Positions 1 through 64,000 of a DNA stretch of 64,000 bases are shown one piece after another. Both the position numbers and the translations under genes were made by a program. The stretch comes from Sulfuriroseicoccus oceanibius (lineage in GTDB: Bacteria; Verrucomicrobiota; Verrucomicrobiia; Verrucomicrobiales; SLCJ01): contig NZ_CP066776.1 of assembly GCF_010681825.2 (NCBI RefSeq), positions 2,976,001 to 3,040,000 of the forward strand, written 5' to 3'. Positions within the stretch are counted from its first letter, which is position 1. Every line of letters begins with the position of its first letter. Below the pieces are notes generated by a model. That model searched no databases. It had not been told where the DNA came from and was given only the letters and a program-made list of their open reading frames with translations.

Positions 1-2
1 TT

Positions 3-329
3 GGCACCAAAAATGGATTACTAGACTACGGGCTCTTTGAGATTGGTTGCTTCCAGGGCTCTTACACTCGCGCTGGAGAGCCCATCGAGATTGGAAAGGA
101 CACAACTCAGAATGACATTTTGAAGATGTTCGGAGAGCCATACTGGACTGACCGTTCCGATGGCGAGGTCATTATGTTCTATGAGTATAAGGCTGGGACA
201 GTTGAGCTTCAGTTCGAGTTTCCGGATGGCAAGTCTCTCGGCATTATCACGCTCCTAAAGGATGGTGTTCTATCTGAAGCCACCCAGCGCAAAGCATATG
301 GAGTGACCAAGCCTTGGCCGCCAAAGTAA
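3..329 (+). CDS. Cassette 1: hypothetical protein, 5' end cut by window edge
   Basis: The frame is open from base 3 to the TAA at 327-329, so the gene starts outside the window; an internal TTG at 120 is only one of several possible starts. The visible part has an ILKMFGEPYW segment followed by alternating charged and aromatic strands ending in LGIITLLKDG. This is reminiscent of the BamE/SmpA fold (loop with GxP then a beta hairpin), but that is a weak inference. It stops 7 bases before the left core of attC 1, so it has no attC-encoded tail. The function is unknown. Confidence 0.6.
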   Translation, partial: GTKNGLLDYGLFEIGCFQGSYTRAGEPIEIGKDTTQNDILKMFGEPYWTDRSDGEVIMFYEYKAGTVELQFEFPDGKSLGIITLLKDGVLSEATQRKAYGVTKPWPPK

Positions 330-336
330 TCGTCTG

Positions 337-442
337 GGAGAACAAGCCGGCGCAGCCAACCGCGATAACGCTGGATGTTGTTCGCAGGATCTGTAGGCTT
401 TCACAGTTGCCTGGCGCGGTTGTCTGGCCTTTTACGTTCGCC
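337..442 (+). repeat. attC 1 (type A)
   Basis: Left core GGAGAAC and right core GTTCGCC, with internal CCAACCGCG facing CGCGGTTG. Closes the partial cassette 1. The left core predicts that cassette 1 begins with TTCTCC outside the window. Confidence 0.9.
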
Positions 443-448
443 CCAAAA

Positions 449-1051
449 ATGAACCTTCTTGCAGACATCGAAATTGGGCGGATCGTGAGCGTATCGTTGA
501 TCGCGATGGTAGTCCCGATTGTACTCGGCTTCCTTTATCGATCAGCTCAACGAGATTCACATCAGGCGGCCACAGAGAAGCGAGTCGATTATCCGAAGAC
601 GCTCAAGATACTCGTTTGGGCAGGATGGGGCTTCACGATTGCGATTGCCATCATTGCAGCCTTCACGGCTAGAGGACACGATTTTTGGCCCGCCTTCTTG
701 TGTGTTCTACTTTTCGTTGGACTCACCCTATCTCTCCATCTGGAAGCCTATTTCGTGACGATCACCTGGGATGACGGAACCATCTATACCCGCTCTCCGT
801 GGCGGTGCTCCAGGATGATTCCGCTATCCAGCGTCAGGCACTGTGATTTTTCGCAGACGCTGCAGTGGTATCGCATCCGCACCCAGGGCTACGGCATCGT
901 CAGGTTGCACATATTTGCTCGGGGCATCCCGCAGCTTCTTGCCGCACTACCGGTTCCGAATCCCGGGTATCCGCCGAAGCAACAAAATCAAGGCGAACAA
1001 GTCGGCGCAGCCAACCGCGATAACGCTGGATGTTGTCCGCAAGATCTGTAG
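449..1051 (+). CDS. Cassette 2: membrane protein with PH-like C-terminal domain
   Basis: A 200-residue protein. The N-terminal half has about three hydrophobic helices (roughly residues 9-29, 55-75 and 80-100). The C-terminal half reads like a bacterial PH-type domain (YFVTITWDDGTIY, then IPLSSV and a terminal helix). ATG 449 lies 7 bases after the right core of attC 1. The last 18 residues (EQVGAANRDNAGCCPQDL) are encoded by attC 2, whose TAG is the stop. Cassette 9 encodes a protein of similar layout. Substrate and role are unknown. Confidence 0.65.
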   Translation: MNLLADIEIGRIVSVSLIAMVVPIVLGFLYRSAQRDSHQAATEKRVDYPKTLKILVWAGWGFTIAIAIIAAFTARGHDFWPAFLCVLLFVGLTLSLHLEAYFVTITWDDGTIYTRSPWRCSRMIPLSSVRHCDFSQTLQWYRIRTQGYGIVRLHIFARGIPQLLAALPVPNPGYPPKQQNQGEQVGAANRDNAGCCPQDL

Positions 1052-1097
1052 GCTTTCATCGTTGCCAGGCGCGGTTGTCTGGCCTTTTACGTTCGGC
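992..1097 (+). repeat. attC 2 (type A)
   Basis: Left core GGCGAAC (matches the TTCGCC that opens cassette 2), right core GTTCGGC. Contains the stop codon of the cassette 2 gene at 1049-1051. Confidence 0.92.
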
Positions 1098-1104
1098 ATT
1101 AACA

Positions 1105-1860
1105 ATGAGAGCACTTATCACCGCGGCACTGATCTCGCTGGCTGGCTTCGCTAAAAGCCAAGAGATTGAGCAGAAACTTGAGACGCTCAATCGCGAGGTT
1201 GAATCCCTCCAACGAGAAATCCGTGAAATTGAAGATCCCGACCAAAAGGCATCAGCTTGGGAGGCGCTTAGGGAATACACGGCTGCGTGGTATCCATTCT
1301 CCTTTCTCTATGCTCCGAATGGTTCGGACGATCTCCAGGAGGACTCTACTGAGGAGGTGCTTCTTGAGGCCGTCTATGGCGCCTTTACAGCCGAACAGGC
1401 TCATTATGGTCGCTCAATAATCCACACGGAAGGAGATGATGAGAGGGCGCGGGAGCTCATGATTCTTCGAGCGGAGACTCTTTGTCGAATCTATCCACTA
1501 GGACGACGTATCGGGTTTGAGGAAGATGTCTATTTTGCTCAGATCATCTTGCGTATCTATGAACATTCTCCTCATGCCGTAGCCGCAGCACTCAAGGATA
1601 ACCTTAGTAGGTGGCACGGTGACGAGCGAGCTATTGCGCTTTTAGTCCTTGGACATCAAGGAGACATCACCGCCCAAAATGAGCTTGAGGAGTTGGACAG
1701 CGAACGAGTTAAGAAGCTATCTGTGGTGGCGAGAGCTTATTTTAATCCCGAAACAGGCAAAGCCGAACAAGGCGTCGCACCACAATCCGCTACCCGCGCC
1801 GAGTCGGAGTCAGAGAGTAGCTACAAACCTCAACCAGATTCGGAGTCGCGCTCCCGGTAG
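1105..1860 (+). CDS. Cassette 3: secreted alpha-helical protein
   Basis: A 251-residue protein with a signal peptide (MRALITAALISLAGFAKS) followed by a heptad-rich coiled-coil stretch (EQKLETLNREVESLQREIRE, residues 21-40) and a helical body. The frame stays open upstream to an ATG inside attC 2 (1030), but ATG 1105 directly precedes the signal peptide and is chosen. The C-terminus runs into the type B attC 3, giving a Ser/Glu/Arg-rich tail ending SESRSR. There is no recognised family. It is likely periplasmic. Confidence 0.65.
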   Translation: MRALITAALISLAGFAKSQEIEQKLETLNREVESLQREIREIEDPDQKASAWEALREYTAAWYPFSFLYAPNGSDDLQEDSTEEVLLEAVYGAFTAEQAHYGRSIIHTEGDDERARELMILRAETLCRIYPLGRRIGFEEDVYFAQIILRIYEHSPHAVAAALKDNLSRWHGDERAIALLVLGHQGDITAQNELEELDSERVKKLSVVARAYFNPETGKAEQGVAPQSATRAESESESSYKPQPDSESRSR

Positions 1861-1886
1861 CGGATGTGTGGACTTCGACGTTCTGC
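1762..1886 (+). repeat. attC 3 (type B)
   Basis: A 125-bp site with left core GCCGAAC and right core GTTCTGC. The arms include CCGCTACCCGCG facing CGGTAGCGG. Carries the stop of the cassette 3 gene. Confidence 0.85.
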
Positions 1887-1891
1887 TGAAA

Positions 1892-2344
1892 ATGATGCCT
1901 CACCGGAAAGCTCTTCTTCTTGGAGCATGCGGAACTGTCCAAGGACGATTCGGCCGATGGTTCAACCCGATCTTGGCGGAGATCTCCAACGAATATGACC
2001 AAGTCCTCAAATCACAACGATGGCTTGATCAGCGAGAGGATTTCGACACCGTTCATCACGTGATACGGTTCGGCGAGAGCGATCGCGAGGAGATCGAGAT
2101 CGGAAGGGTCTCCTCAAAGCACGCGGAATTACCGACAGCCTCATTTCGTTCGATGGCTGGCCTTCACCGAGTCTACCTCGATCAGGAGGCTCTTCGGCAC
2201 TACTTGGATGCAGAGGTGATCAGAGCACTGAACTTGATTGGAAGTCGCCTTGGTTTGCCCAAGCTCGCCCCCGAAAAAAAATCGGCAGAACAAGTCGGCG
2301 CAGCCAACCGCGATAACGCTGGATGTTGTTCGCAAGATCTGTAG
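1892..2344 (+). CDS. Cassette 4: Imm39-like immunity protein
   Basis: A 150-residue soluble protein. The segment FDTVHHVIRFGESDREEIEI, followed by KHAELP and a helical C-terminal region, matches what I recall of the Imm39 family of polymorphic-toxin immunity proteins (conserved RFG, KH and ELP elements). This is recognition by eye, not a search. Two adjacent ATG codons (1892 and 1895) follow the right core by 5 bases. The final 18 residues come from attC 4. No partner toxin is encoded nearby, as is usual for orphan immunity genes. Confidence 0.55.
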   Translation: MMPHRKALLLGACGTVQGRFGRWFNPILAEISNEYDQVLKSQRWLDQREDFDTVHHVIRFGESDREEIEIGRVSSKHAELPTASFRSMAGLHRVYLDQEALRHYLDAEVIRALNLIGSRLGLPKLAPEKKSAEQVGAANRDNAGCCSQDL

Positions 2345-2390
2345 GCTTCCATCATTGCCAGGCGCGGTTGTCTGGCCTTTTACGTTCGCT
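2285..2390 (+). repeat. attC 4 (type A)
   Basis: Left core GCAGAAC, right core GTTCGCT. Contains the TAG that ends the cassette 4 gene. Confidence 0.92.
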
Positions 2391-2399
2391 CAAGAGAAT

Positions 2400-2915
2400 A
2401 TGCGGCTAAACCTCATCATAGCCCCGGCGCTACTTCTGCTTTCATGCAAGAGCCCCTCAATTGGAGAGACGCACACAACCCTGCCAGACACGTGCAGGAT
2501 AACCGTAGTATTCCAAGCGCCAGGTGACACCAACGAGACAGTTCGGACACTCTGGCAGAAGAGCTATCCGAAAGAGTATTCTGAGTTGCTCAGACGGGCT
2601 AATGCATCTCGCAGCGGAGAGGATCCTTTCGCAGCTTCAATCGACATCCCGGACGAAGAGCTAACGCCGGAGACTGCCGGTCTTCTCGGATGGGAACGAG
2701 GAATCGTTCCCCGCGTGTTCGATGAGCTAGGCTATCCTCTAAAGGATGGGGCGGAGGCAGACTACGAGGCTGCTTCGGGGCTCTTCACGGTTACGCATTC
2801 CCATTCTGCGATTAGAACGTTTCAGGCACGCTTCCCCGAATTCACAAAACTACAAAGCGAACAAGTCGGCGCAGCCAACCGCGATAACGCTGGATGTTGT
2901 TCGCAAGATCTGTAG
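2400..2915 (+). CDS. Cassette 5: putative lipoprotein
   Basis: A 171-residue protein with a lipoprotein signal peptide (hydrophobic IIAPALLLLSC, lipobox Cys at residue 16), so it is probably lipid-anchored in an envelope membrane. The mature part has an acidic helical middle and an RTFQARFPEF end. The last 18 residues are the attC-encoded tail. No family is recognised. Confidence 0.65.
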   Translation: MRLNLIIAPALLLLSCKSPSIGETHTTLPDTCRITVVFQAPGDTNETVRTLWQKSYPKEYSELLRRANASRSGEDPFAASIDIPDEELTPETAGLLGWERGIVPRVFDELGYPLKDGAEADYEAASGLFTVTHSHSAIRTFQARFPEFTKLQSEQVGAANRDNAGCCSQDL

Positions 2916-2961
2916 GCTTTCACAGTTGCCAGGCGCGGTTGTCTGGCCTTTTACGTTCTGC
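2856..2961 (+). repeat. attC 5 (type A)
   Basis: Left core AGCGAAC, right core GTTCTGC. Contains the stop of the cassette 5 gene. Confidence 0.92.
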
Positions 2962-2967
2962 AAGAAA

Positions 2968-3144
2968 ATGAGTCGCAGCATTCACAAAACCATCAGACAG
3001 ATCTCAAGAGACAACTCAAAGAACGATTTATCTGACTCGACTAATCCTGACCTCGTTGAGTACGCCAAAAAGCGCAAATACAAGTCCGAGGAGCGAGCGA
3101 AACGACATAGCCAAAAGGCGGCTAAGAGGATTGACCCGACATAA
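2968..3144 (+). CDS. Cassette 6, first ORF: small basic protein
   Basis: A 58-residue, highly basic, hydrophilic protein (KKRKYKSEERAKRHSQKAAKR near the end, broken by few acidic residues) that could bind nucleic acid; this is only an inference from composition. ATG 2968 follows the core by 6 bases, the spacing used by the other cassette genes. The gene is unusual because it stops more than 200 bases before its attC, leaving room for a second frame in the same cassette. Confidence 0.5.
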   Translation: MSRSIHKTIRQISRDNSKNDLSDSTNPDLVEYAKKRKYKSEERAKRHSQKAAKRIDPT

Positions 3145-3179
3145 GGCAGTCTTGAGGAATTGCGTAATAGTCCCCCCAA

Positions 3180-3419
3180 TTGCTCGCACGCCGGTTGGGG
3201 CATGGATTAAGAGCCATTATCCTCAGGGCGACGTTCACTCGAATAGAGCTATTGCTTGTTGATCGAATTATCGCGGTTCCCCCCGTCTCTATCATCTCGC
3301 TTTTTGCGGGACAGGTGGTCGCGGGAGTTCTTCACCAAGACCCGCCCAAGAATCGAAGAGCAGAACAAGTCGGCGCAGCCAACCGCGATAACGCTGGATG
3401 TTGTTCGCAAGATCTGTAG
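3180..3419 (+). CDS. Cassette 6, second ORF: prepilin-motif-like small protein (possible remnant)
   Basis: An open frame that reaches the stop in attC 6 and carries the shared tail. Its middle, ATFTRIELLLVDRIIAV, resembles the type IV prepilin signal (FTLIELLVV type): F-T-x-I-E-L followed by a hydrophobic stretch. The residue before F is Thr instead of Gly, and there is no ATG; TTG 3180 is the first possible start and gives a basic leader. It may be a decayed fragment or not expressed. Confidence 0.28.
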   Translation: MLARRLGHGLRAIILRATFTRIELLLVDRIIAVPPVSIISLFAGQVVAGVLHQDPPKNRRAEQVGAANRDNAGCCSQDL

Positions 3420-3465
3420 GCTTCCATCATTGCTAGGCGCGGTTGTCTGGCCTTTTACGTTGTGC
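3360..3465 (+). repeat. attC 6 (type A)
   Basis: Left core GCAGAAC, right core GTTGTGC. The left core matches the TTCTGC at 2956, showing that 2956-3459 is a single cassette with two frames. Confidence 0.92.
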
Positions 3466-3469
3466 AAAA

Positions 3470-3907
3470 ATGAAACGATTGCCCCGACACTTATCAATTG
3501 CGCTCGTAGCTGCGATCGTTGGGTTTATCGCTGCCCCTCGAATATTGGGAGTATCCGCGGAATCTGTCCTTCGGGGGATTGAGTGGCATGCTGCCATTGT
3601 TTCTGCAGGACTTTGGTTCACTTTTAGCCTTCTCCTGCGCAAGCCGAAGATACAGCAATGGCTGATAATTGGATTCGTTTCACCATTTATCGGAGTGCCT
3701 CTCTTCTATCAAATGGCGGCTTGGAAGTCCGGATATGGGTCACAGCTTCCTGAACTTGGTTCCGCACTATATGTTGGTTTGATAGCGGCAACGCTACTAT
3801 CGTGGCTACTGATTCCGGTCGGACTTCTTACAGGCGGACTTGCCGCAATCGTAAGTCGCCCTTTCGCAAAAATCGAAGCACAACAAGTCGGAGCACAGAA
3901 CCCCTGA
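3470..3907 (+). CDS. Cassette 7: four-helix membrane protein
   Basis: A 145-residue protein with a basic N-terminus (MKRLPRHL) and about four membrane helices (roughly residues 7-25, 39-58, 65-82 and 98-125). ATG 3470 is the first start after the core. Translation enters the type B attC 7 and ends there (AQQVGAQNP). No family is recognised. Confidence 0.6.
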   Translation: MKRLPRHLSIALVAAIVGFIAAPRILGVSAESVLRGIEWHAAIVSAGLWFTFSLLLRKPKIQQWLIIGFVSPFIGVPLFYQMAAWKSGYGSQLPELGSALYVGLIAATLLSWLLIPVGLLTGGLAAIVSRPFAKIEAQQVGAQNP

Positions 3908-4003
3908 CCCGCCTCCAGTTCTAGCCGTAATGACCACTACAACCTCAACCCGCAGTCGAAGCCGCGCCCCTGGTCAGGGGTCCTGTGTCCTTTGACGTTC
4001 GCT
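3878..4003 (+). repeat. attC 7 (type B)
   Basis: A 126-bp site with left core GCACAAC (matches TTGTGC opening cassette 7) and right core GTTCGCT. Contains CCCCTGACC facing GGTCAGGGG. Confidence 0.88.
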
Positions 4004-4010
4004 TTAAAAG

Positions 4011-4505
4011 ATGGAAACCGCTACGAGCTTTGGAGGCCCATTCATTCTCCTCCCCAAGAGACTTGCCGACGATTGGTCGAAAGCCATCGGTGACAACCCC
4101 GAGCCAGACAGTGGATTGTATGGTGAGGTTTGCGGGAGCGAGGACTTCATGCATCTGATCACCTTCCAAGGGATTACCGTTGTAAGGATCGCTGAAGAGC
4201 CGAGTGATCTGTTTTGGATTCCTGACGAGCGAGGAGGCCTCGTCCTCCAGTGGATCGGGGCTGATTCCCTCGATGATTTGATTGTATTCGGCCAGGAGGT
4301 TGCTTCGACCAGTGAATGGCAGGAGACACTTGAATTCACCATTACAGATCCGGAACTTCGGATTATGGATTCGTGTGGGTTCGAAGGAGATGACCAGCCT
4401 AAGATCGACTTATCCATAGATCCGGGAGAGTATCAGATCAGTGCCACATACGCCGAAGATGAGGACACGATGGCGACCGTCTTTCGGCTTACCAAAAAGG
4501 ACTAA
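4011..4505 (+). CDS. Cassette 8: Imm21-like immunity protein
   Basis: A 164-residue acidic soluble protein. The N-terminus TSFGGPFILLPKRLADDW and the later RIAEEPSDLFWIPDERGGLV match the layout of the Imm21 family (GGP-hydrophobic-P near the start, then a P...WLP segment). Such proteins neutralise polymorphic toxins in the cytoplasm. It ends in an RLTKKD strand. The stop TAA at 4503-4505 overlaps the first base of attC 8. There is no toxin gene adjacent. Identification is from memory of the family pattern. Confidence 0.6.
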   Translation: METATSFGGPFILLPKRLADDWSKAIGDNPEPDSGLYGEVCGSEDFMHLITFQGITVVRIAEEPSDLFWIPDERGGLVLQWIGADSLDDLIVFGQEVASTSEWQETLEFTITDPELRIMDSCGFEGDDQPKIDLSIDPGEYQISATYAEDEDTMATVFRLTKKD

Positions 4506-4628
4506 GCGAACAAGGCGTCGCTCTCAACACCTGCCCCGCCGCGAGTTCAATCGCCATGACAATTCAACATTTCACCCACAGTCGAAGCCTCGCCCCCGGG
4601 CAGGTGTGAGAGGACTTCGACGTTATCC
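4505..4628 (+). repeat. attC 8 (type B)
   Basis: A 124-bp site with left core AGCGAAC and right core GTTATCC. Arms include CAACACCTGCCC facing GGGCAGGTGTGAG. Confidence 0.88.
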
Positions 4629-4633
4629 AAAGA

Positions 4634-5209
4634 ATGTTTCCTTCGAGAGACGCCATTATTGAACACTCAGGCGGGGGCGTGGCGATCTCCACTTTTGCCA
4701 AGCGTCCCTGTATAGAGATCATCGCGTTTGTGTCGTGGGTGATTCCTTGGTTCGGATTCGGATTATTTGGGTTACTCGGCATATTTGGCCAGATCTCACC
4801 TGAGACGATGAGTGTCAGCGTCAGGGTGTTTCTGTCGATCTGGCTTCTACTTTGGTTCATCGGAGGAGCGTTTTTCGTCAGAACAGGCTTTCTCCGCGCT
4901 TTCTCTCGCCTCCAAGTTCTTGCGGACTCGACCGGTATATCACTCCATCGGAAGTTTCCATTGGGATCGACATCTCAGTGCTACCCTTGGGACAGAATCG
5001 AATACGTCTCGGAATACCTACACGACGGTCGTTCATATGGTGGCGTGGTGATGCGTACGGATAAGCGACTGATTACAATTGATGAGAGGTTGCCGAACCG
5101 GGTTGCAGCTTTGATGGCTGATGCATTAGGTGCCGCCTTTCCCAGCAAGACAAGAAAGGATAACAAGTCGGAGATGGCGACGCCGAGGAAGCCGTCTGAT
5201 CAATTTTGA
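4634..5209 (+). CDS. Cassette 9: two-helix membrane protein with PH-like domain
   Basis: A 191-residue protein. Residues 28-52 and 64-86 are strongly hydrophobic (VSWVIPWFGFGLFGLLGIFG and SIWLLLWFIGGAFFV). The rest (GISLHRKFPLG, YPWDRIEYVSEY, DKRLITIDERL) has the strand pattern of a bacterial PH-type domain facing the cytoplasm. The C-terminal 16 residues (KSEMATPRKPSDQF with DN before it) come from the type C attC 9. The layout resembles cassette 2; the function is unknown. Confidence 0.65.
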   Translation: MFPSRDAIIEHSGGGVAISTFAKRPCIEIIAFVSWVIPWFGFGLFGLLGIFGQISPETMSVSVRVFLSIWLLLWFIGGAFFVRTGFLRAFSRLQVLADSTGISLHRKFPLGSTSQCYPWDRIEYVSEYLHDGRSYGGVVMRTDKRLITIDERLPNRVAALMADALGAAFPSKTRKDNKSEMATPRKPSDQF

Positions 5210-5246
5210 GCCTTTCCCCGGCGACGCCATTCCTCTAACGTTGTCC
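5158..5246 (+). repeat. attC 9 (type C)
   Basis: An 89-bp site with left core GGATAAC (matches TTATCC) and right core GTTGTCC. Arms TGGCGACGCC and GGCGACGCCA. The same family as attC 46. Confidence 0.87.
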
Positions 5247-5252
5247 CAAAAA

Positions 5253-5930
5253 ATGAACGAAGAGCCGGCACAGGAAAATACGAAGCGTTTGCACTTCGGT
5301 CTTTTGTTGCTGATCTCATTCGCGCTCTTCAATCTCGGTTACATCGTCGACCAGACAGTGCGGTGGAGCGATCACGCTCATGGATTCCTGAATGGTGTCT
5401 TTCACATTCTCGTTTTCGGGATTGCTTGGTGCTTCTATCTTGTTCCGTGGAGTCTCGTGGTGTTTGCGCTGTATCGATGGCGCAAGTGGCAACGGTTCAG
5501 GACCCAGTGGGTATTGGCACCAGCGGTTTTGGTGCTTCTCGCCACAATTGGAGGCCTTCTTGTTCAGCCGCCGACACCATCAAAACGCTTCAAGAATTTC
5601 GCCAAGACTGAACTGCCCTCAAACGTTCAGAATCTTCGCTATCACTTTTCAGGTGGCGGAATTGCAGACTACGGCGACACCTACTACTTTGAAACAACCC
5701 CAGAGGAGGTTGACCGCATTGTCCGCGAGATGCGTCTGGAAGAAGACGAGTTCTACGGTAGGGAGGGCTTGACTCACACCACTATTTCACCCCTTGCTGA
5801 TTGTCCCGATTTTTCGACCTGGGACGGAGCTAAGCAATACAAAGGCTGGGACGACAGGCAGCATTGGTTTTACTACCTGATTACCGACCTATCGCGGACA
5901 AAGGTTTACATGATGATCGGATGCATCTAA
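5253..5930 (+). CDS. Cassette 10: membrane protein with soluble C-terminal domain
   Basis: A 225-residue protein with three membrane helices (about residues 15-35, 48-70 and 83-102) followed by a soluble domain of about 115 residues (NVQNLRYHFSGGG, TTPEEVDRIVREM, and a Trp-rich GWDDRQHWFYYLI end). It stops 11 bases before attC 10, so it has no tail. No family is recognised; the soluble part could lie outside the membrane. Confidence 0.65.
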   Translation: MNEEPAQENTKRLHFGLLLLISFALFNLGYIVDQTVRWSDHAHGFLNGVFHILVFGIAWCFYLVPWSLVVFALYRWRKWQRFRTQWVLAPAVLVLLATIGGLLVQPPTPSKRFKNFAKTELPSNVQNLRYHFSGGGIADYGDTYYFETTPEEVDRIVREMRLEEDEFYGREGLTHTTISPLADCPDFSTWDGAKQYKGWDDRQHWFYYLITDLSRTKVYMMIGCI

Positions 5931-5940
5931 ACCGAACAAG

Positions 5941-6065
5941 GGACAACAAGGCGTCGCTCTCAACACCTGCCCCGCCGCGAGTTCAACCCGCCATGACAAT
6001 TCAACCTTTAACCCACAGTCGAAGCCTCGCCCTCGGGCAGGTGTGAGAGGACTTCGACGTTCTGC
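5941..6065 (+). repeat. attC 10 (type B)
   Basis: A 125-bp site with left core GGACAAC (matches TTGTCC) and right core GTTCTGC. Very similar to attC 8. Confidence 0.88.
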
Positions 6066-6074
6066 AGAAAAATC

Positions 6075-6443
6075 ATGACCGGTCCATACCACTTCGAACT
6101 CAACGCGAATGGTCGATGCGGCACGATTAAATGCACGAAGGGCAATCTGGTTCTGGAACTGGATTGGGAGATGTCTGGAGTTCCAGGCAAGGACATCCTC
6201 CTCACGCCAATGGATCTCACTCACTGGGTATCGGGAGAGGCCGTCGCGAAGGCGGAGCAAAGAATCCTTTTGGAACACCTTCGGACTTGGCTTGCTGCGA
6301 AGAAGACTCGCGCGGACATTGATCGCCCTACGATGGAGATTGAGCACTCAGCGAAGTGCGCCTGGAGTGATTGCGAGGAGCCGTCGCTGAAGGGCTTCGC
6401 GTATTGCGGCACCCACTACGACGACACGCTCCTAAGGAAATGA
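6075..6443 (+). CDS. Cassette 11: small protein with C-terminal Cys/His cluster (copy 1)
   Basis: A 122-residue soluble protein. The C-terminus has CAWSDCEEPSLKGFAYCGTH, a C-x4-C-x10-C-x2-H arrangement that could bind one zinc ion. The N-terminal half is a beta-rich region (YHFELNANGRCGTIKC). Cassette 42 encodes the same protein, with the following attC also the same. The gene stops at 6443, five bases before attC 11. Function unknown. Confidence 0.68.
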   Translation: MTGPYHFELNANGRCGTIKCTKGNLVLELDWEMSGVPGKDILLTPMDLTHWVSGEAVAKAEQRILLEHLRTWLAAKKTRADIDRPTMEIEHSAKCAWSDCEEPSLKGFAYCGTHYDDTLLRK

Positions 6444-6447
6444 AGAT

Positions 6448-6553
6448 GCAGAACAAGTCGGCGCAGCCAACCGCGATAACGCTGGATCTTGTTCGCAAGA
6501 TCATTAGACTTTCACAGTTGCCGGGCGCGGTTGTCTGGCCTTTTACGTTCGGC
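6448..6553 (+). repeat. attC 11 (type A)
   Basis: Left core GCAGAAC, right core GTTCGGC. Interior identical in type to attC 42, which follows the duplicate cassette. Confidence 0.92.
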
Positions 6554-6558
6554 AAAAA

Positions 6559-6909
6559 ATGAAACTTACCCTTCCCCTTCTACTGGCAATTTGCTGCGTA
6601 GCATTGGGATGGATCGGAGGTTGCCTCTTCAACCCCTACGAGACTACTCGAGAACGGCTGATCGAATCGTGGAGACTAATTGAGCCTGGAATGCCGGTCG
6701 AAAAAGTTGACTCGATTCTAGGTCTCCCAATGTATGATTTCAGCGCCGGTAGTGGTCGCCCTGGTTGGGTTGCGGAGGTGCTGCCCGAGGAGATCATGAA
6801 GGGCCACAGCATTCGCGCTTACTACATTGATGGATTTGGCCCACAATTTCTATTGGTGGCGTTTGATGCTAGCGACCAGGTTGCCTTTGTGGGCAGCACC
6901 GACACCTAA
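6559..6909 (+). CDS. Cassette 12: small envelope protein, BamE/SmpA-like fold
   Basis: A 116-residue protein with an N-terminal signal or anchor (LPLLLAICCVALGWIGGC). The segment LIEPGMPVEKVDSILGLPMY fits the GMs-x-x-eV-x-x-lLG-x-P signature of the SmpA/OmlA (BamE) fold, followed by strands. It may be a lipoprotein with Cys 22 as anchor. No outer-membrane assembly genes are nearby, so only fold similarity is proposed. It stops before attC 12. Confidence 0.6.
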   Translation: MKLTLPLLLAICCVALGWIGGCLFNPYETTRERLIESWRLIEPGMPVEKVDSILGLPMYDFSAGSGRPGWVAEVLPEEIMKGHSIRAYYIDGFGPQFLLVAFDASDQVAFVGSTDT

Positions 6910-6919
6910 AAACTTTCAA

Positions 6920-7025
6920 GCCGAACAAGTCGGCGCAGCCAACCGCGATAACGCTGGATGTTGTCCGCAAGATCTGTAGGCTTTCATCGTTGCCAGGCGC
7001 GGTTGTCTGGCCTCTAACGTTATCT
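6920..7025 (+). repeat. attC 12 (type A)
   Basis: Left core GCCGAAC, right core GTTATCT. Confidence 0.92.
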
Positions 7026-7037
7026 CAAAATATCCCT

Positions 7038-7544
7038 ATGACGATCGACTGGAATGCGTTCGAATCCGCCGTTGTTGAAGTTTGCTCAAAGAGTCTCGCC
7101 TATCTCGATGCCAATGCCACCGAGGACAGCATATATGGATTTGGTATCGAGGGCGGTATAGAACAAGGACGCGTTTTTGTCAGCGCTAACACTGTTTCCT
7201 CTCGAAGCTCGGACACCGAGTGGTGGCTGCCCGATTGGAAGCTAACCTATATTGATGAGCGTTTGGGGGACGACTCTTGTGACGAGCTTTTTGCGCCATT
7301 CGCAGAGCCATTCGATGAGATCGTTTCGGGCGACTCGGAGGAGATGGACTTCGAGGTGTTGTGCAGACACTTTCGCCTCAGTTGCTTGAAAGCTCTACGG
7401 GCTATCTCAAGCGCGATCAAGGACTACGATTTTCCAAGGTCGCCTGACTTCACGCTTGTCTACATGGACGAGGCTGAGGCGTTCTATCGAGGTGATGACC
7501 AGATTGAAGCGGCGATACGCGAGTTGGAATCAACCGAGAGATAA
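7038..7544 (+). CDS. Cassette 13: DUF4303-like protein (copy 1)
   Basis: A 168-residue acidic soluble protein. DSIYGFGIEGG followed by VFVSANT and a Trp-containing WWLPDWKLTY resembles the DUF4303 family, often found among toxin-immunity neighbourhoods (recognition by eye, moderate). The stop TAA (7542-7544) is formed by the attC left core AGATAAC itself. Cassette 29 is a second copy differing at five residues. ATG 7038 follows the core by 12 bases. Confidence 0.6.
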   Translation: MTIDWNAFESAVVEVCSKSLAYLDANATEDSIYGFGIEGGIEQGRVFVSANTVSSRSSDTEWWLPDWKLTYIDERLGDDSCDELFAPFAEPFDEIVSGDSEEMDFEVLCRHFRLSCLKALRAISSAIKDYDFPRSPDFTLVYMDEAEAFYRGDDQIEAAIRELESTER

Positions 7545-7644
7545 CAAGCCGGCGCAGCCAACCGCGATAACGCTGGATGTTATCCGCAAGATCTGTACGC
7601 TTTCATCGTTGTCAGGCGCGGTTGTCTGGCCTTTAACGTTATGC
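7539..7644 (+). repeat. attC 13 (type A)
   Basis: Left core AGATAAC supplies the TAA stop of cassette 13; right core GTTATGC contains the ATG start of cassette 14. Confidence 0.92.
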
Positions 7645-8048
7645 AGAAAAGAGAATACGAAATCGACGGCAATCGGTTCTCTGATCTGCAGGGGTTCTTC
7701 GATCAAATCAGCGAGAACCTAATCCTAGGAGCCGAGTGGGGTCGGAACCTCGATGCATTCAATGATATCCTTCGCGGCGGATTCGGAACACCCGACGAGG
7801 GCTTTGTTCTCATTTGGAGGAACTCCGAGGAATCGAAGAGGAGACTGGGATACACTGAGACAGTGAAGCAGCTTGAGAGACGGCTTGAGCGATGCCATCC
7901 CACCAACCGCGAGGACGTGACGAATGATCTACAAAAAGCGCAACGCAACAAGGGAAGCACCGTTTTCGACTGGCTCGTGGAGATCATCGAAGTTCATTGC
8001 AAGGGCGGTGAGGAGGAAGAAGATGCTGTCGAACTTCGCCTCGCATGA
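7641..8048 (+). CDS. Cassette 14: barstar-family ribonuclease inhibitor
   Basis: A 135-residue protein. YEIDGNRFSDLQGFFDQISE, GRNLDAFNDILRGGF and FVLIWRNSEES reproduce the barstar pattern: an N-terminal strand with DG, then helix, then N-L-D-A and D-x-L before a buried strand. Barstar proteins bind and block barnase-type RNases in the cytoplasm. No barnase gene is visible, so it is an orphan inhibitor. The ATG overlaps the right core (GTTATGC), so the recombination site itself provides the start codon. It stops before the type B attC 14. Confidence 0.72.
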   Translation: MQKREYEIDGNRFSDLQGFFDQISENLILGAEWGRNLDAFNDILRGGFGTPDEGFVLIWRNSEESKRRLGYTETVKQLERRLERCHPTNREDVTNDLQKAQRNKGSTVFDWLVEIIEVHCKGGEEEEDAVELRLA

Positions 8049-8057
8049 AACGAATTT

Positions 8058-8184
8058 GCATAACAAGTCGCGGCACCCAATCCCTGACCGCGCTCTGTTT
8101 TCGGATCGATTTTATGATTACAATCGTTAACCTGTCATCCACGTGCGCCTCCCGGTCAGGGATTGGTGCGCTATGACGTTCGGC
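8058..8184 (+). repeat. attC 14 (type B)
   Basis: A 127-bp site with left core GCATAAC (exact complement of GTTATGC) and right core GTTCGGC. CAATCCCTGACC faces GGTCAGGGATTG. Confidence 0.9.
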
Positions 8185-8189
8185 AAGAA

Positions 8190-8513
8190 ATGGACACGGC
8201 ACTATACTGGTCGAGATGGATAGTCGCTCTTCCTCTCGGTGCGATCTTCCTGCTCTGCGCGATCGGTAATTGGCAGCTCCTGATTGGAGGAATGATTCGA
8301 GCGATCAAAACCGGCAAATCGCTCTCCGGATCGATGATTCTTCCCTTCATCGGGCCTGTTCTTGGAATCGGATTCTTCCTCCTTATTCCCGTCGCTCCAA
8401 TGAACTCATTATTCTGGCTTGCTCCCATTATCGAACCCACATGGATGGTCGGTTTGTATTGCCTTCTTACTGGTCCGTTTGCCAAGAGAATGAAGGCCGA
8501 TAGGAACAACTAA
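8190..8513 (+). CDS. Cassette 15: small three-helix membrane protein
   Basis: A 107-residue hydrophobic protein with helices at about residues 8-33, 47-68 and 74-95 and a basic C-terminus (KRMKADRNN), suggesting a cytoplasmic C-terminus. The gene starts at ATG 8190, 5 bases after the core. No family is recognised. Confidence 0.6.
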   Translation: MDTALYWSRWIVALPLGAIFLLCAIGNWQLLIGGMIRAIKTGKSLSGSMILPFIGPVLGIGFFLLIPVAPMNSLFWLAPIIEPTWMVGLYCLLTGPFAKRMKADRNN

Positions 8514-8521
8514 ATCAACAA

Positions 8522-8646
8522 GCCGAACAAGGCGGCGCTCCTAACACCTGCTCCGCCGCGAGTTCTATCCGCCATGATCATTCAACCATCAATCCACAGT
8601 CGAAGCCCCGCCCTCGGGCAGGTGTAGGAGGCCTTTGACGTTCTGC
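8522..8646 (+). repeat. attC 15 (type B)
   Basis: A 125-bp site with left core GCCGAAC and right core GTTCTGC. CTAACACCTGC faces GCAGGTGTAGG. Confidence 0.88.
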
Positions 8647-8648
8647 CC

Positions 8649-9104
8649 ATGAATAAGGTTGCTGCAAGCTTGCTTGGATTTTGTGGGGCAATCATTCCGC
8701 TCCTCTGCCTCGGCTTCCTGCGGGAAGGTCTTGAGGACGGTCTTGAGGGCAGTTCAATCCCGATGCTATCGCGAATAGTCCTAGGTCTAGCGCCCATTGG
8801 CCCCATGCTTCTTGTGGTTCCCGCCCTTGTGGCAGTGGGTGTCTGGACTCGAACGAAGAGCATTAGCGCAAGCGATGCGGTTTGGGCGATTCTCGGAGCG
8901 GTTCTAATGTTTGCCTGTGTGGTCGGCGCTGTAGTGCCGGTCTACGACAAGGTTATATTCCTCGACGGTGGATCGATGGCATCTCCGTCGGTTGGGCGAT
9001 GGATCGGCAATCTGCTTTTGGGGGCTGGTTCAGCCCTGTTCGCTGTGGTCGGAGTCCGCAATAATCACCGGAGCAGAACAAGCCGCAGCACCACAACCGC
9101 CTGA
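8649..9104 (+). CDS. Cassette 16: four-helix membrane protein
   Basis: A 151-residue protein with four membrane helices (about residues 5-23, 42-66, 77-97 and 112-133). It starts 2 bases after the core at ATG 8649. The end runs into the type B attC 16, giving a Ser/Thr/Arg-rich tail (SRTSRSTTTA). No family is recognised. Confidence 0.62.
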   Translation: MNKVAASLLGFCGAIIPLLCLGFLREGLEDGLEGSSIPMLSRIVLGLAPIGPMLLVVPALVAVGVWTRTKSISASDAVWAILGAVLMFACVVGAVVPVYDKVIFLDGGSMASPSVGRWIGNLLLGAGSALFAVVGVRNNHRSRTSRSTTTA

Positions 9105-9199
9105 CCCGCCCCGGGTCGTGGAGTAGAGATGATTCGAACCTTTAACCATGAGTCGGAGTGCGGCTGCCGTCAGGCGGTGGGTGTGCTTTGACGTTCGCC
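9073..9199 (+). repeat. attC 16 (type B)
   Basis: A 127-bp site with left core GCAGAAC and right core GTTCGCC. ACCGCCTGACC faces GTCAGGCGGTGGG. Confidence 0.88.
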
Positions 9200-9205
9200 A
9201 AAAAA

Positions 9206-9721
9206 ATGCTCACCGCCCTGAAGAGAATATCTCTGGCCATTAAGCGCCTTTTTCTGGCACTCGCAGGGGCACTAGGCGGCGGAGTGGTAGCTATCCTCCT
9301 TTCGCTACTCCTTTTCCATCTTCGCACTACGTACGCTCTGGATATCTCCCCCCTGGGGACCAAGATAACGATCCTAAGTCTAGCCTGTATCGCTGCCGGT
9401 ATAATTGCGCCGAGACATTTTGCCATGTTCTTCATCGCCCCCTTGAGCTGGATCTTGAATGCAGACGATTCAGGAGGAGGTGCGCCATTAGAGACAGAGA
9501 CATCCACGTCCACATTCATGCTAAATGTTTCCTATATGCTGGGTTTGGCGCTCTTTCCTGTCGGGACGCTTTTTTCCCTCCCATGGATAGCCGGAATCGG
9601 CTTTGCGGGAATCCTCATTTTCTCGCTCGGGGTCTTCCGGTTCGGGTTAGGAAATCCCGTCGGCGAACAAGCCGGCGCAGCCAACCGCGATAACGCTGGA
9701 TGTTGTTCGGAAGATCTGTAG
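9206..9721 (+). CDS. Cassette 17: membrane protein (copy 1 of 3)
   Basis: A 171-residue protein with an amphipathic basic N-terminus (LTALKRISLAIKRLF), then about five hydrophobic stretches (residues 17-39, 51-67, 68-83, 104-125 and 127-148). The last 18 residues are attC-encoded (EQAGAANRDNAGCCSEDL). Near-identical copies form cassettes 28 and 35, each in a different neighbourhood, and copies share the same attC interior. Function unknown. Confidence 0.68.
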   Translation: MLTALKRISLAIKRLFLALAGALGGGVVAILLSLLLFHLRTTYALDISPLGTKITILSLACIAAGIIAPRHFAMFFIAPLSWILNADDSGGGAPLETETSTSTFMLNVSYMLGLALFPVGTLFSLPWIAGIGFAGILIFSLGVFRFGLGNPVGEQAGAANRDNAGCCSEDL

Positions 9722-9767
9722 GCTTTCACAGTTGCTAGGCGCGGTTGTCTGGCCTTTTACGTTCTAC
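9662..9767 (+). repeat. attC 17 (type A)
   Basis: Left core GGCGAAC, right core GTTCTAC. Shares a distinctive CGGAAGATC interior with attC 28. Confidence 0.92.
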
Positions 9768-9772
9768 CAAAA

Positions 9773-10267
9773 ATGAGGATCTCCATACCAATCATCTTGC
9801 TCTTGGTTGGAACCACCCCGCTCTATTCGGATGATATCTGCGATCCGTTCAAGGCGCACGATCCTCAAATGGTGTCCGACTGCCAAGCCTCCGATAAACT
9901 CACCTCGATCTTTACCTGCATATCCAGTGGGACGCTCCAAGGCAGCGAGATCAGTTCTCGATCCACCGCGATCATCAGCACGATTTCGAAGTTCCACGAA
10001 AAGAACCACCGCGTACCGCATACGCTTGCCGAACTACGATCATTCGCCAAGTTGCATGGGTTTGACCTACTCGATCTGCAGCGACTTAGTCAGGTCGTGT
10101 TCGATGACGGCATGTTCCACTATTCGGCGACCTACGCGCGCGGGACATTAACACTCTCACATCTTCCGGATCGCCTTTGGTCCTCGGCACCTTTGGATAT
10201 TCCTGAGGTAGAACAAGTCGGCGCAGCCAACCGCGATAACGCTGGTGATTGCTCGCAAGATATGTAG
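9773..10267 (+). CDS. Cassette 18: secreted protein (copy 1)
   Basis: A 164-residue protein with a signal peptide (MRISIPIILLLVGTTPLYS, cut likely before DDICD). The mature part has four Cys or fewer (CDPF, DCQ, TCIS), then a helical segment (TISKFHEKNHRVPHTLAELR) reminiscent of the short helix-P motif seen after prepilin cores in secreted proteins; that is weak. Tail from attC 18 ends AGDCSQDM. Cassette 43 encodes the same body but has a different attC interior. Confidence 0.66.
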   Translation: MRISIPIILLLVGTTPLYSDDICDPFKAHDPQMVSDCQASDKLTSIFTCISSGTLQGSEISSRSTAIISTISKFHEKNHRVPHTLAELRSFAKLHGFDLLDLQRLSQVVFDDGMFHYSATYARGTLTLSHLPDRLWSSAPLDIPEVEQVGAANRDNAGDCSQDM

Positions 10268-10313
10268 GCTTTCATCGTTGCCAGGCGCGGTTGTCTGGCC
10301 TTTTACGTTAGCT
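10208..10313 (+). repeat. attC 18 (type A)
   Basis: Left core GTAGAAC (complement of GTTCTAC), right core GTTAGCT. Interior reads GTGATTGCTCGCAAGATATG, different from attC 43 behind the duplicate gene. Confidence 0.92.
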
Positions 10314-10319
10314 CAGAAA

Positions 10320-10835
10320 ATGAAACTCATTACATTGCTGGCTTCATTTGGCGCGCTTGCTTACAGCTCGTGTGTTCCCTACAGAACCTCAGTTCAGCAA
10401 GAACAGATCTTAGCTACCAGAGGGGATGAGGTAATTGTAGAGAAAACTATTAGACAGGATATGATCGTGCTGGCAAATCCGGATGGAGGATCCAGCGGTC
10501 ATTTGCATCATGATAAGTACTACCTGAAAAAAGGTGAGAAAGAGACGCCCTTGAAAAAATTGAGCATCCCATACATGGATGCTCCATACAAAAAATTCTA
10601 TCCGATATCAGGTTCAAATCGATGGGTATATGTGGCACAGAAAATTGCATCTGCAGGTCGCATTGACAATCACGTTGTAGTCTTCAATGAAAGTAAGGTT
10701 TATGACGAGTTCGAAGTGAATAACTGCAAACGAAATCAAGGTGATTGGGGGGTATCACTGCGCGACGATAAAATTGTATTTTTTGGAGAAAGAGAGCTGA
10801 CATACAACCCGACAACCAATCAGTTTGAGAATTAG
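10320..10835 (+). CDS. Cassette 19: AT-rich lipoprotein
   Basis: A 171-residue protein with a lipoprotein signal (LLASFGALAYSSC, lipobox Cys 18). The mature part is rich in Lys, Tyr and Asn with many strands. The gene is visibly AT-richer than its neighbours, which suggests a separate recent origin for this cassette. It stops 17 bases before attC 19. No family is recognised. Confidence 0.66.
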   Translation: MKLITLLASFGALAYSSCVPYRTSVQQEQILATRGDEVIVEKTIRQDMIVLANPDGGSSGHLHHDKYYLKKGEKETPLKKLSIPYMDAPYKKFYPISGSNRWVYVAQKIASAGRIDNHVVVFNESKVYDEFEVNNCKRNQGDWGVSLRDDKIVFFGERELTYNPTTNQFEN

Positions 10836-10852
10836 ACCCACGTGTAAAAGCC

Positions 10853-10975
10853 AGCTAACAAGACGTGGCTAGCAACAGGCTACCCGCCGCGGATCGAGGA
10901 TTCGGCACAGCTAACCATTAACCTTGAAATCAAAGTGCGCCCTCTGGCAGCCTGTGCCCGCACTTTACGTTCTGT
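10853..10975 (+). repeat. attC 19 (type B)
   Basis: A 123-bp site with left core AGCTAAC (complement of GTTAGCT) and right core GTTCTGT. CAGGCTACCCGCC faces GGCAGCCTG only partly; more diverged than other type B sites. Confidence 0.82.
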
Positions 10976-10981
10976 CCAAAA

Positions 10982-11386
10982 ATGAACACTGCAGTCCAAG
11001 CGGCCCCAATACTCGTTTATGTGGCGTTGGGGATTTGCTTCGCTGGAAGGTGGGTCGTGAAGCCGCCTCCCAGCATACGAAAGTATCCCCGAAAATTGAG
11101 AATCGCGGTACTCATTCTGGGATGTTGGATCGGAGCTTTCATTGCGTCCTCCATGTCGAACAAGATTGGATTGATCCTAGCCGGAAGCTTTGCTTACGAC
11201 GTGGGAGCCGAGCCTCCGTATGGTGTGATGCATGACGGTGTTGGCAGCAATATCGTGAACCTGTTGTTTGGGTGGGCTGCCGGATTTCTGTTTTGGGGCA
11301 TCGCAACGTTGATCTGGAAAAATCGTACAGAACAAGTCGGCGCAGCCAACCGCGATAACACTGGATGTTGTTCGCAAGATCTGTAG
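10982..11386 (+). CDS. Cassette 20: three-helix membrane protein
   Basis: A 134-residue protein with helices at about residues 7-24, 39-60 and 91-112, with basic loops (KPPPSIRKYPRKLR). The last 18 residues (EQVGAANRDNTGCCSQDL) come from attC 20. No family is recognised. Confidence 0.6.
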   Translation: MNTAVQAAPILVYVALGICFAGRWVVKPPPSIRKYPRKLRIAVLILGCWIGAFIASSMSNKIGLILAGSFAYDVGAEPPYGVMHDGVGSNIVNLLFGWAAGFLFWGIATLIWKNRTEQVGAANRDNTGCCSQDL

Positions 11387-11432
11387 GCTTTCATCATTGC
11401 CAGGCGCGGTTGTCTGGCCTTTTACGTTAGCC
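11327..11432 (+). repeat. attC 20 (type A)
   Basis: Left core ACAGAAC (complement of GTTCTGT), right core GTTAGCC. Confidence 0.92.
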
Positions 11433-11449
11433 CAAGAAATTTGCCGCCC

Positions 11450-11848
11450 ATGGAGATCCTCTTCGACTTGCGAAGCCAACCAGAATCACCGCTCGTGGAT
11501 TTGGCGAATAATCGCCTCAGAAAGGAGCGTCCGGATTACTTGGAGCGATTTGGAGCGATAGGATCGGCGGAGTGGTGGGCGCACTTTGATGCGGGATCGA
11601 TCTGCCGAACCATTCACTCTGGTATTATAACGCACCTCGGGATTGCCGAGGACACCAACCATCCTGAGGGGGAAGACATCATTCGGATTTCAACCGATAG
11701 ACGAGACATCGAATACGACAGAGAAGGTTTCTGGCTGCGTGACGAGATTGCTATTGGAGATCAAGTTGAGATCACGAAGGTGCAGGTTGTGACCCCCAAC
11801 TGCACCACAATCCTTGACGTCAAAGTGACCCGGAAACCAAAGGGCTAA
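11450..11848 (+). CDS. Cassette 21: hypothetical soluble protein
   Basis: A 132-residue protein starting at ATG 11450; a TTG nine bases earlier is also in frame. The C-terminal half is beta-rich and charged (IIRISTDRRDIEYDREGFWL, then VEITKVQVV). The stop TAA lies inside the left core GGCTAAC, so this gene uses the same frame as the tailed genes but is stopped by the core. No family is recognised. Confidence 0.6.
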   Translation: MEILFDLRSQPESPLVDLANNRLRKERPDYLERFGAIGSAEWWAHFDAGSICRTIHSGIITHLGIAEDTNHPEGEDIIRISTDRRDIEYDREGFWLRDEIAIGDQVEITKVQVVTPNCTTILDVKVTRKPKG

Positions 11849-11938
11849 CAAGTCAGTGGTGGCAACGGCGGACAGCGCCGCTAGTTCGCTTCGCTCTAGA
11901 CGCCCTTTCCCCGCCGTGCCACACTTCAAACGTTCGCT
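11843..11938 (+). repeat. attC 21 (type D)
   Basis: A 96-bp site with left core GGCTAAC and right core GTTCGCT. GTGGCAACGGCGG faces CCGCCGTGCCAC; the loop holds a TAGTTCGCTTCGCTCTAGA stem. The same family as attC 47. Confidence 0.88.
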
Positions 11939-11960
11939 AAAAATATCCCAATATCTAATT

Positions 11961-12122
11961 ATGAAAAGCATTGCAGGAAGCATCCTTGTATTAGCAGCTG
12001 CCATACTGCTGCAGCCCGTAATTGAAAATTTTAGTCGCATGGGAGAAGCCATGCTGTTTGCTGTTCCGGTATTGATATTTGCTGTTGCCTACCTGATCGC
12101 AGGATTAAGGTCAGAATCCTAG
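11961..12122 (+). CDS. Cassette 22: 53-residue two-helix membrane peptide
   Basis: A short hydrophobic protein with two membrane helices (SIAGSILVLAAAILLQPVI and AMLFAVPVLIFAVAYLIAG) joined by a short hydrophilic turn. ATG 11961 is 22 bases after the core, longer than usual. Hydrophobic peptides of this type include holin-like and toxin peptides, but nothing here proves that. Confidence 0.5.
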   Translation: MKSIAGSILVLAAAILLQPVIENFSRMGEAMLFAVPVLIFAVAYLIAGLRSES

Positions 12123-12282
12123 ACCTGTTGTTTAAACGCGGCTAATAGGGATGATAGAATAGAGGCTTTATCCATTTGATATTTGATTATTGAATACTCT
12201 TGGAGTGCTTTTCAGGGACTCGAAGTCTTATGAAATTAGGGATTGTGAGCTTACGGGAATTTTATCGTCATTATATAATCTA
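12123..12282 (+). other. AT-rich non-coding part of cassette 22
   Basis: About 160 bases between the end of the small gene and attC 22, AT-rich and without a convincing frame. It includes possible promoter-like AT tracts (TTATATAATC near 12271) pointing towards cassette 23; no firm element can be assigned. Confidence 0.35.
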
Positions 12283-12388
12283 AGCGAACAAGTTGGCGCA
12301 GCCAACCGCGATAACGCTGGATGTTGTTCGCAAGATCTGTAGGCTTTCACAGGTGCCAGGCGCGGTTGTCTGGCCTTTTACGTTCGGC
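12283..12388 (+). repeat. attC 22 (type A)
   Basis: Left core AGCGAAC (complement of GTTCGCT opening cassette 22), right core GTTCGGC. Confidence 0.92.
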
Positions 12389-12396
12389 AGGAAAAA

Positions 12397-12753
12397 TTGA
12401 GCGTGACGAGCAAAAACCACATCGAGCCCTTTCGGAAGGCTCTAGGCTCTAACTGGGAGCAAGAATTGGAGCGCGATGAATGGTTCTTCGCACACCTCAC
12501 GGAGAACATACTTGCCGGATTGTCACCTGGGGATGCGTTTTCTGCGATTGACGAATTAGTAGAGCTTCTGCGGGAGCAGAATGACCCTACTGTGAGATAT
12601 TTCTGCGGAGTCCTTCTCCTTGGTCTTGTTCGACGTTCGGATACTACGGAGATGCCCCGCGATCTTCGCGATGCTTGGAGTGAAGTTGAGGACCTTTTGA
12701 GAGAGTATTCAGATCTCGTGGATCAATTGAGAGACTGGTATCGGCGATCATGA
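12397..12753 (+). CDS. Cassette 23: hypothetical acidic helical protein, TTG start
   Basis: A 118-residue helical acidic protein. The likely start is TTG 12397 preceded at short distance by AGGA, one of few cassette genes with a visible ribosome-binding sequence; GTG 12403 is an alternative. Body features are LRDAWSEVEDLLREYSDL and a DWYRRS end. The size and composition resemble small immunity proteins, without a family match. It stops 17 bases before attC 23. Confidence 0.55.
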   Translation: MSVTSKNHIEPFRKALGSNWEQELERDEWFFAHLTENILAGLSPGDAFSAIDELVELLREQNDPTVRYFCGVLLLGLVRRSDTTEMPRDLRDAWSEVEDLLREYSDLVDQLRDWYRRS

Positions 12754-12770
12754 GCACTAGACAAAAATTC

Positions 12771-12877
12771 GCCGAACAAGCCGGCGCAGCCAACCGCGAT
12801 AACGCTGGATCTTGTTCGCAAGTTCTGTAGGCTTCCCCCTATTGCTAGGCGCGGTTGTCTGGCCTTTCACGTTCGGC
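12771..12877 (+). repeat. attC 23 (type A)
   Basis: Left core GCCGAAC, right core GTTCGGC. Confidence 0.92.
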
Positions 12878-12891
12878 AAGAAACTCTCGAG

Positions 12892-13266
12892 ATGAGAATG
12901 CTTCCCTACATCCTCAGATATGGCTATCGCGAAGCCCGTGAGGAAAGACTCAATGAGTGGACTGCATCAAGAGAACGCGGATTCCTACAAAACCTCGTTA
13001 GACGCTACAGCCTTGCTTTCATTGCTGTGGCTGTCGTTTCAATCTGGCGTGAGCGAGAGGCTGGCGAGACACTTATCAATAGCTTAAAGAATTCGGGGCG
13101 TACTCTCGTGCCCTTCTTCGTAGCGTTCGTGTCAGCTGCCTATTTCGTATGGCGGGCAACCGAGAAGGAATGGAGGGCGTGGAAAGCTCTAAAAAACCAA
13201 AACAAAGCCGAACAAGTCGGCGCAGCCAACCGCGATAAGGCTGGTGGTTGTTCGCAAGATCTGTAG
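12892..13266 (+). CDS. Cassette 24: small membrane protein (copy 1)
   Basis: A 124-residue protein with a charged N-terminal region (GYREAREERLNEWTASRERG) and two membrane helices (about residues 41-54 and 76-92). Tail from attC 24 (EQVGAANRDKAGGCSQDL). Cassette 30 is a near-identical second copy. ATG 12892 is 14 bases after the core. Function unknown. Confidence 0.63.
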   Translation: MRMLPYILRYGYREAREERLNEWTASRERGFLQNLVRRYSLAFIAVAVVSIWREREAGETLINSLKNSGRTLVPFFVAFVSAAYFVWRATEKEWRAWKALKNQNKAEQVGAANRDKAGGCSQDL

Positions 13267-13312
13267 GCTTTCACCGTTGTCAGGCGCGGTTGTCTGGCCT
13301 TTTACGTTCTGG
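13207..13312 (+). repeat. attC 24 (type A)
   Basis: Left core GCCGAAC, right core GTTCTGG. Interior GATAAGGCTGG is shared with attC 30. Confidence 0.91.
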
Positions 13313-13319
13313 CAAAGAA

Positions 13320-13913
13320 ATGAGACACCTCCTACCCATTGTCATCTTCCTGCTGGCGTCCATGTCTCTCCACGCGAGCGGCAATTCAGAGTTGACCGTT
13401 ATCGAGCGAGAGATCCGGCAGGTCATCGACAAGTCCGATTGGGAGATTTCAAGAGATCCTAGCGGACTTACCCTGATCAGAAGAGGCGTTACCCTTATGA
13501 ATCCCAAATCAGCCGCATTCTCTGGACCGGACGAGGACATCTGGCTGAAGTATTCGTTCAAATCAGACTATAGGATTACAATTACAGTCGGACCAAAGAT
13601 TACTGAGGACGACTATCGCGAATTGACCCGTATGCGTAATCACTGGAGAGGAGTTCGGGGCTCAGTTATACCCGAATCCCTCGATAGGAATGCGCCTGGA
13701 CCAATCCAATTACCAAAGCATCATATCGGCTGGGTCGCGGTTTACGTGGACGGCACCGATGATCAGTACGAGGTGCGCCCTGCCTCGATCGTTGCCACTC
13801 GAGGACGGATCATGCAGCTGTTGGAGAGGACATGCCAAGAATATGAACAGAAGCCAGAACAAGACGGCGCAGCCAACCGCGTTAACGCTGGTGATTGTTC
13901 GCAGGATCTGTAG
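13320..13913 (+). CDS. Cassette 25: secreted protein
   Basis: A 197-residue protein with a signal peptide (LLPIVIFLLASMSLHASG). The mature part is mixed alpha/beta (SELTVIEREIRQVIDKSDW, then strands DYRITITVGP). The frame continues upstream into attC 24, but ATG 13320 directly precedes the signal peptide. Tail EQDGAANRVNAGDCSQDL from attC 25. No family is recognised. Confidence 0.65.
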   Translation: MRHLLPIVIFLLASMSLHASGNSELTVIEREIRQVIDKSDWEISRDPSGLTLIRRGVTLMNPKSAAFSGPDEDIWLKYSFKSDYRITITVGPKITEDDYRELTRMRNHWRGVRGSVIPESLDRNAPGPIQLPKHHIGWVAVYVDGTDDQYEVRPASIVATRGRIMQLLERTCQEYEQKPEQDGAANRVNAGDCSQDL

Positions 13914-13960
13914 CCTATCAACAGTTGCCAGGCGCGGTTGTCTGGCCTTTTACGTTGTGT
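13854..13960 (+). repeat. attC 25 (type A)
   Basis: Left core CCAGAAC (complement of GTTCTGG), right core GTTGTGT. Confidence 0.91.
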
Positions 13961-13968
13961 ATGAATAA

Positions 13969-14400
13969 ATGAAGAAGGAGCGGCTATCGGGGTGTAACGA
14001 ATACCGCAACGCGGAAGACGTGCTTGCTGGATTAGACTGCCTGAACGAAAAGGAGAAGCGACTGATCTGCCGCAAAGCGAACTCAGGGCGGTCTGCGGTG
14101 TTCTGCGGGACCGCGTTGATCTTAGCTGGCCTTCTATATCTGTTCACCTACAGGGATAGCGTAGAAGCATGGCTCAAATTCGCCGAGATGGACCCGACCG
14201 AGAGAAGCGCCCTCCACTATGGATCAATGGTTTACTTAGGCGGGGCATTCCTCGGCTCGATTTGGACAGTGTTTGGTCTGCATACCATGCTGCAAGCCCG
14301 TTCCAATCGATCCGTTAAGTTGCTCCTAAAAGCATTAAGTACACAACAAGTCGGCGCAGCCAACCGCGATAACGCTGGATCTTGTTCGCAAGATCACTAG
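13969..14400 (+). CDS. Cassette 26: two-helix membrane protein
   Basis: A 143-residue protein with a charged N-terminal cytoplasmic part holding two Cys (SGCNEYRN, DCLNEKEKRLICRK) and two membrane helices (about residues 44-60 and 85-108). Tail QQVGAANRDNAGSCSQDH is from attC 26. No family is recognised. Confidence 0.6.
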   Translation: MKKERLSGCNEYRNAEDVLAGLDCLNEKEKRLICRKANSGRSAVFCGTALILAGLLYLFTYRDSVEAWLKFAEMDPTERSALHYGSMVYLGGAFLGSIWTVFGLHTMLQARSNRSVKLLLKALSTQQVGAANRDNAGSCSQDH

Positions 14401-14446
14401 ACTTTCACAGTTGCCAAGCGCGGTTGTCTGGCCTTTTACGTTGTGC
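14341..14446 (+). repeat. attC 26 (type A)
   Basis: Left core ACACAAC (complement of GTTGTGT), right core GTTGTGC. Confidence 0.92.
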
Positions 14447-14451
14447 AAAGA

Positions 14452-14976
14452 ATGACTGGGCCAGATCAGATCGCAGAGGTGTTCGGAATTTTCCACGATG
14501 GCACCATTACTGCTGGATTGAAGCCTGGATCACCCCATGAACTAGTGGTGGAGATTGAGTACCTTGCGGAGCGTATTAGTGAAGATTTCGAGCGGTTCAC
14601 AATCCGTCTGAACGGACTTGAAGCAGCCCGATTTCTTCCATGGGTCGATGAAGATTCGGCCGCAGCCTCCGTCATCACCGATTTTAGCGAGATTCTCGGA
14701 ATGGATCTTGAGATATTGAGTGCGGCAGTCAGGGACGCGACGGTTATAGTCACCTGCAATCAGAGCATGCCACGATACGGGTACAGTGGAGGGTTCCTTG
14801 AGATCACCGCTGATGGATGCCAAGTCTTCGATGAGGCCGGACTTGAGCGGTCGTTGGAAGAGCTACGAAAGCTTGCTGATGATTATTGGAGCGATTGGCA
14901 AGCTCGAAAAACACAGGCACAACAAGCCGGCGCAGCCAACCGCGATAACGCTGGTGATTGTTCGCAAGATCTGTAG
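14452..14976 (+). CDS. Cassette 27: hypothetical soluble protein, immunity-like composition
   Basis: A 174-residue acidic protein. ATG 14452 is chosen; the frame also has a GTG inside the core (14443). Features are an N-terminal beta region (ELVVEIEYLAERISEDFERF) and a helical end (LEELRKLADDYWSDW). Tail QQAGAANRDNAGDCSQDL is from attC 27. The acidic mixed fold is typical of small immunity-type proteins; no specific family is recognised. Confidence 0.6.
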   Translation: MTGPDQIAEVFGIFHDGTITAGLKPGSPHELVVEIEYLAERISEDFERFTIRLNGLEAARFLPWVDEDSAAASVITDFSEILGMDLEILSAAVRDATVIVTCNQSMPRYGYSGGFLEITADGCQVFDEAGLERSLEELRKLADDYWSDWQARKTQAQQAGAANRDNAGDCSQDL

Positions 14977-15022
14977 GCTTTCACAGTTGCCAGGCGCGGT
15001 TGCCTGGCCTTTGACGTTCGCC
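14917..15022 (+). repeat. attC 27 (type A)
   Basis: Left core GCACAAC (complement of GTTGTGC), right core GTTCGCC. Confidence 0.92.
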
Positions 15023-15028
15023 CCAAAA

Positions 15029-15544
15029 ATGCTCACCGCCCTGAAGAGAATATCTCTGGCCATTAAGCGCCTTTTTCTGACACTCGCAGGGGCACTAGGC
15101 GGCGGAGTGGTAGCTATCCTCCTTTCGCTACTCCTTTTCCATCTTCGGACTACGTACGCTCTGGATATCTCCCCCCTGGGGACCAAGATAACGATCCTAA
15201 GTCTAGCCTGTATCGCTGCCGGTATAATTGCGCCGAGACATTTTGCCATGTTCTTCATCGCCCCCTTGAGCTGGATCTTGAATGCAGACGATTCAGGAGG
15301 AGGTGCGCCATTAGAAACAGAGGCATCCACGTCCACATTCATGCTAAATGTTTCCTATATGCTGGGTTTGGCGCTCTTTCCTGTCGGGACGCTTTTTTCC
15401 CTCCCATGGATAGCCGGAATCGGCTTTGCGGGAATCCTCATTTTCTCGCTCGGGGTCTTCCGGTTCGGGTTAGGAAATCCCGTCGGCGAACAAGCCGGCG
15501 CAGCCAACCGCGATAACGCTGGATGTTGTTCGGAAGATCTGTAG
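15029..15544 (+). CDS. Cassette 28: membrane protein (copy 2 of 3 of the cassette 17 gene)
   Basis: 171 residues, differing from the copy at 9206 by very few substitutions (for example Ala to Thr near residue 18 and Thr to Ala in the GAPLET region). It has the same basic N-terminus, hydrophobic core and attC-encoded tail ending CCSEDL. The attC behind it shares the interior of attC 17, so gene and attC moved or were copied together. Confidence 0.68.
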   Translation: MLTALKRISLAIKRLFLTLAGALGGGVVAILLSLLLFHLRTTYALDISPLGTKITILSLACIAAGIIAPRHFAMFFIAPLSWILNADDSGGGAPLETEASTSTFMLNVSYMLGLALFPVGTLFSLPWIAGIGFAGILIFSLGVFRFGLGNPVGEQAGAANRDNAGCCSEDL

Positions 15545-15590
15545 GCTTTCACAGTTGCTAGGCGCGGTTGTCTGGCCTTTTACGTTATCT
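15485..15590 (+). repeat. attC 28 (type A)
   Basis: Left core GGCGAAC, right core GTTATCT. Interior matches attC 17. Confidence 0.92.
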
Positions 15591-15602
15591 CAAAATATCC
15601 CT

Positions 15603-16109
15603 ATGACGATCGACTGGAATGCGTTCGAATCCGCCGTTGTTGAAGTTTGCTCAAAGAGTCTCGCCTATCTCGATGCCAATGCCACCGAGGACAGCATATA
15701 TGGATTTGGTATCGAGGGCGGTATAGAACAAGGACGCGTTTTTGTCAGCGCTAACACTGTTTCCGCTCGAAGCTCGGACACCGAGTGGTGGCTGCCCGAT
15801 TGGAAGCTAACCTATATTGATGAGCGTTTGGGGGACGACTCTTGTGACGAGCTTTTTGCGCCATTTGCAGAGCCATTCGATGAGATCGTTTCGGGCGTCT
15901 CGGAGGAGATGGACTTCGATGTGCTGTGCAGACACTTTCGCCTCAGTTGCTTGAAAGCTCTACGGGCTATCTCAAGCGCGATCAAGGACTACGATTTTCC
16001 AAGGTCGCCTGACTTCACGCTTGTCTACATGGACGAGGCTGAGGCGTTCTATCAAGGTGATGACCAGATTGAAGCGGCGATACGCGAGTTGGAATCAACC
16101 GGGAGATAA
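15603..16109 (+). CDS. Cassette 29: DUF4303-like protein (copy 2 of the cassette 13 gene)
   Basis: 168 residues. Compared with the copy at 7038 I read seven base changes inside the frame, five of which change the residue (Ser to Ala, Asp to Val, Glu to Asp, Arg to Gln, Glu to Gly). Again the left core AGATAAC provides the TAA stop. The attC behind it has a different interior from attC 13. Confidence 0.6.
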   Translation: MTIDWNAFESAVVEVCSKSLAYLDANATEDSIYGFGIEGGIEQGRVFVSANTVSARSSDTEWWLPDWKLTYIDERLGDDSCDELFAPFAEPFDEIVSGVSEEMDFDVLCRHFRLSCLKALRAISSAIKDYDFPRSPDFTLVYMDEAEAFYQGDDQIEAAIRELESTGR

Positions 16110-16209
16110 CAAGTCGGCGCAGCCAACCGCGATAACGCTGGTTCTTGCTCGCAAGACCACTAGACTTTCACAGTTGCCAGACGCGGTTGCCTGGCCTTTT
16201 ACGTTCGGC
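16104..16209 (+). repeat. attC 29 (type A)
   Basis: Left core AGATAAC, right core GTTCGGC. Interior TTCTTGCTCGCAAGACCACT differs from attC 13 behind the duplicate gene. Confidence 0.91.
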
Positions 16210-16223
16210 AAGAAACTCTCGAG

Positions 16224-16598
16224 ATGAGAATGCTTCCCTACATCCTCAGATATGGCTATCGCGAAGCCCGTGAGGAAAGACTCAATGAGTGGACTGCATC
16301 AAGAGAACGCGGATTCCTACAAAACCTCGTTAGACGCTACGGCCTTGCTTTCATTGCTGTGGCTGTCGTTTCAATCTGGCGTGAGCGAGAGGCTGGCGAG
16401 ACACTTATCAATAGCTTAAAGAATTCGGGGCGTACTCTCGTGCCCTTCTTCGTAGCGTTCGTGTCAGCTGCCTATTTCGTATGGCGGGCAACCGAGAAGG
16501 AATGGAGGGCGTGGAAAGCTCTAAAAAACCAAAACAAAGCCGAACAAGTCGGCGCAGCCAACCGCGATAAGGCTGGTGATTGTTCGCAAGATCTGTAG
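16224..16598 (+). CDS. Cassette 30: small membrane protein (copy 2 of the cassette 24 gene)
   Basis: 124 residues, nearly identical to the protein at 12892 (Ser to Gly in the RRY-LAF region). It has the same leader spacing, two membrane helices and attC tail, here EQVGAANRDKAGDCSQDL. Function unknown. Confidence 0.63.
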   Translation: MRMLPYILRYGYREAREERLNEWTASRERGFLQNLVRRYGLAFIAVAVVSIWREREAGETLINSLKNSGRTLVPFFVAFVSAAYFVWRATEKEWRAWKALKNQNKAEQVGAANRDKAGDCSQDL

Positions 16599-16644
16599 GC
16601 TTTCACCGTTGTCAGGCGCGGTTGTCTGGCCTTTTACGTTAGCA
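16539..16644 (+). repeat. attC 30 (type A)
   Basis: Left core GCCGAAC, right core GTTAGCA. Confidence 0.91.
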
Positions 16645-16647
16645 ATA

Positions 16648-17082
16648 ATGAAGACTCGAATCATGGCGATATCCGCAGTCACTATGATGGCAGCTCTTCT
16701 CGTGGGTATTTGGCACAGGTCGCCGATCTTCCCTGAATCCCAACACGGGAAGTATTTGATGGTGGGCTATGGGCGCGACGTAGGCGATGGAGAAGAAGGC
16801 GGCATGAAAGTCATGGTTGGCCTTGATCAAGGCCGAGGAGTATCTCACAAGACCGTTTACTCTTCAGGAACCACTGGGGAAGGCGTCGCAACCTTCAGGG
16901 TTCGGGATGCTACCGACGACCATTTCGCTGTGGAGTGGAACTTCGACTATGAGTCGAGTGTCACCGGCAAGTATTCAAAGTCTGGTTACTACGTCCTTTC
17001 GTATGAAACACATCCTCCAGATCAAGGAAGGATCGATCTATCCGAGGGGTATTTCATCGTAGTGAGGGTCGAGAATGAATAA
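16648..17082 (+). CDS. Cassette 31: secreted or anchored beta-rich protein
   Basis: A 144-residue protein with an N-terminal signal or anchor (MAISAVTMMAALLVGIWH) and a beta-rich acidic body (YLMVGYGRDVGDGEEGG, HFAVEWNFDYESS, GYFIVVRVENE). ATG 16648 is 3 bases after the core. It stops 8 bases before attC 31. No family is recognised. Confidence 0.6.
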   Translation: MKTRIMAISAVTMMAALLVGIWHRSPIFPESQHGKYLMVGYGRDVGDGEEGGMKVMVGLDQGRGVSHKTVYSSGTTGEGVATFRVRDATDDHFAVEWNFDYESSVTGKYSKSGYYVLSYETHPPDQGRIDLSEGYFIVVRVENE

Positions 17083-17090
17083 TTTTCTTT

Positions 17091-17196
17091 CGCTAACAAG
17101 ACAGCGCTGGCAACCGCGATAAGGCTGGATGTTGTTCGCTAGATCTGTAGGATTTCGACAGTTGCTTGGCGCGGTTGCCAGGCCTTTACGTTCTGC
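17091..17196 (+). repeat. attC 31 (type A variant)
   Basis: Left core CGCTAAC, one mismatch to the TGCTAAC predicted from cassette 31; right core GTTCTGC. Diverged arms (CAGCGCTGGCAACCGCG facing CGCGGTTGCCAGG) resemble attC 34 and 40. Confidence 0.88.
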
Positions 17197-17207
17197 AAAA
17201 AATTCAT

Positions 17208-17708
17208 ATGCTCGTTGTAGAACTCATTCATTGGCTCTTCATTCCCTTTGTGGCTTGGGGAGTCATCAAGCGGGGCAAAGCTGTTCGGCCACGGGATGGA
17301 AAGAAGCTTGAGATCTGCGCGGCATCTTCCGCAGCAATGCTGATCTTGAATTCTGATCTATGGAGCCTATTGCTTTGGAACGTATTTGGGATCCCATACA
17401 GTGGTTTTTGGGGTGGATCCGGCAGCAGTGAACTTCTGTCTTTCGGGTATAGCTTTGTCATCGTAGTTCTATCCATTGTCGGAATCCGAAGAATTAGACG
17501 GAATGCGGGTGGATTATACGGTTTTTCCTACGCGGTTCCCGGTCTGATTTTAGGCTTGGGCATTGTCTGTTTTTGGCTGTGGATCGGTTCTATGTTTTTT
17601 TTCGGCTTGGACCTAATCATCCCGACGTGGAACCGCAGTCACTTACCTGCAGAACAAGTCGGCGCAGCCAACCGCGATAAGGCTGGTGGTTGTTCGCAAG
17701 ATCACTAG
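17208..17708 (+). CDS. Cassette 32: four-helix membrane protein
   Basis: A 166-residue protein. Hydrophobic helices lie at about residues 4-22, 42-62, 80-97 and 112-140, with a basic cytoplasmic loop (RRIRRNAGG). ATG 17208 is 11 bases after the core. The tail ends AGGCSQDH because the attC here reads CACTAG in place of CTGTAG. No family is recognised. Confidence 0.6.
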   Translation: MLVVELIHWLFIPFVAWGVIKRGKAVRPRDGKKLEICAASSAAMLILNSDLWSLLLWNVFGIPYSGFWGGSGSSELLSFGYSFVIVVLSIVGIRRIRRNAGGLYGFSYAVPGLILGLGIVCFWLWIGSMFFFGLDLIIPTWNRSHLPAEQVGAANRDKAGGCSQDH

Positions 17709-17754
17709 ACTTTCACAGTTGCCAGGCGCGGTTGTCTGGCCTTTTACGTTCGCC
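17649..17754 (+). repeat. attC 32 (type A)
   Basis: Left core GCAGAAC, right core GTTCGCC. Confidence 0.92.
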
Positions 17755-17760
17755 AAGAAA

Positions 17761-18153
17761 ATGACACTGAAAGAGGAGCACTACTACTGTGACAAGAGCA
17801 GTTGTCCCAAGTGGTGTTTGTGCGGAGGGCAAGGGCCATTGATTCTGCTAAGCTGTGAAGCATGTGGAGCGATTATCGCATGTTGCGGACAGACGGATCA
17901 TTACATCGGCTACTATTCCAGCCCAGTGAGCCAAGGCATCGAGAGAGCAGATCCCGAGATTACTGATTACGCCTGCCCCAAGTGTTCGGATCGGCTAGAT
18001 TCTCATTACTACGCAAGTGCCGATGAGCTTGCCAGATTCGGTTTCACGCCGGGTGTTTTGAGGCAGTATGTGGGGGCTCCGGAGTATTTTGTGGATTGTC
18101 AGACATGGACCACCAAGCAGGAACAAACCAACGGCGAACAAGCCGCGCCGTGA
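17761..18153 (+). CDS. Cassette 33: Cys-rich zinc-ribbon-like protein
   Basis: A 130-residue protein with twelve Cys, mostly in pairs: CDKSSCPKWCLC, CEACGAIIACC and CPKC. The spacing suggests one or two zinc ribbons. Such small metal-binding proteins can act in the cytoplasm as adaptors or immunity proteins, but no family is recognised. The end runs into the type B attC 33 (GEQAAP). Confidence 0.62.
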   Translation: MTLKEEHYYCDKSSCPKWCLCGGQGPLILLSCEACGAIIACCGQTDHYIGYYSSPVSQGIERADPEITDYACPKCSDRLDSHYYASADELARFGFTPGVLRQYVGAPEYFVDCQTWTTKQEQTNGEQAAP

Positions 18154-18260
18154 CAACCCCTACCAGCCGCCCTGTTTCGATGATCTCCCGTAATTACAAC
18201 ATAAACCCCGTGATCGACGTGCGCCGCCGCTGGTAGGGGTGCACGCGCTCTACGTTCGCC
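18133..18260 (+). repeat. attC 33 (type B)
   Basis: A 128-bp site with left core GGCGAAC and right core GTTCGCC. CAACCCCTACCAG faces CTGGTAGGGGTG. Confidence 0.88.
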
Positions 18261-18265
18261 CAAAA

Positions 18266-18736
18266 ATGAGTGTACTCACACGTGTACAGGATGCTTTTCG
18301 CTCAGCGAAAGGACCAGCTTTCTACAAGTTCTCTTCCAACGGCCATTTTTACAACGATGACATAGGGGCTGAGATCGAGTCTGCTCTATTGAACCTCGAT
18401 CCCAGCGACCTGACTAAGGATGACATTAACCCTGATCCACTGGCAGAATTCTTGCCGAGCTGGACCACAGATCAAGGGCTAAGATGGTTGATTCCTGGTA
18501 TTGTGAGAGTCGCCTTGGAACCTGGAGCCGAGTCACCAGAGATTCTCGATGATCTTTTTTCCGAGCTGCGAAAACGGCTCAAAGATGACCCTGAGTTCCT
18601 TTCCCACGAGGAGTGCCAGCTATTGGACGAGGCATATGAGCAGTCATGGTCTGCCGTTTTTCCGTATAAACCGATGGCGAACAAGCCGGCGCTAGGCAAC
18701 CGCGATGGGGCTGGTGGTTGTTCGCAAGACCTGTAG
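18266..18736 (+). CDS. Cassette 34: helical soluble protein, possibly DUF6714-like
   Basis: A 156-residue helical protein. The order FLPSWTTDQGLRWLIPGIVR, then an acidic linker and a helix (SHEECQLLDEAYEQSW), is similar to the DUF6714 pattern proposed for cassette 39, with lower similarity. The tail from attC 34 is diverged (NKPALGNRDGAGGCSQDL), following the variant attC. Function unknown. Confidence 0.52.
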   Translation: MSVLTRVQDAFRSAKGPAFYKFSSNGHFYNDDIGAEIESALLNLDPSDLTKDDINPDPLAEFLPSWTTDQGLRWLIPGIVRVALEPGAESPEILDDLFSELRKRLKDDPEFLSHEECQLLDEAYEQSWSAVFPYKPMANKPALGNRDGAGGCSQDL

Positions 18737-18783
18737 GCTATTCACAGTTGCTTGGCGTGGTTGCCAGGCCTTTAACGTTCGCC
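18676..18783 (+). repeat. attC 34 (type A variant)
   Basis: A 108-bp site with left core GGCGAAC and right core GTTCGCC. Compensating arm changes (GCTAGGCAACCGCG facing GCGTGGTTGCCAGGC) relative to the main family. Confidence 0.88.
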
Positions 18784-18789
18784 CCAAAA

Positions 18790-19305
18790 ATGTTCACCGC
18801 CCTGAAGAGAATATCTCTGGCCATTAAGCGCCTTTTTCTGGCACTCGCAGGGGCACTAGGCGGCGGAGTGGTTGCCATCCTCCTTTCGCTACTCCTTTTC
18901 CATCTTCGCACTACATATGCTCTGGATATCTCTCCCCTGGGGACCAAGATAACGATCCTTAGTCTAGCCTGTATCGCTGCCGGTATAATTGCGCCGAGAC
19001 ATTTTGCCATGTTCTTCATCGCCCCCTTGAGCTGGATCTTGAACGCAGACGATTCAGGAGGAGGTGCGCCATTAGAAACAGAGACATCCACGTCCACATT
19101 CATGCTAAATGTTTCCTATATGCTAGGTTTGGCGCTCTTTCCTGTCGGGGCGCTTTTTTCCCTCCCATGGATAGCCGGAATCGGCTTTGCGGGAATCCTC
19201 ATTTTCTCGCTTGGGGTCTTCCGGTTCGGGTTAGGAAATCCCGTCGGCGAACAAGCCGGCGCAGCCAACCGCGATAACGCTGGATGTTGTTCGCAAGATC
19301 TGTAG
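18790..19305 (+). CDS. Cassette 35: membrane protein (copy 3 of 3 of the cassette 17 gene)
   Basis: 171 residues. It begins MFTALKRISL where the other two copies have MLTALKRISL; otherwise it is nearly identical, with mostly silent base changes. The tail ends CCSQDL rather than CCSEDL because attC 35 has the common interior. Confidence 0.68.
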   Translation: MFTALKRISLAIKRLFLALAGALGGGVVAILLSLLLFHLRTTYALDISPLGTKITILSLACIAAGIIAPRHFAMFFIAPLSWILNADDSGGGAPLETETSTSTFMLNVSYMLGLALFPVGALFSLPWIAGIGFAGILIFSLGVFRFGLGNPVGEQAGAANRDNAGCCSQDL

Positions 19306-19351
19306 GCTTTCACAGTTGCTAGGCGCGGTTGTCTGGCCTTTTACGTTCGGC
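19246..19351 (+). repeat. attC 35 (type A)
   Basis: Left core GGCGAAC, right core GTTCGGC. Confidence 0.92.
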
Positions 19352-19356
19352 AAAAA

Positions 19357-19773
19357 ATGAGAAGCTTTAGCAAATTATCCCCGTACAGAAAATTTCTTTT
19401 TATCCTTGGAGCTGTCCTGATAGGAGCTGGGATCGGAAATTTAGTTAAAGGGTATAGAGATAGAAACGACTATATCGACCCTTTAAATGAATTGGTTTCT
19501 AAATCGTTGAATGGTCACTCCAAATATTATGATACAGATGGGCAAGCAAAGGTTCATATTGAATTAACGCAGGAGGAAACACATTTTTTGGCAGTCCACC
19601 AACTCTATGAAAAGCGATTTCAAACTAAACTGACGAGAATGCCATTTTGGGTAAATCTGGTAGTTATTGTAATTGGGGGTTATGTCCTAGCATTGTCTTT
19701 GGGAACAAAACTAGCCGAACAAGCCGGCGCAGCCAACCGCGATAACGCTGGTGATTGTTCGCAAGATCTGTAG
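19357..19773 (+). CDS. Cassette 36: AT-rich two-helix membrane protein
   Basis: A 138-residue protein. Helices near residues 13-28 (FLFILGAVLIGAGIGN) and 97-114 flank a soluble loop of about 65 residues with HIELTQEETHFLAVHQLYEK. The gene is AT-richer than most neighbours, yet its tail (EQAGAANRDNAGDCSQDL) comes from the standard attC. No family is recognised. Confidence 0.62.
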   Translation: MRSFSKLSPYRKFLFILGAVLIGAGIGNLVKGYRDRNDYIDPLNELVSKSLNGHSKYYDTDGQAKVHIELTQEETHFLAVHQLYEKRFQTKLTRMPFWVNLVVIVIGGYVLALSLGTKLAEQAGAANRDNAGDCSQDL

Positions 19774-19819
19774 ACTTTCATCGTTGCCAGGCGCGGTTGT
19801 CTGGCCTTTTACGTTCTGC
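19714..19819 (+). repeat. attC 36 (type A)
   Basis: Left core GCCGAAC, right core GTTCTGC. Confidence 0.92.
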
Positions 19820-19824
19820 CGAAA

Positions 19825-20268
19825 ATGAAGAAGCTGCTTCAGTTGATCCTTCTCGCGATGATTGCGCAATACGGCCTATTGGCGGCAGATGGAGACAATC
19901 CACCCAAGTCTTACGACGGTGGATCCAAGCATGTGATTGACCGGAATACTCCCCACCTTCATAGCACAGGCAAGCTTTGGGAATGGAGAATGTGGTATAT
20001 CTCCAAAGGCACTAGGTCCGAAGGGCTTCATGGGGAGCTAGTGATCAACGGCAAGATCAGAACGGGAGCAAAGACCGGCGAAAAGTTTGAGTCGGACGGC
20101 AAAGCCTGGATTTGGCACGGCGCATGGGATGGCCGCAAGCAGCTTTTCTCCAAGTCTGGTTGGCTTCCAGAAGATCTCAGCACCGTCTACCCCAGTTGGA
20201 ACCTAAAGGCAGAACAAGTCGGCGCAGCCAACCGCAATAACGCTGGCTCTTGTTCGCAAGACCACTAG
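19825..20268 (+). CDS. Cassette 37: secreted Trp-rich protein
   Basis: A 147-residue protein with a signal peptide (LLQLILLAMIAQYGLLAADG). The mature part is rich in Trp, Gly and Lys (LWEWRMWYISKG, AWIWHGAWDGRK), suggesting a small beta-sheet domain outside the cytoplasm. Tail EQVGAANRNNAGSCSQDH from attC 37. No family is recognised. Confidence 0.63.
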   Translation: MKKLLQLILLAMIAQYGLLAADGDNPPKSYDGGSKHVIDRNTPHLHSTGKLWEWRMWYISKGTRSEGLHGELVINGKIRTGAKTGEKFESDGKAWIWHGAWDGRKQLFSKSGWLPEDLSTVYPSWNLKAEQVGAANRNNAGSCSQDH

Positions 20269-20314
20269 ACTTTCACAGTTGCCAGGCGCGGTTGTCTGGC
20301 CTTCGACGTTCGGC
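20209..20314 (+). repeat. attC 37 (type A)
   Basis: Left core GCAGAAC, right core GTTCGGC. Confidence 0.92.
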
Positions 20315-20319
20315 ATAGA

Positions 20320-20736
20320 ATGAAGAAACTAGCCATTCGCATCCTATCTGCACTGCTGGCGATTTCCTTGCTTAGTTGGATCACTTATACAATCGCGAGG
20401 GCTGGTGACCAGAATACTCCTAGTGGAATGTATTCGAGTTTCGAGTTTTTTGGACATGCACACGCGGATGTCATAGAGTTCGAAAACGGTAAAGTTATGT
20501 GGAGAAGCTGTTGCGGTGATGAATCGTATGGATCATACCACCAGGAGCCGGATGGAAGATGGATATGGATCTATCAGAAGGAGTTGCAGCCTGCAGATCA
20601 AAGCGAATGGCGTCTATCGGATCCCATCAGATTTGTGATTGCTCCGGAGAGATTCGCGATCACAATCGAAGCTGAAGACAAGAGTATCAGGCCGCTGAGA
20701 ATGCCTCGACGAGTATTCGAGAAGATTCCTCTCTGA
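20320..20736 (+). CDS. Cassette 38: secreted or anchored protein
   Basis: A 138-residue protein with an N-terminal signal anchor (IRILSALLAISLLSWITYTI) and a beta-rich body containing CCG and a Trp/Tyr-rich WIWIYQKEL strand. It stops 14 bases before attC 38. Loosely similar in layout to cassette 37. No family is recognised. Confidence 0.6.
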   Translation: MKKLAIRILSALLAISLLSWITYTIARAGDQNTPSGMYSSFEFFGHAHADVIEFENGKVMWRSCCGDESYGSYHQEPDGRWIWIYQKELQPADQSEWRLSDPIRFVIAPERFAITIEAEDKSIRPLRMPRRVFEKIPL

Positions 20737-20750
20737 ATAAAACCAATCCA

Positions 20751-20877
20751 GCCGAACAAGGCGCAGCACCCGACCGCCTGACCTCACTGATGTTGGATTT
20801 TGAATGACCACTAGAACCTTTAAACCAAAGTCTACGCGAGGCTGCCATCAGGCGGCTCGTGTGCTATGACGTTGTGC
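20751..20877 (+). repeat. attC 38 (type B)
   Basis: A 127-bp site with left core GCCGAAC and right core GTTGTGC. ACCGCCTGACC faces ATCAGGCGGCT. Confidence 0.87.
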
Positions 20878-20883
20878 CAAGAA

Positions 20884-21441
20884 ATGAGACGGACGACACA
20901 AGCAGAGATTGATGACATGCGAGCTCGCGGTTTCGACGCCGAAACGATCCGACAAGCGGAGTTCAGCGAGAAGCGCACTGCCGTAGCAGACAGCCTATGC
21001 GACAAAGTGGCGGAAGCCTTTGCCAACGTTAAACTTGGGGACGGAGTGGGTCTGTTTGAAGGGCAAGCGATCGATAACTACGAGACAGCCGAAGTTCGAC
21101 AGCAGATGCGAAAGAAGGACGAGAAGGAAGTCTGGAGCCAGATCGAATCGAAGCACTTGAACGCTTGCCATAGCAGCTTGAGCTTCTTCGATTCCCTTGG
21201 CATGAGGTTTCACCTTCCCGCGTTCATAGTTGCCGACCTAAAAGGCGATTATGGGATGGGGATGGAGTTCACACTGACACATCTCGATGACTACAACCGC
21301 AAGAAATTCGGTCTTCTCAGCCCTCAGCAGCGTCAAGTAGTGAGAGAGTACCTTCAATTCCTTAGGCAAGATCCCGATTCGGAATTTTACTACGATGATA
21401 TCGACCGAGCGTTAAACGAATATTGGAAGGAGCTAGAGTGA
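20884..21441 (+). CDS. Cassette 39: DUF6714-like protein
   Basis: A 185-residue soluble, charged helical protein. SLSFFDSLGMRFHLPAFIVADL is characteristic of what I recall as DUF6714 (a hydrophobic-S-F segment then R-[FY]-x-LPA), followed by LSPQQRQVVREYLQFL. This family is common next to immunity-type genes, but its role is not established. It stops 17 bases before attC 39, so no tail is added. Confidence 0.58.
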   Translation: MRRTTQAEIDDMRARGFDAETIRQAEFSEKRTAVADSLCDKVAEAFANVKLGDGVGLFEGQAIDNYETAEVRQQMRKKDEKEVWSQIESKHLNACHSSLSFFDSLGMRFHLPAFIVADLKGDYGMGMEFTLTHLDDYNRKKFGLLSPQQRQVVREYLQFLRQDPDSEFYYDDIDRALNEYWKELE

Positions 21442-21458
21442 ATAGGAATCAACAACGG

Positions 21459-21564
21459 GCACAACAAGTCGGCGCAGCCAACCGCGATAACGCTGGATGT
21501 TGTTCGCAAGATCACTAGACTTTCACAGTTGCCAGGCGCGATTGTCTGGCCTTTTACGTTGTGC
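21459..21564 (+). repeat. attC 39 (type A)
   Basis: Left core GCACAAC, right core GTTGTGC. Confidence 0.92.
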
Positions 21565-21569
21565 AGAAA

Positions 21570-22130
21570 ATGCCCCGGAAATTCCATTACCTAGCCGCAG
21601 TACTGGCGATATTTACGACTCAAGCACCGGCAGAAGAAATCACTCTTCATAAGTTCACATCGAAAGGTTGTGACATTGCTTGGGGAGCAGAAGATGACTT
21701 TGAGGAAACATCATCAATTGGCTTCTACAAGATTGGCGAGGAAATCACAAAGATCGATGACGAAGAACTACGGAGCTTAGAGAAACTGCACGCAAAAGCT
21801 ATAATCCACGATGAATCGATGGATCCACTTTACGGTCCAGGGTTCAGTTACTTGGCGAAGGATTCTAAGGGCGATGTTTACCACATCTATTTGGAATACG
21901 TGGAGGGGCACCAGTCTTTGAATGGGTTTCGGTGTAGGATCTGCAGACTTCAACCGATCGGGAATGTTCCTGGTGTTTATGTCAATCCGGCATCGACCAA
22001 TACCCCTTCAGGTGGGAGTTGTTTTGATAAGACACTTCTTAATCACCTGATAGCGACAATGAAATCGCGGGCACAACAAGACGGCGCTGGCAACCGCGAT
22101 AGGGCTGGTGATTGTTCGCAGGATCTGTAG
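21570..22130 (+). CDS. Cassette 40: secreted protein
   Basis: A 186-residue protein with a signal peptide (FHYLAAVLAIFTTQAPAEE). The mature domain has a CRICR pair and SGGSC, possibly forming disulfides, and a terminal helix. ATG 21570 is used; a GTG inside the core is also in frame. Tail QQDGAGNRDRAGDCSQDL is from the variant attC 40. No family is recognised. Confidence 0.63.
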   Translation: MPRKFHYLAAVLAIFTTQAPAEEITLHKFTSKGCDIAWGAEDDFEETSSIGFYKIGEEITKIDDEELRSLEKLHAKAIIHDESMDPLYGPGFSYLAKDSKGDVYHIYLEYVEGHQSLNGFRCRICRLQPIGNVPGVYVNPASTNTPSGGSCFDKTLLNHLIATMKSRAQQDGAGNRDRAGDCSQDL

Positions 22131-22178
22131 CCTATTCTCCAGTTGCCTGGCGCGGTTGCCAGGCCATTTACGTTAGCC
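22071..22178 (+). repeat. attC 40 (type A variant)
   Basis: A 108-bp site with left core GCACAAC and right core GTTAGCC. GGCGCTGGCAACCGCG faces CGCGGTTGCCAGGC. Confidence 0.89.
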
Positions 22179-22676
22179 ATGAAAATACTCATTGGAATTT
22201 TCTGCGTATCCGCCCTTAGTTTGTTGATCTTGGCGTGTTCCGATCCCCCTCGCGCGAGAATTCTTGAAGTACGAACAGAATTAGACTCTGCTCTCAAACT
22301 AACTGCTCGACCTTCAGGAGCAGCTTTCGGAGGAACGATTGGTGACGATACTATCGAAACTGACCGGGAGTATGCAATGTGGACGATTCCCAGTGCGGAG
22401 AGCGACCCCGAAAGCCTATTCGAGCGACTCAAATCAGAGCTTCCTGATATTCTGAGCGAGGAAGGCGCCGAGGTCGTTTCATCAAGCCACGGTGTAGGTG
22501 GAGGCTTTATTCCTGAATCACAGGAAGAAGGTGCATACACAAGTACTCATTCAATCGTCTATTTTTACGGAGGAGGCACAGGCTTCATCGACTGCTTTTT
22601 CGTTCGTTGTCAGTCCACTAAGGAATCAGCAAGAATCGGTATGAATCACATTTTCATCCCCAAGCTGAGTCGTTAA
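22179..22676 (+). CDS. Cassette 41: lipoprotein
   Basis: A 165-residue protein with a lipoprotein signal (GIFCVSALSLLILAC, lipobox LILAC then SDPP). The mature part is mixed, with a Gly-rich SSSHGVGGGFIPES loop and a C-terminal domain with CFFVRC. ATG 22179 begins 0 bases after the core. No family is recognised. Confidence 0.65.
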   Translation: MKILIGIFCVSALSLLILACSDPPRARILEVRTELDSALKLTARPSGAAFGGTIGDDTIETDREYAMWTIPSAESDPESLFERLKSELPDILSEEGAEVVSSSHGVGGGFIPESQEEGAYTSTHSIVYFYGGGTGFIDCFFVRCQSTKESARIGMNHIFIPKLSR

Positions 22677-22683
22677 AACATGA

Positions 22684-22790
22684 GGCTAACAAGTCAGCGC
22701 AGCCAACCGCGATGACGCTGGATCTTGTTCGCAAGATCACTAGACTTTCACAGTTGTCAGGCGCGGTTGTCTGGCCTTTTACGGTTCTGC
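22684..22790 (+). repeat. attC 41 (type A, one extra G)
   Basis: Left core GGCTAAC (complement of GTTAGCC), right core GTTCTGC. Reads ACGGTTCTGC where other sites read ACGTT, a one-base insertion beside the crossover point. Confidence 0.9.
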
Positions 22791-22799
22791 AGAGAAATC

Positions 22800-23168
22800 A
22801 TGACCGGTCCATACCACTTCGAACTCAACGCGAATGGTCGATGCGGCACGATTAAATGCACGAAGGGCAATCTGGTTCTGGAACTGGATTGGGAGATGTC
22901 TGGAGTTCCAGGCAAGGACATCCTCCTCACGCCAATGGATCTCACTCACTGGGTATCGGGAGAGGCCGTCGCGAAGGCGGAGCAAAGAATCCTTTTGGAA
23001 CACCTTCGGACTTGGCTTGCTGCGAAGAAGACTCGCGCGGACATTGATCGCCCTACGATGGAGATTGAGCACTCAGCGAAGTGCGCCTGGAGTGATTGCG
23101 AGGAGCCGTCGCTGAAGGGCTTCGCGTATTGCGGCACCCACTACGACGACACGCTCCTAAGGAAATGA
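22800..23168 (+). CDS. Cassette 42: small protein with Cys/His cluster (copy 2 of the cassette 11 gene)
   Basis: 122 residues, the same protein as at 6075, including the C-x4-C-x10-C-x2-H terminal cluster. The leader differs by one base and the extra G in the upstream core. The attC behind it matches attC 11, so the whole cassette was duplicated. Confidence 0.68.
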   Translation: MTGPYHFELNANGRCGTIKCTKGNLVLELDWEMSGVPGKDILLTPMDLTHWVSGEAVAKAEQRILLEHLRTWLAAKKTRADIDRPTMEIEHSAKCAWSDCEEPSLKGFAYCGTHYDDTLLRK

Positions 23169-23172
23169 AGAT

Positions 23173-23278
23173 GCAGAACAAGTCGGCGCAGCCAACCGCG
23201 ATAACGCTGGATCTTGTTCGCAAGATCATTAGACTTTCACAGTTGCCGGGCGCGGTTGTCTGGCCTTTTACGTTCTAC
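23173..23278 (+). repeat. attC 42 (type A)
   Basis: Left core GCAGAAC, right core GTTCTAC. Interior matches attC 11. Confidence 0.92.
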
Positions 23279-23283
23279 CAAAA

Positions 23284-23778
23284 ATGAGGATCTCCATACC
23301 AATCATCTTGCTCTTGGTTGGAACCACCCCGCTCTATTCGGATGATATCTGCGATCCGTTCAAGGCGCACGATCCTCAAATGGTGTCCGACTGCCAAGCC
23401 TCCGATAAACTCACCTCGATCTTTACCTGCATATCCAGTGGGACGCTCCAAGGCAGCGAGATCAGTTCTCGATCCACCGCGATCATCAGCACGATTTCGA
23501 AGTTCCACGAAAAGAACCACCGCGTACCGCATACGCTTGCCGAACTACGATCATTCGCCAAGTTGCATGGGTTTGACCTACTCGATCTGCAGCGACTTAG
23601 TCAGGTCGTGTTCGATGACGGCATGTTCCACTATTCGGCGACCTACGCGCGCGGGACATTAACACTCTCACATCTTCCGGATCGCCTTTGGTCCTCGGCA
23701 CCTTTGGATATTCCTGAGGTAGAACAAGTCGGCGCAGCCAACCGCGATAACGCTGGATGTTGTCCGCAAGATCTGTAG
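23284..23778 (+). CDS. Cassette 43: secreted protein (copy 2 of the cassette 18 gene)
   Basis: 164 residues. The body up to the attC is the same as at 9773, including signal peptide and DDICD start of the mature protein. The tail differs (AGCCPQDL versus AGDCSQDM), because the attC interior is different. Confidence 0.66.
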   Translation: MRISIPIILLLVGTTPLYSDDICDPFKAHDPQMVSDCQASDKLTSIFTCISSGTLQGSEISSRSTAIISTISKFHEKNHRVPHTLAELRSFAKLHGFDLLDLQRLSQVVFDDGMFHYSATYARGTLTLSHLPDRLWSSAPLDIPEVEQVGAANRDNAGCCPQDL

Positions 23779-23824
23779 GCTTTCATCGTTGCCAGGCGCG
23801 GTTGTCTGGCCTTCGACGTTCGGC
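23719..23824 (+). repeat. attC 43 (type A)
   Basis: Left core GTAGAAC, right core GTTCGGC. Interior GATGTTGTCCGCAAGATCTG, unlike attC 18. Confidence 0.92.
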
Positions 23825-23830
23825 AATGAT

Positions 23831-24100
23831 ATGAAACTACCTGAAATCAACGCTACCCTCGAGAAACTGGTAGACCCGTTGAAACAATGCATAGAAATCG
23901 CGAGGACAGGATCAAAGGGTGAGGAAGTTGCTATATTCGCTAATCGCGAGGGATTGATTCAGATTGCCGCATATTGTCTGGACCTTGCTGAGCGCGAGTC
24001 AGAAGGAGCGCATTACCATTTCGACGAGACTTCTGTAGACGCAGCGGAAGTGCCGATGGTCATCACCTATAAGAAAAGGCCGAACAAGGCGGTGGACTGA
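23831..24100 (+). CDS. Cassette 44: Imm32-like small immunity protein
   Basis: An 89-residue protein. EVAIFANREGLIQIAAYCLDLAERESEGAHYHFDET fits the Imm32 outline (a G-N-x-E-G-L-like segment, a helix, then G-x-H-x-H before a strand); the quoted run here is N-R-E-G-L and A-H-Y-H. The match is by eye and tentative. The gene ends inside a sequence resembling another left core (GCCGAAC at 24079). Confidence 0.5.
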   Translation: MKLPEINATLEKLVDPLKQCIEIARTGSKGEEVAIFANREGLIQIAAYCLDLAERESEGAHYHFDETSVDAAEVPMVITYKKRPNKAVD

Positions 24101-24193
24101 ACTGCTATGAGCGAGGAGCGGCGATCGCATGGGCCGTTGGAGCATTTATTGTGATAGTGTCGCACCTCACGGCCAATCAAAGGAATCCAAGTG
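24101..24193 (+). other. Spacer of cassette 44, possible decayed attC
   Basis: GCCGAACAAGGCGGTGG at 24079-24095 looks like the start of an attC, and the following bases could be its eroded remainder, but no matching right core GTT is present before attC 44. No gene is visible. Confidence 0.3.
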
Positions 24194-24300
24194 GCCGAAC
24201 AAGTCGGCGCAGCCAACCGCGATAACGCTGGTGATTGTTCGCAGGATCTGTAGCCTATCCACAGTTGCCAGGCGCGGTTGTCTGGCCTTTAACGTTCGCT
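24194..24300 (+). repeat. attC 44 (type A)
   Basis: Left core GCCGAAC (complement of GTTCGGC), right core GTTCGCT. Confidence 0.92.
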
Positions 24301-24306
24301 AAAGAA

Positions 24307-24897
24307 ATGAAGTCTCTCCTGCTGACATTATTCGTCGTCCAGATTAGTACGGCGGATTGCCATGCCGAAGACGCGCAGTTTCGATTTCACCGGGCAGTCG
24401 GAGTCACGGGGTTGGCATGTGAAGTTTCTGATGGTGCCGGCAACAGAACTACGATCAAGTTTGCAGACGAATCGAACCCCAAGGCTCAATTCCTACTGGA
24501 TTCACTATTGAGCAATGAAGGCGTTTGGGGGGCGATCAGTCCTAAGGTCGACCCCAGAGGAATAATCTGGGATCAAGGCATAATCCTGAAAGGCGAATTC
24601 TCCTCTGAAGAGAAGATTACTCCATACATCGAGAACGGAGCCGCGCAGGAGCCCTACAGAGAGTTCAAGCTCTCAGGTATCAAAGTGCAGATGCCGTTCG
24701 CACAATGGATTCAGACTGATAAGGAAGATCCTATCTCATCGCCTTATGTTGTGATTTATCACCTGTCCCTTGAGTCGCTATTTCCGAAGGGGCTATCATA
24801 CGAAGGAGTTCCATTGGATCTACGCGGCTACGAAACAAAATCGAAAAGCGAACAAGGCGCGGCTGGACAACCCGCTACTCGCCCCGAGTCGAAATGA
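24307..24897 (+). CDS. Cassette 45: secreted protein
   Basis: A 196-residue protein with a signal peptide (SLLLTLFVVQISTADCHAED). The mature part is beta-rich with a repeated hydrophobic-charged pattern and a YHLSLESLFPKG segment. Translation ends inside the type B attC 45 (SEQGAAGQPATRPESK). No family is recognised. Confidence 0.63.
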   Translation: MKSLLLTLFVVQISTADCHAEDAQFRFHRAVGVTGLACEVSDGAGNRTTIKFADESNPKAQFLLDSLLSNEGVWGAISPKVDPRGIIWDQGIILKGEFSSEEKITPYIENGAAQEPYREFKLSGIKVQMPFAQWIQTDKEDPISSPYVVIYHLSLESLFPKGLSYEGVPLDLRGYETKSKSEQGAAGQPATRPESK

Positions 24898-24973
24898 TCC
24901 TTTTTACTACAACCCTCAACCTTGTTCCGACGCAGCGCTGCCAGTAGCGGGTGCCAGCGCTCGGACGTTCTGC
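24847..24973 (+). repeat. attC 45 (type B)
   Basis: A 127-bp site with left core AGCGAAC and right core GTTCTGC. CCCGCTACTCGCC faces CAGTAGCGGGTG. Confidence 0.88.
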
Positions 24974-24980
24974 AATAAAA

Positions 24981-25349
24981 ATGAGCCTTACCGAAGACAT
25001 CGAGAAGCTAGTTACACTTCGAGATCGAGGTGACCTCACGGAAGAAGAGTTTCGTGAAGCGAAGGCACGGGTTCTATCAGACAAGTCGGCATCTGCCCCC
25101 GGGGATCCGCCGGAGAATCCAAGCTCTACCATTCCGACAATCACGTCGAATCAATGGTGGGTAGTCTTCGGGTCATTCGCGGGCAATGTTCTATATCACA
25201 CCATTGTGAGAGGTGATGCGACTCGTGGTTTCCTGGTGGGCACAGTTGCAGCTGTCCTGATATTCTGTGCGTTTTGGGTGATCCAAGCTCTTAATAATAC
25301 ACAGCAGAACAAGTCGGAGATGGCGACGCCGAGAAAGCCGTCTGATTAA
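24981..25349 (+). CDS. Cassette 46: SHOCT-domain membrane protein
   Basis: A 122-residue protein. The N-terminal EDIEKLVTLRDRGDLTEEEF then EAKARVL is a clear SHOCT motif (a short helical hairpin, L-x-x-L-x-x-x-G-x-[IL]-T-x-x-E-F), followed by a Pro/Ser linker and two membrane helices (about residues 56-72 and 83-103). Ends with an attC-encoded NKSEMATPRKPSD tail from the type C site, nearly the same tail as cassette 9. Role unknown; SHOCT parts often mediate oligomerisation. Confidence 0.7.
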   Translation: MSLTEDIEKLVTLRDRGDLTEEEFREAKARVLSDKSASAPGDPPENPSSTIPTITSNQWWVVFGSFAGNVLYHTIVRGDATRGFLVGTVAAVLIFCAFWVIQALNNTQQNKSEMATPRKPSD

Positions 25350-25393
25350 ATTCGGGGCTTCCCACCGGCGCCGCCATTCCTATAACGTTGGGC
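25304..25393 (+). repeat. attC 46 (type C)
   Basis: A 90-bp site with left core GCAGAAC and right core GTTGGGC. Same family as attC 9. Confidence 0.87.
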
Positions 25394-25399
25394 AAGAAA

Positions 25400-25960
25400 A
25401 TGAAACACGACTACCTTGCTATCATGGAGCTAATTCGCACAGCGGATTTCGAGGCGATGGCCGAACTCGCAGAGTGTTGGGACGATTTTCCGAGCGGCAA
25501 AGATGACTTGATCGGCAGGCATTGGATCACGAACGCCATCGACTGTGGCAGCTCGGAAGTCGTAGCGTGGATGCTTTCTCATGGGGCTTCTGTCCCGATT
25601 GAGGTCGATGATGGATACTCCGTGCTCCACAGCGTGATTGAGCGCAGCAATGAAGACAAATATGAGATGATGAGGATCTTGATTGATGCGGGCGCGGACG
25701 TGAACGAGATCGGAATTCATGGATATGCGCCAGCCCATCAGGCGGCAGTGAGGAACGACGTTGAAGCTCTCAAGATTCTTCACGAGATCGGCGCAGACTT
25801 CAGACTTCGGACGACCGTCGATGATTATGCGACGCCGCTAGAAGAAGCCCGCTCTATGAACCAACGAAATGCCTCTGAGGCTATCGACTTTCTCCAATCA
25901 CTCGAAGAGGAACAAGAAGCCCAACAAGCCGTGGGTGGCAACGGCGGACAAGCTCACTAG
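25400..25960 (+). CDS. Cassette 47: ankyrin-repeat protein
   Basis: A 186-residue soluble protein with about four ankyrin units: NAIDCGSSEVVAWMLSHGAS, DDGYSVLHSVIERSNEDKYE...LIDAGADVNE, HGYAPAHQAAVRNDVEALKI...IGADF and a last unit with TPLEEARSMN. Ankyrin repeats bind other proteins; such orphan genes often occur as immunity-type cargo. The tail (QQAVGGNGGQAH) is read from the type D attC 47. Confidence 0.78.
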   Translation: MKHDYLAIMELIRTADFEAMAELAECWDDFPSGKDDLIGRHWITNAIDCGSSEVVAWMLSHGASVPIEVDDGYSVLHSVIERSNEDKYEMMRILIDAGADVNEIGIHGYAPAHQAAVRNDVEALKILHEIGADFRLRTTVDDYATPLEEARSMNQRNASEAIDFLQSLEEEQEAQQAVGGNGGQAH

Positions 25961-26013
25961 TTCGCTTCGCTCTGGACGCTCGACGTCGCCGTGTCACCAC
26001 TCAGACGTTGTGC
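25919..26013 (+). repeat. attC 47 (type D)
   Basis: A 95-bp site with left core GCCCAAC (complement of GTTGGGC) and right core GTTGTGC. Shares TAGTTCGCTTCGCTCT with attC 21. Confidence 0.88.
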
Positions 26014-26038
26014 CAAAATACCTCACCGCTAATACCTG

Positions 26039-26308
26039 ATGACTACTTTGCAGATAGCGCTCATTACGGCTGGCTGTGCATTTGCGGCAATCGGCGCTCT
26101 TTGCATGATGATTCGTCAGAGCACATCCGATGATTCTTCGGCCGCTGCAGACATTGATTTCATAGCTTTCGGGGGCTTCTTCTCGATCATTACAGATATT
26201 TTACGAGCACTCCGAAATTGCTTCAGACGACCATCTCGAAAGAATGCGGCCGAACTATTGCTCTTTTTCGGAGTTGGATTGCTAGCTTTGGCATTTGTCG
26301 TTGCTTAG
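26039..26308 (+). CDS. Cassette 48: small membrane protein
   Basis: An 89-residue protein with three hydrophobic stretches (about residues 5-25, 41-53 and 72-88) and a basic loop (RALRNCFRRPSRKN). ATG 26039 is 25 bases after the core, the longest leader in the array. It stops before attC 48. No family is recognised. Confidence 0.55.
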   Translation: MTTLQIALITAGCAFAAIGALCMMIRQSTSDDSSAAADIDFIAFGGFFSIITDILRALRNCFRRPSRKNAAELLLFFGVGLLALAFVVA

Positions 26309-26341
26309 ATCGCGGGCTTACTCGCGTCTGAGAATCGAGTT

Positions 26342-26447
26342 GCACAACAAGCCGGCGCAGCCAACCGCGATAACGCTGGATGTTGTTCGCAAGATCTGTA
26401 GGCTTTCATCGTTGCCAGTCGCGGTTGTCTGGCCTTTTACGTTCGCT
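26342..26447 (+). repeat. attC 48 (type A)
   Basis: Left core GCACAAC (complement of GTTGTGC), right core GTTCGCT. Confidence 0.92.
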
Positions 26448-26453
26448 ACAGAA

Positions 26454-26990
26454 ATGAAGATTCCCACGGAAGTTTTACTAGCGATGAGCGTTCTGGGAAC
26501 GATCAAGACGAAAGATATTGTCGACTGGGCCGTTGAGTCAATGGTTGCCGGTCTTGATTCAGACTCTTTGCGGATCTTGGCAGGGTTCGACGAAGCCGAC
26601 TCGATTTTTGAACTGGGAGAATACTTTTCGAAAGTGAAGTCCGAATTGGACCTTCGGGAGCCGCAGAAAGATGAGGCGATCCGTATTTTCTCGGTACACC
26701 TCGCCAAAGCGATCTTGGAGGAGGACAGCGACTACGTGCGGCTTGTCTCCCAAATTTCTGAACTCTGCTCCGCGAATGATTACCCCGAATGCCTAATGGA
26801 ATGGTATTGGCTGGATGATGGCCTTTTGGACGTTCGCGCCGGAAGCTATCCCTTTGGGTTCCAAGAACTCTACGAGGCCGATGCAAGAGAGATCACTAAT
26901 CGAGTCGCGAAGGTTTTCATCGAAAAGCAAAGCGAACAAGTCGGCGCAGCCAACCGCGATAACGCTGGTGATTGTTCGCAAGATCTGTAG
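26454..26990 (+). CDS. Cassette 49: acidic helical protein
   Basis: A 178-residue acidic helical protein (DWAVESMVAGLDSDSLRILA, FELGEYFSKVKSELDL, a CLMEWYWLDDGLLD segment). The order of features resembles HEAT-like or immunity-type helical proteins, but no family is recognised. Tail EQVGAANRDNAGDCSQDL from attC 49. Confidence 0.6.
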   Translation: MKIPTEVLLAMSVLGTIKTKDIVDWAVESMVAGLDSDSLRILAGFDEADSIFELGEYFSKVKSELDLREPQKDEAIRIFSVHLAKAILEEDSDYVRLVSQISELCSANDYPECLMEWYWLDDGLLDVRAGSYPFGFQELYEADAREITNRVAKVFIEKQSEQVGAANRDNAGDCSQDL

Positions 26991-27036
26991 GCTTTCATCG
27001 TTGCCAGGCGCGGTTGTCTGGCCTTTTACGTTCTCC
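26931..27036 (+). repeat. attC 49 (type A), last site of the array
   Basis: Left core AGCGAAC, right core GTTCTCC. No attC follows the next gene. Confidence 0.92.
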
Positions 27037-27040
27037 TAAA

Positions 27041-27541
27041 ATGAAACACTTCTCGCTACTCTTCCTGTTAAGCATCTTAAGTTCATTATTTCTTACTGCC
27101 GAAGTAATTAATCCTAGAGTCAGACAATACTTCGACACAATGAAGGATCACTGCATCAATAGAAGAATCAATCAATCAGTCAACCTAATGACCGATCCAT
27201 TCAAGATTCATTTTACTAGACCTGATGGACAAGTAGAACAACTCGTGCAAAGTCGAAAGGATCACAAAAACTATTTACTACAATTCTTATCTGCAAGACC
27301 AGACTACAAGTACGAGCATGAGATATTAGAAGGTTATGTACGTGAAGATGGATCAGCATTCGGAAAAATCAAAGTGACTCAAAGCTACACAGAGAATGGG
27401 AAGTTTATAGTAACTGAAGCGATTGAAACCCTAGAACTGAAAGCTGTCGGCGACGACTTTCAAGCCACTAAGATGACAGTAGTTGTCAAAGTGTTACAAA
27501 ATGAGCCAGTACAGGATGAAGTTAATCCATCAAATCCATAA
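27041..27541 (+). CDS. Cassette 50 (terminal, no attC): secreted NTF2-like protein
   Basis: A 166-residue protein with a signal peptide (SLLFLLSILSSLFLTAEV). The mature part (VRQYFDTMKDHCINRR, then FKIHFTRPDG and a terminal strand KMTVVVKVL) has the helix-then-sheet order of a SnoaL/NTF2-like domain; this is tentative. The gene is clearly AT-rich compared with the chromosome and most cassettes. It ends the array: no left core GGAGAAC follows. Confidence 0.65.
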   Translation: MKHFSLLFLLSILSSLFLTAEVINPRVRQYFDTMKDHCINRRINQSVNLMTDPFKIHFTRPDGQVEQLVQSRKDHKNYLLQFLSARPDYKYEHEILEGYVREDGSAFGKIKVTQSYTENGKFIVTEAIETLELKAVGDDFQATKMTVVVKVLQNEPVQDEVNPSNP

Positions 27542-27650
27542 ATTGTCTCTGGTCGGCTTCAAGAGTGAAGCGCAACACTAGCGCTTTATTAACAATTCGT
27601 GAACTACTCAGACTCCGGGTATGCTGTGCAAATCTGCTTACGCTGAAGAA
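27542..27650. other. Junction between cassette array and chromosome
   Basis: About 110 bases without a gene. No attC and no clear repeat of the array are present; a short CAACACTAGCGC stretch near 27572 faintly recalls a core but is not convincing. Confidence 0.4.
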
Positions 27651-28478
27651 CTATGGCAACTCGAACAGAGAGCGATCTACCGGCTGGTTGATGGCTAGGT
27701 TTTCGATCGTGCGCTCATGACCGCTGCCGGTGGCTTTTGTGCCGATTGTCACGGTGTCGAAGGTCTTGAAGTCAGTCATCTCGAACTGTTGTTTGCCGTC
27801 TGGTGCGTCGATGACGACGCGACGGATCCTATACTGAGTTGGATCGACGAACATCCGGAGTTTGCTCTCCCCTGTTTGTGCGACCACCACGTGACAGTGC
27901 GCTCCATTCACGTTTTGCAGGCCGGGCTCCAGCACGACTAAATCGAACTGATCATGCGAAATCAACCCTAGCGCGGCGAAGAAGGTTTGCCTTGCTTCCG
28001 CCAATTCGCGCGGGGTCGATCGATCTGAAATGAGGTTCCCCTGCTCTTGTTCCCAATGGCTCTCACTGTCGATGTATTTGCGGTAGCGATGGAGGGTTTC
28101 ACCGGATGGCTGCTCGACTGATTCAAGCTCCAAATAGAACCGGTCCGGCATCACGTAGACGAACTTCTGGCGTGTTTCCTAGAACACGGGACTCCCAGGG
28201 GTGCTCTGCACCACCTTGATCGTGAAGGTCACGCTTTCTGCATTCTCGATCCGGTTCTCAGGATCGGTGGCGTGGGCGACACTCTCTAGCAGGGTCTCCG
28301 CCGTCATTGGCGGAGCTGCATCATCCGCGGCGTGGGCTTGGTTGCCTAGTGCAATGACACAGACTGAGGCAACGAAAGTCGATGTAGATAGGAACTGAAA
28401 CACTCGACTCCGGGCACTTCTGCCGAATGTGCGGCATGTTGAGCCGACCGAAAAAATACCATCCGTGTTGATCATCAC
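27651..28478 (-). pseudogene. LolA-like secreted protein gene interrupted by an in-frame TAG
   Basis: Two minus-strand frames (28478 to 28179, and on to 27651) lie in the same register and are separated only by one TAG codon at 28179-28181 (reading CCC GTG TTC TAG GAA ACA CGC). The first part has a signal peptide (VASVCVIALGNQAHA) and a helix; the second has a strand-rich domain ending in TIENLAINQPVDRSLFELP, typical of outer-membrane lipoprotein-sorting (LolA-like) proteins. One base change (for example CAG to TAG) would explain the break. It is either a recent pseudogene, a read-through gene, or a sequencing error. An internal ATG at 28154 could still start the second part, but without a signal peptide. 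Confidence 0.68.
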
Positions 28479-28576
28479 GCATAGTTTAGTTCGGATCGAA
28501 TTCGACTAACAAGAAGACTCCCACAGCTCCAGCATCACAACGCTCCCCTTTCACCCACCGAGTGTGGAATCGGCAC

Positions 28577-28617
28577 AAAAAAATGCGCCCATCCGGCTAG
28601 TGCTGGATGGGCGCATT
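28577..28617 (-). terminator. Rho-independent terminator of the respiratory cluster
   Basis: Arms AATGCGCCCATCC (28582-28594) and GGATGGGCGCATT (28605-28617) are perfectly complementary with a 10-base loop. On the minus strand the hairpin is followed by a run of T. It sits 17 bases after coxB. Confidence 0.88.
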
Positions 28618-28634
28618 GGAAAAAGCAGAGCGTC

Positions 28635-29420
28635 TTAGTTACCGACGGTTGCGACGACCTCGGTGGTCGCTGCTGGTGCGGCTTCTTTGCCGCCACCTTC
28701 GAACTCAGCCACAAACTTTTCGTTCGGCACGACGGTGAGGATACCGGCCATTGCGGCGTGACCTGATCCGCAGAGCTGGCCACAGACGATGTCGAAGTCA
28801 CCCTCTTTGATCGGGGTGAACCACATTGGAACCTCCATGCCTGGGATGGCGTCCTGAGCGATACGCATCGATTTGATAGCGAAGTTGTGGATCACGTCCT
28901 TGGAGGTGACGTAGACGATCGCCGGGCGTCCTTTTGGAAGGGTCAGCTGACCGCGGATGATGTCATCGGCACCGTGGCCTTCACGGCTGAGGCCGATCTG
29001 GGCTTCAGGCGATGCTCCGGAGACTTTGTTGAAGTCGAACTCCCCGAACTTACCGTCCGGACCTGGGTAGTGAAGCGCCCAGCCGAACTGGTAACCAATG
29101 GCACGCACGCGGACGGTGTCATCACCGGTTGGGTAGTTGTCGACACGCTCGCCCCAGAGACGGAATGCGAATCCGAGAAGGAGGATGGCTTCGACGAGGA
29201 CCACACCGATTTCCAAGTGCGACGACGCATGCGAGCGCACGCCGATGTAGCTGGCTTTCGGGTTGGCTTTGCGGTTGAAGCGGAACAAGCAGAAGACGAA
29301 GAACGTCGACCATCCGACGAGGAGGATGGCGATGAACCAGTTGAGGAGCTCCATCATCTGGTCGACAAGCTGACCGTGTTCGGAGGCAAGTTCCGGGAGA
29401 CCAAGGGCTTCGTTAATCAC
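28635..29420 (-). CDS. coxB: Cytochrome c oxidase subunit II
   Basis: 261 residues. It has an N-terminal membrane hairpin (about residues 28-50 and 68-88) and then a periplasmic cupredoxin domain. The CuA site is complete: His in VIHNFAIKSM, and CGQLCGSGHAAM near residues 212-223 (C-x3-C-x3-H-x2-M). The aromatic electron-entry region is YQFGWALHYPG. This subunit takes electrons from a soluble or bound carrier and passes them to subunit I. It is the last gene of the minus-strand cluster, followed by a strong terminator. There is no fused cytochrome c domain. The C-terminus is Ala/Thr-rich. Confidence 0.95.
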   Translation of the reverse strand: MINEALGLPELASEHGQLVDQMMELLNWFIAILLVGWSTFFVFCLFRFNRKANPKASYIGVRSHASSHLEIGVVLVEAILLLGFAFRLWGERVDNYPTGDDTVRVRAIGYQFGWALHYPGPDGKFGEFDFNKVSGASPEAQIGLSREGHGADDIIRGQLTLPKGRPAIVYVTSKDVIHNFAIKSMRIAQDAIPGMEVPMWFTPIKEGDFDIVCGQLCGSGHAAMAGILTVVPNEKFVAEFEGGGKEAAPAATTEVVATVGN

Positions 29421-29468
29421 AGTGATTCGAGGTGAATGGTTTGAGTAGAGAGATGCGCAAGCCCGCGA

Positions 29469-29672
29469 TTAGAGGGCGTCGTGCTGGTCGCCGTACTTTT
29501 TGGCACGACGGACGAGGTTGAAGATCATTGCGAAGAGTCCCGCCATGACCACACCGACGATTCCGACCATGAACAAAATGGCATTGCCAGCGGCGATATT
29601 CAGCTGGTGGCCTGGGGCACCCATGCAGGTGAAGCAGGCGAGCAGATCCGGAAGCAGAGTAAGGTTCATCAT
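29469..29672 (-). CDS. Small single-helix membrane protein in the oxidase cluster
   Basis: 67 residues with one membrane helix (AILFMVGIVGVVMAGLFAMI) and a Lys/Arg-rich cytoplasmic end. Two adjacent ATG codons mark the start; the N-terminus holds CFTCMGAPGH, a possible metal- or heme-binding Cys pair. It lies between two oxidase genes, so a role in oxidase assembly or as a small subunit is inferred. No named family is recognised. Confidence 0.65.
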   Translation of the reverse strand: MMNLTLLPDLLACFTCMGAPGHQLNIAAGNAILFMVGIVGVVMAGLFAMIFNLVRRAKKYGDQHDAL

Positions 29673-29716
29673 AGGAATGTGGGTCTGGGTTTGGAGAATG
29701 AGGCGGGACGTTCGGC

Positions 29717-29923
29717 TTAGTCGGCAAAGCGGCGCATTTTGAGCGCGAATACGATGCCGTAGGCGACCAGCAGGCCACCGGCGATGGCACCGATCCAACC
29801 GCTTGCGGTCATCCACTCGGCAGCATCCGGGCCGTAGCCGCCGCTGAACACGAACGCCGCGTACAGGAAGGCGCAAAGGGCTACGAAAATGATAAAGCAG
29901 AGATGGAATTGACGAAGGGACAT
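29717..29923 (-). CDS. Small two-helix membrane protein in the oxidase cluster
   Basis: 68 residues with helices at about residues 5-27 and 41-61 and a basic end (KMRRFAD). It sits between coxD and the 67-residue protein with short gaps. Likely an accessory oxidase component from context; the family is unknown. Confidence 0.65.
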   Translation of the reverse strand: MSLRQFHLCFIIFVALCAFLYAAFVFSGGYGPDAAEWMTASGWIGAIAGGLLVAYGIVFALKMRRFAD

Positions 29924-29948
29924 GGGATCGGTGGGTTCGATGTGGGTC

Positions 29949-30263
29949 TTACGGGTTCAGACTGGTCCAAGGGATGTCAAAGAAGTGCCAGTTGGTAAGC
30001 GCCATCACCGCGGCGAAGAAGACCGCCGAAATCACGAGGAAGAAATAAATCAGCTTCTTCTCATGATTGAGGTGCATGAAGATCGCCGCCACGCAGGTGG
30101 CCTTGACCGACGCAATCACCAGACCGACGAAGATGTTCATCGCGTGGCTACCAAAGTGGTACTTGGAAACCGCAACGGTCAGCACGGTGAGCACCATCAG
30201 AATGCCGCCCACGATCATGTAGGCTTTGACGTGCTTCTTAACTGCTTCTGGACTTTCTGCCAT
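29949..30263 (-). CDS. coxD: Cytochrome c oxidase subunit IV (prokaryotic type)
   Basis: 104 residues with three membrane helices (about residues 14-33, 43-63 and 72-93). The order (VKAYMIVGGILMVLTVLTV, FVGLVIASVKATCVAAIFMH, LIYFFLVISAVFF) and the K-A-x-x-V-A-x-x-F-M-H signature are those of the prokaryotic subunit IV. ATG at 30263 chosen (MAESPEAVKKHVKAY); an upstream extension is open but lacks family similarity. Lies 48 bases after coxC. Confidence 0.88.
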   Translation of the reverse strand: MAESPEAVKKHVKAYMIVGGILMVLTVLTVAVSKYHFGSHAMNIFVGLVIASVKATCVAAIFMHLNHEKKLIYFFLVISAVFFAAVMALTNWHFFDIPWTSLNP

Positions 30264-30311
30264 AGGAGTAGATGTGAAGATTAAAGATACGAGGGACGGG
30301 CCCAAATTGGA

Positions 30312-31892
30312 TTACAGGAGGTAAAGAACTGGGAAGAGGAAGATCCACACCAAGTCCACGAAGTGCCAGAACAGACCGCCGACTTCGACTCGGTTGGCGA
30401 GGTGGTCCGGATCCCGCTCGTACATCTTCTTGCCGGTGAAGAGGAAGTAAGCGAGAACGATGGCGCCGCCGATCACGTGCAGAGCGTGGAGACCGGTAAG
30501 CAGGAAGTAGGTGGCGTAGTATGTGTTCAAGCGCGGGGTGAAGTAGGACGAGAAGATGACGTCCTTGCGCTCGAGCTCGACGACTGGGAGGCCGTGGTCA
30601 TCGAACTGCTGGTCGCCGTGGGCTTCCGCGTGGTCGTGACCGAGCTTGAGGTAGTAGAGCTGCTTGGCGACGAGGTGTGCGCCATTGGCTTCCTTCTCAA
30701 GAGCAGCATCGTACTGCTTTTTCCACTGCTCATAGAGGAATGGCTGCTCCTGGGCAAATCCGGACGCTTCGATCTTGGCGAGCATTTCGTCGCGATCGTA
30801 CTCGTTGGCAACTGGCGAGAGACCACGCAGGTCGACACCGTCCACGCTGAGGATCAGCTCACTTTCGTCGGCGACGAACTCACCTTCGACGGTGGTACCA
30901 TCGCTGAAGACGAAGCCTTTCTCGGTCCAGCCGGTGTCGCGGTTACGCACGGTGGCGAGATCCACGGAGAGGTTCGGGTTGGCAGGGTCGAGCACGAGCG
31001 TGGTGCGCTCGGCGAAGAACAAACCGAGGACCTGAGCTTCGGCCTTTGCCTTCTCCAGAGCGTCGACCAGTTCGCGGTCGATGTTGGTCACGCCCTCTTC
31101 TTCGAGGCGGGTGATGGTTCCGGCCAATGCGCGGCGGTCATTCTCAGCGCGGAGGTGGCGTTCACGCACATCGCGCTGGGCGTCGAGCAACTGCTCCAAC
31201 TGCTTCCAGTCGGTGAACTCGAGTTCGACTTCCTGGGCGTCCAGGGATTCGCCATTGAGCACATTGGCGACGAGAGGATCGGTCACCTTGTCACCCGCAT
31301 TGGCAACGACCTTGCCGTCTTTGACCGTGATGCCGACATCGCCCACAGTTTTGACGGTGAGCTTGAGCTTCGAGCCTTCGCCGAGGCTGTCGGTGAGGTA
31401 GCTCACGTCGCCGCCGTCGAGAGGCAGCACAGCTTTGGTGCCCTTGTAAACGATATCGGTGTGATCTTCGTCCTTGGCATTCGGGTCGTGGAATGCGTGC
31501 CCCTCGTAGACCACGCCGGTGGTGGTCTCAGCCGAGATGTGACCGAACTTGGCCTTGTACTCGACAGTCTTGATGCAGCAGAACGCCAGCGCGCAGAGGA
31601 TGGTGATCGCCATGTACAACTTGAAGCGACCGAACTGGCGGAGCTTCAGCGAGGCGTGCGCCATCACGACGGTGATCGACGAGAAGATCAGGACGAACGT
31701 GTTGGTAAGACCCAAGCCGATGTCGAGCATCTGGTCAGGCCACGGGTAATCCGCGCCGAGACGCAGGAAGATGTAACCGGAGAACAGACCACCGAAGAGC
31801 ATGACCTCCGAGGCGAGGAACAACCAGATACCGATCTTCGAGTTGTAGAGACCGGTGTCAGGACGAGGTTTTACGTTGAACGGAATTTCCAT
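30312..31892 (-). CDS. coxC: Cytochrome c oxidase subunit III with large soluble insertion
   Basis: 526 residues, about twice the usual length. Residues 1-116 hold three helices of the subunit III fold ([20 protein letters not shown] is characteristic) and residues 444-526 hold the last two ([20 protein letters not shown] and a [15 protein letters not shown] end). Between them lies about 320 residues that are normally absent: a His/Asp-rich start, beta-type stretches ([19 protein letters not shown]), a charged coiled-coil region ([20 protein letters not shown]) and a C-terminal helical part. The start at ATG 31892 matches the usual N-terminus. The insert is in frame with uninterrupted reading and similar codon use. 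Confidence 0.9.
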
Positions 31893-32011
31893 GATGGAAG
31901 TGAGGGAGGAACCAGAACCTGGTCGGGTTGATAGGCGTTGTCGGCGGTTATCTGGCAATCATGCCGGTGATTGGCTGCGTCGAACGCGAAATGGAATTAG
32001 GGAGTTGGGAC

Positions 32012-33850
32012 TTACTTCTTGTTCGATTTAGGCTCTTCCCACTGAGGTGAGTAGTCCTTGTCTTCTCCTGGCACGGAGTACTCGTATGGTCCGCGATAGA
32101 CGACCGGCTCGAACTCGAAGTTGCCGTGGCCCGGAGGCGTTGGGGTGGCCCACTCGAGGGTGGTGGCGTTCCACGGGTTGTCGGACTTCACCTTTTTACC
32201 CACGAAGGCACTCGAGAAGAAGTTGATGATGAATGGGAGCTGGAAGATTGCCAGTGCCCAGACCGCCCATGAGATCACCTCGTTGAGCCAGAGGTAGTCA
32301 GCGGTGTGCTCGTAGGAGATACCACCGTTGTACCAGCGGCGGTGGAAACCTGCGATGCCCTGAATCATCATCGGCATGAACACGACGTTGATCGCGATAA
32401 GCGATGGCCAGAAGTGCAAGTGACCGAGGAATGTGTTCATGTGACGGCCAGTCGCCTTAGGGTACCAGTAGTAGATACCGGCGAAGAGACCGAAGATCAC
32501 ACCAGGAGCCACCACGTAGTGGAAGTGGCCGATCACGTAGTAGGTGTCGTGAAGGTAGAGGTCGGTCAGGTTGAATGCGAGTGGCAGACCGGTGAGACCA
32601 CCGAATCCGAACATCGGAAGGAACGCGCACGCCCAGAGCATTGGGACGGTGAAGCGGATCGATCCACCCCACAGCGAGATGAGGAGCGAGGTCAAAAGGA
32701 TGACCGACGGCACCGAGATCAGCACGGTAGTGGTTTGGAAGAAGGTCGAGATCGCGCTGCCCATACCGGTGAGGTACATGTGGTGCGCCCAAACGATGAA
32801 CGAGAGGAACCCGAGGACGAGAGCACCGTAGACCATGCTCTTGTAGCCCCAGAGCGGCTTACGGGTGTTGTTCGGAATGATCTCCGCCACGATCGAGATC
32901 GCAGGAAGGAGGAGAACGTACACCTCAGGGTGACCGAGGAACCAGAAGAGGTGCTGGTAAAGCAATGGAGAACCACCGCCGGAGATGTTCATCACTTCGT
33001 TGTTCACCGAGAGGCCGGATGGCAGGAAGAACGACGAGCCGAAGACGCGGTCCGAGAGCTGCATCAGACCAGCCACTTCAAGTGGTGGGAAGGCGAGCAG
33101 GAGAAGGAATGCGGTGACGAGCATGCCCCACACGAAGAATGGGAGGCGGAACCAGGTCATGCCCTTGGCGCGCAGGTTGATGATGGTGGTGATCACGTTC
33201 ACCGATCCGAGGAGCGACGAAGAGATGAGCAACACCATACCGAGGAGCCACCAGGTCTGACCAGTCATCCACTGGTTGGCGACGTGGTATTCCTGAACGG
33301 TGCCAAGCGGCGGGTAGAAGGTCCAACCGGTCGAGGCAGCGCCCGATGGAAGGAAGAACGATGCGAACATGAGCAGACCACCAGCGAGGTAGATCCAGTA
33401 GCTCATCATGTTGAGTTTCGGGAATGCCATGTCCGGCGCACCGATCTGGAGCGGTGTCACGTAGTTACCGAAGGCACCGAAGCCGAGAGGCACCACGGCG
33501 AGGAAGACCATGATCGTTCCGTGCATGGCACCGAACATATTGTAGAGCTGGCCGTCAACGACGCGTCCGCCGGTCGATTCACCGACAGGGATCCAGCGGT
33601 TGAGCCAGTCTTCACCGAATACGAAGGTGAGCCATTCTGGCAGTGCCTGGTCGGGATAAGCGATGCTCCAGCGCATCACCATCATGAGGAAGAATCCGAC
33701 CAACATGAAGAGCATCGCGGTGATGCCATATTGGATCCCGATCCACTTGTGGTCGGTGGAGAAAATGTATTTTCGCACAAACCCGACGTGGTGGTCGTCA
33801 TGGTGGTGATCCGCGGCGTCAGCCGTTTTGTGATGAGTCGAATCGGACAT
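32012..33850 (-). CDS. coxA: Cytochrome c oxidase subunit I (aa3 type)
   Basis: 612 residues with 12 or more helices. All key residues are visible: the low-spin heme His in MFGAMHGTIM, CuB and cross-link site HPEVY (with the D-channel Glu), WAHHM carrying two CuB His, and YYVIGHFHYVV with both heme His. It therefore belongs to the A1-type heme-copper oxidases that reduce O2 and pump protons. The N-terminus is His/Asp-rich (DAADHHHDDHH), a possible metal-binding extension. It lies between the cupredoxin gene and coxC. Confidence 0.97.
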   Translation of the reverse strand: MSDSTHHKTADAADHHHDDHHVGFVRKYIFSTDHKWIGIQYGITAMLFMLVGFFLMMVMRWSIAYPDQALPEWLTFVFGEDWLNRWIPVGESTGGRVVDGQLYNMFGAMHGTIMVFLAVVPLGFGAFGNYVTPLQIGAPDMAFPKLNMMSYWIYLAGGLLMFASFFLPSGAASTGWTFYPPLGTVQEYHVANQWMTGQTWWLLGMVLLISSSLLGSVNVITTIINLRAKGMTWFRLPFFVWGMLVTAFLLLLAFPPLEVAGLMQLSDRVFGSSFFLPSGLSVNNEVMNISGGGSPLLYQHLFWFLGHPEVYVLLLPAISIVAEIIPNNTRKPLWGYKSMVYGALVLGFLSFIVWAHHMYLTGMGSAISTFFQTTTVLISVPSVILLTSLLISLWGGSIRFTVPMLWACAFLPMFGFGGLTGLPLAFNLTDLYLHDTYYVIGHFHYVVAPGVIFGLFAGIYYWYPKATGRHMNTFLGHLHFWPSLIAINVVFMPMMIQGIAGFHRRWYNGGISYEHTADYLWLNEVISWAVWALAIFQLPFIINFFSSAFVGKKVKSDNPWNATTLEWATPTPPGHGNFEFEPVVYRGPYEYSVPGEDKDYSPQWEEPKSNKK

Positions 33851-33936
33851 GGTAGTTTCTCGTCGTGACTAAGTAAATCTAGGAATCGAACTATGCAGAA
33901 TATCAAGCGCGACGCAAGGTACGCTCTCGGGAAAGT

Positions 33937-34821
33937 TTACCCGTTTTGATGCGCAGGCAGCATGGCCTGTGATGCATCGAACTCGAAATCGAGCTCAGCG
34001 GAGCCCCCGGTGATGCGCAGGCTCTTGCGCAATGGCTCAGCAAACTGGCTGTGCCAAGCGATCACTTCGTAGTCGCCATCAGGCAACTCTCCGTGGATCG
34101 CAAAGGTTCCGTCCTCCTGGGAGACGGCGTAAAATCCGGAGTCGTGGACATAGACCCAGCTCCTCATCCAGCGGTGCAGGTCGCACTCGACGCGGTACAC
34201 ACCCGCGGCCGGAAATTTGTGCAGATTCGTCGAATCAGCGGGCTGGCCGTAATTCTTGATGCTCGCACCTTTATCGAAAGTTCCCATCTTGTGCGCATCG
34301 ATGCGCACGTTGTGGAAGGTTTGGTCGGAGTTTTTAAAGACGACTCCCTCGCCAGCAGCGACGGCGACCACGTGTGGGTCGTAGCAGCAACCCGCCTGGT
34401 CCATGAAGGCAGGACGTGGGTCGACCGATCCGCCGGACTGCCCGACAATTGCGATCACCACGTCGGCGAGCGCCTTGTTCTCCCCTACCGACCAGTTCTG
34501 AGTCTTGATCGGCTGGTACTTGCTGCAATAGCGGTCATTGCGCACGTCCCACTCCGAGTCCGGAGTTGGAACCTCACCGGCGAGGGTTACGCGTCCGGTG
34601 AGAACCACAGGTGCCGTGGCGATGACGTCGGCGGAACGCAAATCGTTGCCGAGATCGACATCGGCGATGGCGACGGTCTCGCCACTCCCTCCCCCGCAGG
34701 ATGCGGCGAGCATCACAGCGCAAAGCGCGCCCCCGAGACGGGAAACCCGACTCGAGAATGCGCGCTGAGTGATGGATGCGAGGGTTGTCATCGTGCCGGG
34801 GCGAACAATCGGAAATTTCAT
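33937..34821 (-). CDS. Cupredoxin-domain lipoprotein
   Basis: About 294 residues from ATG 34821 (an ATG at 34836 sits in a hairpin loop; one at 34791 is also possible). A lipoprotein signal ends LAASC-GGG. The central domain has a type I copper pattern: FHNVRIDAH, then C-D-L-H-R-W-M (C-x2-H-x2-M). The C-terminal part is a carboxypeptidase-regulatory-like beta domain (TFAIHGELPDGDYEVIAWH). Being next to coxA, it could carry electrons from alternative complex III to CuA, but this is inference. Confidence 0.82.
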   Translation of the reverse strand: MKFPIVRPGTMTTLASITQRAFSSRVSRLGGALCAVMLAASCGGGSGETVAIADVDLGNDLRSADVIATAPVVLTGRVTLAGEVPTPDSEWDVRNDRYCSKYQPIKTQNWSVGENKALADVVIAIVGQSGGSVDPRPAFMDQAGCCYDPHVVAVAAGEGVVFKNSDQTFHNVRIDAHKMGTFDKGASIKNYGQPADSTNLHKFPAAGVYRVECDLHRWMRSWVYVHDSGFYAVSQEDGTFAIHGELPDGDYEVIAWHSQFAEPLRKSLRITGGSAELDFEFDASQAMLPAHQNG

Positions 34822-34822
34822 G

Positions 34823-34845
34823 CGGGGGTGAGTCATTCACCCCCG
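34823..34845 (-). terminator. Intercistronic hairpin before the cupredoxin gene
   Basis: Perfect 9-base arms CGGGGGTGA and TCACCCCCG around a 5-base loop, with no T run after it on the minus strand. It lies between the ccoP-like stop and the cupredoxin start, so it may be a processing, stability or partial-termination hairpin rather than a full terminator. Confidence 0.55.
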
Positions 34846-34859
34846 GAATTATTTCATGA

Positions 34860-35630
34860 CTAAGCAGCCGGAGCTTCCTCGGCGGCTGGTGCCGCACCGA
34901 GAGGCTGACCGGTTTGTGGGTCAACCGCAGCGCCAGGAAGCATCTTGTCGTGGTTTGCGTTGAGCTCCTCGGCGGTCATCTGGGCACCGGCACGCTCTGC
35001 GGAGATGTCCATGGCAGCTTGTGCCATTTCTTCCGAGACCCAGTCATCGGTCTCATTACCGAAGCTCTTACGGACGTAGTTCATGACAGCAGCGAGGCGC
35101 TCGGCATCAGGCACGGCGCTGGCCTGGGAGGCCATGTTGTTGCCGGACCACACTTTGCCGTGCACTTCGATCGGGCCCTTCACACCGTTGAGGATGATCA
35201 TGGCGAGACGTTCGGTGCTTCCGGTCACCCACTCCGAGTTGGCGAGTGGTGGAATGTTCTGACCCGCGTCCCCTTCACCACCGGATTTGTGGCAACCACC
35301 GCAGCTGACGTAGACCTTTTTACCAAGGTCCATCTGCTCGACGCTCCATGGCTTGACCACGGTCTTACCACCCAGACGTGGGTCCGGAGCAGGCACATAA
35401 CCAACCGCAGTGTACTTAGTGAAGTCGAAGCCGCCGGTCATTTGACCGTAGTAGGCACCGCCGAAAAGCAGGATCAATGCGCACAGGAGGAAGAGCGCGA
35501 GCGAGACCGGATGGGTGCCGCTGATTGGCTCCTCTTTCTCACGAGCGGTGATCGAGTGCTGCTTCTGGATGTCTTGGCCCTCGCGGTAATCCGCTTCGGT
35601 CTGGCGATCTTTGTTGGATGAGTCTCCCAT
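34860..35630 (-). CDS. Membrane-anchored cytochrome c, CcoP-like
   Basis: 256 residues starting at ATG 35630. A charged N-terminal region of about 45 residues, one membrane helix (VSLALFLLCALILLFGGAYY), then a single cytochrome c domain with heme motif CGGCH near residue 110 and a likely Met ligand in NNMASQA. CcoP normally has two heme domains; this has one. The C-terminus is Ala/Glu/Pro-rich. It lies 60 bases after the ccoO-like gene. Confidence 0.85.
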   Translation of the reverse strand: MGDSSNKDRQTEADYREGQDIQKQHSITAREKEEPISGTHPVSLALFLLCALILLFGGAYYGQMTGGFDFTKYTAVGYVPAPDPRLGGKTVVKPWSVEQMDLGKKVYVSCGGCHKSGGEGDAGQNIPPLANSEWVTGSTERLAMIILNGVKGPIEVHGKVWSGNNMASQASAVPDAERLAAVMNYVRKSFGNETDDWVSEEMAQAAMDISAERAGAQMTAEELNANHDKMLPGAAVDPQTGQPLGAAPAAEEAPAA

Positions 35631-35688
35631 CATTGGATGTAGGTGATCGAGATTCTAGAAATAGGTGGGAATTGGCGCGGAGCCGGAA

Positions 35689-36330
35689 TTACTTGGCTTC
35701 CTCTTCTTCGGCGGCAGGAGCCACTGGCGCGTCCTTGCGCAAGTTGACGAGGTAGCTCACGAGAGCTTCTGCGCGGTCGGTTGGGACCACTTCGTAGCCT
35801 TCCTCGACTTCAACAGGCAGCGCGTCGGCCGACTGCTGGCCCTGGATGCGACGCTTCTCGAACAAGTGCTTGTACGATGGCATGTTCGACCATTCGGCAA
35901 CCGAGCGTGGGTTGTAAAGGTGAAGCATGAGCTGCTGCTTTGCATCTTCGCCGTTGTAACGGATGTAGAGGTTCGAGAGGTCTGGACCGATGCGCTGCAC
36001 ACCGAGAGCGGCGTACTTTTCACCGTGATAGTCCTGAGGCACGGTCTCGCGTTCTTCGCCTGGGATGACCCAGCCATCACGCCAACGGTCAGGACCGGCG
36101 TACGTTGGGCGGATCATTTGCGAGTGACACTGGACGCAGCCCTCCTGGGCGTAGACACGGGCACCAGCGGCCACCATGCCGGCACGGACTTCCGGATAAA
36201 CGGATCCGTCAACGTCATCGACGAGTGTGGTGTCGAGTTTACCAATCTCACCGTATGGCAGCGCCACGAAGAATACCCATGGCAGTGCGAAAGCGGCGAT
36301 CAATCCGAGATAGAATGTGCGGACGGACAT
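35689..36330 (-). CDS. CcoO-like membrane cytochrome c
   Basis: 213 residues with an N-terminal membrane helix (LGLIAAFALPWVFFVALPYG) and a monoheme domain with CVQCHSQMIRP near residue 65, the hallmark of CcoO. RIGPDLSNLYIRY and NMPSYKHLF complete the family pattern, the latter giving the Met ligand. It follows the CcoN-like gene, as in ccoNO operons. Electron transfer role is expected. Confidence 0.9.
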   Translation of the reverse strand: MSVRTFYLGLIAAFALPWVFFVALPYGEIGKLDTTLVDDVDGSVYPEVRAGMVAAGARVYAQEGCVQCHSQMIRPTYAGPDRWRDGWVIPGEERETVPQDYHGEKYAALGVQRIGPDLSNLYIRYNGEDAKQQLMLHLYNPRSVAEWSNMPSYKHLFEKRRIQGQQSADALPVEVEEGYEVVPTDRAEALVSYLVNLRKDAPVAPAAEEEEAK

Positions 36331-36389
36331 AGTGGATCAGGTCTGGAAAGTAGAAGTTGAGGAGGAAAAGGGAATGAATCAGATCGGGC

Positions 36390-37871
36390 TTATGCCTGGC
36401 TGGAGCTCTCTTTGGCGCGGTCGTCGAACATAGGCTGGTCGAGCTCGTGCACTTCGTGGAGAAGGGTTGGCGAACCGGCGCGGCGTCCTTGACCGAACAC
36501 CATGACCCAGAGGTTGAGAACGAACGAGAAGTTCGCCATCAGCAACATGGTCCAACCGATGAGCTGGCCGATGTAGAATGGCTCGGCAGCGTCGACGATC
36601 TTCTTCCAGGATCCGTAGAGCATGAACTCTGCATTGCCCTGCCAGAAGCCGCCCACTGCAAGTGTCACCACCAGGATCAGGATCGAGTAAACGGTGAACC
36701 AGAAGTGGAAGCGGATCGAGCGACCCGATGGCCATTCGCAACCGCAAAGACGTGGCACGATGAAGTAGATGGCACCGAAGCCGGCCATGGTGAACACGCC
36801 GAGCAGCACTGCCACGTGGGTGGAAAGCACCGCCTGGGTGAGACCAGCGTACTTCGAAAGGGTTGGGATTCCGCCAAGTGCGTTGAGCACGGCAGCAAGG
36901 AAGAGCGCCACGATCGAGGCGTAGGCGAAGCGCAGGGTGGCGCTGTAGTTCACCATGCGGAAGCGGGCACCGAGGGTGGCGTGCACGTTGACCAGAATCA
37001 TCAACGCAGGGATGAGGATCACGATGCCAGCCGCACCGGAAACCGCAGGCATCCAGGCAGGAAGCGGAGCACCGAGCAGACGGTGGAGACCGGTCCAGCC
37101 ACCGAGAAGGATCAGCGCCCAGAACGAGGCGAGCGCCAAGCTGTACGAGAAGATCGGGCGACCGCTCACCTTAGGGATGAGGTAGAATGCCGCAGCTGCT
37201 GCGATTGGCAGGAAGAAGAGGAACTGCACACCACCGATGTACCAGTAGTTCACTGCGGTCGAAACCACGGCAGCACTTGGTGCCATGTGGATGAACACAT
37301 TGGCAGTGAGGAACAAGGCTGGGAATGCGAAGAGCGCAGCCACCAGGAACCAGAGCGACACGAAGGTCTGCGGTTGGTCACGCTGGGTGAATGGAACAAA
37401 TGCCCACAGAGCGATCACAATGTACGCTACGAGCAACGCAGGGCCGACCTGTTTAGGGAACTCAAGCCATTCAACACCGCTGCCAATGCCGCCGAAAACG
37501 CAGAAGATGCCGATGGTCAGAGCGATGTTCCAGAGGTGACCTGCAATGTTCGGGACCAACGAGTGCTTCATTGGCATACGGCACAAGCGGTGCATCATCC
37601 AAAGGATCACACCGAAGGCCAGGTTGAACCCGAGACCGTAAACCATGGCCAGCGTGTGGGCCGACTGGAGACGTCCGTATTTGAATGCAGGGCAATCACC
37701 GAAGGCATCCGGAGACAGCAAGGTCCAGGTCGACATCAACCCGAGGATGATGGTCGCCAGGAACCAGAACCCGGCGCTGGTGAAGAACAACAGAACCGGC
37801 CAGCGCACCGAGCGGTCGATTTGGGCTCGGAGGTTGGTCAGATCTTGATCGGATGCGATGGACGAACTCAT
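36390..37871 (-). CDS. CcoN-like heme-copper oxidase subunit I without copper-site residues
   Basis: 493 residues with about 12 helices and clear CcoN similarity (FYLIPKVSGRPIFSYSLALA, SFWALILLGGWTG, GAIYFIVPRLCGCEWPSGR). The first heme His is kept (GRLQSAHTLAM). Where active CcoN has WYGHNAV this protein has WYIGGVQ, where it has PHHLHY this has LHRLLG, the cross-link Tyr position is Gly, and HVH has become THVAV. So at least two of the three CuB His and the Tyr are missing and it cannot be a normal oxygen-reducing subunit. It may serve as a heme-bearing membrane electron conduit or scaffold with the CcoO and CcoP-like proteins. Confidence 0.85.
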   Translation of the reverse strand: MSSSIASDQDLTNLRAQIDRSVRWPVLLFFTSAGFWFLATIILGLMSTWTLLSPDAFGDCPAFKYGRLQSAHTLAMVYGLGFNLAFGVILWMMHRLCRMPMKHSLVPNIAGHLWNIALTIGIFCVFGGIGSGVEWLEFPKQVGPALLVAYIVIALWAFVPFTQRDQPQTFVSLWFLVAALFAFPALFLTANVFIHMAPSAAVVSTAVNYWYIGGVQFLFFLPIAAAAAFYLIPKVSGRPIFSYSLALASFWALILLGGWTGLHRLLGAPLPAWMPAVSGAAGIVILIPALMILVNVHATLGARFRMVNYSATLRFAYASIVALFLAAVLNALGGIPTLSKYAGLTQAVLSTHVAVLLGVFTMAGFGAIYFIVPRLCGCEWPSGRSIRFHFWFTVYSILILVVTLAVGGFWQGNAEFMLYGSWKKIVDAAEPFYIGQLIGWTMLLMANFSFVLNLWVMVFGQGRRAGSPTLLHEVHELDQPMFDDRAKESSSQA

Positions 37872-37919
37872 GGTGAATGGAGAATCGAATGAAAGTCGGG
37901 GAAGGAAAATGGGGCGGGC

Positions 37920-38447
37920 TTACTGGTCGGCAGCTGGGGCTTCTTCAGCGCTCTCAACAGCGGCTTCTTCGGTAGCGGCAGGCTCGTCGGTCTGATCCGC
38001 TGCAGGGGCGGCTGCTTCATCAGCAACTGCTTCTTCTTCGGCAGGCTGCTCGTCAGTGGCAGGCTCGGCATCGACAGGAGCCACTGGCTCGGCAACCGGA
38101 GCTTCTTCCACGGTTGCGGCTTCGCTGGCCGGGGTGTGAACCGATGGCTTGCTGGTGAGCAACTGCTGACCGAACACTGGGAGGTAATCCCCCATTGCCG
38201 GCTGGACCAACCCCTTGCCTTCGTCGAGCCACTTGGTGGTACCGATCACCTGGGCGGCATTGGCCTCGATGGCCTCGCGCTCGGCGATACGCACCGCCGA
38301 CTGCTCGCTGAGGTAGTCGTCGACCGTGCTACCACGGAAGAAGAAGTACGCAACGATGGCGAGGGCGGCGAAGGACAGGAATCCGGCGATGCCCAAAACG
38401 AAGGCGGCGATCGGATGGATCGGCTTGCTGGCGGATGATTCGGTCAT
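37920..38447 (-). CDS. Membrane-anchored protein with acidic Pro/Ala-rich tail
   Basis: 175 residues. One N-terminal membrane helix (IAAFVLGIAGFLSFAALAIVAYFFF) followed by a conserved-looking region of about 60 residues and then about 75 residues of Ala, Glu and Pro low-complexity sequence. It lies between actF and the CcoN-like gene with short gaps. A structural or assembly role in the respiratory complex is inferred from position alone. Confidence 0.7.
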   Translation of the reverse strand: MTESSASKPIHPIAAFVLGIAGFLSFAALAIVAYFFFRGSTVDDYLSEQSAVRIAEREAIEANAAQVIGTTKWLDEGKGLVQPAMGDYLPVFGQQLLTSKPSVHTPASEAATVEEAPVAEPVAPVDAEPATDEQPAEEEAVADEAAAPAADQTDEPAATEEAAVESAEEAPAADQ

Positions 38448-38507
38448 TGGATCGGGTGAGAAAGAATTGGAGTCGAAACGATGAAGGGACAGAGAGTCGA
38501 AGCTGGC

Positions 38508-39944
38508 TTAGTTGTGCAGGTTGATCGACTCGAGGAGGCGTGGGTCGCGGCATGGGAACAAGCTGTCCTTGCGCAACGAGAAGAGGAACGCGCCAACCAC
38601 AAGGCAACCGACGGTCACCACAGCGAGCAGGTCGTAAAGCACCCCACCCTGGTAGAAGTAATTGTGAGCGACCAGTGGCCCACGCATTGGGATGATCATC
38701 AGGTAGACGTCGAGCAGGTGGACGAGGAGGATGTACACCGCCATCGACGAGAGCCATGCCGGCTTACGCTTGAGCCACGACTGGAGGAGGATCACGAATG
38801 GCACGATGAAGTGAAGCACCACGAGCGCGATCGAGAAGTAGTTCCAGAACTCCGTGTTACGGATGAGGAAGTACTTGGTTTCCTCGGTGATGTTTGCGTA
38901 CCAGATCAGGAAGAACTGGGAGAAAGTGATGTAGGCCCAGAAGACCACGAACGCGAACATGAGCTTGCCCATCACATGGTAGTGCTCGCTGGAAACGACA
39001 CCCTTCATGTAGCCTTTGCTACGGATGTAGGTGGTGGCCAGGATGATGGTTGCCATGCCCGACAATGCGGAGCCAGCGAACACATACACACCCCACATGG
39101 TGGAGAACCAGTGGTGGTCGATCGCCATCACCATGTCGAGAGCGACGAAGGTCATCGCGAGGGCGAAGATGATCATGAAACCACAGGCGGCGCGGCGCAT
39201 ACGGAAGGTCAGCTTGACGCCACCTTCGCTGTCCTGACGAACCGACCACTTGCGCATCTGGCGGATGACGTAGGTGAGCAGCACGAAGAACGCGACGTAG
39301 CGGATGTACCAGAAGGTCTGGTTGAGGTAGCCCTTCTTGCCGTAGAGGATTGGGTCCTCTTTTTTGATGAGCTTACCTTTGATCTTCGAGGCATCGAAAT
39401 CACCGAGGTTCTCGATCTCTTTCTGTGCGAGCTCGGCTTCCGCGGTGTTGCCAGCGGCTTCAGCAGATGCCTTGATGGCGGCGAACTCGGCAACGTGCGC
39501 GTTGTGCTTGGCTTCGAATTCCGCGATCACCTCAGGCTGCTCGGCCTTGGCTCCCAAACGGTCTTCGATTTCAGTCCAGTGCCACAGGGTGTGCTTTACC
39601 GGGGTGATGGTGAACAATGGGATCATCAGGATACCCACGACCGGGATCACGAGACCGACCTTTTCGAACACGCGGCGGACAGCAATCCCCCACCCCGAGT
39701 TGGTGGCGTGGTGGAGCAGCGTCCAGAAAACACCTCCCACCGCGATGGTGAAGAAGAAGAACGTGCCGAGCAACCACGAGAAGGAGAATGCCTTCTGCGT
39801 GCCTTCGTTGAACAAGAAGAACAAGCTGGCGACCAAACCGATGCCGCCAACTGCCAGCAATCCGGTCGCCAAACGCGAAACCTTGCTGAAGTCGAAGCGC
39901 TCACCGTTGAGCGGAAGTTCTTTCAGATTGATGTGACCTGCCAT
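38508..39944 (-). CDS. actF: Alternative complex III quinol-oxidising membrane subunit ActF
   Basis: 478 residues, about ten helices, of the NrfD-related ActF type. Helices such as FSWLLGTFFFFTIAVGGVFW and MTFVALDMVMAIDHHWFSTM match the family; WYANITEETKYF and the end PMRGPLVAHNYFY are also typical. It contains an acidic soluble loop of about 75 residues (residues 125-200). With ActC it forms the membrane part that binds menaquinol. It follows actE by 38 bases. Confidence 0.92.
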   Translation of the reverse strand: MAGHINLKELPLNGERFDFSKVSRLATGLLAVGGIGLVASLFFLFNEGTQKAFSFSWLLGTFFFFTIAVGGVFWTLLHHATNSGWGIAVRRVFEKVGLVIPVVGILMIPLFTITPVKHTLWHWTEIEDRLGAKAEQPEVIAEFEAKHNAHVAEFAAIKASAEAAGNTAEAELAQKEIENLGDFDASKIKGKLIKKEDPILYGKKGYLNQTFWYIRYVAFFVLLTYVIRQMRKWSVRQDSEGGVKLTFRMRRAACGFMIIFALAMTFVALDMVMAIDHHWFSTMWGVYVFAGSALSGMATIILATTYIRSKGYMKGVVSSEHYHVMGKLMFAFVVFWAYITFSQFFLIWYANITEETKYFLIRNTEFWNYFSIALVVLHFIVPFVILLQSWLKRKPAWLSSMAVYILLVHLLDVYLMIIPMRGPLVAHNYFYQGGVLYDLLAVVTVGCLVVGAFLFSLRKDSLFPCRDPRLLESINLHN

Positions 39945-39982
39945 TGGAGTGGAGAGATTGAGAGACGTTGGAGAGTGAGGAC

Positions 39983-40696
39983 TTACTCGGCTGCGGCAGC
40001 CGAGGTGGCGAGGTCGGCTTCGACGGCCGACTTGAGGCCCGGTGTGTCGATCGAGACACCGGCGTTGACGTTCTGGAGGGCGCGGACGTAAGCGACGACG
40101 GCCCAGCGCTCACGGATGGTGAGCTTGTCGGCGTAGGACTTCATGAGGCCCTTGCCATTGGTGATGGTTTCGTAAACGCGACCATCGGCATATTCGTCAG
40201 CGGAGAATGCAACCTGGTGCAGGTTGGCAATCGCGGCCCAGCCACGCTTGGCAATCATGCCCTGGCCGTCGCCGGTTGGGCTGTGGCAGATGGCGCAGTA
40301 GATACCGTACTGCTCTTCACCGAGGCGAAGGAAGGCGTCCACGTTCTCAGCGGTGAGCCCGAGTTCCTCTGGCATGCCGGTTCCGTAGTCAGTACCGATC
40401 TTACCGGTGGTGTAGTAGTTCTTCTCGGTGGTCGAGAACGCGCGCTGCTGGATGGCACCGTCTGCGGCGAGTTCGTCCGGAAGGTGGTAGCCCATTGGCA
40501 CTGTGGCGTCGACTGGAAGACGGGCACCGCGGCCGTCAGCGAAGAACTTGTTGTCCTTCTGGGCCTTCACTTTGGCCTGCTGGTCCATGTCGTTGAACAC
40601 CTGGATCGGCGAGTACTCCATGATCTGACCGCGGAATCCGAGGACACCGACAGCCGACAGAGCGACGAGGATGAATGCTAGAAAAATGTAGCGCAT
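39983..40696 (-). CDS. actE: Alternative complex III monoheme cytochrome c subunit ActE
   Basis: 237 residues with an N-terminal signal or anchor (IFLAFILVALSAVGVLG). Characteristic start of the mature part is FNDMDQQAKVKAQ. Heme motif CAICH near residue 132 and candidate Met ligand in LMKSYADKL. It carries electrons from the ActA/ActB part towards the terminal oxidase. The C-terminus is Ala-rich. In cluster order actA to actF. Confidence 0.92.
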   Translation of the reverse strand: MRYIFLAFILVALSAVGVLGFRGQIMEYSPIQVFNDMDQQAKVKAQKDNKFFADGRGARLPVDATVPMGYHLPDELAADGAIQQRAFSTTEKNYYTTGKIGTDYGTGMPEELGLTAENVDAFLRLGEEQYGIYCAICHSPTGDGQGMIAKRGWAAIANLHQVAFSADEYADGRVYETITNGKGLMKSYADKLTIRERWAVVAYVRALQNVNAGVSIDTPGLKSAVEADLATSAAAAE

Positions 40697-40753
40697 GAAT
40701 CGTTGCGTGAGTTGTGGAAAATCGTGTGAAAGGAGGCGTCTGCGCCGGGTGGA

Positions 40754-41311
40754 TTAGGAAAGCTGCTCTTCGACGAGCTCGATATCGGAGCCACCGATCT
40801 CAGAGAGGAACTCGCGGGTTTGCTCGCGGTTGAATCGCGGGTCACGCGCTTCGATAGCGATGAAGAAGCCGTCGTCGGTCACGCGCTTGAACTGCTCCGA
40901 CTCAAAGAGTGGGTGGTTCATTCGTGGCAGCTGGCTGAGTGCCAACATTCCGAACAACGTGGTGAAAGCGGAGAATAGAACGGTCAACTCGAAGGTCACC
41001 GGGAAATACGCCGGAATCGTGAACAAGTTGGTCGGCTTGGCCTGCACGATGGTCGGGTAAAGCGCCACCTGGGTGCCGAACTGGAGTGCCAGAGCGGTAA
41101 GCGTTCCGGTCATACCACCGAAGAACACGAAGAATGGCAGCTTCGAGCGGCCGAGTCCCATCGCGGCATCCATGCCGTGGATTGGGAAGGACGAGTAGGC
41201 GTCCCACTTTTTGAAGCCCTTGTCGCGCACTTTGGCAGCCGCCTTGTAGAGGTCGGTCGGAGTTTCGAAGCGGGCGAGGTAGCCGTAGACTTTTTTGATT
41301 CCTGTCTTCAC
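40754..41311 (-). CDS. actD: Alternative complex III subunit ActD (DUF3341)
   Basis: 185 residues. The N-terminal soluble part has the ActD signature (YGYLARFETPTDLYKAAAKV, then DAYSSFPIHGMDAAMG) and is followed by two membrane helices (about residues 59-80 and 96-123). The C-terminal part is soluble. ActD is a structural membrane subunit. It lies 50 bases after actC. Confidence 0.93.
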   Translation of the reverse strand: MKTGIKKVYGYLARFETPTDLYKAAAKVRDKGFKKWDAYSSFPIHGMDAAMGLGRSKLPFFVFFGGMTGTLTALALQFGTQVALYPTIVQAKPTNLFTIPAYFPVTFELTVLFSAFTTLFGMLALSQLPRMNHPLFESEQFKRVTDDGFFIAIEARDPRFNREQTREFLSEIGGSDIELVEEQLS

Positions 41312-41361
41312 GAGATCTGTGTGTTTGAATCGAGATTGATGGGTTCCGTGTCCGCTTGGGA

Positions 41362-42876
41362 TTAGCAGTTACCTCCAGTGCGCTTGCCGGTGATGACTTC
41401 GCCATCGGCCTCGTAGCACTTGGCGCCTGCGGCTTTCTTGGCTTCTTCCATTTCGTCGTGGTGGACGTTCGACGAGAGGAGTGTCCACTTCACTTCCGCG
41501 ATGTTCACACATGGGAGGAAGCGGAGGAAAAGCATGAACAAGGCGAGGAACATACCGATGGTTCCGACGAAGGTCATGACGTCGACCGGCGATGCCGAGT
41601 AGTACTGCCAGTCACCTGGGAACCACATGCGGGCCAGGGTGGTCACGATGATCACGAAACGCTCGAACCACATGCCGATGTTGACGAGCATTGCCACGCC
41701 CATGACGACCCAGAGGTTCTTACGGCACTTCTCGAACCAGAAGAACTGAGGCGAGACCACGTTGCAGAACATCATCACGAAGTAGGACCATGCGTATGGG
41801 CTGTCTTCGTCGGCACCGATACGCTTGGCGAATGCGGCCCACTCGAACTTGTTCTGACCGTACCAGGCGATGAAGAGCTCCATCAGGTAGGCGTAACCAA
41901 CCAAGCATCCGGTGAAGGCGATGATCTTGGCCATGTTGTCGATGTGCTTCATCGTGATCAGGTCCTCAAGACCGAAGATCTTACGAGCTGGCACCATCAT
42001 GGTAAGCACCATGGCGAATCCACCGAAGATCGCACCCGCCACGAAGTATGGTGGGAAGATGGTGGTGTGCCAGCCCGGCACAACCGACGTTGCGAAGTCG
42101 AAGGAAACGATGGTGTGCACCGAAAGCACGAGTGGGGTCGAGAGAGCTGCGAGGAGCAGGTAGCACATCTCGTAGTGGCGCCACTGGCGGTTGCCACCGC
42201 GCCATCCCAGAGCGAGCACGCCGTAGGCGAACTTGCGGAACTTGTTCTTCGCACGGTCACGGATCGACGCCAGGTCAGGCACCATGCCGATGTACCAGAA
42301 GATCAAGGATACGGTGAAGTAAGTCGAAACCGCGAACACGTCCCAAAGAAGCGGCGACTTGAAGTTCTGCCAGATGGCGTTCGCGTTTGGAATCGGAGCC
42401 AGGAACCAAGCCATCCAGACACGGCCCACGTGGAATGCCGGGAAGATACCCGCGCAGCACACCGCGAAAATGGTCATCGCTTCCGCAGCACGGTTAATCG
42501 AGGTTCGCCAGTTCTGACGCGTTAGGAAAAGAATCGCTGAAATCAGCGTTCCCGCGTGACCGATACCAATCCAGAACACGAAGTTCACGATCGGCCATCC
42601 CCACATCAGCGAGTTGTTGTTGCCCCAGACACCGACACCGGTGGAAACGAGGTAGGTCAGACCACCGCCCACGCCGAGAAGCGCGATGATTGCGGATGGA
42701 ATGAAGATGATCCACCACAGCAGTGGCATGCGGTTTTCAACGATGCCGCAGATGCGGTCGGTGATCCATGCGTAGCTGCGGTTGTTGAGGATCAGTTCCT
42801 CGCGTTCGAGCACCTCGAGCTGAGGTTGCCCGGCGCTTGCGGTAGCTGAAGATTTGGCGGTGGTTGCGTCTGCCAT
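41362..42876 (-). CDS. actC: Alternative complex III quinol-binding membrane subunit ActC (NrfD/PsrC family)
   Basis: 504 residues with about ten helices. The N-terminus [20 protein letters not shown] and the helices [20 protein letters not shown] and [19 protein letters not shown] are diagnostic for ActC. The protein forms the quinol-binding and proton-conducting membrane half of the complex with ActF. A non-conserved N-terminal 17 residues are Ala/Ser-rich. The C-terminus is Cys-containing and hydrophilic. Confidence 0.95.
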
Positions 42877-42955
42877 GATCTGACTGGCTGTAAGGGATGG
42901 GATGATTGGCCGGTGCTTTGGGACACCGGCCGGTCAAGGGTGGGAATCTGACGGA

Positions 42956-45900
42956 TTAGTGAATGCTGACCGTTGCGTTGCCGATGAACTTGGCGTCAGG
43001 CATGAGCTTGTTCGGGTTGCGGACACGCGCCAGGTAGTTGGTGCGTGGACGGGTGCCGATGTAGCGCAGCAGGTCGTACGAACGTGGGTGCTTGAGGATG
43101 ATCTCACCACCTGGCTCGTCGTTCTCGAGCTGCTTGAACTGGTGCAAGCGGGACTTTGGATCAAGCAGGTTGCCGAAGACGATTGCCTCCGATGGGCAGG
43201 CCTGCTGACACGCGGTCTTGAGTTTGTTCGAGTCGACGCGCAGGTCGTCGGCGCTGACACTGAGTGTGTCCGACGGCTTGCCGGTGACCAGTGCCTTGTC
43301 GCGGCGGATCGAGGTCTTCTCGATCTTGGCGAGCTGGGTGCGCTGGATGCAGTAGGTGCACTTCTCAATCACACCACGCATGCGGACCGACACGTTCGGG
43401 TTCTTACCAAGCTTCTCGGACTCTGGCTTGCCGGTGCGATCCTTGTCGGAAAGCGGGCCGCTGTAGAGCTGGTCGAGTGGGCGCTTGTTGTAGTCGAAGT
43501 AGTTGAAGCGACGTGCCTTGTATGGGCAGTTGTTCGCGCAGTAACGGGTACCGATGCAGCGGTTGTACGCCATCAGGTTCATCCCCTCTTCCGAGTGGAC
43601 GGTCGCGTTCACCGGGCAAACGGTCTCACATGGAGCGGACTCACAGTGGACACATGCAACCGGCTGGACAAGCATCGCCGGGTTGTCTTCGTCCGCCATC
43701 TCACCGTGGTTGGTGGCGCGGTCAACGAAGTAACGGTCCATGCGGATCCAGTGCATCTCACGGCCGCGGCGGACTTGCTCCTTACCGACGATCGGGATGT
43801 TGTTTTCCGACTGGCATGCAACCAAGCACGCGGTACATCCGGTGCAGCTGTTGAGGTCGATGACCATGCCCCACTGGTGGAGCTCATCGTTCAAGAGCGG
43901 CTTGCCGCTGGCGTCGTTCGGCTTGTAAAGAGAGATGTTCTCAGGGATGTGACCGTCCATCCCGTGGTTGTAAGCAAAGCCAACCTTGTTGGTTGGGTGC
44001 TTCTCAAATTCTTTCTGGTTGTCGAGCGTGCCCTCACGGACCAAGGCACGACCAGACATGGTGCTGTGCTCCTGGGTGAGAGCGACGGTGTAGGTGTCTT
44101 CCAGCTTGGTGAGATTGGCACCACCGAGGATGAACGACTCACCGGAACGGAGTGGGTTGACGTTGAAGCCAGTCCCCTCACCCACGCGCATTGGAAGCGC
44201 CGGGGTCTCACCCTTGGCTGCCTCTGGGCACTGGCCGTAGCCGAGCTTGAGCGTGACAACGTTTTCAGCGTGACCCGATGCGATCAAAAGGGCGGTCGTG
44301 ATCTTGGCACCGCTTGGAGTGGTGATTTCCACCATTGGCACCTGCTGCTTTGAATCATCGTAGTCATCGGCGATTCCGAGAGCAGCTGCGGTCTTAGGAG
44401 CGATCAACGCAGCGTTGTCCCACGTAAGCTTGCTCACTGGATCCGGAGCTTCCTGAAGCCATCCGTTGTTGATGAAACGGCCGTCCCACACGCTGTAGTC
44501 AGCGGTGAATGCCAACTCGAGGGACTCAGGTGACGCCGCTGGCAGCATTGCAGCCTTGAGCTCGTCATCCTTCACGTTGCCCATCGCCGTACCGGTTGCT
44601 GCCGGGAACTTCGAGCCCTTGAGGAAACCATCGCGGAGGATCTTCGCCCAGGTGTTGTCTAGATCCGCGGCTGGGACACCCATTTCAACGAGCGTCTTGC
44701 GGACGGCATCGAGCGCAGGATCTGCGTCCGGGTTCTCTGCGGAGAACTCACCAGCGAGTTCCAAAAGTAGGTTCAGCTCGCTGACCGCCGCATCGTAAAG
44801 CGGAAGGATCATCGGCTGGACGACCGAGTAAACACCGCGGTTGTCGTAAACATCACCCCAGTTCTCCAAGTAATGGGTGCCAGGGATGTGGAAGTTCGCG
44901 CTGACAGCCGTCGCGTTAACGCGGGTGCCATTGTGAACGAAGAGCGAAAGCTTGTTGCGGAGGCCAGCCCAGTCGAAGTCACCAGCAGTGTCGTAAGCAG
45001 GGTCTGCAGGGGTGGTTGCGAGAAGTGTGGTCACTTCACCGCCTTCCACAGCGGCCTTGAGGTCGGCAAGTGTGCCGTACTCGTTGGCAGGAGTCTGAAC
45101 GAGCTGGACCACTGCATTCTCGTCGGAACCAACCGACCCGAGGAAGCGATTGATAGCGTCGGCGAGGACGTGCACCACCTTTGGTTGGCGCTCACCCACG
45201 AGAACGACCGACTTGGAGCCGTTTTTCTTGAGGTCAGCTGCGGCTTCCTTGATCCAGCGTGGATCGAACTCACCGGCAGGAACGTCGACCGTGATGTTAA
45301 GTCCGAGCTCCTTGGCGACCGCAGCAGCGAACGCAGGGATGCGGCCGGCAGCCACACGCACACGGTGATCAGCCATTCCGCCGGTCACGCTGTAAGCAGG
45401 CTCGGCGAGGTAGAGACGAAGCGTGTCGTCCTTGGTCTTGGCTGTGTTGTCATCGCCTTGCTCCGGCTTGCGGGCTGCGGCGAAATCGCTTTCGGTGCGG
45501 TTGTCCGGGCAATCGACTCCGAGGAAATCGCTATCGAGGGAAAGAACGCGCTTGGCGTTGCGCAGGTTCACCACCTGACGGACCCCAGCACCGCTGAGCT
45601 CATCGGCGGCTTCGCGGTTGGTACGAGCGAGTGCTTCGTATTCGAAAACTTGAAGTCCACCGAACTTCGACTGGAGCGCCTCGATCGCACGAGCGCGGGT
45701 CGGCGAGGAATTCTGACCGACCAAGAGAGCAACACCCTTACCGGCATTTGCTTCGAGAGCCGCGGTCAATGCGGCCTTGGCCTGATCGGCTGCGTCCTTA
45801 CCAGCAGGCTGACCATCGACGAGCACTGCGGACGAACGGTCCGGATCGTACATGTCGAGGATCGACGCCTGATCGAACGAGTTGGTCGCACCAACGGAGT

Positions 45901-46306
45901 TCGGGTGAAGTGGGTTACCTTCCACTTTGGTCGGACGACCTTCGTGGGTGGTGATCACCATTGGTACCGCACCATTGCCCACTGGGCGTGCGGTCGAATA
46001 AAGCAACGGACGGCCAGGAACCACCCACTCCACACTGTCGGTGTAAGGAACGAGGAAGCTCTTCGGCTTGCGGCACGATGCCATACCGAATCCAGCCAGA
46101 GCGGTCGATGCGCCCATGAACTTGAGGAACCCACGACGCGAAAGCTCGGCGTCTTCCTGGGAGTCCATCTCCGCCGCACCTGCAGGGAACTCGCGTTCCA
46201 GCCACTCACGAAACTCAGGGGTGTCCTTGAGTTGCCCCTGGCTGCGCCACGCACGTGCCGTGCCTTCAGGGTTCTGATCGACGGGATGTTCAAACTTGCG
46301 CTTCAT
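42956..46306 (-). CDS. actB: Alternative complex III iron-sulfur subunit ActB
   Basis: 1116 residues, a fusion of a molybdopterin-oxidoreductase-like part without cofactor (about residues 60-750) and a ferredoxin-like four-cluster part (about 800-1060). The N-terminus has an SRRGFLKFMGAS Tat-like signal near residue 55. Fe-S motifs are CTGCTACLVAC, CVHCESAPCETVCP, CIGTRYCANNCP and CTYCIQR with a later ACQQACP. It faces the periplasm, linking the quinol subunits to ActA and ActE. It is a typical length for ActB1/B2 fusions. Confidence 0.95.
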   Translation of the reverse strand: MKRKFEHPVDQNPEGTARAWRSQGQLKDTPEFREWLEREFPAGAAEMDSQEDAELSRRGFLKFMGASTALAGFGMASCRKPKSFLVPYTDSVEWVVPGRPLLYSTARPVGNGAVPMVITTHEGRPTKVEGNPLHPNSVGATNSFDQASILDMYDPDRSSAVLVDGQPAGKDAADQAKAALTAALEANAGKGVALLVGQNSSPTRARAIEALQSKFGGLQVFEYEALARTNREAADELSGAGVRQVVNLRNAKRVLSLDSDFLGVDCPDNRTESDFAAARKPEQGDDNTAKTKDDTLRLYLAEPAYSVTGGMADHRVRVAAGRIPAFAAAVAKELGLNITVDVPAGEFDPRWIKEAAADLKKNGSKSVVLVGERQPKVVHVLADAINRFLGSVGSDENAVVQLVQTPANEYGTLADLKAAVEGGEVTTLLATTPADPAYDTAGDFDWAGLRNKLSLFVHNGTRVNATAVSANFHIPGTHYLENWGDVYDNRGVYSVVQPMILPLYDAAVSELNLLLELAGEFSAENPDADPALDAVRKTLVEMGVPAADLDNTWAKILRDGFLKGSKFPAATGTAMGNVKDDELKAAMLPAASPESLELAFTADYSVWDGRFINNGWLQEAPDPVSKLTWDNAALIAPKTAAALGIADDYDDSKQQVPMVEITTPSGAKITTALLIASGHAENVVTLKLGYGQCPEAAKGETPALPMRVGEGTGFNVNPLRSGESFILGGANLTKLEDTYTVALTQEHSTMSGRALVREGTLDNQKEFEKHPTNKVGFAYNHGMDGHIPENISLYKPNDASGKPLLNDELHQWGMVIDLNSCTGCTACLVACQSENNIPIVGKEQVRRGREMHWIRMDRYFVDRATNHGEMADEDNPAMLVQPVACVHCESAPCETVCPVNATVHSEEGMNLMAYNRCIGTRYCANNCPYKARRFNYFDYNKRPLDQLYSGPLSDKDRTGKPESEKLGKNPNVSVRMRGVIEKCTYCIQRTQLAKIEKTSIRRDKALVTGKPSDTLSVSADDLRVDSNKLKTACQQACPSEAIVFGNLLDPKSRLHQFKQLENDEPGGEIILKHPRSYDLLRYIGTRPRTNYLARVRNPNKLMPDAKFIGNATVSIH

Positions 46307-46441
46307 TCTGGTGGATAATGAGGAAATTGGGAAGCCCCCGGATCGCTAGAAGCGGGAGCTGGCGGCGGGACGTGCCCGCCAGTGAGTTAAAAGTATGTGA
46401 GTCGTTCGTTTGTGGTGCCCGATCAGCCTCGGGCAACGAGC

Positions 46442-47131
46442 TTATCGGTGACAGCCGCCGCAGGTCTCAGGTGGGTCAATGCGCCACTGGTCCTTCAGCA
46501 TAAGGCCAAGCTCTTCCTGGGTGAGCTGCTTGAGCTCACCGTCAACCATGACCGGCGGGTGATCCGCAGCGGTCCAGGCAAGATTGGTAACCTGCTCGAT
46601 CGGACGCAGGTGCTTCTCTGGCTCGCGGTGACACTCCAAGCACCAGCCCATGCTGTGGTTCTCGGCGTGGAACACCTTCTCCATCTGGTCGATGCGACCG
46701 TGGCAGGAAACACAGCCAATACCGCTGTTCACGTGAGCGGAGTGATCAAAGAACACATAGTCAGCAGTCTCGTGGATCTGCACCCACTCAAGCGACTTGC
46801 CGGTTTCAGCTGCATCGCGGACCACGGCGAGCGCATCGCTCTGGGTCTTCACACCAGCTTCGTGGCAGTTCATGCAGGTCGACACTGGCGGAATGTTCGA
46901 GTGGTTCGACTCGGTCACATTGCTGTGGCAGTAGCGGCAGTCGAGGCCGAGCTCACCCGCGTGCAACTTGTGCGAGAAAGGCACAGGCTGATCAGGAGCA
47001 TAACCTACACGCGTATACTTGGGCGTTCCGTAGTAGGTAAAACCCAGTGCCAGCGTAATTCCGACTACGCCTACGAAGAGGCCAATTTTAATCGGCAGAA
47101 AGTTGGAGGATCGAGGAAAGAGGTTGGCCAT
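46442..47131 (-). CDS. actA: Alternative complex III pentaheme cytochrome c subunit ActA
   Basis: 229 residues with one N-terminal membrane helix (IKIGLFVGVVGITLALGFTY) and five heme motifs: CRYCH, CMNCH, CVSCH, CLECH and CGGCH. These match the class III multiheme cytochrome of alternative complex III. It is the first gene of the cluster; a predicted Rex operator lies 22-39 bases upstream of its ATG. Confidence 0.95.
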   Translation of the reverse strand: MANLFPRSSNFLPIKIGLFVGVVGITLALGFTYYGTPKYTRVGYAPDQPVPFSHKLHAGELGLDCRYCHSNVTESNHSNIPPVSTCMNCHEAGVKTQSDALAVVRDAAETGKSLEWVQIHETADYVFFDHSAHVNSGIGCVSCHGRIDQMEKVFHAENHSMGWCLECHREPEKHLRPIEQVTNLAWTAADHPPVMVDGELKQLTQEELGLMLKDQWRIDPPETCGGCHR

Positions 47132-47150
47132 CGCAGCGGCTTATTTAAGA

Positions 47151-47172
47151 GCTTGTGAAATCTTTCACAAGC
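47151..47172 (-). promoter_or_regulatory. Predicted Rex operator upstream of actA
   Basis: A perfect palindrome with 10-base arms and a 2-base centre. Its inner 18 bases, TTGTGAAATCTTTCACAA (47153-47170), match the known Rex consensus TTGTGAAnnnnTTCACAA exactly. Rex is an NADH/NAD+-sensing repressor. On the minus strand TTGTGA could serve as -35 and TTAAAT, 16 bases on, as -10, so Rex binding would block the promoter. Whether a rex gene exists is not visible here. Confidence 0.75.
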
Positions 47173-47617
47173 GGATTTTTGCTCAAGTTTTTGATCAATG
47201 TTCCGAGAATCGGGACAAATCACCCGCTCCGGTCAAAATTCACGAGACAAGCCCATGAACCCACTTCGAAAACGGGACGTGCAAGGAAGCGTGGATCGCC
47301 ACTGCTTCAAGCGCTTATTTCGGATTTCTGAACATCAACGAACCGAGAACCTACAAGCAACTAAGAATCAATCAACTACGAGACTGCAAACATTGTTCCA
47401 AAGTGGCGAAAAATCACCATTCCGAGCCCCTCACGAACCAAATTCCGTCGCAACGCAGCTAGAAAATCAGACAAATCCTGGAATACGACTCAATTCCAAG
47501 CGGGAGAACAAAATACAGCAAAGCGATGACCACCCCACCCCGGCGCAATCCTAAATAAAGGCGCATTGCTAACAGCTGACCCCCAACCACAAACCAACAC
47601 CCCCAAGGCAAAAGAAA
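47173..47617. other. Intergenic region between actA and the sulfatase gene
   Basis: About 445 bases, AT-richer than the flanks. A + strand open frame covers 47198-47554 but its Gln/Asn/Arg-rich composition and lack of any start signal argue against a gene. It presumably holds the upstream promoter elements of the respiratory cluster; I see no further clear sites. Confidence 0.5.
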
Positions 47618-47647
47618 ATCCGCCACCTCCAGATGGAAGTGGCGGAT
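47618..47647 (-). terminator. Terminator of the sulfatase gene
   Basis: Arms ATCCGCCAC (47618-47626) and GTGGCGGAT (47639-47647), extended by partial pairing in the loop, followed on the minus strand by TTTTCTTTT. Confidence 0.8.
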
Positions 47648-47699
47648 CGCAAATTGAACTCACACGGCCGGCACCGAAGCCCGCCGCGAGTTGGCTGTC

Positions 47700-49265
47700 T
47701 TATTTCGGCATGTGCTCCTCGTAAGTTGGAGCCTCGTAAACCTCGCGCAGACGGTTGTACTCGTCCTTCAGAGCATTCTGCACCTTGGCATAAGCAGGCT
47801 CACCGTAGACGCTGCGCAGCTCGTTCGGATCCTTCTCCAGGTCGAACATCTGCCACTCGTCGGTGCCCGGCAAGTAGAACAACTTGTAGCGCGATGTACG
47901 CACGCCGTAGTGCTGCGGCACCGCGTGCTCACCGATTTCGTAGTAGGCGTAGTAGAGCGACTTGCGCCAGTCCACATCGCCACCCTTCAGAATCGGGACG
48001 ATCGACTCCCCCTGAATGCCCTCAGGCGCGGCAAGCCCGGCCATTTCAAGGAAGGTCGGAGCATAGTCGATGTTCTGTATCATCTCCTGCGGACGCGAGC
48101 CCGGCTTGATGACGCCCGGCCAGCGGATGACAAACGGCATCTTGAACGACTCCTCGAACATCCAACGCTTGTCGTACCAGCCGTGCTCACCAAGGAAAAA
48201 CCCCTGGTCCGACGAGTAAATGACGATGGTGTTTTCATCGAGACCATTCTTCTCCAGATACTCGAGCATGCGCCCCACCCCCTCATCCACCGCCTTGACG
48301 GTGCCGAGGTAGTTTTTCATGTAGCGCTGGTACTGCCAACGGATGACGTCTTCACGAGTCATCTCGCCCGCCTTGAAGGAATCGAGCATCTTGCGGTTGA
48401 GCGGCTTGTAATGCGCATCCCACTGCTTCTTCTGCTCTGCGGTCATGCGATGGTACTCAGGCGCATGGTTGTCGCGATAGCCCGGCAGCTTGATGTCACC
48501 TCGCTCATCGGCACGGACCTTGGCGTCGTAGGACCAGCGGAAGTGGTTGGCGATCGACATTTCGTTCTTCTTCAAGACCTCGCTGCGGTTGGCGTAGTCA
48601 TCGAACAACGTCTCCGGCTCAGGGATCTCCACACCATCGAATGCGGCCAAGTGACGCAATGGCGGGCAGAACGTGCGGTGCGGCGCCTTGTGCTGGCACA
48701 TCAGGAAGAACGGCTTGTCCTTGTCACGCTGGTCGAGCCACGCAATCGCCTTGTCTGTGGTGAGATCGGTCGCGTAGCCCTCGAAGCGCTTGCGCGATCC
48801 ATCCATCTGAATGAAGTCCGGGTTGTAGTAGTTCCCCTGCCCCGGCAGGATCTCCCAGTGATCGAAGCCAGTCGGCGTGCTGTGCAGGTGCCACTTGCCG
48901 ATCACCGCGGTGGAGTAGCCATTCTTCTGGAGCTCTTTGGCAACCGTCCACTGACTGCCATCGAACCCACGCCCCGTGTTGCGCATGAAACCATTCTTAT
49001 GGCTGTGCTTTCCAGTGAGGATGCAGGCGCGGGATGGCCCACAAATCGAGTTCGCGCAGAACGAATTGACGAACAACGCCCCCTCGTTGGCGATGCGGTC
49101 GATCTGAGGTGTCGGCGCCACATCCTTGAGTGGCCCGCCGTACGACGAGATCGCATTCAGTGCGTGGTCATCCGAGAAGATGAATAGAATGTTCGGGCGG
49201 TCTGCAGCGAATGCAGAGCTCACCGCCAGAACGGATGCAGAAAGCAATGAGATTCCTAGTTTCAT
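47700..49265 (-). CDS. Secreted type I sulfatase
   Basis: 521 residues with a signal peptide (MKLGISLLSASVLAVSSAFA). The metal-binding start RPNILFIFSDDHALNAIS and the formylglycine motif CGPSR (near residue 74, C-x-P-x-R form with GKHSHKNG behind it) define an active-type sulfatase. YSSDQGFFLGEHGWYDKRWM provides the second metal ligands. The Cys form needs a formylglycine-generating enzyme. It likely releases sulfate from polysaccharides in the periplasm. A C-terminal DUF4976-like part (DLEKDPNELRSVYG) is present. It stands alone, with its own terminator. Confidence 0.93.
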   Translation of the reverse strand: MKLGISLLSASVLAVSSAFAADRPNILFIFSDDHALNAISSYGGPLKDVAPTPQIDRIANEGALFVNSFCANSICGPSRACILTGKHSHKNGFMRNTGRGFDGSQWTVAKELQKNGYSTAVIGKWHLHSTPTGFDHWEILPGQGNYYNPDFIQMDGSRKRFEGYATDLTTDKAIAWLDQRDKDKPFFLMCQHKAPHRTFCPPLRHLAAFDGVEIPEPETLFDDYANRSEVLKKNEMSIANHFRWSYDAKVRADERGDIKLPGYRDNHAPEYHRMTAEQKKQWDAHYKPLNRKMLDSFKAGEMTREDVIRWQYQRYMKNYLGTVKAVDEGVGRMLEYLEKNGLDENTIVIYSSDQGFFLGEHGWYDKRWMFEESFKMPFVIRWPGVIKPGSRPQEMIQNIDYAPTFLEMAGLAAPEGIQGESIVPILKGGDVDWRKSLYYAYYEIGEHAVPQHYGVRTSRYKLFYLPGTDEWQMFDLEKDPNELRSVYGEPAYAKVQNALKDEYNRLREVYEAPTYEEHMPK

Positions 49266-49356
49266 ATTTTTGTTGTTTTCGACGAAGGAAACGAAGTGCG
49301 CGGCCTACGTCAAGCTGCCGCCCACTCTTTCGTGTTGACGCAAACTCTACACCGCT

Positions 49357-50217
49357 TTAGCGGGCGAAGTCCGGCGCCTTGCGGGCAAACTGACGGTACA
49401 TCGCCGAATAGTCCAATTCGGCATCCCCTTCTTCGCAACGCTCAGTCATGACCCGGTTGGCCACCGTAATTCCCGGCAACTCCAGCCCGACCTGGGCCGC
49501 CAACTCAAGCGCGAACGCACTATCCTTGCGCATGTTGTCGACGCTGAAGTGCGTGTCGTAGTCGCCGGCAGCCATTGCCGGCATCTTCATCTTGGCCAAC
49601 ACAGAACCGCAGGCATTCGATGCCACCGCATCAATCAGCACTTGAGAATCCACACCGCTGGCCTCGGTCAGCGCCATCGCCTCGCTGAGCGCCTGCACCA
49701 CTTGAGCAGAGATCAGATTGGTCGCGATCTTGATCACCGTCGCACTCCCCACCCCGCCAATCACCTTCAACTCTTTCGATGTCGCGTCGAGCACTGGCTT
49801 CATCCGCTCGATCAACGCGGGATCGCCCCCAACGTAGTAAACAAGCTGCCCCGCAGCCGACGCGTCCTTGCTGCCAGTGAATGGACAATCCAGGAACCCA
49901 CAGCCGATCTCGGCACATGCCACCGCAATCGCATGGGTCGTCTCAAGATCGACGGTCGAGTGGTTCATCACCACATGTTCTGGAGTGAGCTGATCGCGGA
50001 TCAGATCGAAGGTATCGCGCAGTGCCACCCCATCTTTGAGGTAGAACGCGAGCACCTTCGCCTTGGCGGCAGCTTCCTTAGGTGTTGCCACGTCTGTCTC
50101 GCCCCCTTTTGGAGTTCTGTTCCACGTCACCACCTCATAACCAGCCTTGGCCAGATTCGCCGCGCAGCGCGACCCGATAATGCCCAGTCCGAAGACTGCA
50201 ACCGCTTGATTTGTCAT
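49357..50217 (-). CDS. NAD(P)-dependent beta-hydroxyacid dehydrogenase
   Basis: 286 residues from ATG 50217 (MTNQAVAVFGLGIIGSRCA, a Rossmann GxGxxG start; an in-frame upstream part is not family-like). HSTVD, CPFTGSKDASAAGQL and the catalytic Lys in GGVGSATVIKIATNLI are the usual motifs of the 3-hydroxyisobutyrate or glyoxylate/succinic-semialdehyde reductase family. The substrate cannot be fixed from sequence. Not obviously linked to its neighbours. Confidence 0.85.
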   Translation of the reverse strand: MTNQAVAVFGLGIIGSRCAANLAKAGYEVVTWNRTPKGGETDVATPKEAAAKAKVLAFYLKDGVALRDTFDLIRDQLTPEHVVMNHSTVDLETTHAIAVACAEIGCGFLDCPFTGSKDASAAGQLVYYVGGDPALIERMKPVLDATSKELKVIGGVGSATVIKIATNLISAQVVQALSEAMALTEASGVDSQVLIDAVASNACGSVLAKMKMPAMAAGDYDTHFSVDNMRKDSAFALELAAQVGLELPGITVANRVMTERCEEGDAELDYSAMYRQFARKAPDFAR

Positions 50218-50340
50218 GCACACAACCGACCAGATCCTCCAGCAAGGATCAAGCGGGAATCCACGCGCACACAAGGATCGCGCCGCATTTCCAGCACCCG
50301 CAACCCATCCAAAAAATCACATTTCACCCCAAATTCTTCA

Positions 50341-50368
50341 TTGACGATGACCCAGAAGTGAATATATG
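50341..50368 (+). promoter_or_regulatory. Probable promoter of the tRNA(CAT) gene
   Basis: TTGACG at 50341-50346 and TATATG at 50363-50368 with a 16-base spacer, about 50 bases before the mature tRNA. Confidence 0.55.
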
Positions 50369-50419
50369 TGCAGTCCCGACGCTGGTAGGCGCTTCAAGCA
50401 ACCACCGGACGTCAAAAAT

Positions 50420-50494
<75 letters not shown>

Positions 50495-50505
50495 TTTTCA
50501 ATATA

Positions 50506-50544
50506 AAAGCCCGCATCCTTACTTTGAGGATGCGGGCTTTTTTG
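50506..50544 (+). terminator. Terminator after tRNA(CAT)
   Basis: Arms AAAGCCCGCATCC (50506-50518) and GGATGCGGGCTTT (50528-50540) followed by T residues; it may also end the minus-strand gene that stops at 50558. Confidence 0.9.
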
Positions 50545-50557
50545 TGCCTGCCGAGAA

Positions 50558-51076
50558 TCAGGTGATCCGCAGCACAGCGTAGGTCCGCTCTTCAGCGAGC
50601 ACATAGTTGGCAGTTCCTACCACAGGCAGGGCCATACACAGGGTGACGAACACGCTCATCGCCACGCCGGATTGCCCCCGCCCCAATCGCCAGCCCAACC
50701 AACCGGCGACCGCAAGCACAATCCCACACAGCACCAATCCGACCAAGAGAAGAGCCCCGACGAGCGGATCATGCCGCAAAGCCATCACAACGAGAAAGAG
50801 CCAGGCCGCCAACACGGCAATCGCCAGCACCAACAGGCCGGTAACCGCCGCTCTTGCGACGCCCCAACAAAACTGAAGCCGCCGCAGCCATGAGGACCGG
50901 GCTCCCAACTCAAAAGACAGCGCCTCTCCGCCCTCAAGGTCGACTCGATCAACCAATGAGACGCCGCCACGCAACGTACTCACCGATTCATCCAGCACGA
51001 CCACATCGTCGCCGCGCTCGCGGCACGCATCCGCGTAGCGCAAGGCGGCATCGAGGGAAAAGAAGCGCGCGATCAC
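50558..51076 (-). CDS. Hypothetical membrane protein
   Basis: 172 residues. The N-terminal 60 residues are soluble (MIARFFSLDAALRYADACRE), followed by three helices (about residues 76-98, 104-130 and 139-158). It lies 10 bases after the DUF4870-like gene, so both are probably co-transcribed. No family is recognised. Confidence 0.7.
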   Translation of the reverse strand: MIARFFSLDAALRYADACRERGDDVVVLDESVSTLRGGVSLVDRVDLEGGEALSFELGARSSWLRRLQFCWGVARAAVTGLLVLAIAVLAAWLFLVVMALRHDPLVGALLLVGLVLCGIVLAVAGWLGWRLGRGQSGVAMSVFVTLCMALPVVGTANYVLAEERTYAVLRIT

Positions 51077-51086
51077 AGCGGCAACT

Positions 51087-51539
51087 CTACTTGATCAACC
51101 GAATGGTGAACGGGTAGCGATACGCCGTGCCGTTGTTGGCAGCCACGGCCGCGAGAATGATGAACACGATCGAGCCCACCGTGACGATCGGAAGCAAAAT
51201 AAAGCCGATCCCAACGATACAAAGGAATCCAGAGACAATCGAATAGATCCAGACGCTGATCTGGAAGTTGAGCGCCTCCTTCCCCTGGTCGTCCACGAAT
51301 GGCATCGTGTCCTTCTTGAGCAACCAGAGAACCAACGTTCCAATCGGAGCGAAGGCAAATGCCAGCAAGTGACACAGCATCCCCATCGTTCGATCGTCCT
51401 GAGTCAGCGCAGCCAACGAACCAGCGGCCGGCGGCGGACTCTGAGGTGCGTGGTACGGCGACGATGGATCGTGCTGCTGCCCACCTGGATTTTGTGGCGG
51501 GTTTTCATCGGATGGAAATTGAGGAGGCTCATTGTTCAT
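51087..51539 (-). CDS. DUF4870/Tic20-like membrane protein
   Basis: 150 residues from ATG 51539. A Pro/Gln-rich N-terminus of about 45 residues precedes the DUF4870 core: DDRTMGMLCHLLAFAFAPIG, VDDQGKEALNFQISVWIYSI and three or four helices. Function of the family is not established. Confidence 0.85.
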   Translation of the reverse strand: MNNEPPQFPSDENPPQNPGGQQHDPSSPYHAPQSPPPAAGSLAALTQDDRTMGMLCHLLAFAFAPIGTLVLWLLKKDTMPFVDDQGKEALNFQISVWIYSIVSGFLCIVGIGFILLPIVTVGSIVFIILAAVAANNGTAYRYPFTIRLIK

Positions 51540-51581
51540 AACAAGCCTGCTCATACCACCTGACCACTCCCGGCCGCGAGG

Positions 51582-52847
51582 TTAAAATGCGGTGTATCGC
51601 GAATCGAGCCAAACGCCGCGGACCTGACCGCGCAGAGTTTCACCGACAAATGGCGAGTTCAGCCCCAGCGAACGGAAGCCGTCGCGAGTGACGTGCTGAT
51701 CCGCATTCGGATCAAACCACACCAAGTTGGCACGCTGACCCACCTCGATCGCCGGCACCTCCAACCCGAGGATCTCGCGCGGCTTTTGCACGTATGCGCG
51801 CAAAATCACGTCCCACCCCATCGCTCCGGATTCCACCAAGCGGTCGTTCACCACCGGCAGCACCCAATCGAGCGCACTCACTCCGAATGGAGCCGAGCTG
51901 AAGTCCACTGTCTTTTCGAAGTCTGTGTGCGGCGCATGGTCCGACACAATCACATCGATTGTCCCGTCGACCACGGCAGCCACCAGCGCGGCGCGATCTG
52001 ACTCCGAGCGCAATGGCGGGTCCACTTTGTAGCAAGTGCCATAGCCGATCACCGCCTCATCAGTGAAAATCATGTGGTGCAACGATGCCTCACACGTGAC
52101 ATCCAACCCTTCGCTCTTGGCGCGGCGGATCAACTGCACACTGCGCGCGGTCGACACGTGCTGGATATGCAACTTACAGCCAGTCATGCGCGCCAACTCG
52201 ATATCGCGAAATACGCAGAGCTCTTCGGCCAGCGCCGGCATACCAGGCAGACCCAGCGAGTACGCCACGGGTCCTTCGTTCATCGCTCCGTCTTTGACCA
52301 ATGCAGGAGTCGAGCAATGCGATGTCACCCGCACCCCGAACTCACGCGCATATTCCATGCAGCGACGCAGCAACTGTGCATCCTCGAGCGGCGATGGATC
52401 GTCCGTGAGCATCCGCACGCCCTCGGCAGCCATTGCGGCAATCGCGGACATTTCCTTGCCCTCGCGCCCTTTGGTCAACGTTCCAGCTGTCAGCAAATCA
52501 ACCGACGACTTGCGTGCGGCGAGGTCTTTGACCGATTGCACCATTCCCCCAGTGTCGATTGGCGGGTCTGTGTTCGGCATTGCCAGCATCCCGGTGACGC
52601 CACCATGCAATGCGGCCGCAGATCCTGTCGTGATGCTCTCCTTGTCCTCGCGCCCCGGCTCGCGCAGGTGCACGTTCATATCGAACAAACCAGGCATCAA
52701 CAATCCACCTTCAGCGTCCACCACTGTCGCACCCTCGGCGACCGGCAGCGATCCACCGACAGCGGTGATCACACCGTCGCGAATCTCCACATCCGCAACC
52801 TCACCGGTTGCCACCAACTTGGCGTTTTTAATCAACGTCGTGTCCAT
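51582..52847 (-). CDS. pyrC: Dihydroorotase (class I), HxH motif altered to NxH
   Basis: 421 residues from ATG 52847. The overall fold markers are present: DMNVHLREPGREDKES, AMPNTDPPIDTG, TSHCSTPAL, LHIQHVSTARSV and VSDHAPHT. Dihydroorotase cyclises carbamoyl-aspartate in pyrimidine synthesis. The first metal-binding motif reads N-V-H where active enzymes have H-V-H (codon AAC confirmed), so metal binding may be changed; inactive dihydroorotase homologues that support PyrB are known. It lies 4 bases from pyrB. Confidence 0.88.
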   Translation of the reverse strand: MDTTLIKNAKLVATGEVADVEIRDGVITAVGGSLPVAEGATVVDAEGGLLMPGLFDMNVHLREPGREDKESITTGSAAALHGGVTGMLAMPNTDPPIDTGGMVQSVKDLAARKSSVDLLTAGTLTKGREGKEMSAIAAMAAEGVRMLTDDPSPLEDAQLLRRCMEYAREFGVRVTSHCSTPALVKDGAMNEGPVAYSLGLPGMPALAEELCVFRDIELARMTGCKLHIQHVSTARSVQLIRRAKSEGLDVTCEASLHHMIFTDEAVIGYGTCYKVDPPLRSESDRAALVAAVVDGTIDVIVSDHAPHTDFEKTVDFSSAPFGVSALDWVLPVVNDRLVESGAMGWDVILRAYVQKPREILGLEVPAIEVGQRANLVWFDPNADQHVTRDGFRSLGLNSPFVGETLRGQVRGVWLDSRYTAF

Positions 52848-52851
52848 GAGG

Positions 52852-53799
52852 TTATGCGCTTGGGAATTCGTCGGTTTGAGGTTTGAGCCAATAAAGTGCG
52901 GCCATCCGGGTGGCGATACCATTTTCCACCTGCTGGTTGATGAGCGATCGCTCGTAATCCATCACGCCGTCGACCAGCTCCACTCCGCGGTTCACCGGCC
53001 CCGGGTGCATGATATAGATCCCTTCGTTGCGCACGCGTTCGAAGCGCTGCGCAGTGATGCCGAAGAACTTGTGGTACTCCTGAACCGACGGGAAAAACTG
53101 GTCGTTCTGCCGCTCACGCTGAACGCGCAGCAGGTAAATCGCATCCGGCTTCCATTCAAACCCCTCGTCCCAGCTGCTGACCGACTCAAGCCAATCCGGA
53201 CGGTTGCCGGGCACCAATGTTCCGGGACCGAACACGCGCACGTCCGCGCCGAGCATCTTCAGAATCCGACTGGTCGAGCGCGCCACGCGGCTGTGCAGGA
53301 TATCCCCCACGATCAGGATCCGCTTACCCGCAAACCCACCAAAGGTCTCGCGCACCGTGAAGGCATCGAGCAACGCCTGAGTCGGGTGCGCATGGTAGCC
53401 GTCGCCCGCATTGAGAACCGATGCCCCCGTGTGCTTGGCAATCATTTCCGGGACGCCGGACATCTGATGGCGCACGATCACGTAATCAGTGCGCATCGCC
53501 TGCAAGGTGTCGATCGTGTCCAAAACCGACTCCCCTTTCACGACCGATGAGGTCGAAACCGCGAAGTTGGTCACGTCCGCCGACAACCGCTTGGCGGCAA
53601 TCTCAAACGAAGAACGCGTCCGCGTCGATGGCTCGTAGAACAAAGTCAGAACCTGTTTTCCCTTGAGCGTCGGCACCTTCTTCACCGAACGCTTGAACAG
53701 ATCTTTAAACGGAATCGCGGCATCCAGAATCTCAGTCACCTCCTCGGCACTGAGCGAGTGGATATCCAACAGGTCTTTGCGGCGCGGAATATCAGTCAT
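52852..53799 (-). CDS. pyrB: Aspartate carbamoyltransferase catalytic chain
   Basis: 315 residues. Carbamoyl-phosphate site EPSTRTRSSFE, then VRHQMSG, HPTQALLD and HPGPVNRG are all intact. It catalyses the first committed step of pyrimidine synthesis. It stands between pyrR and pyrC on the minus strand with gaps of 20 and 4 bases, so one operon. No regulatory pyrI is visible in the window. Confidence 0.97.
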   Translation of the reverse strand: MTDIPRRKDLLDIHSLSAEEVTEILDAAIPFKDLFKRSVKKVPTLKGKQVLTLFYEPSTRTRSSFEIAAKRLSADVTNFAVSTSSVVKGESVLDTIDTLQAMRTDYVIVRHQMSGVPEMIAKHTGASVLNAGDGYHAHPTQALLDAFTVRETFGGFAGKRILIVGDILHSRVARSTSRILKMLGADVRVFGPGTLVPGNRPDWLESVSSWDEGFEWKPDAIYLLRVQRERQNDQFFPSVQEYHKFFGITAQRFERVRNEGIYIMHPGPVNRGVELVDGVMDYERSLINQQVENGIATRMAALYWLKPQTDEFPSA

Positions 53800-53819
53800 G
53801 GTCGGTTGAAAAGATCAAT

Positions 53820-54413
53820 CTAGCTTCGCTTCAATAGGAACACCCCTTCTTCACCGTCACTCTCCTCCAGATGGACGGCGACATAATCTTCGCGCTGGGT
53901 GGCAAACGATTCGCCCACGTAGTCCGCCTGGATTGGCAGCTCGCGGTTGCCGCGGTCTACCAGCACGGCGAGTTCGATCCGGCGCGGACGCCCGAAATCA
54001 GTGATCCCATCGATGGCCGCCTTCACTGTACGGCCGGTAAAGAGCACATCATCGACCAGCACCACGTCCAGCCCTTCGACATGCTGTGGCAGGTCGGAGC
54101 CCTTCAGCGACGGCATTGTCCCGAGGTTATCCAGGTCGTCGCGGTAGAGAGAAATATCCAGCGTGCCAAAGCCCACCTCACAGCCACGCTCGTGCAGCAG
54201 TGCCTTCAGGCGCTTGGCGACATCCACGCCGCGCGTGTGCACGCCCACCAAAAGTGGCGCATCGCCACCGGCATAACGGGCGGCCAGTTCGTCCGCAATG
54301 CCCACCAGAGCACGGGAAATATCAGCATCTGTCATCAGCGAGGTGCGGCCAAGATCAGCCGTCAAAGCCCCGCGACGCGGCATGGAAGAGGAAGAGTCAC
54401 CGGAATGAGCCAT
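53820..54413 (-). CDS. pyrR: PyrR bifunctional regulator / uracil phosphoribosyltransferase
   Basis: About 198 residues. The PRPP-binding loop VVLVDDVLFTGRTVKAAID and PLLVGVHTRGVDVAKRL are characteristic. In Gram-positive bacteria PyrR binds pyr mRNA; here it heads the pyrB-pyrC pair. ATG 54413 is chosen, with an internal Met at 54383 also possible because the first 25 residues are poorly conserved. Confidence 0.93.
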   Translation of the reverse strand: MAHSGDSSSSMPRRGALTADLGRTSLMTDADISRALVGIADELAARYAGGDAPLLVGVHTRGVDVAKRLKALLHERGCEVGFGTLDISLYRDDLDNLGTMPSLKGSDLPQHVEGLDVVLVDDVLFTGRTVKAAIDGITDFGRPRRIELAVLVDRGNRELPIQADYVGESFATQREDYVAVHLEESDGEEGVFLLKRS

Positions 54414-54462
54414 AAGCAAGTGACGTTACCTTGCCCCGTGGATCCACGATGCGCAAGCCCGC

Positions 54463-55158
54463 TCAGCGCCTCAGATTCCAATTGTCACAATCATAACGCT
54501 GCGTGCGCAATTCCGCCCAGCTCTCGCCAAAGCCATCAGGCAGCCAATCATCGCCAAGCACGCGCACGTCACGGGCGAGCGCTGCAGCCAACGCCCGGCC
54601 TAACGCATCGCGATCGACTCCCGCCCCAACGACGACACTCCCCTGGTGGATCAAGCCATCACGGGTGCGCCGCTGACCGGCACCCGCCACTTTATCACCA
54701 CTCTCTTGGACCAAGTCCGCTTCCACCGGCGACTGAAAGCATGGCACGCCGACCTGCTGGCCACCAGAGGCCGCCAATCCGACACCAGCCACCCCGACCA
54801 CAGCCAACGCGGCTCCGAGCGCGGAATGGATCACTTCGTAAGATTCCGTGCGCGCGCGCAGGAACCCATCGGTCGCCTCGCCCTTGGGAACGATCAATGT
54901 GTACGGAAAATCGTCCCCGTGCAGCACGGAGCCGCCACCGGTAAAACGCCGCACCACCGGCACGTCGTAGGCGTCGAGCTTCTGCCGCGCCTCCGCTACC
55001 GACTCAAAATACCCGAGCGTGATCGCAGGCCCGGACCACTGGTAAACGCGCAACAACGGCACGTCGCGCTGCATCTGCAGCAGCACTTCATCCACCGCCA
55101 TCTGCCCAGCCGCATCGCGGTCTCCGCGATCAAACCACAAATCGAGCCTCTCAAACAT
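54463..55158 (-). CDS. Lipoate-protein ligase / octanoyltransferase-like protein
   Basis: 231 residues from ATG 55158 (MFERLDLWFD). Motifs of the LplA/LipM fold are present: PAITLGYFES, RRFTGGGSVLHG, then SPVEADLVQESGDKVAGAGQRR and IHQGSVV with the catalytic-region Lys. The C-terminal region is short, so it resembles LipM or a ligase lacking the accessory domain. It modifies lipoyl domains of dehydrogenase complexes. Confidence 0.82.
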   Translation of the reverse strand: MFERLDLWFDRGDRDAAGQMAVDEVLLQMQRDVPLLRVYQWSGPAITLGYFESVAEARQKLDAYDVPVVRRFTGGGSVLHGDDFPYTLIVPKGEATDGFLRARTESYEVIHSALGAALAVVGVAGVGLAASGGQQVGVPCFQSPVEADLVQESGDKVAGAGQRRTRDGLIHQGSVVVGAGVDRDALGRALAAALARDVRVLGDDWLPDGFGESWAELRTQRYDCDNWNLRR

Positions 55159-55173
55159 CTTCAGACCAATCAA

Positions 55174-55926
55174 TCACTGCCCCGACAACGCACCACGCAC
55201 ACCGCGCCCGAATGAGCGGAAGCTGTTACCGATATCGCGACCGACACTACGCGTGGTCTCACCGACCTTGTTCCAATCGATGCGGTTCAGCGGGTTCTTA
55301 TAAGCGGCCTGGGCGCCTTTTGGGTTCCAATTGGCGGCGAGCACACGGCCCGAGGCACCATCGACCACCAGGTTACCGACCACCCGTCCCTGGGAGTCAC
55401 GCAACTCGACCGCGTAAATCGGCGCCTGGCCCACACCGCGGCCATTGATCTCATAGCTAATGGAATCGAAGCCCACCTTGGCATTGCGGGCCGCCACGTC
55501 GGCGATGGTGAACACATCCGTCGAGTTCTTGCGCAAGTTGTCGAGCGAGAAGCTCACCCCTCGACGCGCCGCACTCTGCTTCTCACTCAGCACGGTCGCC
55601 GCGGCGATCCGACCATTGGTCACTTTGAAATACGCCACCCTGCGGGCATCCTTCAAATCATAAGCCATCACGTGCCAATGCTGGGGCTGGGTTGCTCCCT
55701 TCTGACCGACGACAGCGACCAATCGATTGCGGTAAGCCGCACCGTACTCCTTCAGCACCACTGAGATGGCTTGCTTAGCAGGGACATTCTGAGGTGCTTG
55801 AGCCTGTGCCCGCGCAGCGATTCCTCCAATAAAAAAGAACGCGAAAACGAATGTAAAAACCACATTCAACGAGCGGCGACGCTCTCGGGCAAAAACACGG
55901 GATTGAGGGATGATTTGCTCTGACAT
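55174..55926 (-). CDS. Secreted protein with PepSY-like domain
   Basis: 250 residues from ATG 55926. Basic start and long signal peptide (LNVVFTFVFAFFFIGGIAAR then AQAQA). Two similar beta-alpha units (about residues 45-120 and 125-190; the second ends GRVVGNLVVDGASGRVLAAN) resemble PepSY-type repeats. The C-terminus has WNKVGETTRSVGRDIG and a Gly/Arg-rich end. Function unknown. Confidence 0.72.
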   Translation of the reverse strand: MSEQIIPQSRVFARERRRSLNVVFTFVFAFFFIGGIAARAQAQAPQNVPAKQAISVVLKEYGAAYRNRLVAVVGQKGATQPQHWHVMAYDLKDARRVAYFKVTNGRIAAATVLSEKQSAARRGVSFSLDNLRKNSTDVFTIADVAARNAKVGFDSISYEINGRGVGQAPIYAVELRDSQGRVVGNLVVDGASGRVLAANWNPKGAQAAYKNPLNRIDWNKVGETTRSVGRDIGNSFRSFGRGVRGALSGQ

Positions 55927-56047
55927 GACGTTATGATGCGTTGGCGCAGCGCCACCATGCGCAGTCCAAGCGTCGGATGCAAGCGGCATCCACCTCGTGT
56001 CCCGCCTCGAAAATTCCCGAGTCCCGCCCAAAAGCCTGCACCTCACC

Positions 56048-57511
56048 ATGCACGACCCCGCATCTTCCTCTCACTCGCCCGCTTATCCAGCCCAGTGGAA
56101 AAACGCCGCACTCCTGGTCATCGGCCACGGATCGACCGAAAACCCGGACTCATCCGCGCCGACCCACGCAATGGTCGACGCCCTGCGCGAGCGCAACCTC
56201 TTCGCCGAAGTTCACGCCGCCTTCTGGAAAGAAGAAGCCAGCATGCGTGAAGCCCTCGCTATGATCAATGCCGACACGGTCTACGTTGTGCCAGGCTTCA
56301 TCAGCGAAGGCTACTTCACCAAGGAAATCATTCCGCGTGAGCTCGGCATCCCACAAGGTGAGTCGGAAGCCACCGTTCAAGGCAAGCGCCTCATCTACTC
56401 GCGCCCGGTTGGCGTCCATCCATCGATGACCCCGCTCCTGCTCAAGCGCGCACGCGAGGTCGCCGGCGACATCTCACCAGCCGATTGCACATTGCTCATC
56501 GTCGGCCACGGCACCGGACTCAACACGGAGTCCCGCCTCATCGTGGAACAACGCGCAGAGGAAATCCGTTCGAGCGAGGCCTCGTTCGCCGAGGTCGTCG
56601 ACACCTACATGGAGGAAAAGCCGCTGATCAGCGATTGGGCCGAAATCGCCACCAAGGACCATGTCGTCATCGTCCCCTTCTTCATCGCCGACGGCCTCCA
56701 CAGCTATCAGGACATCCCTGTGATGCTCGGGATCGAAACCGAACCAACCGCCGCCGCCTCCCAGCGCGACGTCTTCCGCAACAACCCCTACTCGCTGCGC
56801 GGGAAAACACTCTACTACAGCTCGGCAATCGGCACCGACCCATCAATGGCCGATGTGATCCTCGACCTGGTGCGCGACGCCACCAACACCGACGAGTCCA
56901 TCCCCGCTCCGAAATCTCCGCGAGCCAATCAGAAGTTCCTGGAAGCGAAGCTCGGCAGCGGCGAACTGACCATCGGACAGGTACTCGTCCGCAAGACTGC
57001 TGATGGCGAATTCTCCCTCACTCACGTGGACGATCGTGAAAGCGACAGCTTGCGCGCCATCAACGCCCACGACGAGCTGCGCCGCATGACTCTCTTCGAC
57101 GCCACCGATGAATACCGACCACTGCGCTCGGCAAACAATCTGCAATCCGGCTGGGTCGTCACCGTTCCGTCCATCGATGCTGTGCTGGAAGCCCTCGACT
57201 TCCTTTACCCCGCCGCCGTCGGAGTGGCGCGCTCGCAAGAACAAGGCACCCTTCCGGTCTGTGAGATAAGCGATAAGTTCAACCGCCAAACCGGCATGTA
57301 CCATATCACCGGACTGGCCAATGAGGAACAAACGGAAGAAGTCGTCGCAGCACGCTGCGCCGCCCATTGCCTCAAAACCCCACTGTGGGAGCAAAAGAGC
57401 AAACCATCCTCACCGGCCGCCGGCACCAATACGATCCCACTCCTTTGTCCAGAGGCCTGCAACATGCTCGTGGCAGACGCCCGCCGCGTGGTGAAACGCG
57501 ACCGGTCCTAA
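56048..57511 (+). CDS. Sirohydrochlorin chelatase CbiX-type protein with C-terminal Fe-S domain (DR2241-like)
   Basis: 487 residues from ATG 56048. Two tandem CbiX-like halves: LLVIGHGSTENPDSSAPTHA (residues 22-41) and TLLIVGHGTGLNTESRLIVE (near 145), each with a His for metal insertion. The C-terminal region of about 170 residues has Cys in VCEIS, ARCAAHC and CPEACN, spaced to bind one Fe-S cluster, as in the Deinococcus DR2241 type. It inserts Co or Fe into a tetrapyrrole for cobalamin or siroheme synthesis. It overlaps nothing; the gene runs opposite to its left neighbour. Confidence 0.85.
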   Translation: MHDPASSSHSPAYPAQWKNAALLVIGHGSTENPDSSAPTHAMVDALRERNLFAEVHAAFWKEEASMREALAMINADTVYVVPGFISEGYFTKEIIPRELGIPQGESEATVQGKRLIYSRPVGVHPSMTPLLLKRAREVAGDISPADCTLLIVGHGTGLNTESRLIVEQRAEEIRSSEASFAEVVDTYMEEKPLISDWAEIATKDHVVIVPFFIADGLHSYQDIPVMLGIETEPTAAASQRDVFRNNPYSLRGKTLYYSSAIGTDPSMADVILDLVRDATNTDESIPAPKSPRANQKFLEAKLGSGELTIGQVLVRKTADGEFSLTHVDDRESDSLRAINAHDELRRMTLFDATDEYRPLRSANNLQSGWVVTVPSIDAVLEALDFLYPAAVGVARSQEQGTLPVCEISDKFNRQTGMYHITGLANEEQTEEVVAARCAAHCLKTPLWEQKSKPSSPAAGTNTIPLLCPEACNMLVADARRVVKRDRS

Positions 57512-57523
57512 TACGACTCTCGC

Positions 57524-57564
57524 AAAAAGCGCGTGGACCGGATCATCGGTGCACGCGCTTTTTT
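57524..57564 (+). terminator. Terminator after the cbiX-type gene
   Basis: Arms AAAAAGCGCGTG (57524-57535) and CACGCGCTTTTT (57552-57563), which can act on both strands. Confidence 0.78.
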
Positions 57565-57574
57565 GGGTCGACGA

Positions 57575-58231
57575 CTAGCCTGCGGATAGCACAGCCAGCA
57601 TGCGGCCGGTCTGCCCCAGATCGCGCCGGTAGGAATAGTAACGCTCAGGGTTCGACGCGGTACACAAGCCACAATCGTGAACCTGCTCCTCCGGCAAACC
57701 GGCGGCCTGCAGTTGCGCCACGATCTCGGTCGCGATATCGACTTCGTAATGAGGCTGTCTGATACACGGTGATAGCTGCGCCACCACATCCTCGGGCACG
57801 GTACCAAAATTGGTCGCCATCATCCGAAGTGCCTCACCCACGATATTGCCCTCGGTTCCCTTTTTCCCCGAGTGGCAAAGCCCGATCGCCCGCGTCCTTG
57901 TGTCCACCAGATAGACCGCACAGCAGTCGGCCACCACAATCCCCAAAACCGCCGCCTGATTGCGCGTGACGAGGGCATCCACCCCTGGCACTTGCCGATC
58001 CACTGGAAGCGGGTGCCCGTTGACCAATGCCACCGCGTTGCCATGCACCTGCTCCGCCGTGTAGAGCAATCTGTCGGGAACCTGCCGCTCCAATGCCGCG
58101 TTCCAGCCCGGCCACAACCTAGGCATCACCTCTTCCTTCGGCCCGCGCACATCCACCTCTGGCTGTCGGCAATAAAAGCCGTGCTCAATCCATGGCAGCT
58201 TATCCAATGCTGCGAATCGCTCGATTCTCAT
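57575..58231 (-). CDS. YfiH-family (laccase-domain) purine nucleoside phosphorylase-like protein
   Basis: 218 residues. The family order is visible: EQVHGNAVALVN (first metal His), VVADCCAVYLVD (family ADC motif), GLCHSGKKGTEGNI in place of the usual HAGWRGT, and SPCIRQPHYEVD. The Cys and His zinc ligands remain. Known members act on purine nucleosides. The altered HSGKKG stretch suggests a divergent subfamily. Confidence 0.85.
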   Translation of the reverse strand: MRIERFAALDKLPWIEHGFYCRQPEVDVRGPKEEVMPRLWPGWNAALERQVPDRLLYTAEQVHGNAVALVNGHPLPVDRQVPGVDALVTRNQAAVLGIVVADCCAVYLVDTRTRAIGLCHSGKKGTEGNIVGEALRMMATNFGTVPEDVVAQLSPCIRQPHYEVDIATEIVAQLQAAGLPEEQVHDCGLCTASNPERYYSYRRDLGQTGRMLAVLSAG

Positions 58232-58305
58232 GAGTCGATCATACCAAACCCACTCCCAAGCGGAAGCGCGAACCGCAAGAGCCCCATCCCCACCTCAAAA
58301 CCAAC

Positions 58306-58337
58306 GCGGGCGGACGCCCAAAAAGACGCCCGCCCGC
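58306..58337 (-). terminator. Hairpin after the MarR-family gene
   Basis: Arms GCGGGCGG (58306-58313) and CCGCCCGC (58330-58337). The T run behind it on the minus strand is weak. Confidence 0.5.
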
Positions 58338-58359
58338 AAAAGTAAAATCGATCGCGCGA

Positions 58360-58848
58360 TTAGCCGCGACCTCCGCCTTCACCAAATGGCAACGAGTCAC
58401 GACCTTGCTCGTCCATTCCAGCCATCATCTCGGACAACCCGCGGACCAACCCTTCACGCAACCGCTGAATCAACTGACTCCCCTTCGGAGTGATCCGCAC
58501 CAAAATCTTTCGCCGGTCATCCTCGGCATGCACGCGCTCCACGTACTTGAGCTTCTGCAAGCGGTCTACAAGCCCCGTTGCCGCAGCTGTCGAGTGGCCC
58601 ATCTTACGAGCAATGTCCGTCATCGTCAGACTTTCCTGTTCGTCCAAATATCCGAGGAGGAAGAACTGAGCGTAAGAAACCTTGCCCTCGTTCAAGTCAC
58701 TAGAGAGGTCGAGCAAACAAGAGCGCTGCGCCAGCATCATGAAGTCGGCAAGCTTGTCGATCTCGCCCCGGCTCACCGAGCTTGCTGGGGATTGCGCACG
58801 ATCGTGCGCCACCGTCTTGTCTTGGGTCTCTGAGGATGTGGGCTTCAT
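58360..58848 (-). CDS. MarR-family transcriptional regulator
   Basis: 162 residues from ATG 58848 (MKPTSSETQDK). The winged helix is clear: LTMTDIARKMGHSTAAATGL as the HTH and AEDDRRKILVRITPKG as the wing. The C-terminal helix dimerises. The N-terminal 35 residues are Ser/Asp-rich and probably flexible. No co-transcribed target gene is seen, so its regulon is unknown. Confidence 0.9.
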   Translation of the reverse strand: MKPTSSETQDKTVAHDRAQSPASSVSRGEIDKLADFMMLAQRSCLLDLSSDLNEGKVSYAQFFLLGYLDEQESLTMTDIARKMGHSTAAATGLVDRLQKLKYVERVHAEDDRRKILVRITPKGSQLIQRLREGLVRGLSEMMAGMDEQGRDSLPFGEGGGRG

Positions 58849-59112
58849 GGCTGGTGTCGTTGGAATCAATGAAGTGAGTACAAGGAGGAGTAGATACCCG
58901 TCGCCCCCATCGGACTCAGAAGCACACTCCCCCGGCCTAAGCCCACCAGACAGCACTTCCAACCCACCGACACAGTCGACGATCAATGCCCGATCTTGAA
59001 CCGGCGTAAAAGTTATGGCAAGGCAAAAGTTTAAAACTTCTGAACAGTTTGAAGAATTTGATAAAAACTTTTTGAAGCCTGTGAAGGGTCAGCTTCTCAA
59101 GAGACAAAAAAA
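58849..59112. other. Intergenic region upstream of marR
   Basis: About 260 bases. AAGTTTAAAACTT at 59027-59039 is nearly symmetric and could be a MarR-type site; a + strand frame from 59015 is open but overlaps the next terminator and is not taken as a gene. Confidence 0.35.
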
Positions 59113-59155
59113 TGCCGCACCGGAAGGCGACCGAAGTCCACCTCCCTATGCGGCA
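59113..59155 (-). terminator. Terminator of the lipoprotein gene
   Basis: Arms TGCCGCA (59113-59119) and TGCGGCA (59149-59155); the minus strand continues with seven T residues. Confidence 0.7.
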
Positions 59156-59184
59156 AAAAGCAACGTTCAGTTGTGCGCGAATCG

Positions 59185-59649
59185 CTATTCGGCAGGCACC
59201 TCAAGTCCTAGCACCGGATCCACATCCTCTTCACTGACCTCTTCGGCAACACCAGGCGTCTCGATACGGAATACACCGGAGCCCTTGGACGGGCTGCCGT
59301 AGACCTTGTCTGCGGTGACCAGTTGACCATCGCGCTGCGGAGCAACCTTCACCACTGCGGTTTCCGCACCGGCAAACATCACGCTCAACTTCTCACCGAC
59401 CGTCACATCGCTGCCAGAGGCCAGTCGAATCACAACAAAATCTCCATTCGGCCCAACACCGGCAATCGCCCCCACTTGCTCGTATTCCGGCTCTACGATT
59501 TCTTCTGGAGTCTCAATTGGTGTCTGCTCCTCAGGCAACTCCACGGGCACATCCACCACCTGGCAACTCGTGCAAAGAGCCAGCATCGCAGCCGCACCAA
59601 TGACAGCGGCGCGCCAATTTCCCGTCAACAAATCTCCGATCGACTTCAT
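59185..59649 (-). CDS. Putative lipoprotein
   Basis: 154 residues with lipobox LALCTSC-Q near residue 29. An acidic Glu/Pro linker (about residues 35-58) is followed by a small beta-barrel-like domain (AIAGVGPNGDFVVIRLASGS, GEKLSVMFAGAETAVVKV). The acidic end DVDPVLGLEVPAE may be unstructured. Function unknown; likely envelope-bound. Confidence 0.8.
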   Translation of the reverse strand: MKSIGDLLTGNWRAAVIGAAAMLALCTSCQVVDVPVELPEEQTPIETPEEIVEPEYEQVGAIAGVGPNGDFVVIRLASGSDVTVGEKLSVMFAGAETAVVKVAPQRDGQLVTADKVYGSPSKGSGVFRIETPGVAEEVSEEDVDPVLGLEVPAE

Positions 59650-59825
59650 GGGCTGAACTTATGCACCGCCCACCTATCAGCTCAAGTCTCATTGTCCCAA
59701 AATTACGCATTCCTTTATCATTCGCATTCCCGACAATCCCCTCGCGCCCAAGCAGATGCCCTCACGCACGCTCCCTCAGCAGCCGAAAATCGCGACAAAT
59801 TGTGAACGAATTACCGGAAAATCCA

Positions 59826-59853
59826 TTGACCCAAGCCCATATCTGACTATTCA
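59826..59853 (+). promoter_or_regulatory. Possible promoter of tRNA-Ser
   Basis: TTGACC at 59826-59831 and TATTCA at 59848-59853 with a 16-base spacer, 23 bases before the tRNA. Confidence 0.4.
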
Positions 59854-59875
59854 TATGCCTCGCACCACGCGACAC

Positions 59876-59966
59876 GGAGAGTTGGCTGAGTGGTCGAAAG
59901 CACATCTTTGCTAAAGATGCGTACTCCAAAAGGGTACCGAGGGTTCGAATCCCTCACTCTCCGCCA
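59876..59966 (+). tRNA. tRNA-Ser (GCT)
   Basis: Acceptor GGAGAGT with ACTCTCC, anticodon loop TTGCTAA giving GCT, a long variable arm (GTACTCCAAAAGGGTAC), T arm GAGGG-TTCGAAT-CCCTC and encoded CCA. Confidence 0.95.
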
Positions 59967-60453
59967 CTTTTTCAAACGCGCTCATCAGCGCGTTTTTTTG
60001 TGCCCCGACCCCAAGACCTCCGGACACCTTCCTGAGGGATGAGAACCCTTTCTGCCACATCGGTTCGATTCGGAGTGTAGCGAGCCCGCGAGCGAAACGC
60101 AGAAGTCGTGAGCGCAGCGAACGACAATCCCTCACTCTCCGCCACTTTTTTCAAACGCGCACCTCAGCGCGTTTTTTTGTGCCCCGACCTCAAGACCTCC
60201 GGACACCTTCGTGAGGGATGAGAACCCTCTCTGCCACATCGGTTCGATTCGGAGTGTAGCGAGCCCGCGAGCGAAACGCAGAAGTCGTGAGCGCAGCGAA
60301 CGACAATCCCTCACTCTCCGCCACTTTTCAAACGCGCACCTCAGCGCGTTTTCTTGTGCCCCGACCTCATGACCTCAAGACACCTTCGTGAGGGATGAGA
60401 ACCCTTTCTGCCACATCGGTTCGATTCGGAGTGCAACGAGCCCGCGAGCGAAA
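59948..60453 (+). repeat. Tandem repeat of the tRNA-Ser 3' end plus downstream terminator, about 2.8 units of 178-179 bp
   Basis: The sequence from the T arm of tRNA-Ser (AATCCCTCACTCTCCGCCA) to about 175 bases further is repeated at 60126 and again, shortened and diverged, at 60305. Each unit has the tRNA end, a hairpin (AAACGCGC facing GCGCGTTT) with a T run, and a conserved 110-base stretch. Only the first copy belongs to a complete tRNA. Confidence 0.92.
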
Positions 60454-60625
60454 CCCACTTTGGGTGCCGGAGGCACCTTGCATACCAGCCTGAGCCCCCG
60501 TCCCAGGTAACCCACCTCCATAACTCCCCACGACGTCCCATCATCCCGCCCGCCGCCAAAAAAATCGGGCCAGATCCGACACTCGCCGGATCTGGCCCTA
60601 AAAACGTACGTCTTTGTCCTCTTGA
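60454..60625. other. Non-coding region between repeats and infA
   Basis: About 170 bases. A hairpin CCAGATCC facing GGATCTGG (60571-60597), preceded on the minus strand by a T-rich run, is probably the infA terminator; no gene is seen. Confidence 0.55.
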
Positions 60626-61000
60626 TTAACGAAGACGGAAAACAATGCGTGCTTTCGAGGTGTCGTATGGAGACATCTCCATCTTCACACGGTCGCCAGC
60701 CACAAGACGAATGAAGCGCTTGCGCATCTTTCCAGAGATGTGAGCCAGAACTTCATGACCGTTCTCCAAGTTCACCTTGAACATGGTGCCTGCGAGAACC
60801 TGGGCAATGGTGCCTTCAACCTCGATGTACTTTCCATCGTCGGACATCTTCGGCCCCTGTGGCTCCGATGGGCGGCCACGACCGCCCCCTGGACGACGAC
60901 GTCCTCCTTGACCAGGACGTCCTCCTGGCCGGCGGTTTCCGCCTCGTCCACCTCCGCCTCCGCCACCCGGGCGTTTCCTTGCTACTTTCTTCTTAGCGAT
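60626..61000 (-). CDS. infA: Translation initiation factor IF-1, possibly with Arg/Gly-rich extension from an ATC start
   Basis: The 73-residue IF-1 core starts at ATG 60847 ([20 protein letters not shown]) and shows the S1-type fold with [19 protein letters not shown] and the RIVFRLR end. The frame is open upstream for 51 more codons to the ATC at 60998-61000, which is preceded 6 bases earlier by a perfect AAGGAG. It would add [18 protein letters not shown]-type sequence with repeated RPGG and RGR units. A start at ATG 60847 is the conservative alternative (core of 73 residues). The extension may bind RNA if made. Confidence 0.85.
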
Positions 61001-61006
61001 AACAGT

Positions 61007-61012
61007 CTCCTT
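61007..61012 (-). promoter_or_regulatory. Shine-Dalgarno site pointing to a non-ATG start of infA
   Basis: AAGGAG on the minus strand, 6 bases before ATC 61000. No ATG, GTG or TTG is available at that distance in the open frame. Confidence 0.55.
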
Positions 61013-61196
61013 GTTGGTTTATTTTCGACACGACCTGAAGCCCTTACAGAGCACGGCGCGTGCGTGTGCGGTGAGTGTCGATCGAATTGGAAAAATCGCA
61101 ACTAATTAATTCGCAGAGCCTCGCGTTGCTTGGGTCTTGCGAACCACTAGCCTTCCGGTCAATGGTGGTCACATCCAAGACACACCGATTTCCTTC

Positions 61197-62558
61197 ATGC
61201 GCATTCAAAAAATCCTTACGCTCGACGCCGCCCCTGCGGAGACAATTACTCTGAATGGTTGGATCCGAACCCGCCGCGATTCGAAGACATTCTCGTTCGT
61301 CGAACTCAATGACGGCAGCGGCATCACCGGCATCCAAGTCATTGTCGACCAATCCACACCGGGCTACGACCAAGTCGCCACGGCCACCACCGGCGCCAGC
61401 GCCACCATCACCGGCAAAGTCGTGGAGTCCCCGGGCAAAGGCCAGCGCTGGGAAATCCATGCCACCGAGTTCCAGCTCGTCGGCACCTGCCCAAGCGATT
61501 ACCCATTGCAGAAAAAGGGCCACTCCCCCGAGTTCCTGCGCAGCATCTCCCACCTGCGCCCACGCACCAATCTCTTCGGTGCCGCCTTCCGCCTCCGCTC
61601 GAAGATCTCCTACGCAGTCAACCGCTTCTTCAACGAGCGCGACTTCGTTCAGGTCCACACCCCAATCATCACCGCCAGCGACTGCGAGGGCGCGGGTGAG
61701 CTCTTCCGCGTCACGACACTGGAAGGCGATATCGACAAACAACCAGCCAGCGAAGACTTCTTCGGCAAGAAGACCTACCTCACCGTGTCCGGTCAGCTCG
61801 AGGCGGAAACCTTCGCCTGCGCGCTGGGCAAGGTCTACACCTTCGGCCCGACCTTCCGCGCGGAAAACTCGAACACCACCCGCCATGCCGCGGAGTTCTG
61901 GATGATCGAGCCGGAAATGGCATTCACCGACCTCAAAGGCGACATGGATCTCGCCGAAGAATTTGTCCAGGCCATGGTGCGGGCCGCGCTCGACGAATGT
62001 GGCGATGACCTCGCGTTCTTCAACCGCTTCGTCGAGAAGGGCCTGATCGAACGACTCGAGAAAGTCGCCAGCACCCCATTCGAACGCCTCAGCTACGAGG
62101 AAGCGGTCAACCTGCTCATCAACTCCGGCCGTAAGTTCGACTACCCCGTCCACTTTGGTGCCAACCTTCAGGCCGAACACGAGCGCTTCCTCACCGAGGA
62201 GCTGCTCAAACGTCCGGTCACGGTCTACAACTACCCGAAGGAGATCAAGCCGTTCTACATGCGTCTCAACGACGACAACCGCACCGTCACCGCGATGGAC
62301 CTCCTGGTACCTGGCATCGGTGAGTTGATCGGAGGTAGCCAGCGTGAGGAGCGACTCGACCAACTGATCGCCAACCTCAAACACCACAACCTCTCACCAG
62401 ATGAGTATTCGTGGTACACCGACCTGCGCAAATACGGCAGCGTGCCGCATGCCGGCTTCGGGCTCGGTTTCGAACGACTCCTCATGTTCCTCAGCGGCAT
62501 CCAGAACATCCGCGACGTGATCCCATTCGCCCGCACACCGGGCAATGCCGGATTCTAA
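61197..62558 (+). CDS. asnS: Asparaginyl-tRNA synthetase
   Basis: 453 residues from ATG 61197. N-terminal OB domain ([20 protein letters not shown]) followed by the class II core: motif 2 [20 protein letters not shown] and motif 3 [13 protein letters not shown]. It charges tRNA-Asn. The end [11 protein letters not shown] is normal. It faces away from infA. Confidence 0.97.
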
Positions 62559-62581
62559 CAGCGGACACCGCTCCAAATTCC

Positions 62582-62618
62582 GGGCACCTGGTCGCGATCG
62601 ACCTGGTGCCCTTTTTTT
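62582..62618 (+). terminator. Terminator of asnS
   Basis: GGGCACC with GGTGCCC and an inner GGTC with GACC, followed by seven T. Confidence 0.88.
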
Positions 62619-62766
62619 GTTTGGATCGCCGGGATTTGAGCCCGATCCCCCATCGGAGCCCTTGATCATTTGTTCTCGTCCGCCGTTGCGCTATGTTACT
62701 CGAATCCCCCGCCGGCCTCGCGTTTCGAGCGCACGGAGAACCCGGCAACTATCACCAGCTTCCATT

Positions 62767-63807
62767 GTGACAACTCAAACCCACGTCATTTGCCCCAACG
62801 GAAAGGATCCGTATCAGGAGTTCGTCACCCGCAAGGAGCTCAACGAGCCCACGCTCCACGCTCCCATTAATTTCCACGCCTACGCGGCCGCCACCAAGGG
62901 CTGCTTTGCCACTCACATCGGCGACCTAACCGGCAAGCAGGGCATCTTCATCGTCCTGCTGAGAGGGCGCCTCGTCAGCGCCCTGCGCACAATCAAGAAG
63001 CTCAAAAAGGAAGGCGCTACAGTCTGGGTGACGTGGAAAGAGACCGGCCGCCATCAGATCGCCAGATCCCTCACCCGCTTCGGAGCCGAGTCCCGTGCCC
63101 GCCGCTGTCTCGGGTTGGCCGACGCCGCTGTCACGCCCTCCGCTGCCGCGCGTGAGTTCTTCGCGCCGCTTTGTGAAAAGCTGGGCAAACCGATGATCTC
63201 ACTCCCCACGCCCTACCCAATGGACGTGATCGCATGGCGCAGCAATCTGCCGCTCGACCAACGCAACGGCATCTTCATCGGCACGCGCGAGTTCAACGTA
63301 CCAAGCCGCAACCACACAAAGGCACTGCAAATTGCCGCCAAAGCAGCTTCACGTAACCAGTGCCGTCTTTCAGTGATCAACCCGGACGGCCCGAAAGGCG
63401 CCGAGCGCATCCGCGCCACGGTGGCCGGACTCCCGGACGAGCACCTCCATATCATCGAAGGAAAACGCCCGTACCGCGACTACCTGCGCCTGATCGCCGC
63501 TCACCGGCTTGTGTTCCAACTCGACACCAGCGAAGTACCCGGCCAGGTCGCTGGAGACTGCCTCTTGACCAAAACCATGTGCATCGGCGGCAATGGCGAA
63601 GTGGAGACCATCGCCTTCCCCGAGACCTGTATCGACGGCATGAACGTCGGCGCCCGCGATTGGGACGCACTTCTCGACATCGCACTCACCAACGACGCGT
63701 TTGTAAACCGTCACGTCGCCATGTCACAGCAGCTGGGTGCCGCCGTGCTCTCGTTTACCGCCTACCGCAAAGAAATCGACCGCTTGACCAGCGAGCTGCC
63801 AGCCTAG
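62767..63807 (+). CDS. Glycosyltransferase-like protein
   Basis: 346 residues from GTG 62767; the frame upstream overlaps the asnS terminator and is not used. The layout (ATVWVTWKETGRHQIARSLT, ADAAVTPSAAAREFF, then FIGTREFNVPSRNH, LPDEHLHIIEGKRPYRDYL and HRLVFQLDTSEVPGQVAGDC) resembles a GT-B fold, with the last part in the donor-binding position. The specific family is not identified. Confidence 0.7.
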   Translation: MTTQTHVICPNGKDPYQEFVTRKELNEPTLHAPINFHAYAAATKGCFATHIGDLTGKQGIFIVLLRGRLVSALRTIKKLKKEGATVWVTWKETGRHQIARSLTRFGAESRARRCLGLADAAVTPSAAAREFFAPLCEKLGKPMISLPTPYPMDVIAWRSNLPLDQRNGIFIGTREFNVPSRNHTKALQIAAKAASRNQCRLSVINPDGPKGAERIRATVAGLPDEHLHIIEGKRPYRDYLRLIAAHRLVFQLDTSEVPGQVAGDCLLTKTMCIGGNGEVETIAFPETCIDGMNVGARDWDALLDIALTNDAFVNRHVAMSQQLGAAVLSFTAYRKEIDRLTSELPA

Positions 63808-63837
63808 CGGTCGTAATAAACTTTCTGTCGCCTGAGC

Positions 63838-64000
63838 CTACGCGCTGACGACTTGCTCTTTGCTGATACCGCGCAGTTCGAAGATCCGGACAATCGTATC
63901 CTCGATCAAATTGCTCGGGCAGGACGCACCAGCGGTGATTCCAATGGTCACCGGTTCATCAGACACAAACTTCGCCGAATAGCCCGTCGCGACCTGCTCC
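63838..64000 (-). CDS. ispH: 4-hydroxy-3-methylbut-2-enyl diphosphate reductase, C-terminal part
   Basis: The last 53 codons on the minus strand, cut by the window edge. VTIGITAGASCPSNLIEDTI matches the conserved ITAGAS-x-P end of IspH, with REL-type helix and EQVVSA tail. It makes IPP and DMAPP in the MEP pathway. Confidence 0.85.
   Translation of the reverse strand, partial: EQVATGYSAKFVSDEPVTIGITAGASCPSNLIEDTIVRIFELRGISKEQVVSA

Follow-up and report, generated by a model that had tools for sequence, protein, structure and literature searches.

A probable Rex operator in front of the alternative complex III genes of Sulfuriroseicoccus oceanibius

A stretch of 64,000 nucleotides of the Sulfuriroseicoccus oceanibius genome (the 64-kb window) was analyzed and found to carry a respiratory gene cluster on the minus strand (Table 1). 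The cluster was identified as alternative complex III by its actABCDE gene order and by the presence of ActD (PF11821), NrfD-like, multihaem and FeS subunits. Two different haem-copper oxidase catalytic subunits, both matching PF00115, are encoded on the minus strand after the act genes (36390-37871 and 32012-33850). The sulfatase gene upstream is closed by a terminator-like hairpin, so act opens a new transcription unit.

Table 1. Features of the act locus, with positions in the window
Feature	Position	Strand	Basis
Terminator-like hairpin ending upstream sulfatase gene	47617..47648	-	14-pair stem with T tail
Extended dyad GC-TTGTGAAA-TC-TTTCACAA-GC	47151..47172		sequence; GC flanks kept on both sides at actA sites
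Rex-type operator core TTGTGAAATCTTTCACAA	47153..47170		exact match; 41/41 order-level actA loci read outside the rex-less genus have a perfect copy in this position
Predicted act -35 (TTGTGA, first operator half)	47165..47170	-	inferred from TA-rich hexamer 17 bp downstream
Predicted act -10 (TAAATA), 17-bp spacer, near start codon	47142..47147	-	sequence
actA, multihaem cytochrome subunit, alternative complex III	46442..47131	-	ORF; Cytochrome_C7 / Cytochrom_CIII matches; CxxCH motifs conserved
actB, TAT-variant molybdopterin-like plus FeS subunit	42956..46306	-	ORF; profile matches
actC, NrfD-like membrane subunit	41362..42876	-	PF03916
actD	40754..41311	-	PF11821 'Alternative complex III, ActD subunit', E 4e-61
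actE, mono-haem cytochrome c	39983..40696	-	PF13442
actF-like membrane subunit	38508..39944	-	position and composition only; no Pfam match
Respiratory genes downstream of act: haem-copper oxidase subunits, cytochromes c, other oxidase subunits	29949..38447	-	Pfam

Sequence reading and a motif scan of the window placed the 18-mer TTGTGAAATCTTTCACAA upstream of the minus-strand actA gene. Including the GC flanks, the dyad is 22 bp long with 10-bp arms and a 2-bp centre. All 14 fixed bases of the Rex consensus TTGTGAANNNNTTCACAA are matched (14/14) and the site lies in the promoter region. A preliminary description of this DNA had reported an exact fit to the Rex consensus at 47151-47172, and both the fit and the extent of the dyad were reproduced. 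It had also set the site 22 bases before actA; the site is indeed directly upstream of the gene, but 21 bp were counted between TTGTGAAATCTTTCACAA and the ATG at 47131. No other site with up to three mismatches was found in the window. Dinucleotide shuffles of the window gave a mean of 0.28 matches at that threshold, while the actA match is exact.

In the 3.5-Mb genome, a single contig, TTGTGAAANNTTTCACAA was matched exactly three times, and allowing one or two mismatches added no further site. In addition to the actA site, one copy is located 129 bp before atpB of the ATP synthase operon and one 102 bp before nuoD of the complex I operon. About 0.001 exact matches were expected by our estimate, which uses the 16 fixed bases and ignores composition. 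Three exact copies, all of them before oxidative-phosphorylation operons, are therefore not a chance result. Weak sites at 822698, 1983067 and 1708021 fell within ORFs or at their edges and were rejected as noise-like. Loose matches to TTGTGA-N6-TCACAA numbered 91 in the genome compared to 21 for the reversed control and were not counted as evidence. A short repeat around GACAGGATTCACA was spotted among these loose matches at several places on the contig (e.g., 439744, 1452240, 1598550, 1642033, 2365557, 2490072, 2490348 and 2790070). The window contained no copy of it.

The preliminary description had suggested searching the genome for rex and for more sites, and had named a missing rex gene as grounds for dropping the Rex reading. 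A single rex gene was found by profile search (C1:1615724-1616359), and the two further exact sites are those before nuoD and atpB. The product of 211 aa passed several NCBIfam equivalog cut-offs for 'redox-sensing transcriptional repressor Rex' (NF003992/NF003995), with a best E of 4e-77. It combines the DNA-binding N-terminal domain PF06971 with the Rossmann domain PF02629. Full-length alignments were obtained with solved Rex structures, among them 3ikt (E about 1e-43). The motif GAGNLG corresponds to the GxGxxG of an NAD(H) Rossmann domain. These are the features of a Rex protein.

The actA site is also a perfect TGTGA-N6-TCACA, the CRP/HcpR consensus, and fits it equally well, a point that was not mentioned in the preliminary description. 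Half-site and spacing are those of CRP/HcpR operators, and a cAMP or nitrosative-stress regulator of the CRP/FNR family might bind there. The nuo and atp sites, centred at about -52 upstream of the -35, are also placed as for an activator. No HTH_Crp_2 protein above cut-off was present in the S. oceanibius genome, however. The sole cNMP-binding protein is a single domain of 165 aa without an HTH (L034, 1639-2136, minus strand). The inner bases of the three perfect N6 sites are invariably AAA/TTT, which CRP does not need, and the sites track the presence of rex across genomes. A CRP/FNR-family operator was thus rejected as very unlikely despite the sequence fit.

The dyad could also be read as a transcription terminator or RNA hairpin, with T-rich DNA following it on the plus strand. 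It was called as terminator-like on that strand (47151-47172) and its fold had a z of -2.3. No plus-strand gene leads into the dyad, though, and the T-tail after it is not conserved. The core sequence itself, not just its pairing, is invariant in the 41/41 loci; it also recurs ahead of nuo and atp and vanishes with rex. This candidate was rejected as extremely improbable.

The Rex site was followed through related genomes in two comparative tests. In the first, 57 order-level genomes were searched. Outside one genus, f2/g3, a perfect site was found before actA in all 41 loci read, before nuoD in 34/34 and before atpB in 28/30. Re-reading of the two site-less atpB loci revealed no site 2-3 kb further upstream. 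At actA the core was invariant across loci while the flanks drifted, apart from the GC kept on either side. In genus f2/g3, which is probably Akkermansia, rex was absent from all 14 genomes. No site was found in its actA (0/11), nuoD (0/14) or atpB (0/14) loci, where the best matches were 4-7 mismatches off. Among genomes sampled across the phylum, 17 from f2/g3 had neither rex nor any exact match with the N4 spacing. G220, from another genus of the same family, had rex and seven exact sites. As judged from these sequences rex and its sites were lost jointly on a single branch, since both are missing in f2/g3 and both are kept in G220.

The second test covered 80 actA loci from another genome collection, of which a few genomes had also been in the first test. 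Two classes of loci emerged: 35 carried the site with 0-1 mismatches, whereas the best match in the other 45 had 5-9. Fifty genomes were checked for rex, which was found in 24/24 site-positive genomes and above cut-off in 6/26 site-negative ones (Fisher p 5e-9, uncorrected for relatedness). Across the genomes compared, the actA site implies rex and rex does not imply the actA site. Three incomplete assemblies (77-86%) had sites present and no rex found. Both rex and the site at actA were present in Chthoniobacter flavus, which lies outside the order, so that the association of site and gene probably predates the order. The reading of the site as a Rex operator, already proposed in the preliminary description, gained support from the rex gene, the two partner sites and this co-occurrence.

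The three exact copies in S. oceanibius front alternative complex III with its oxidases, complex I and ATP synthase. Relatives with scattered nuo genes (G006, G009, G013 and G220) had most of their further exact sites directly before units led by nuoB, nuoD, nuoF, nuoG or nuoH. The seven sites of G220 include those at atpB, nuoD, nuoG, nuoB, actA and NDH-2. The targets of the predicted operators are thus tied to NADH oxidation and energy metabolism: act with the oxidases, nuo, atp and, in G220, NDH-2. Exact N4 sites with no obvious respiratory target were seen at L228 (G009:C17, site 2000), L220 (G220:C12, site 1992) and L232 (G006:C24, site 94). Nearby genes included an rpsL-like ORF, a secreted DUF1080-like protein and a membrane-peptidase-like ORF.

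At actA the site would cover the predicted -35 and the spacer. TA was found at +5 after the site in 18/41 loci and the start codon followed 18-35 bp past the site in nearly all. A strict sigma-70 scan found no promoter at the predicted act -35/-10. Downstream of the nuo and atp sites come 7 bp (52/62 loci) and then TTGC, with a TA-rich -10-like block 16 bp past the TTGC hexamer. The centre of these sites would fall near -52, upstream of the predicted -35. This fixed layout of site, 7 bp, TTGC, 16 bp and TA-rich -10 recurs across families (L125-L154, L095-L124) and may be useful as a Verrucomicrobial promoter model.

Known Rex proteins are bound to DNA at low NADH/NAD+ and are released as NADH rises (PMC5355995, PMC5317091). 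From them we infer binding by Rex, the response to NADH and the sign of control. The actA dyad is very probably the operator of an NAD(H)-sensing Rex that is encoded elsewhere in the genome and represses at low NADH/NAD+. Since complex I and ATP synthase have identical operators in front of their operons, the predicted regulon is a compact one devoted to oxidative phosphorylation. At low NADH/NAD+ a Rex dimer would bind TTGTGAAA-N2-TTTCACAA, and at actA it would lie over the predicted -35 and spacer and keep RNA polymerase off. With a build-up of NADH, NADH-bound Rex would release the site and the complex III and oxidase genes would be transcribed. Through the identical operators complex I, complex III with the oxidases and ATP synthase would be switched on together. 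Because the same site occurs at act, nuo and atp where Rex is present and is gone where Rex is absent, the respiratory chain as a whole is probably set by one redox sensor.

At nuo and atp, where the site lies upstream of the predicted -35 and not over it, repression by simple occlusion is harder to see. Rex might bind these two promoters as an activator or weak modulator and repress only at act. The fixed distance from site to -35 at nuo and atp, compared to the overlap at act, agrees with this, as does the overlap of the Streptomyces nuo and atp sites with the -35 (PMC5355995). In Streptomyces, Rex is nevertheless reported to repress both nuo and atp (PMC5355995), and opposite signs along one chain would make poor physiological sense. 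Activation or weak modulation at nuo and atp is accordingly considered unlikely.

The rex promoter of S. oceanibius did not contain the standard 18-bp site. A dyad scoring 11/14 matches or better was present in 32 of the 59 rex loci examined, and in 25/32 of these the half-sites were 2 bp apart rather than 4. The peak at 2-bp spacing was missing from shuffled rex loci. The resulting 16-bp dyad often adjoins the GTG start codon, as in TTGTGAAATTTCACAA, which stands just before the GTG (L092, G048 and other rex loci). S. oceanibius and its genus mate had instead a 28-bp form, TTGTGAAAAA-N8-TTTTTCACAT (L001, 1378-1405), one helical turn longer than the standard site. It is conceivable, though doubtful, that Verrucomicrobiales Rex reads spacing as well as sequence. 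The 18-bp N4 sites would then serve the respiratory chain, and the contracted 16-bp N2 site at rex (28 bp in the S. oceanibius genus), with the same half-sites, a weaker or different autoregulation. At nuo and atp Rex may on this idea act from upstream of the -35 and not by simple occlusion. No description of the contracted rex site was found in the literature searched.

If the Rex reading is correct, a single NADH sensor would govern the entire aerobic chain (complex I, alternative complex III with its oxidases and ATP synthase) in a large environmental group. Alternative complex III would join the known Rex targets, and the comparison would point to what the Akkermansia-like genus lost on giving up Rex. 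With so few sites, all of them perfect, the regulon lends itself to testing in a relative that can be cultured.

Ravcheev et al. 2012, as cited in PMC5317091, reportedly collected Rex regulons by comparative genomics, in which a low NADH/NAD+ ratio brings repression of genes for NADH oxidation. These regulons have the same consensus and logic as the S. oceanibius set. In the literature outside that source, no prior report was found of Rex in Verrucomicrobia, of Rex with alternative complex III or of Rex in connection with operator spacing. Alternative complex III as a predicted Rex target is apparently unreported. Rex control of nuo and atp is already known in Streptomyces. Rex of Streptomyces avermitilis represses atp, nuo and cyd and binds ndh2 via the same motif, and its footprinted sites at nuoA1 and atpI overlap the -35 (PMC5355995). 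The regulon of S. avermitilis and Streptomyces coelicolor (atpIBEFHAGDC, nuoA-N, cyd, ndh2 and rex-hem) shares the 18-bp consensus and regulator family with S. oceanibius. The nuo and atp targets are common to both and NDH-2 is shared with one relative, G220. Unlike Streptomyces rex-hem, S. oceanibius rex is without the standard 18-bp site. In Streptomyces the sites at nuo and atp lie over the -35, but in S. oceanibius they are found upstream of the predicted one. The S. oceanibius sites are perfect whereas those of Streptomyces carry mismatches, and complex III in S. oceanibius is the alternative complex and is itself a predicted target.
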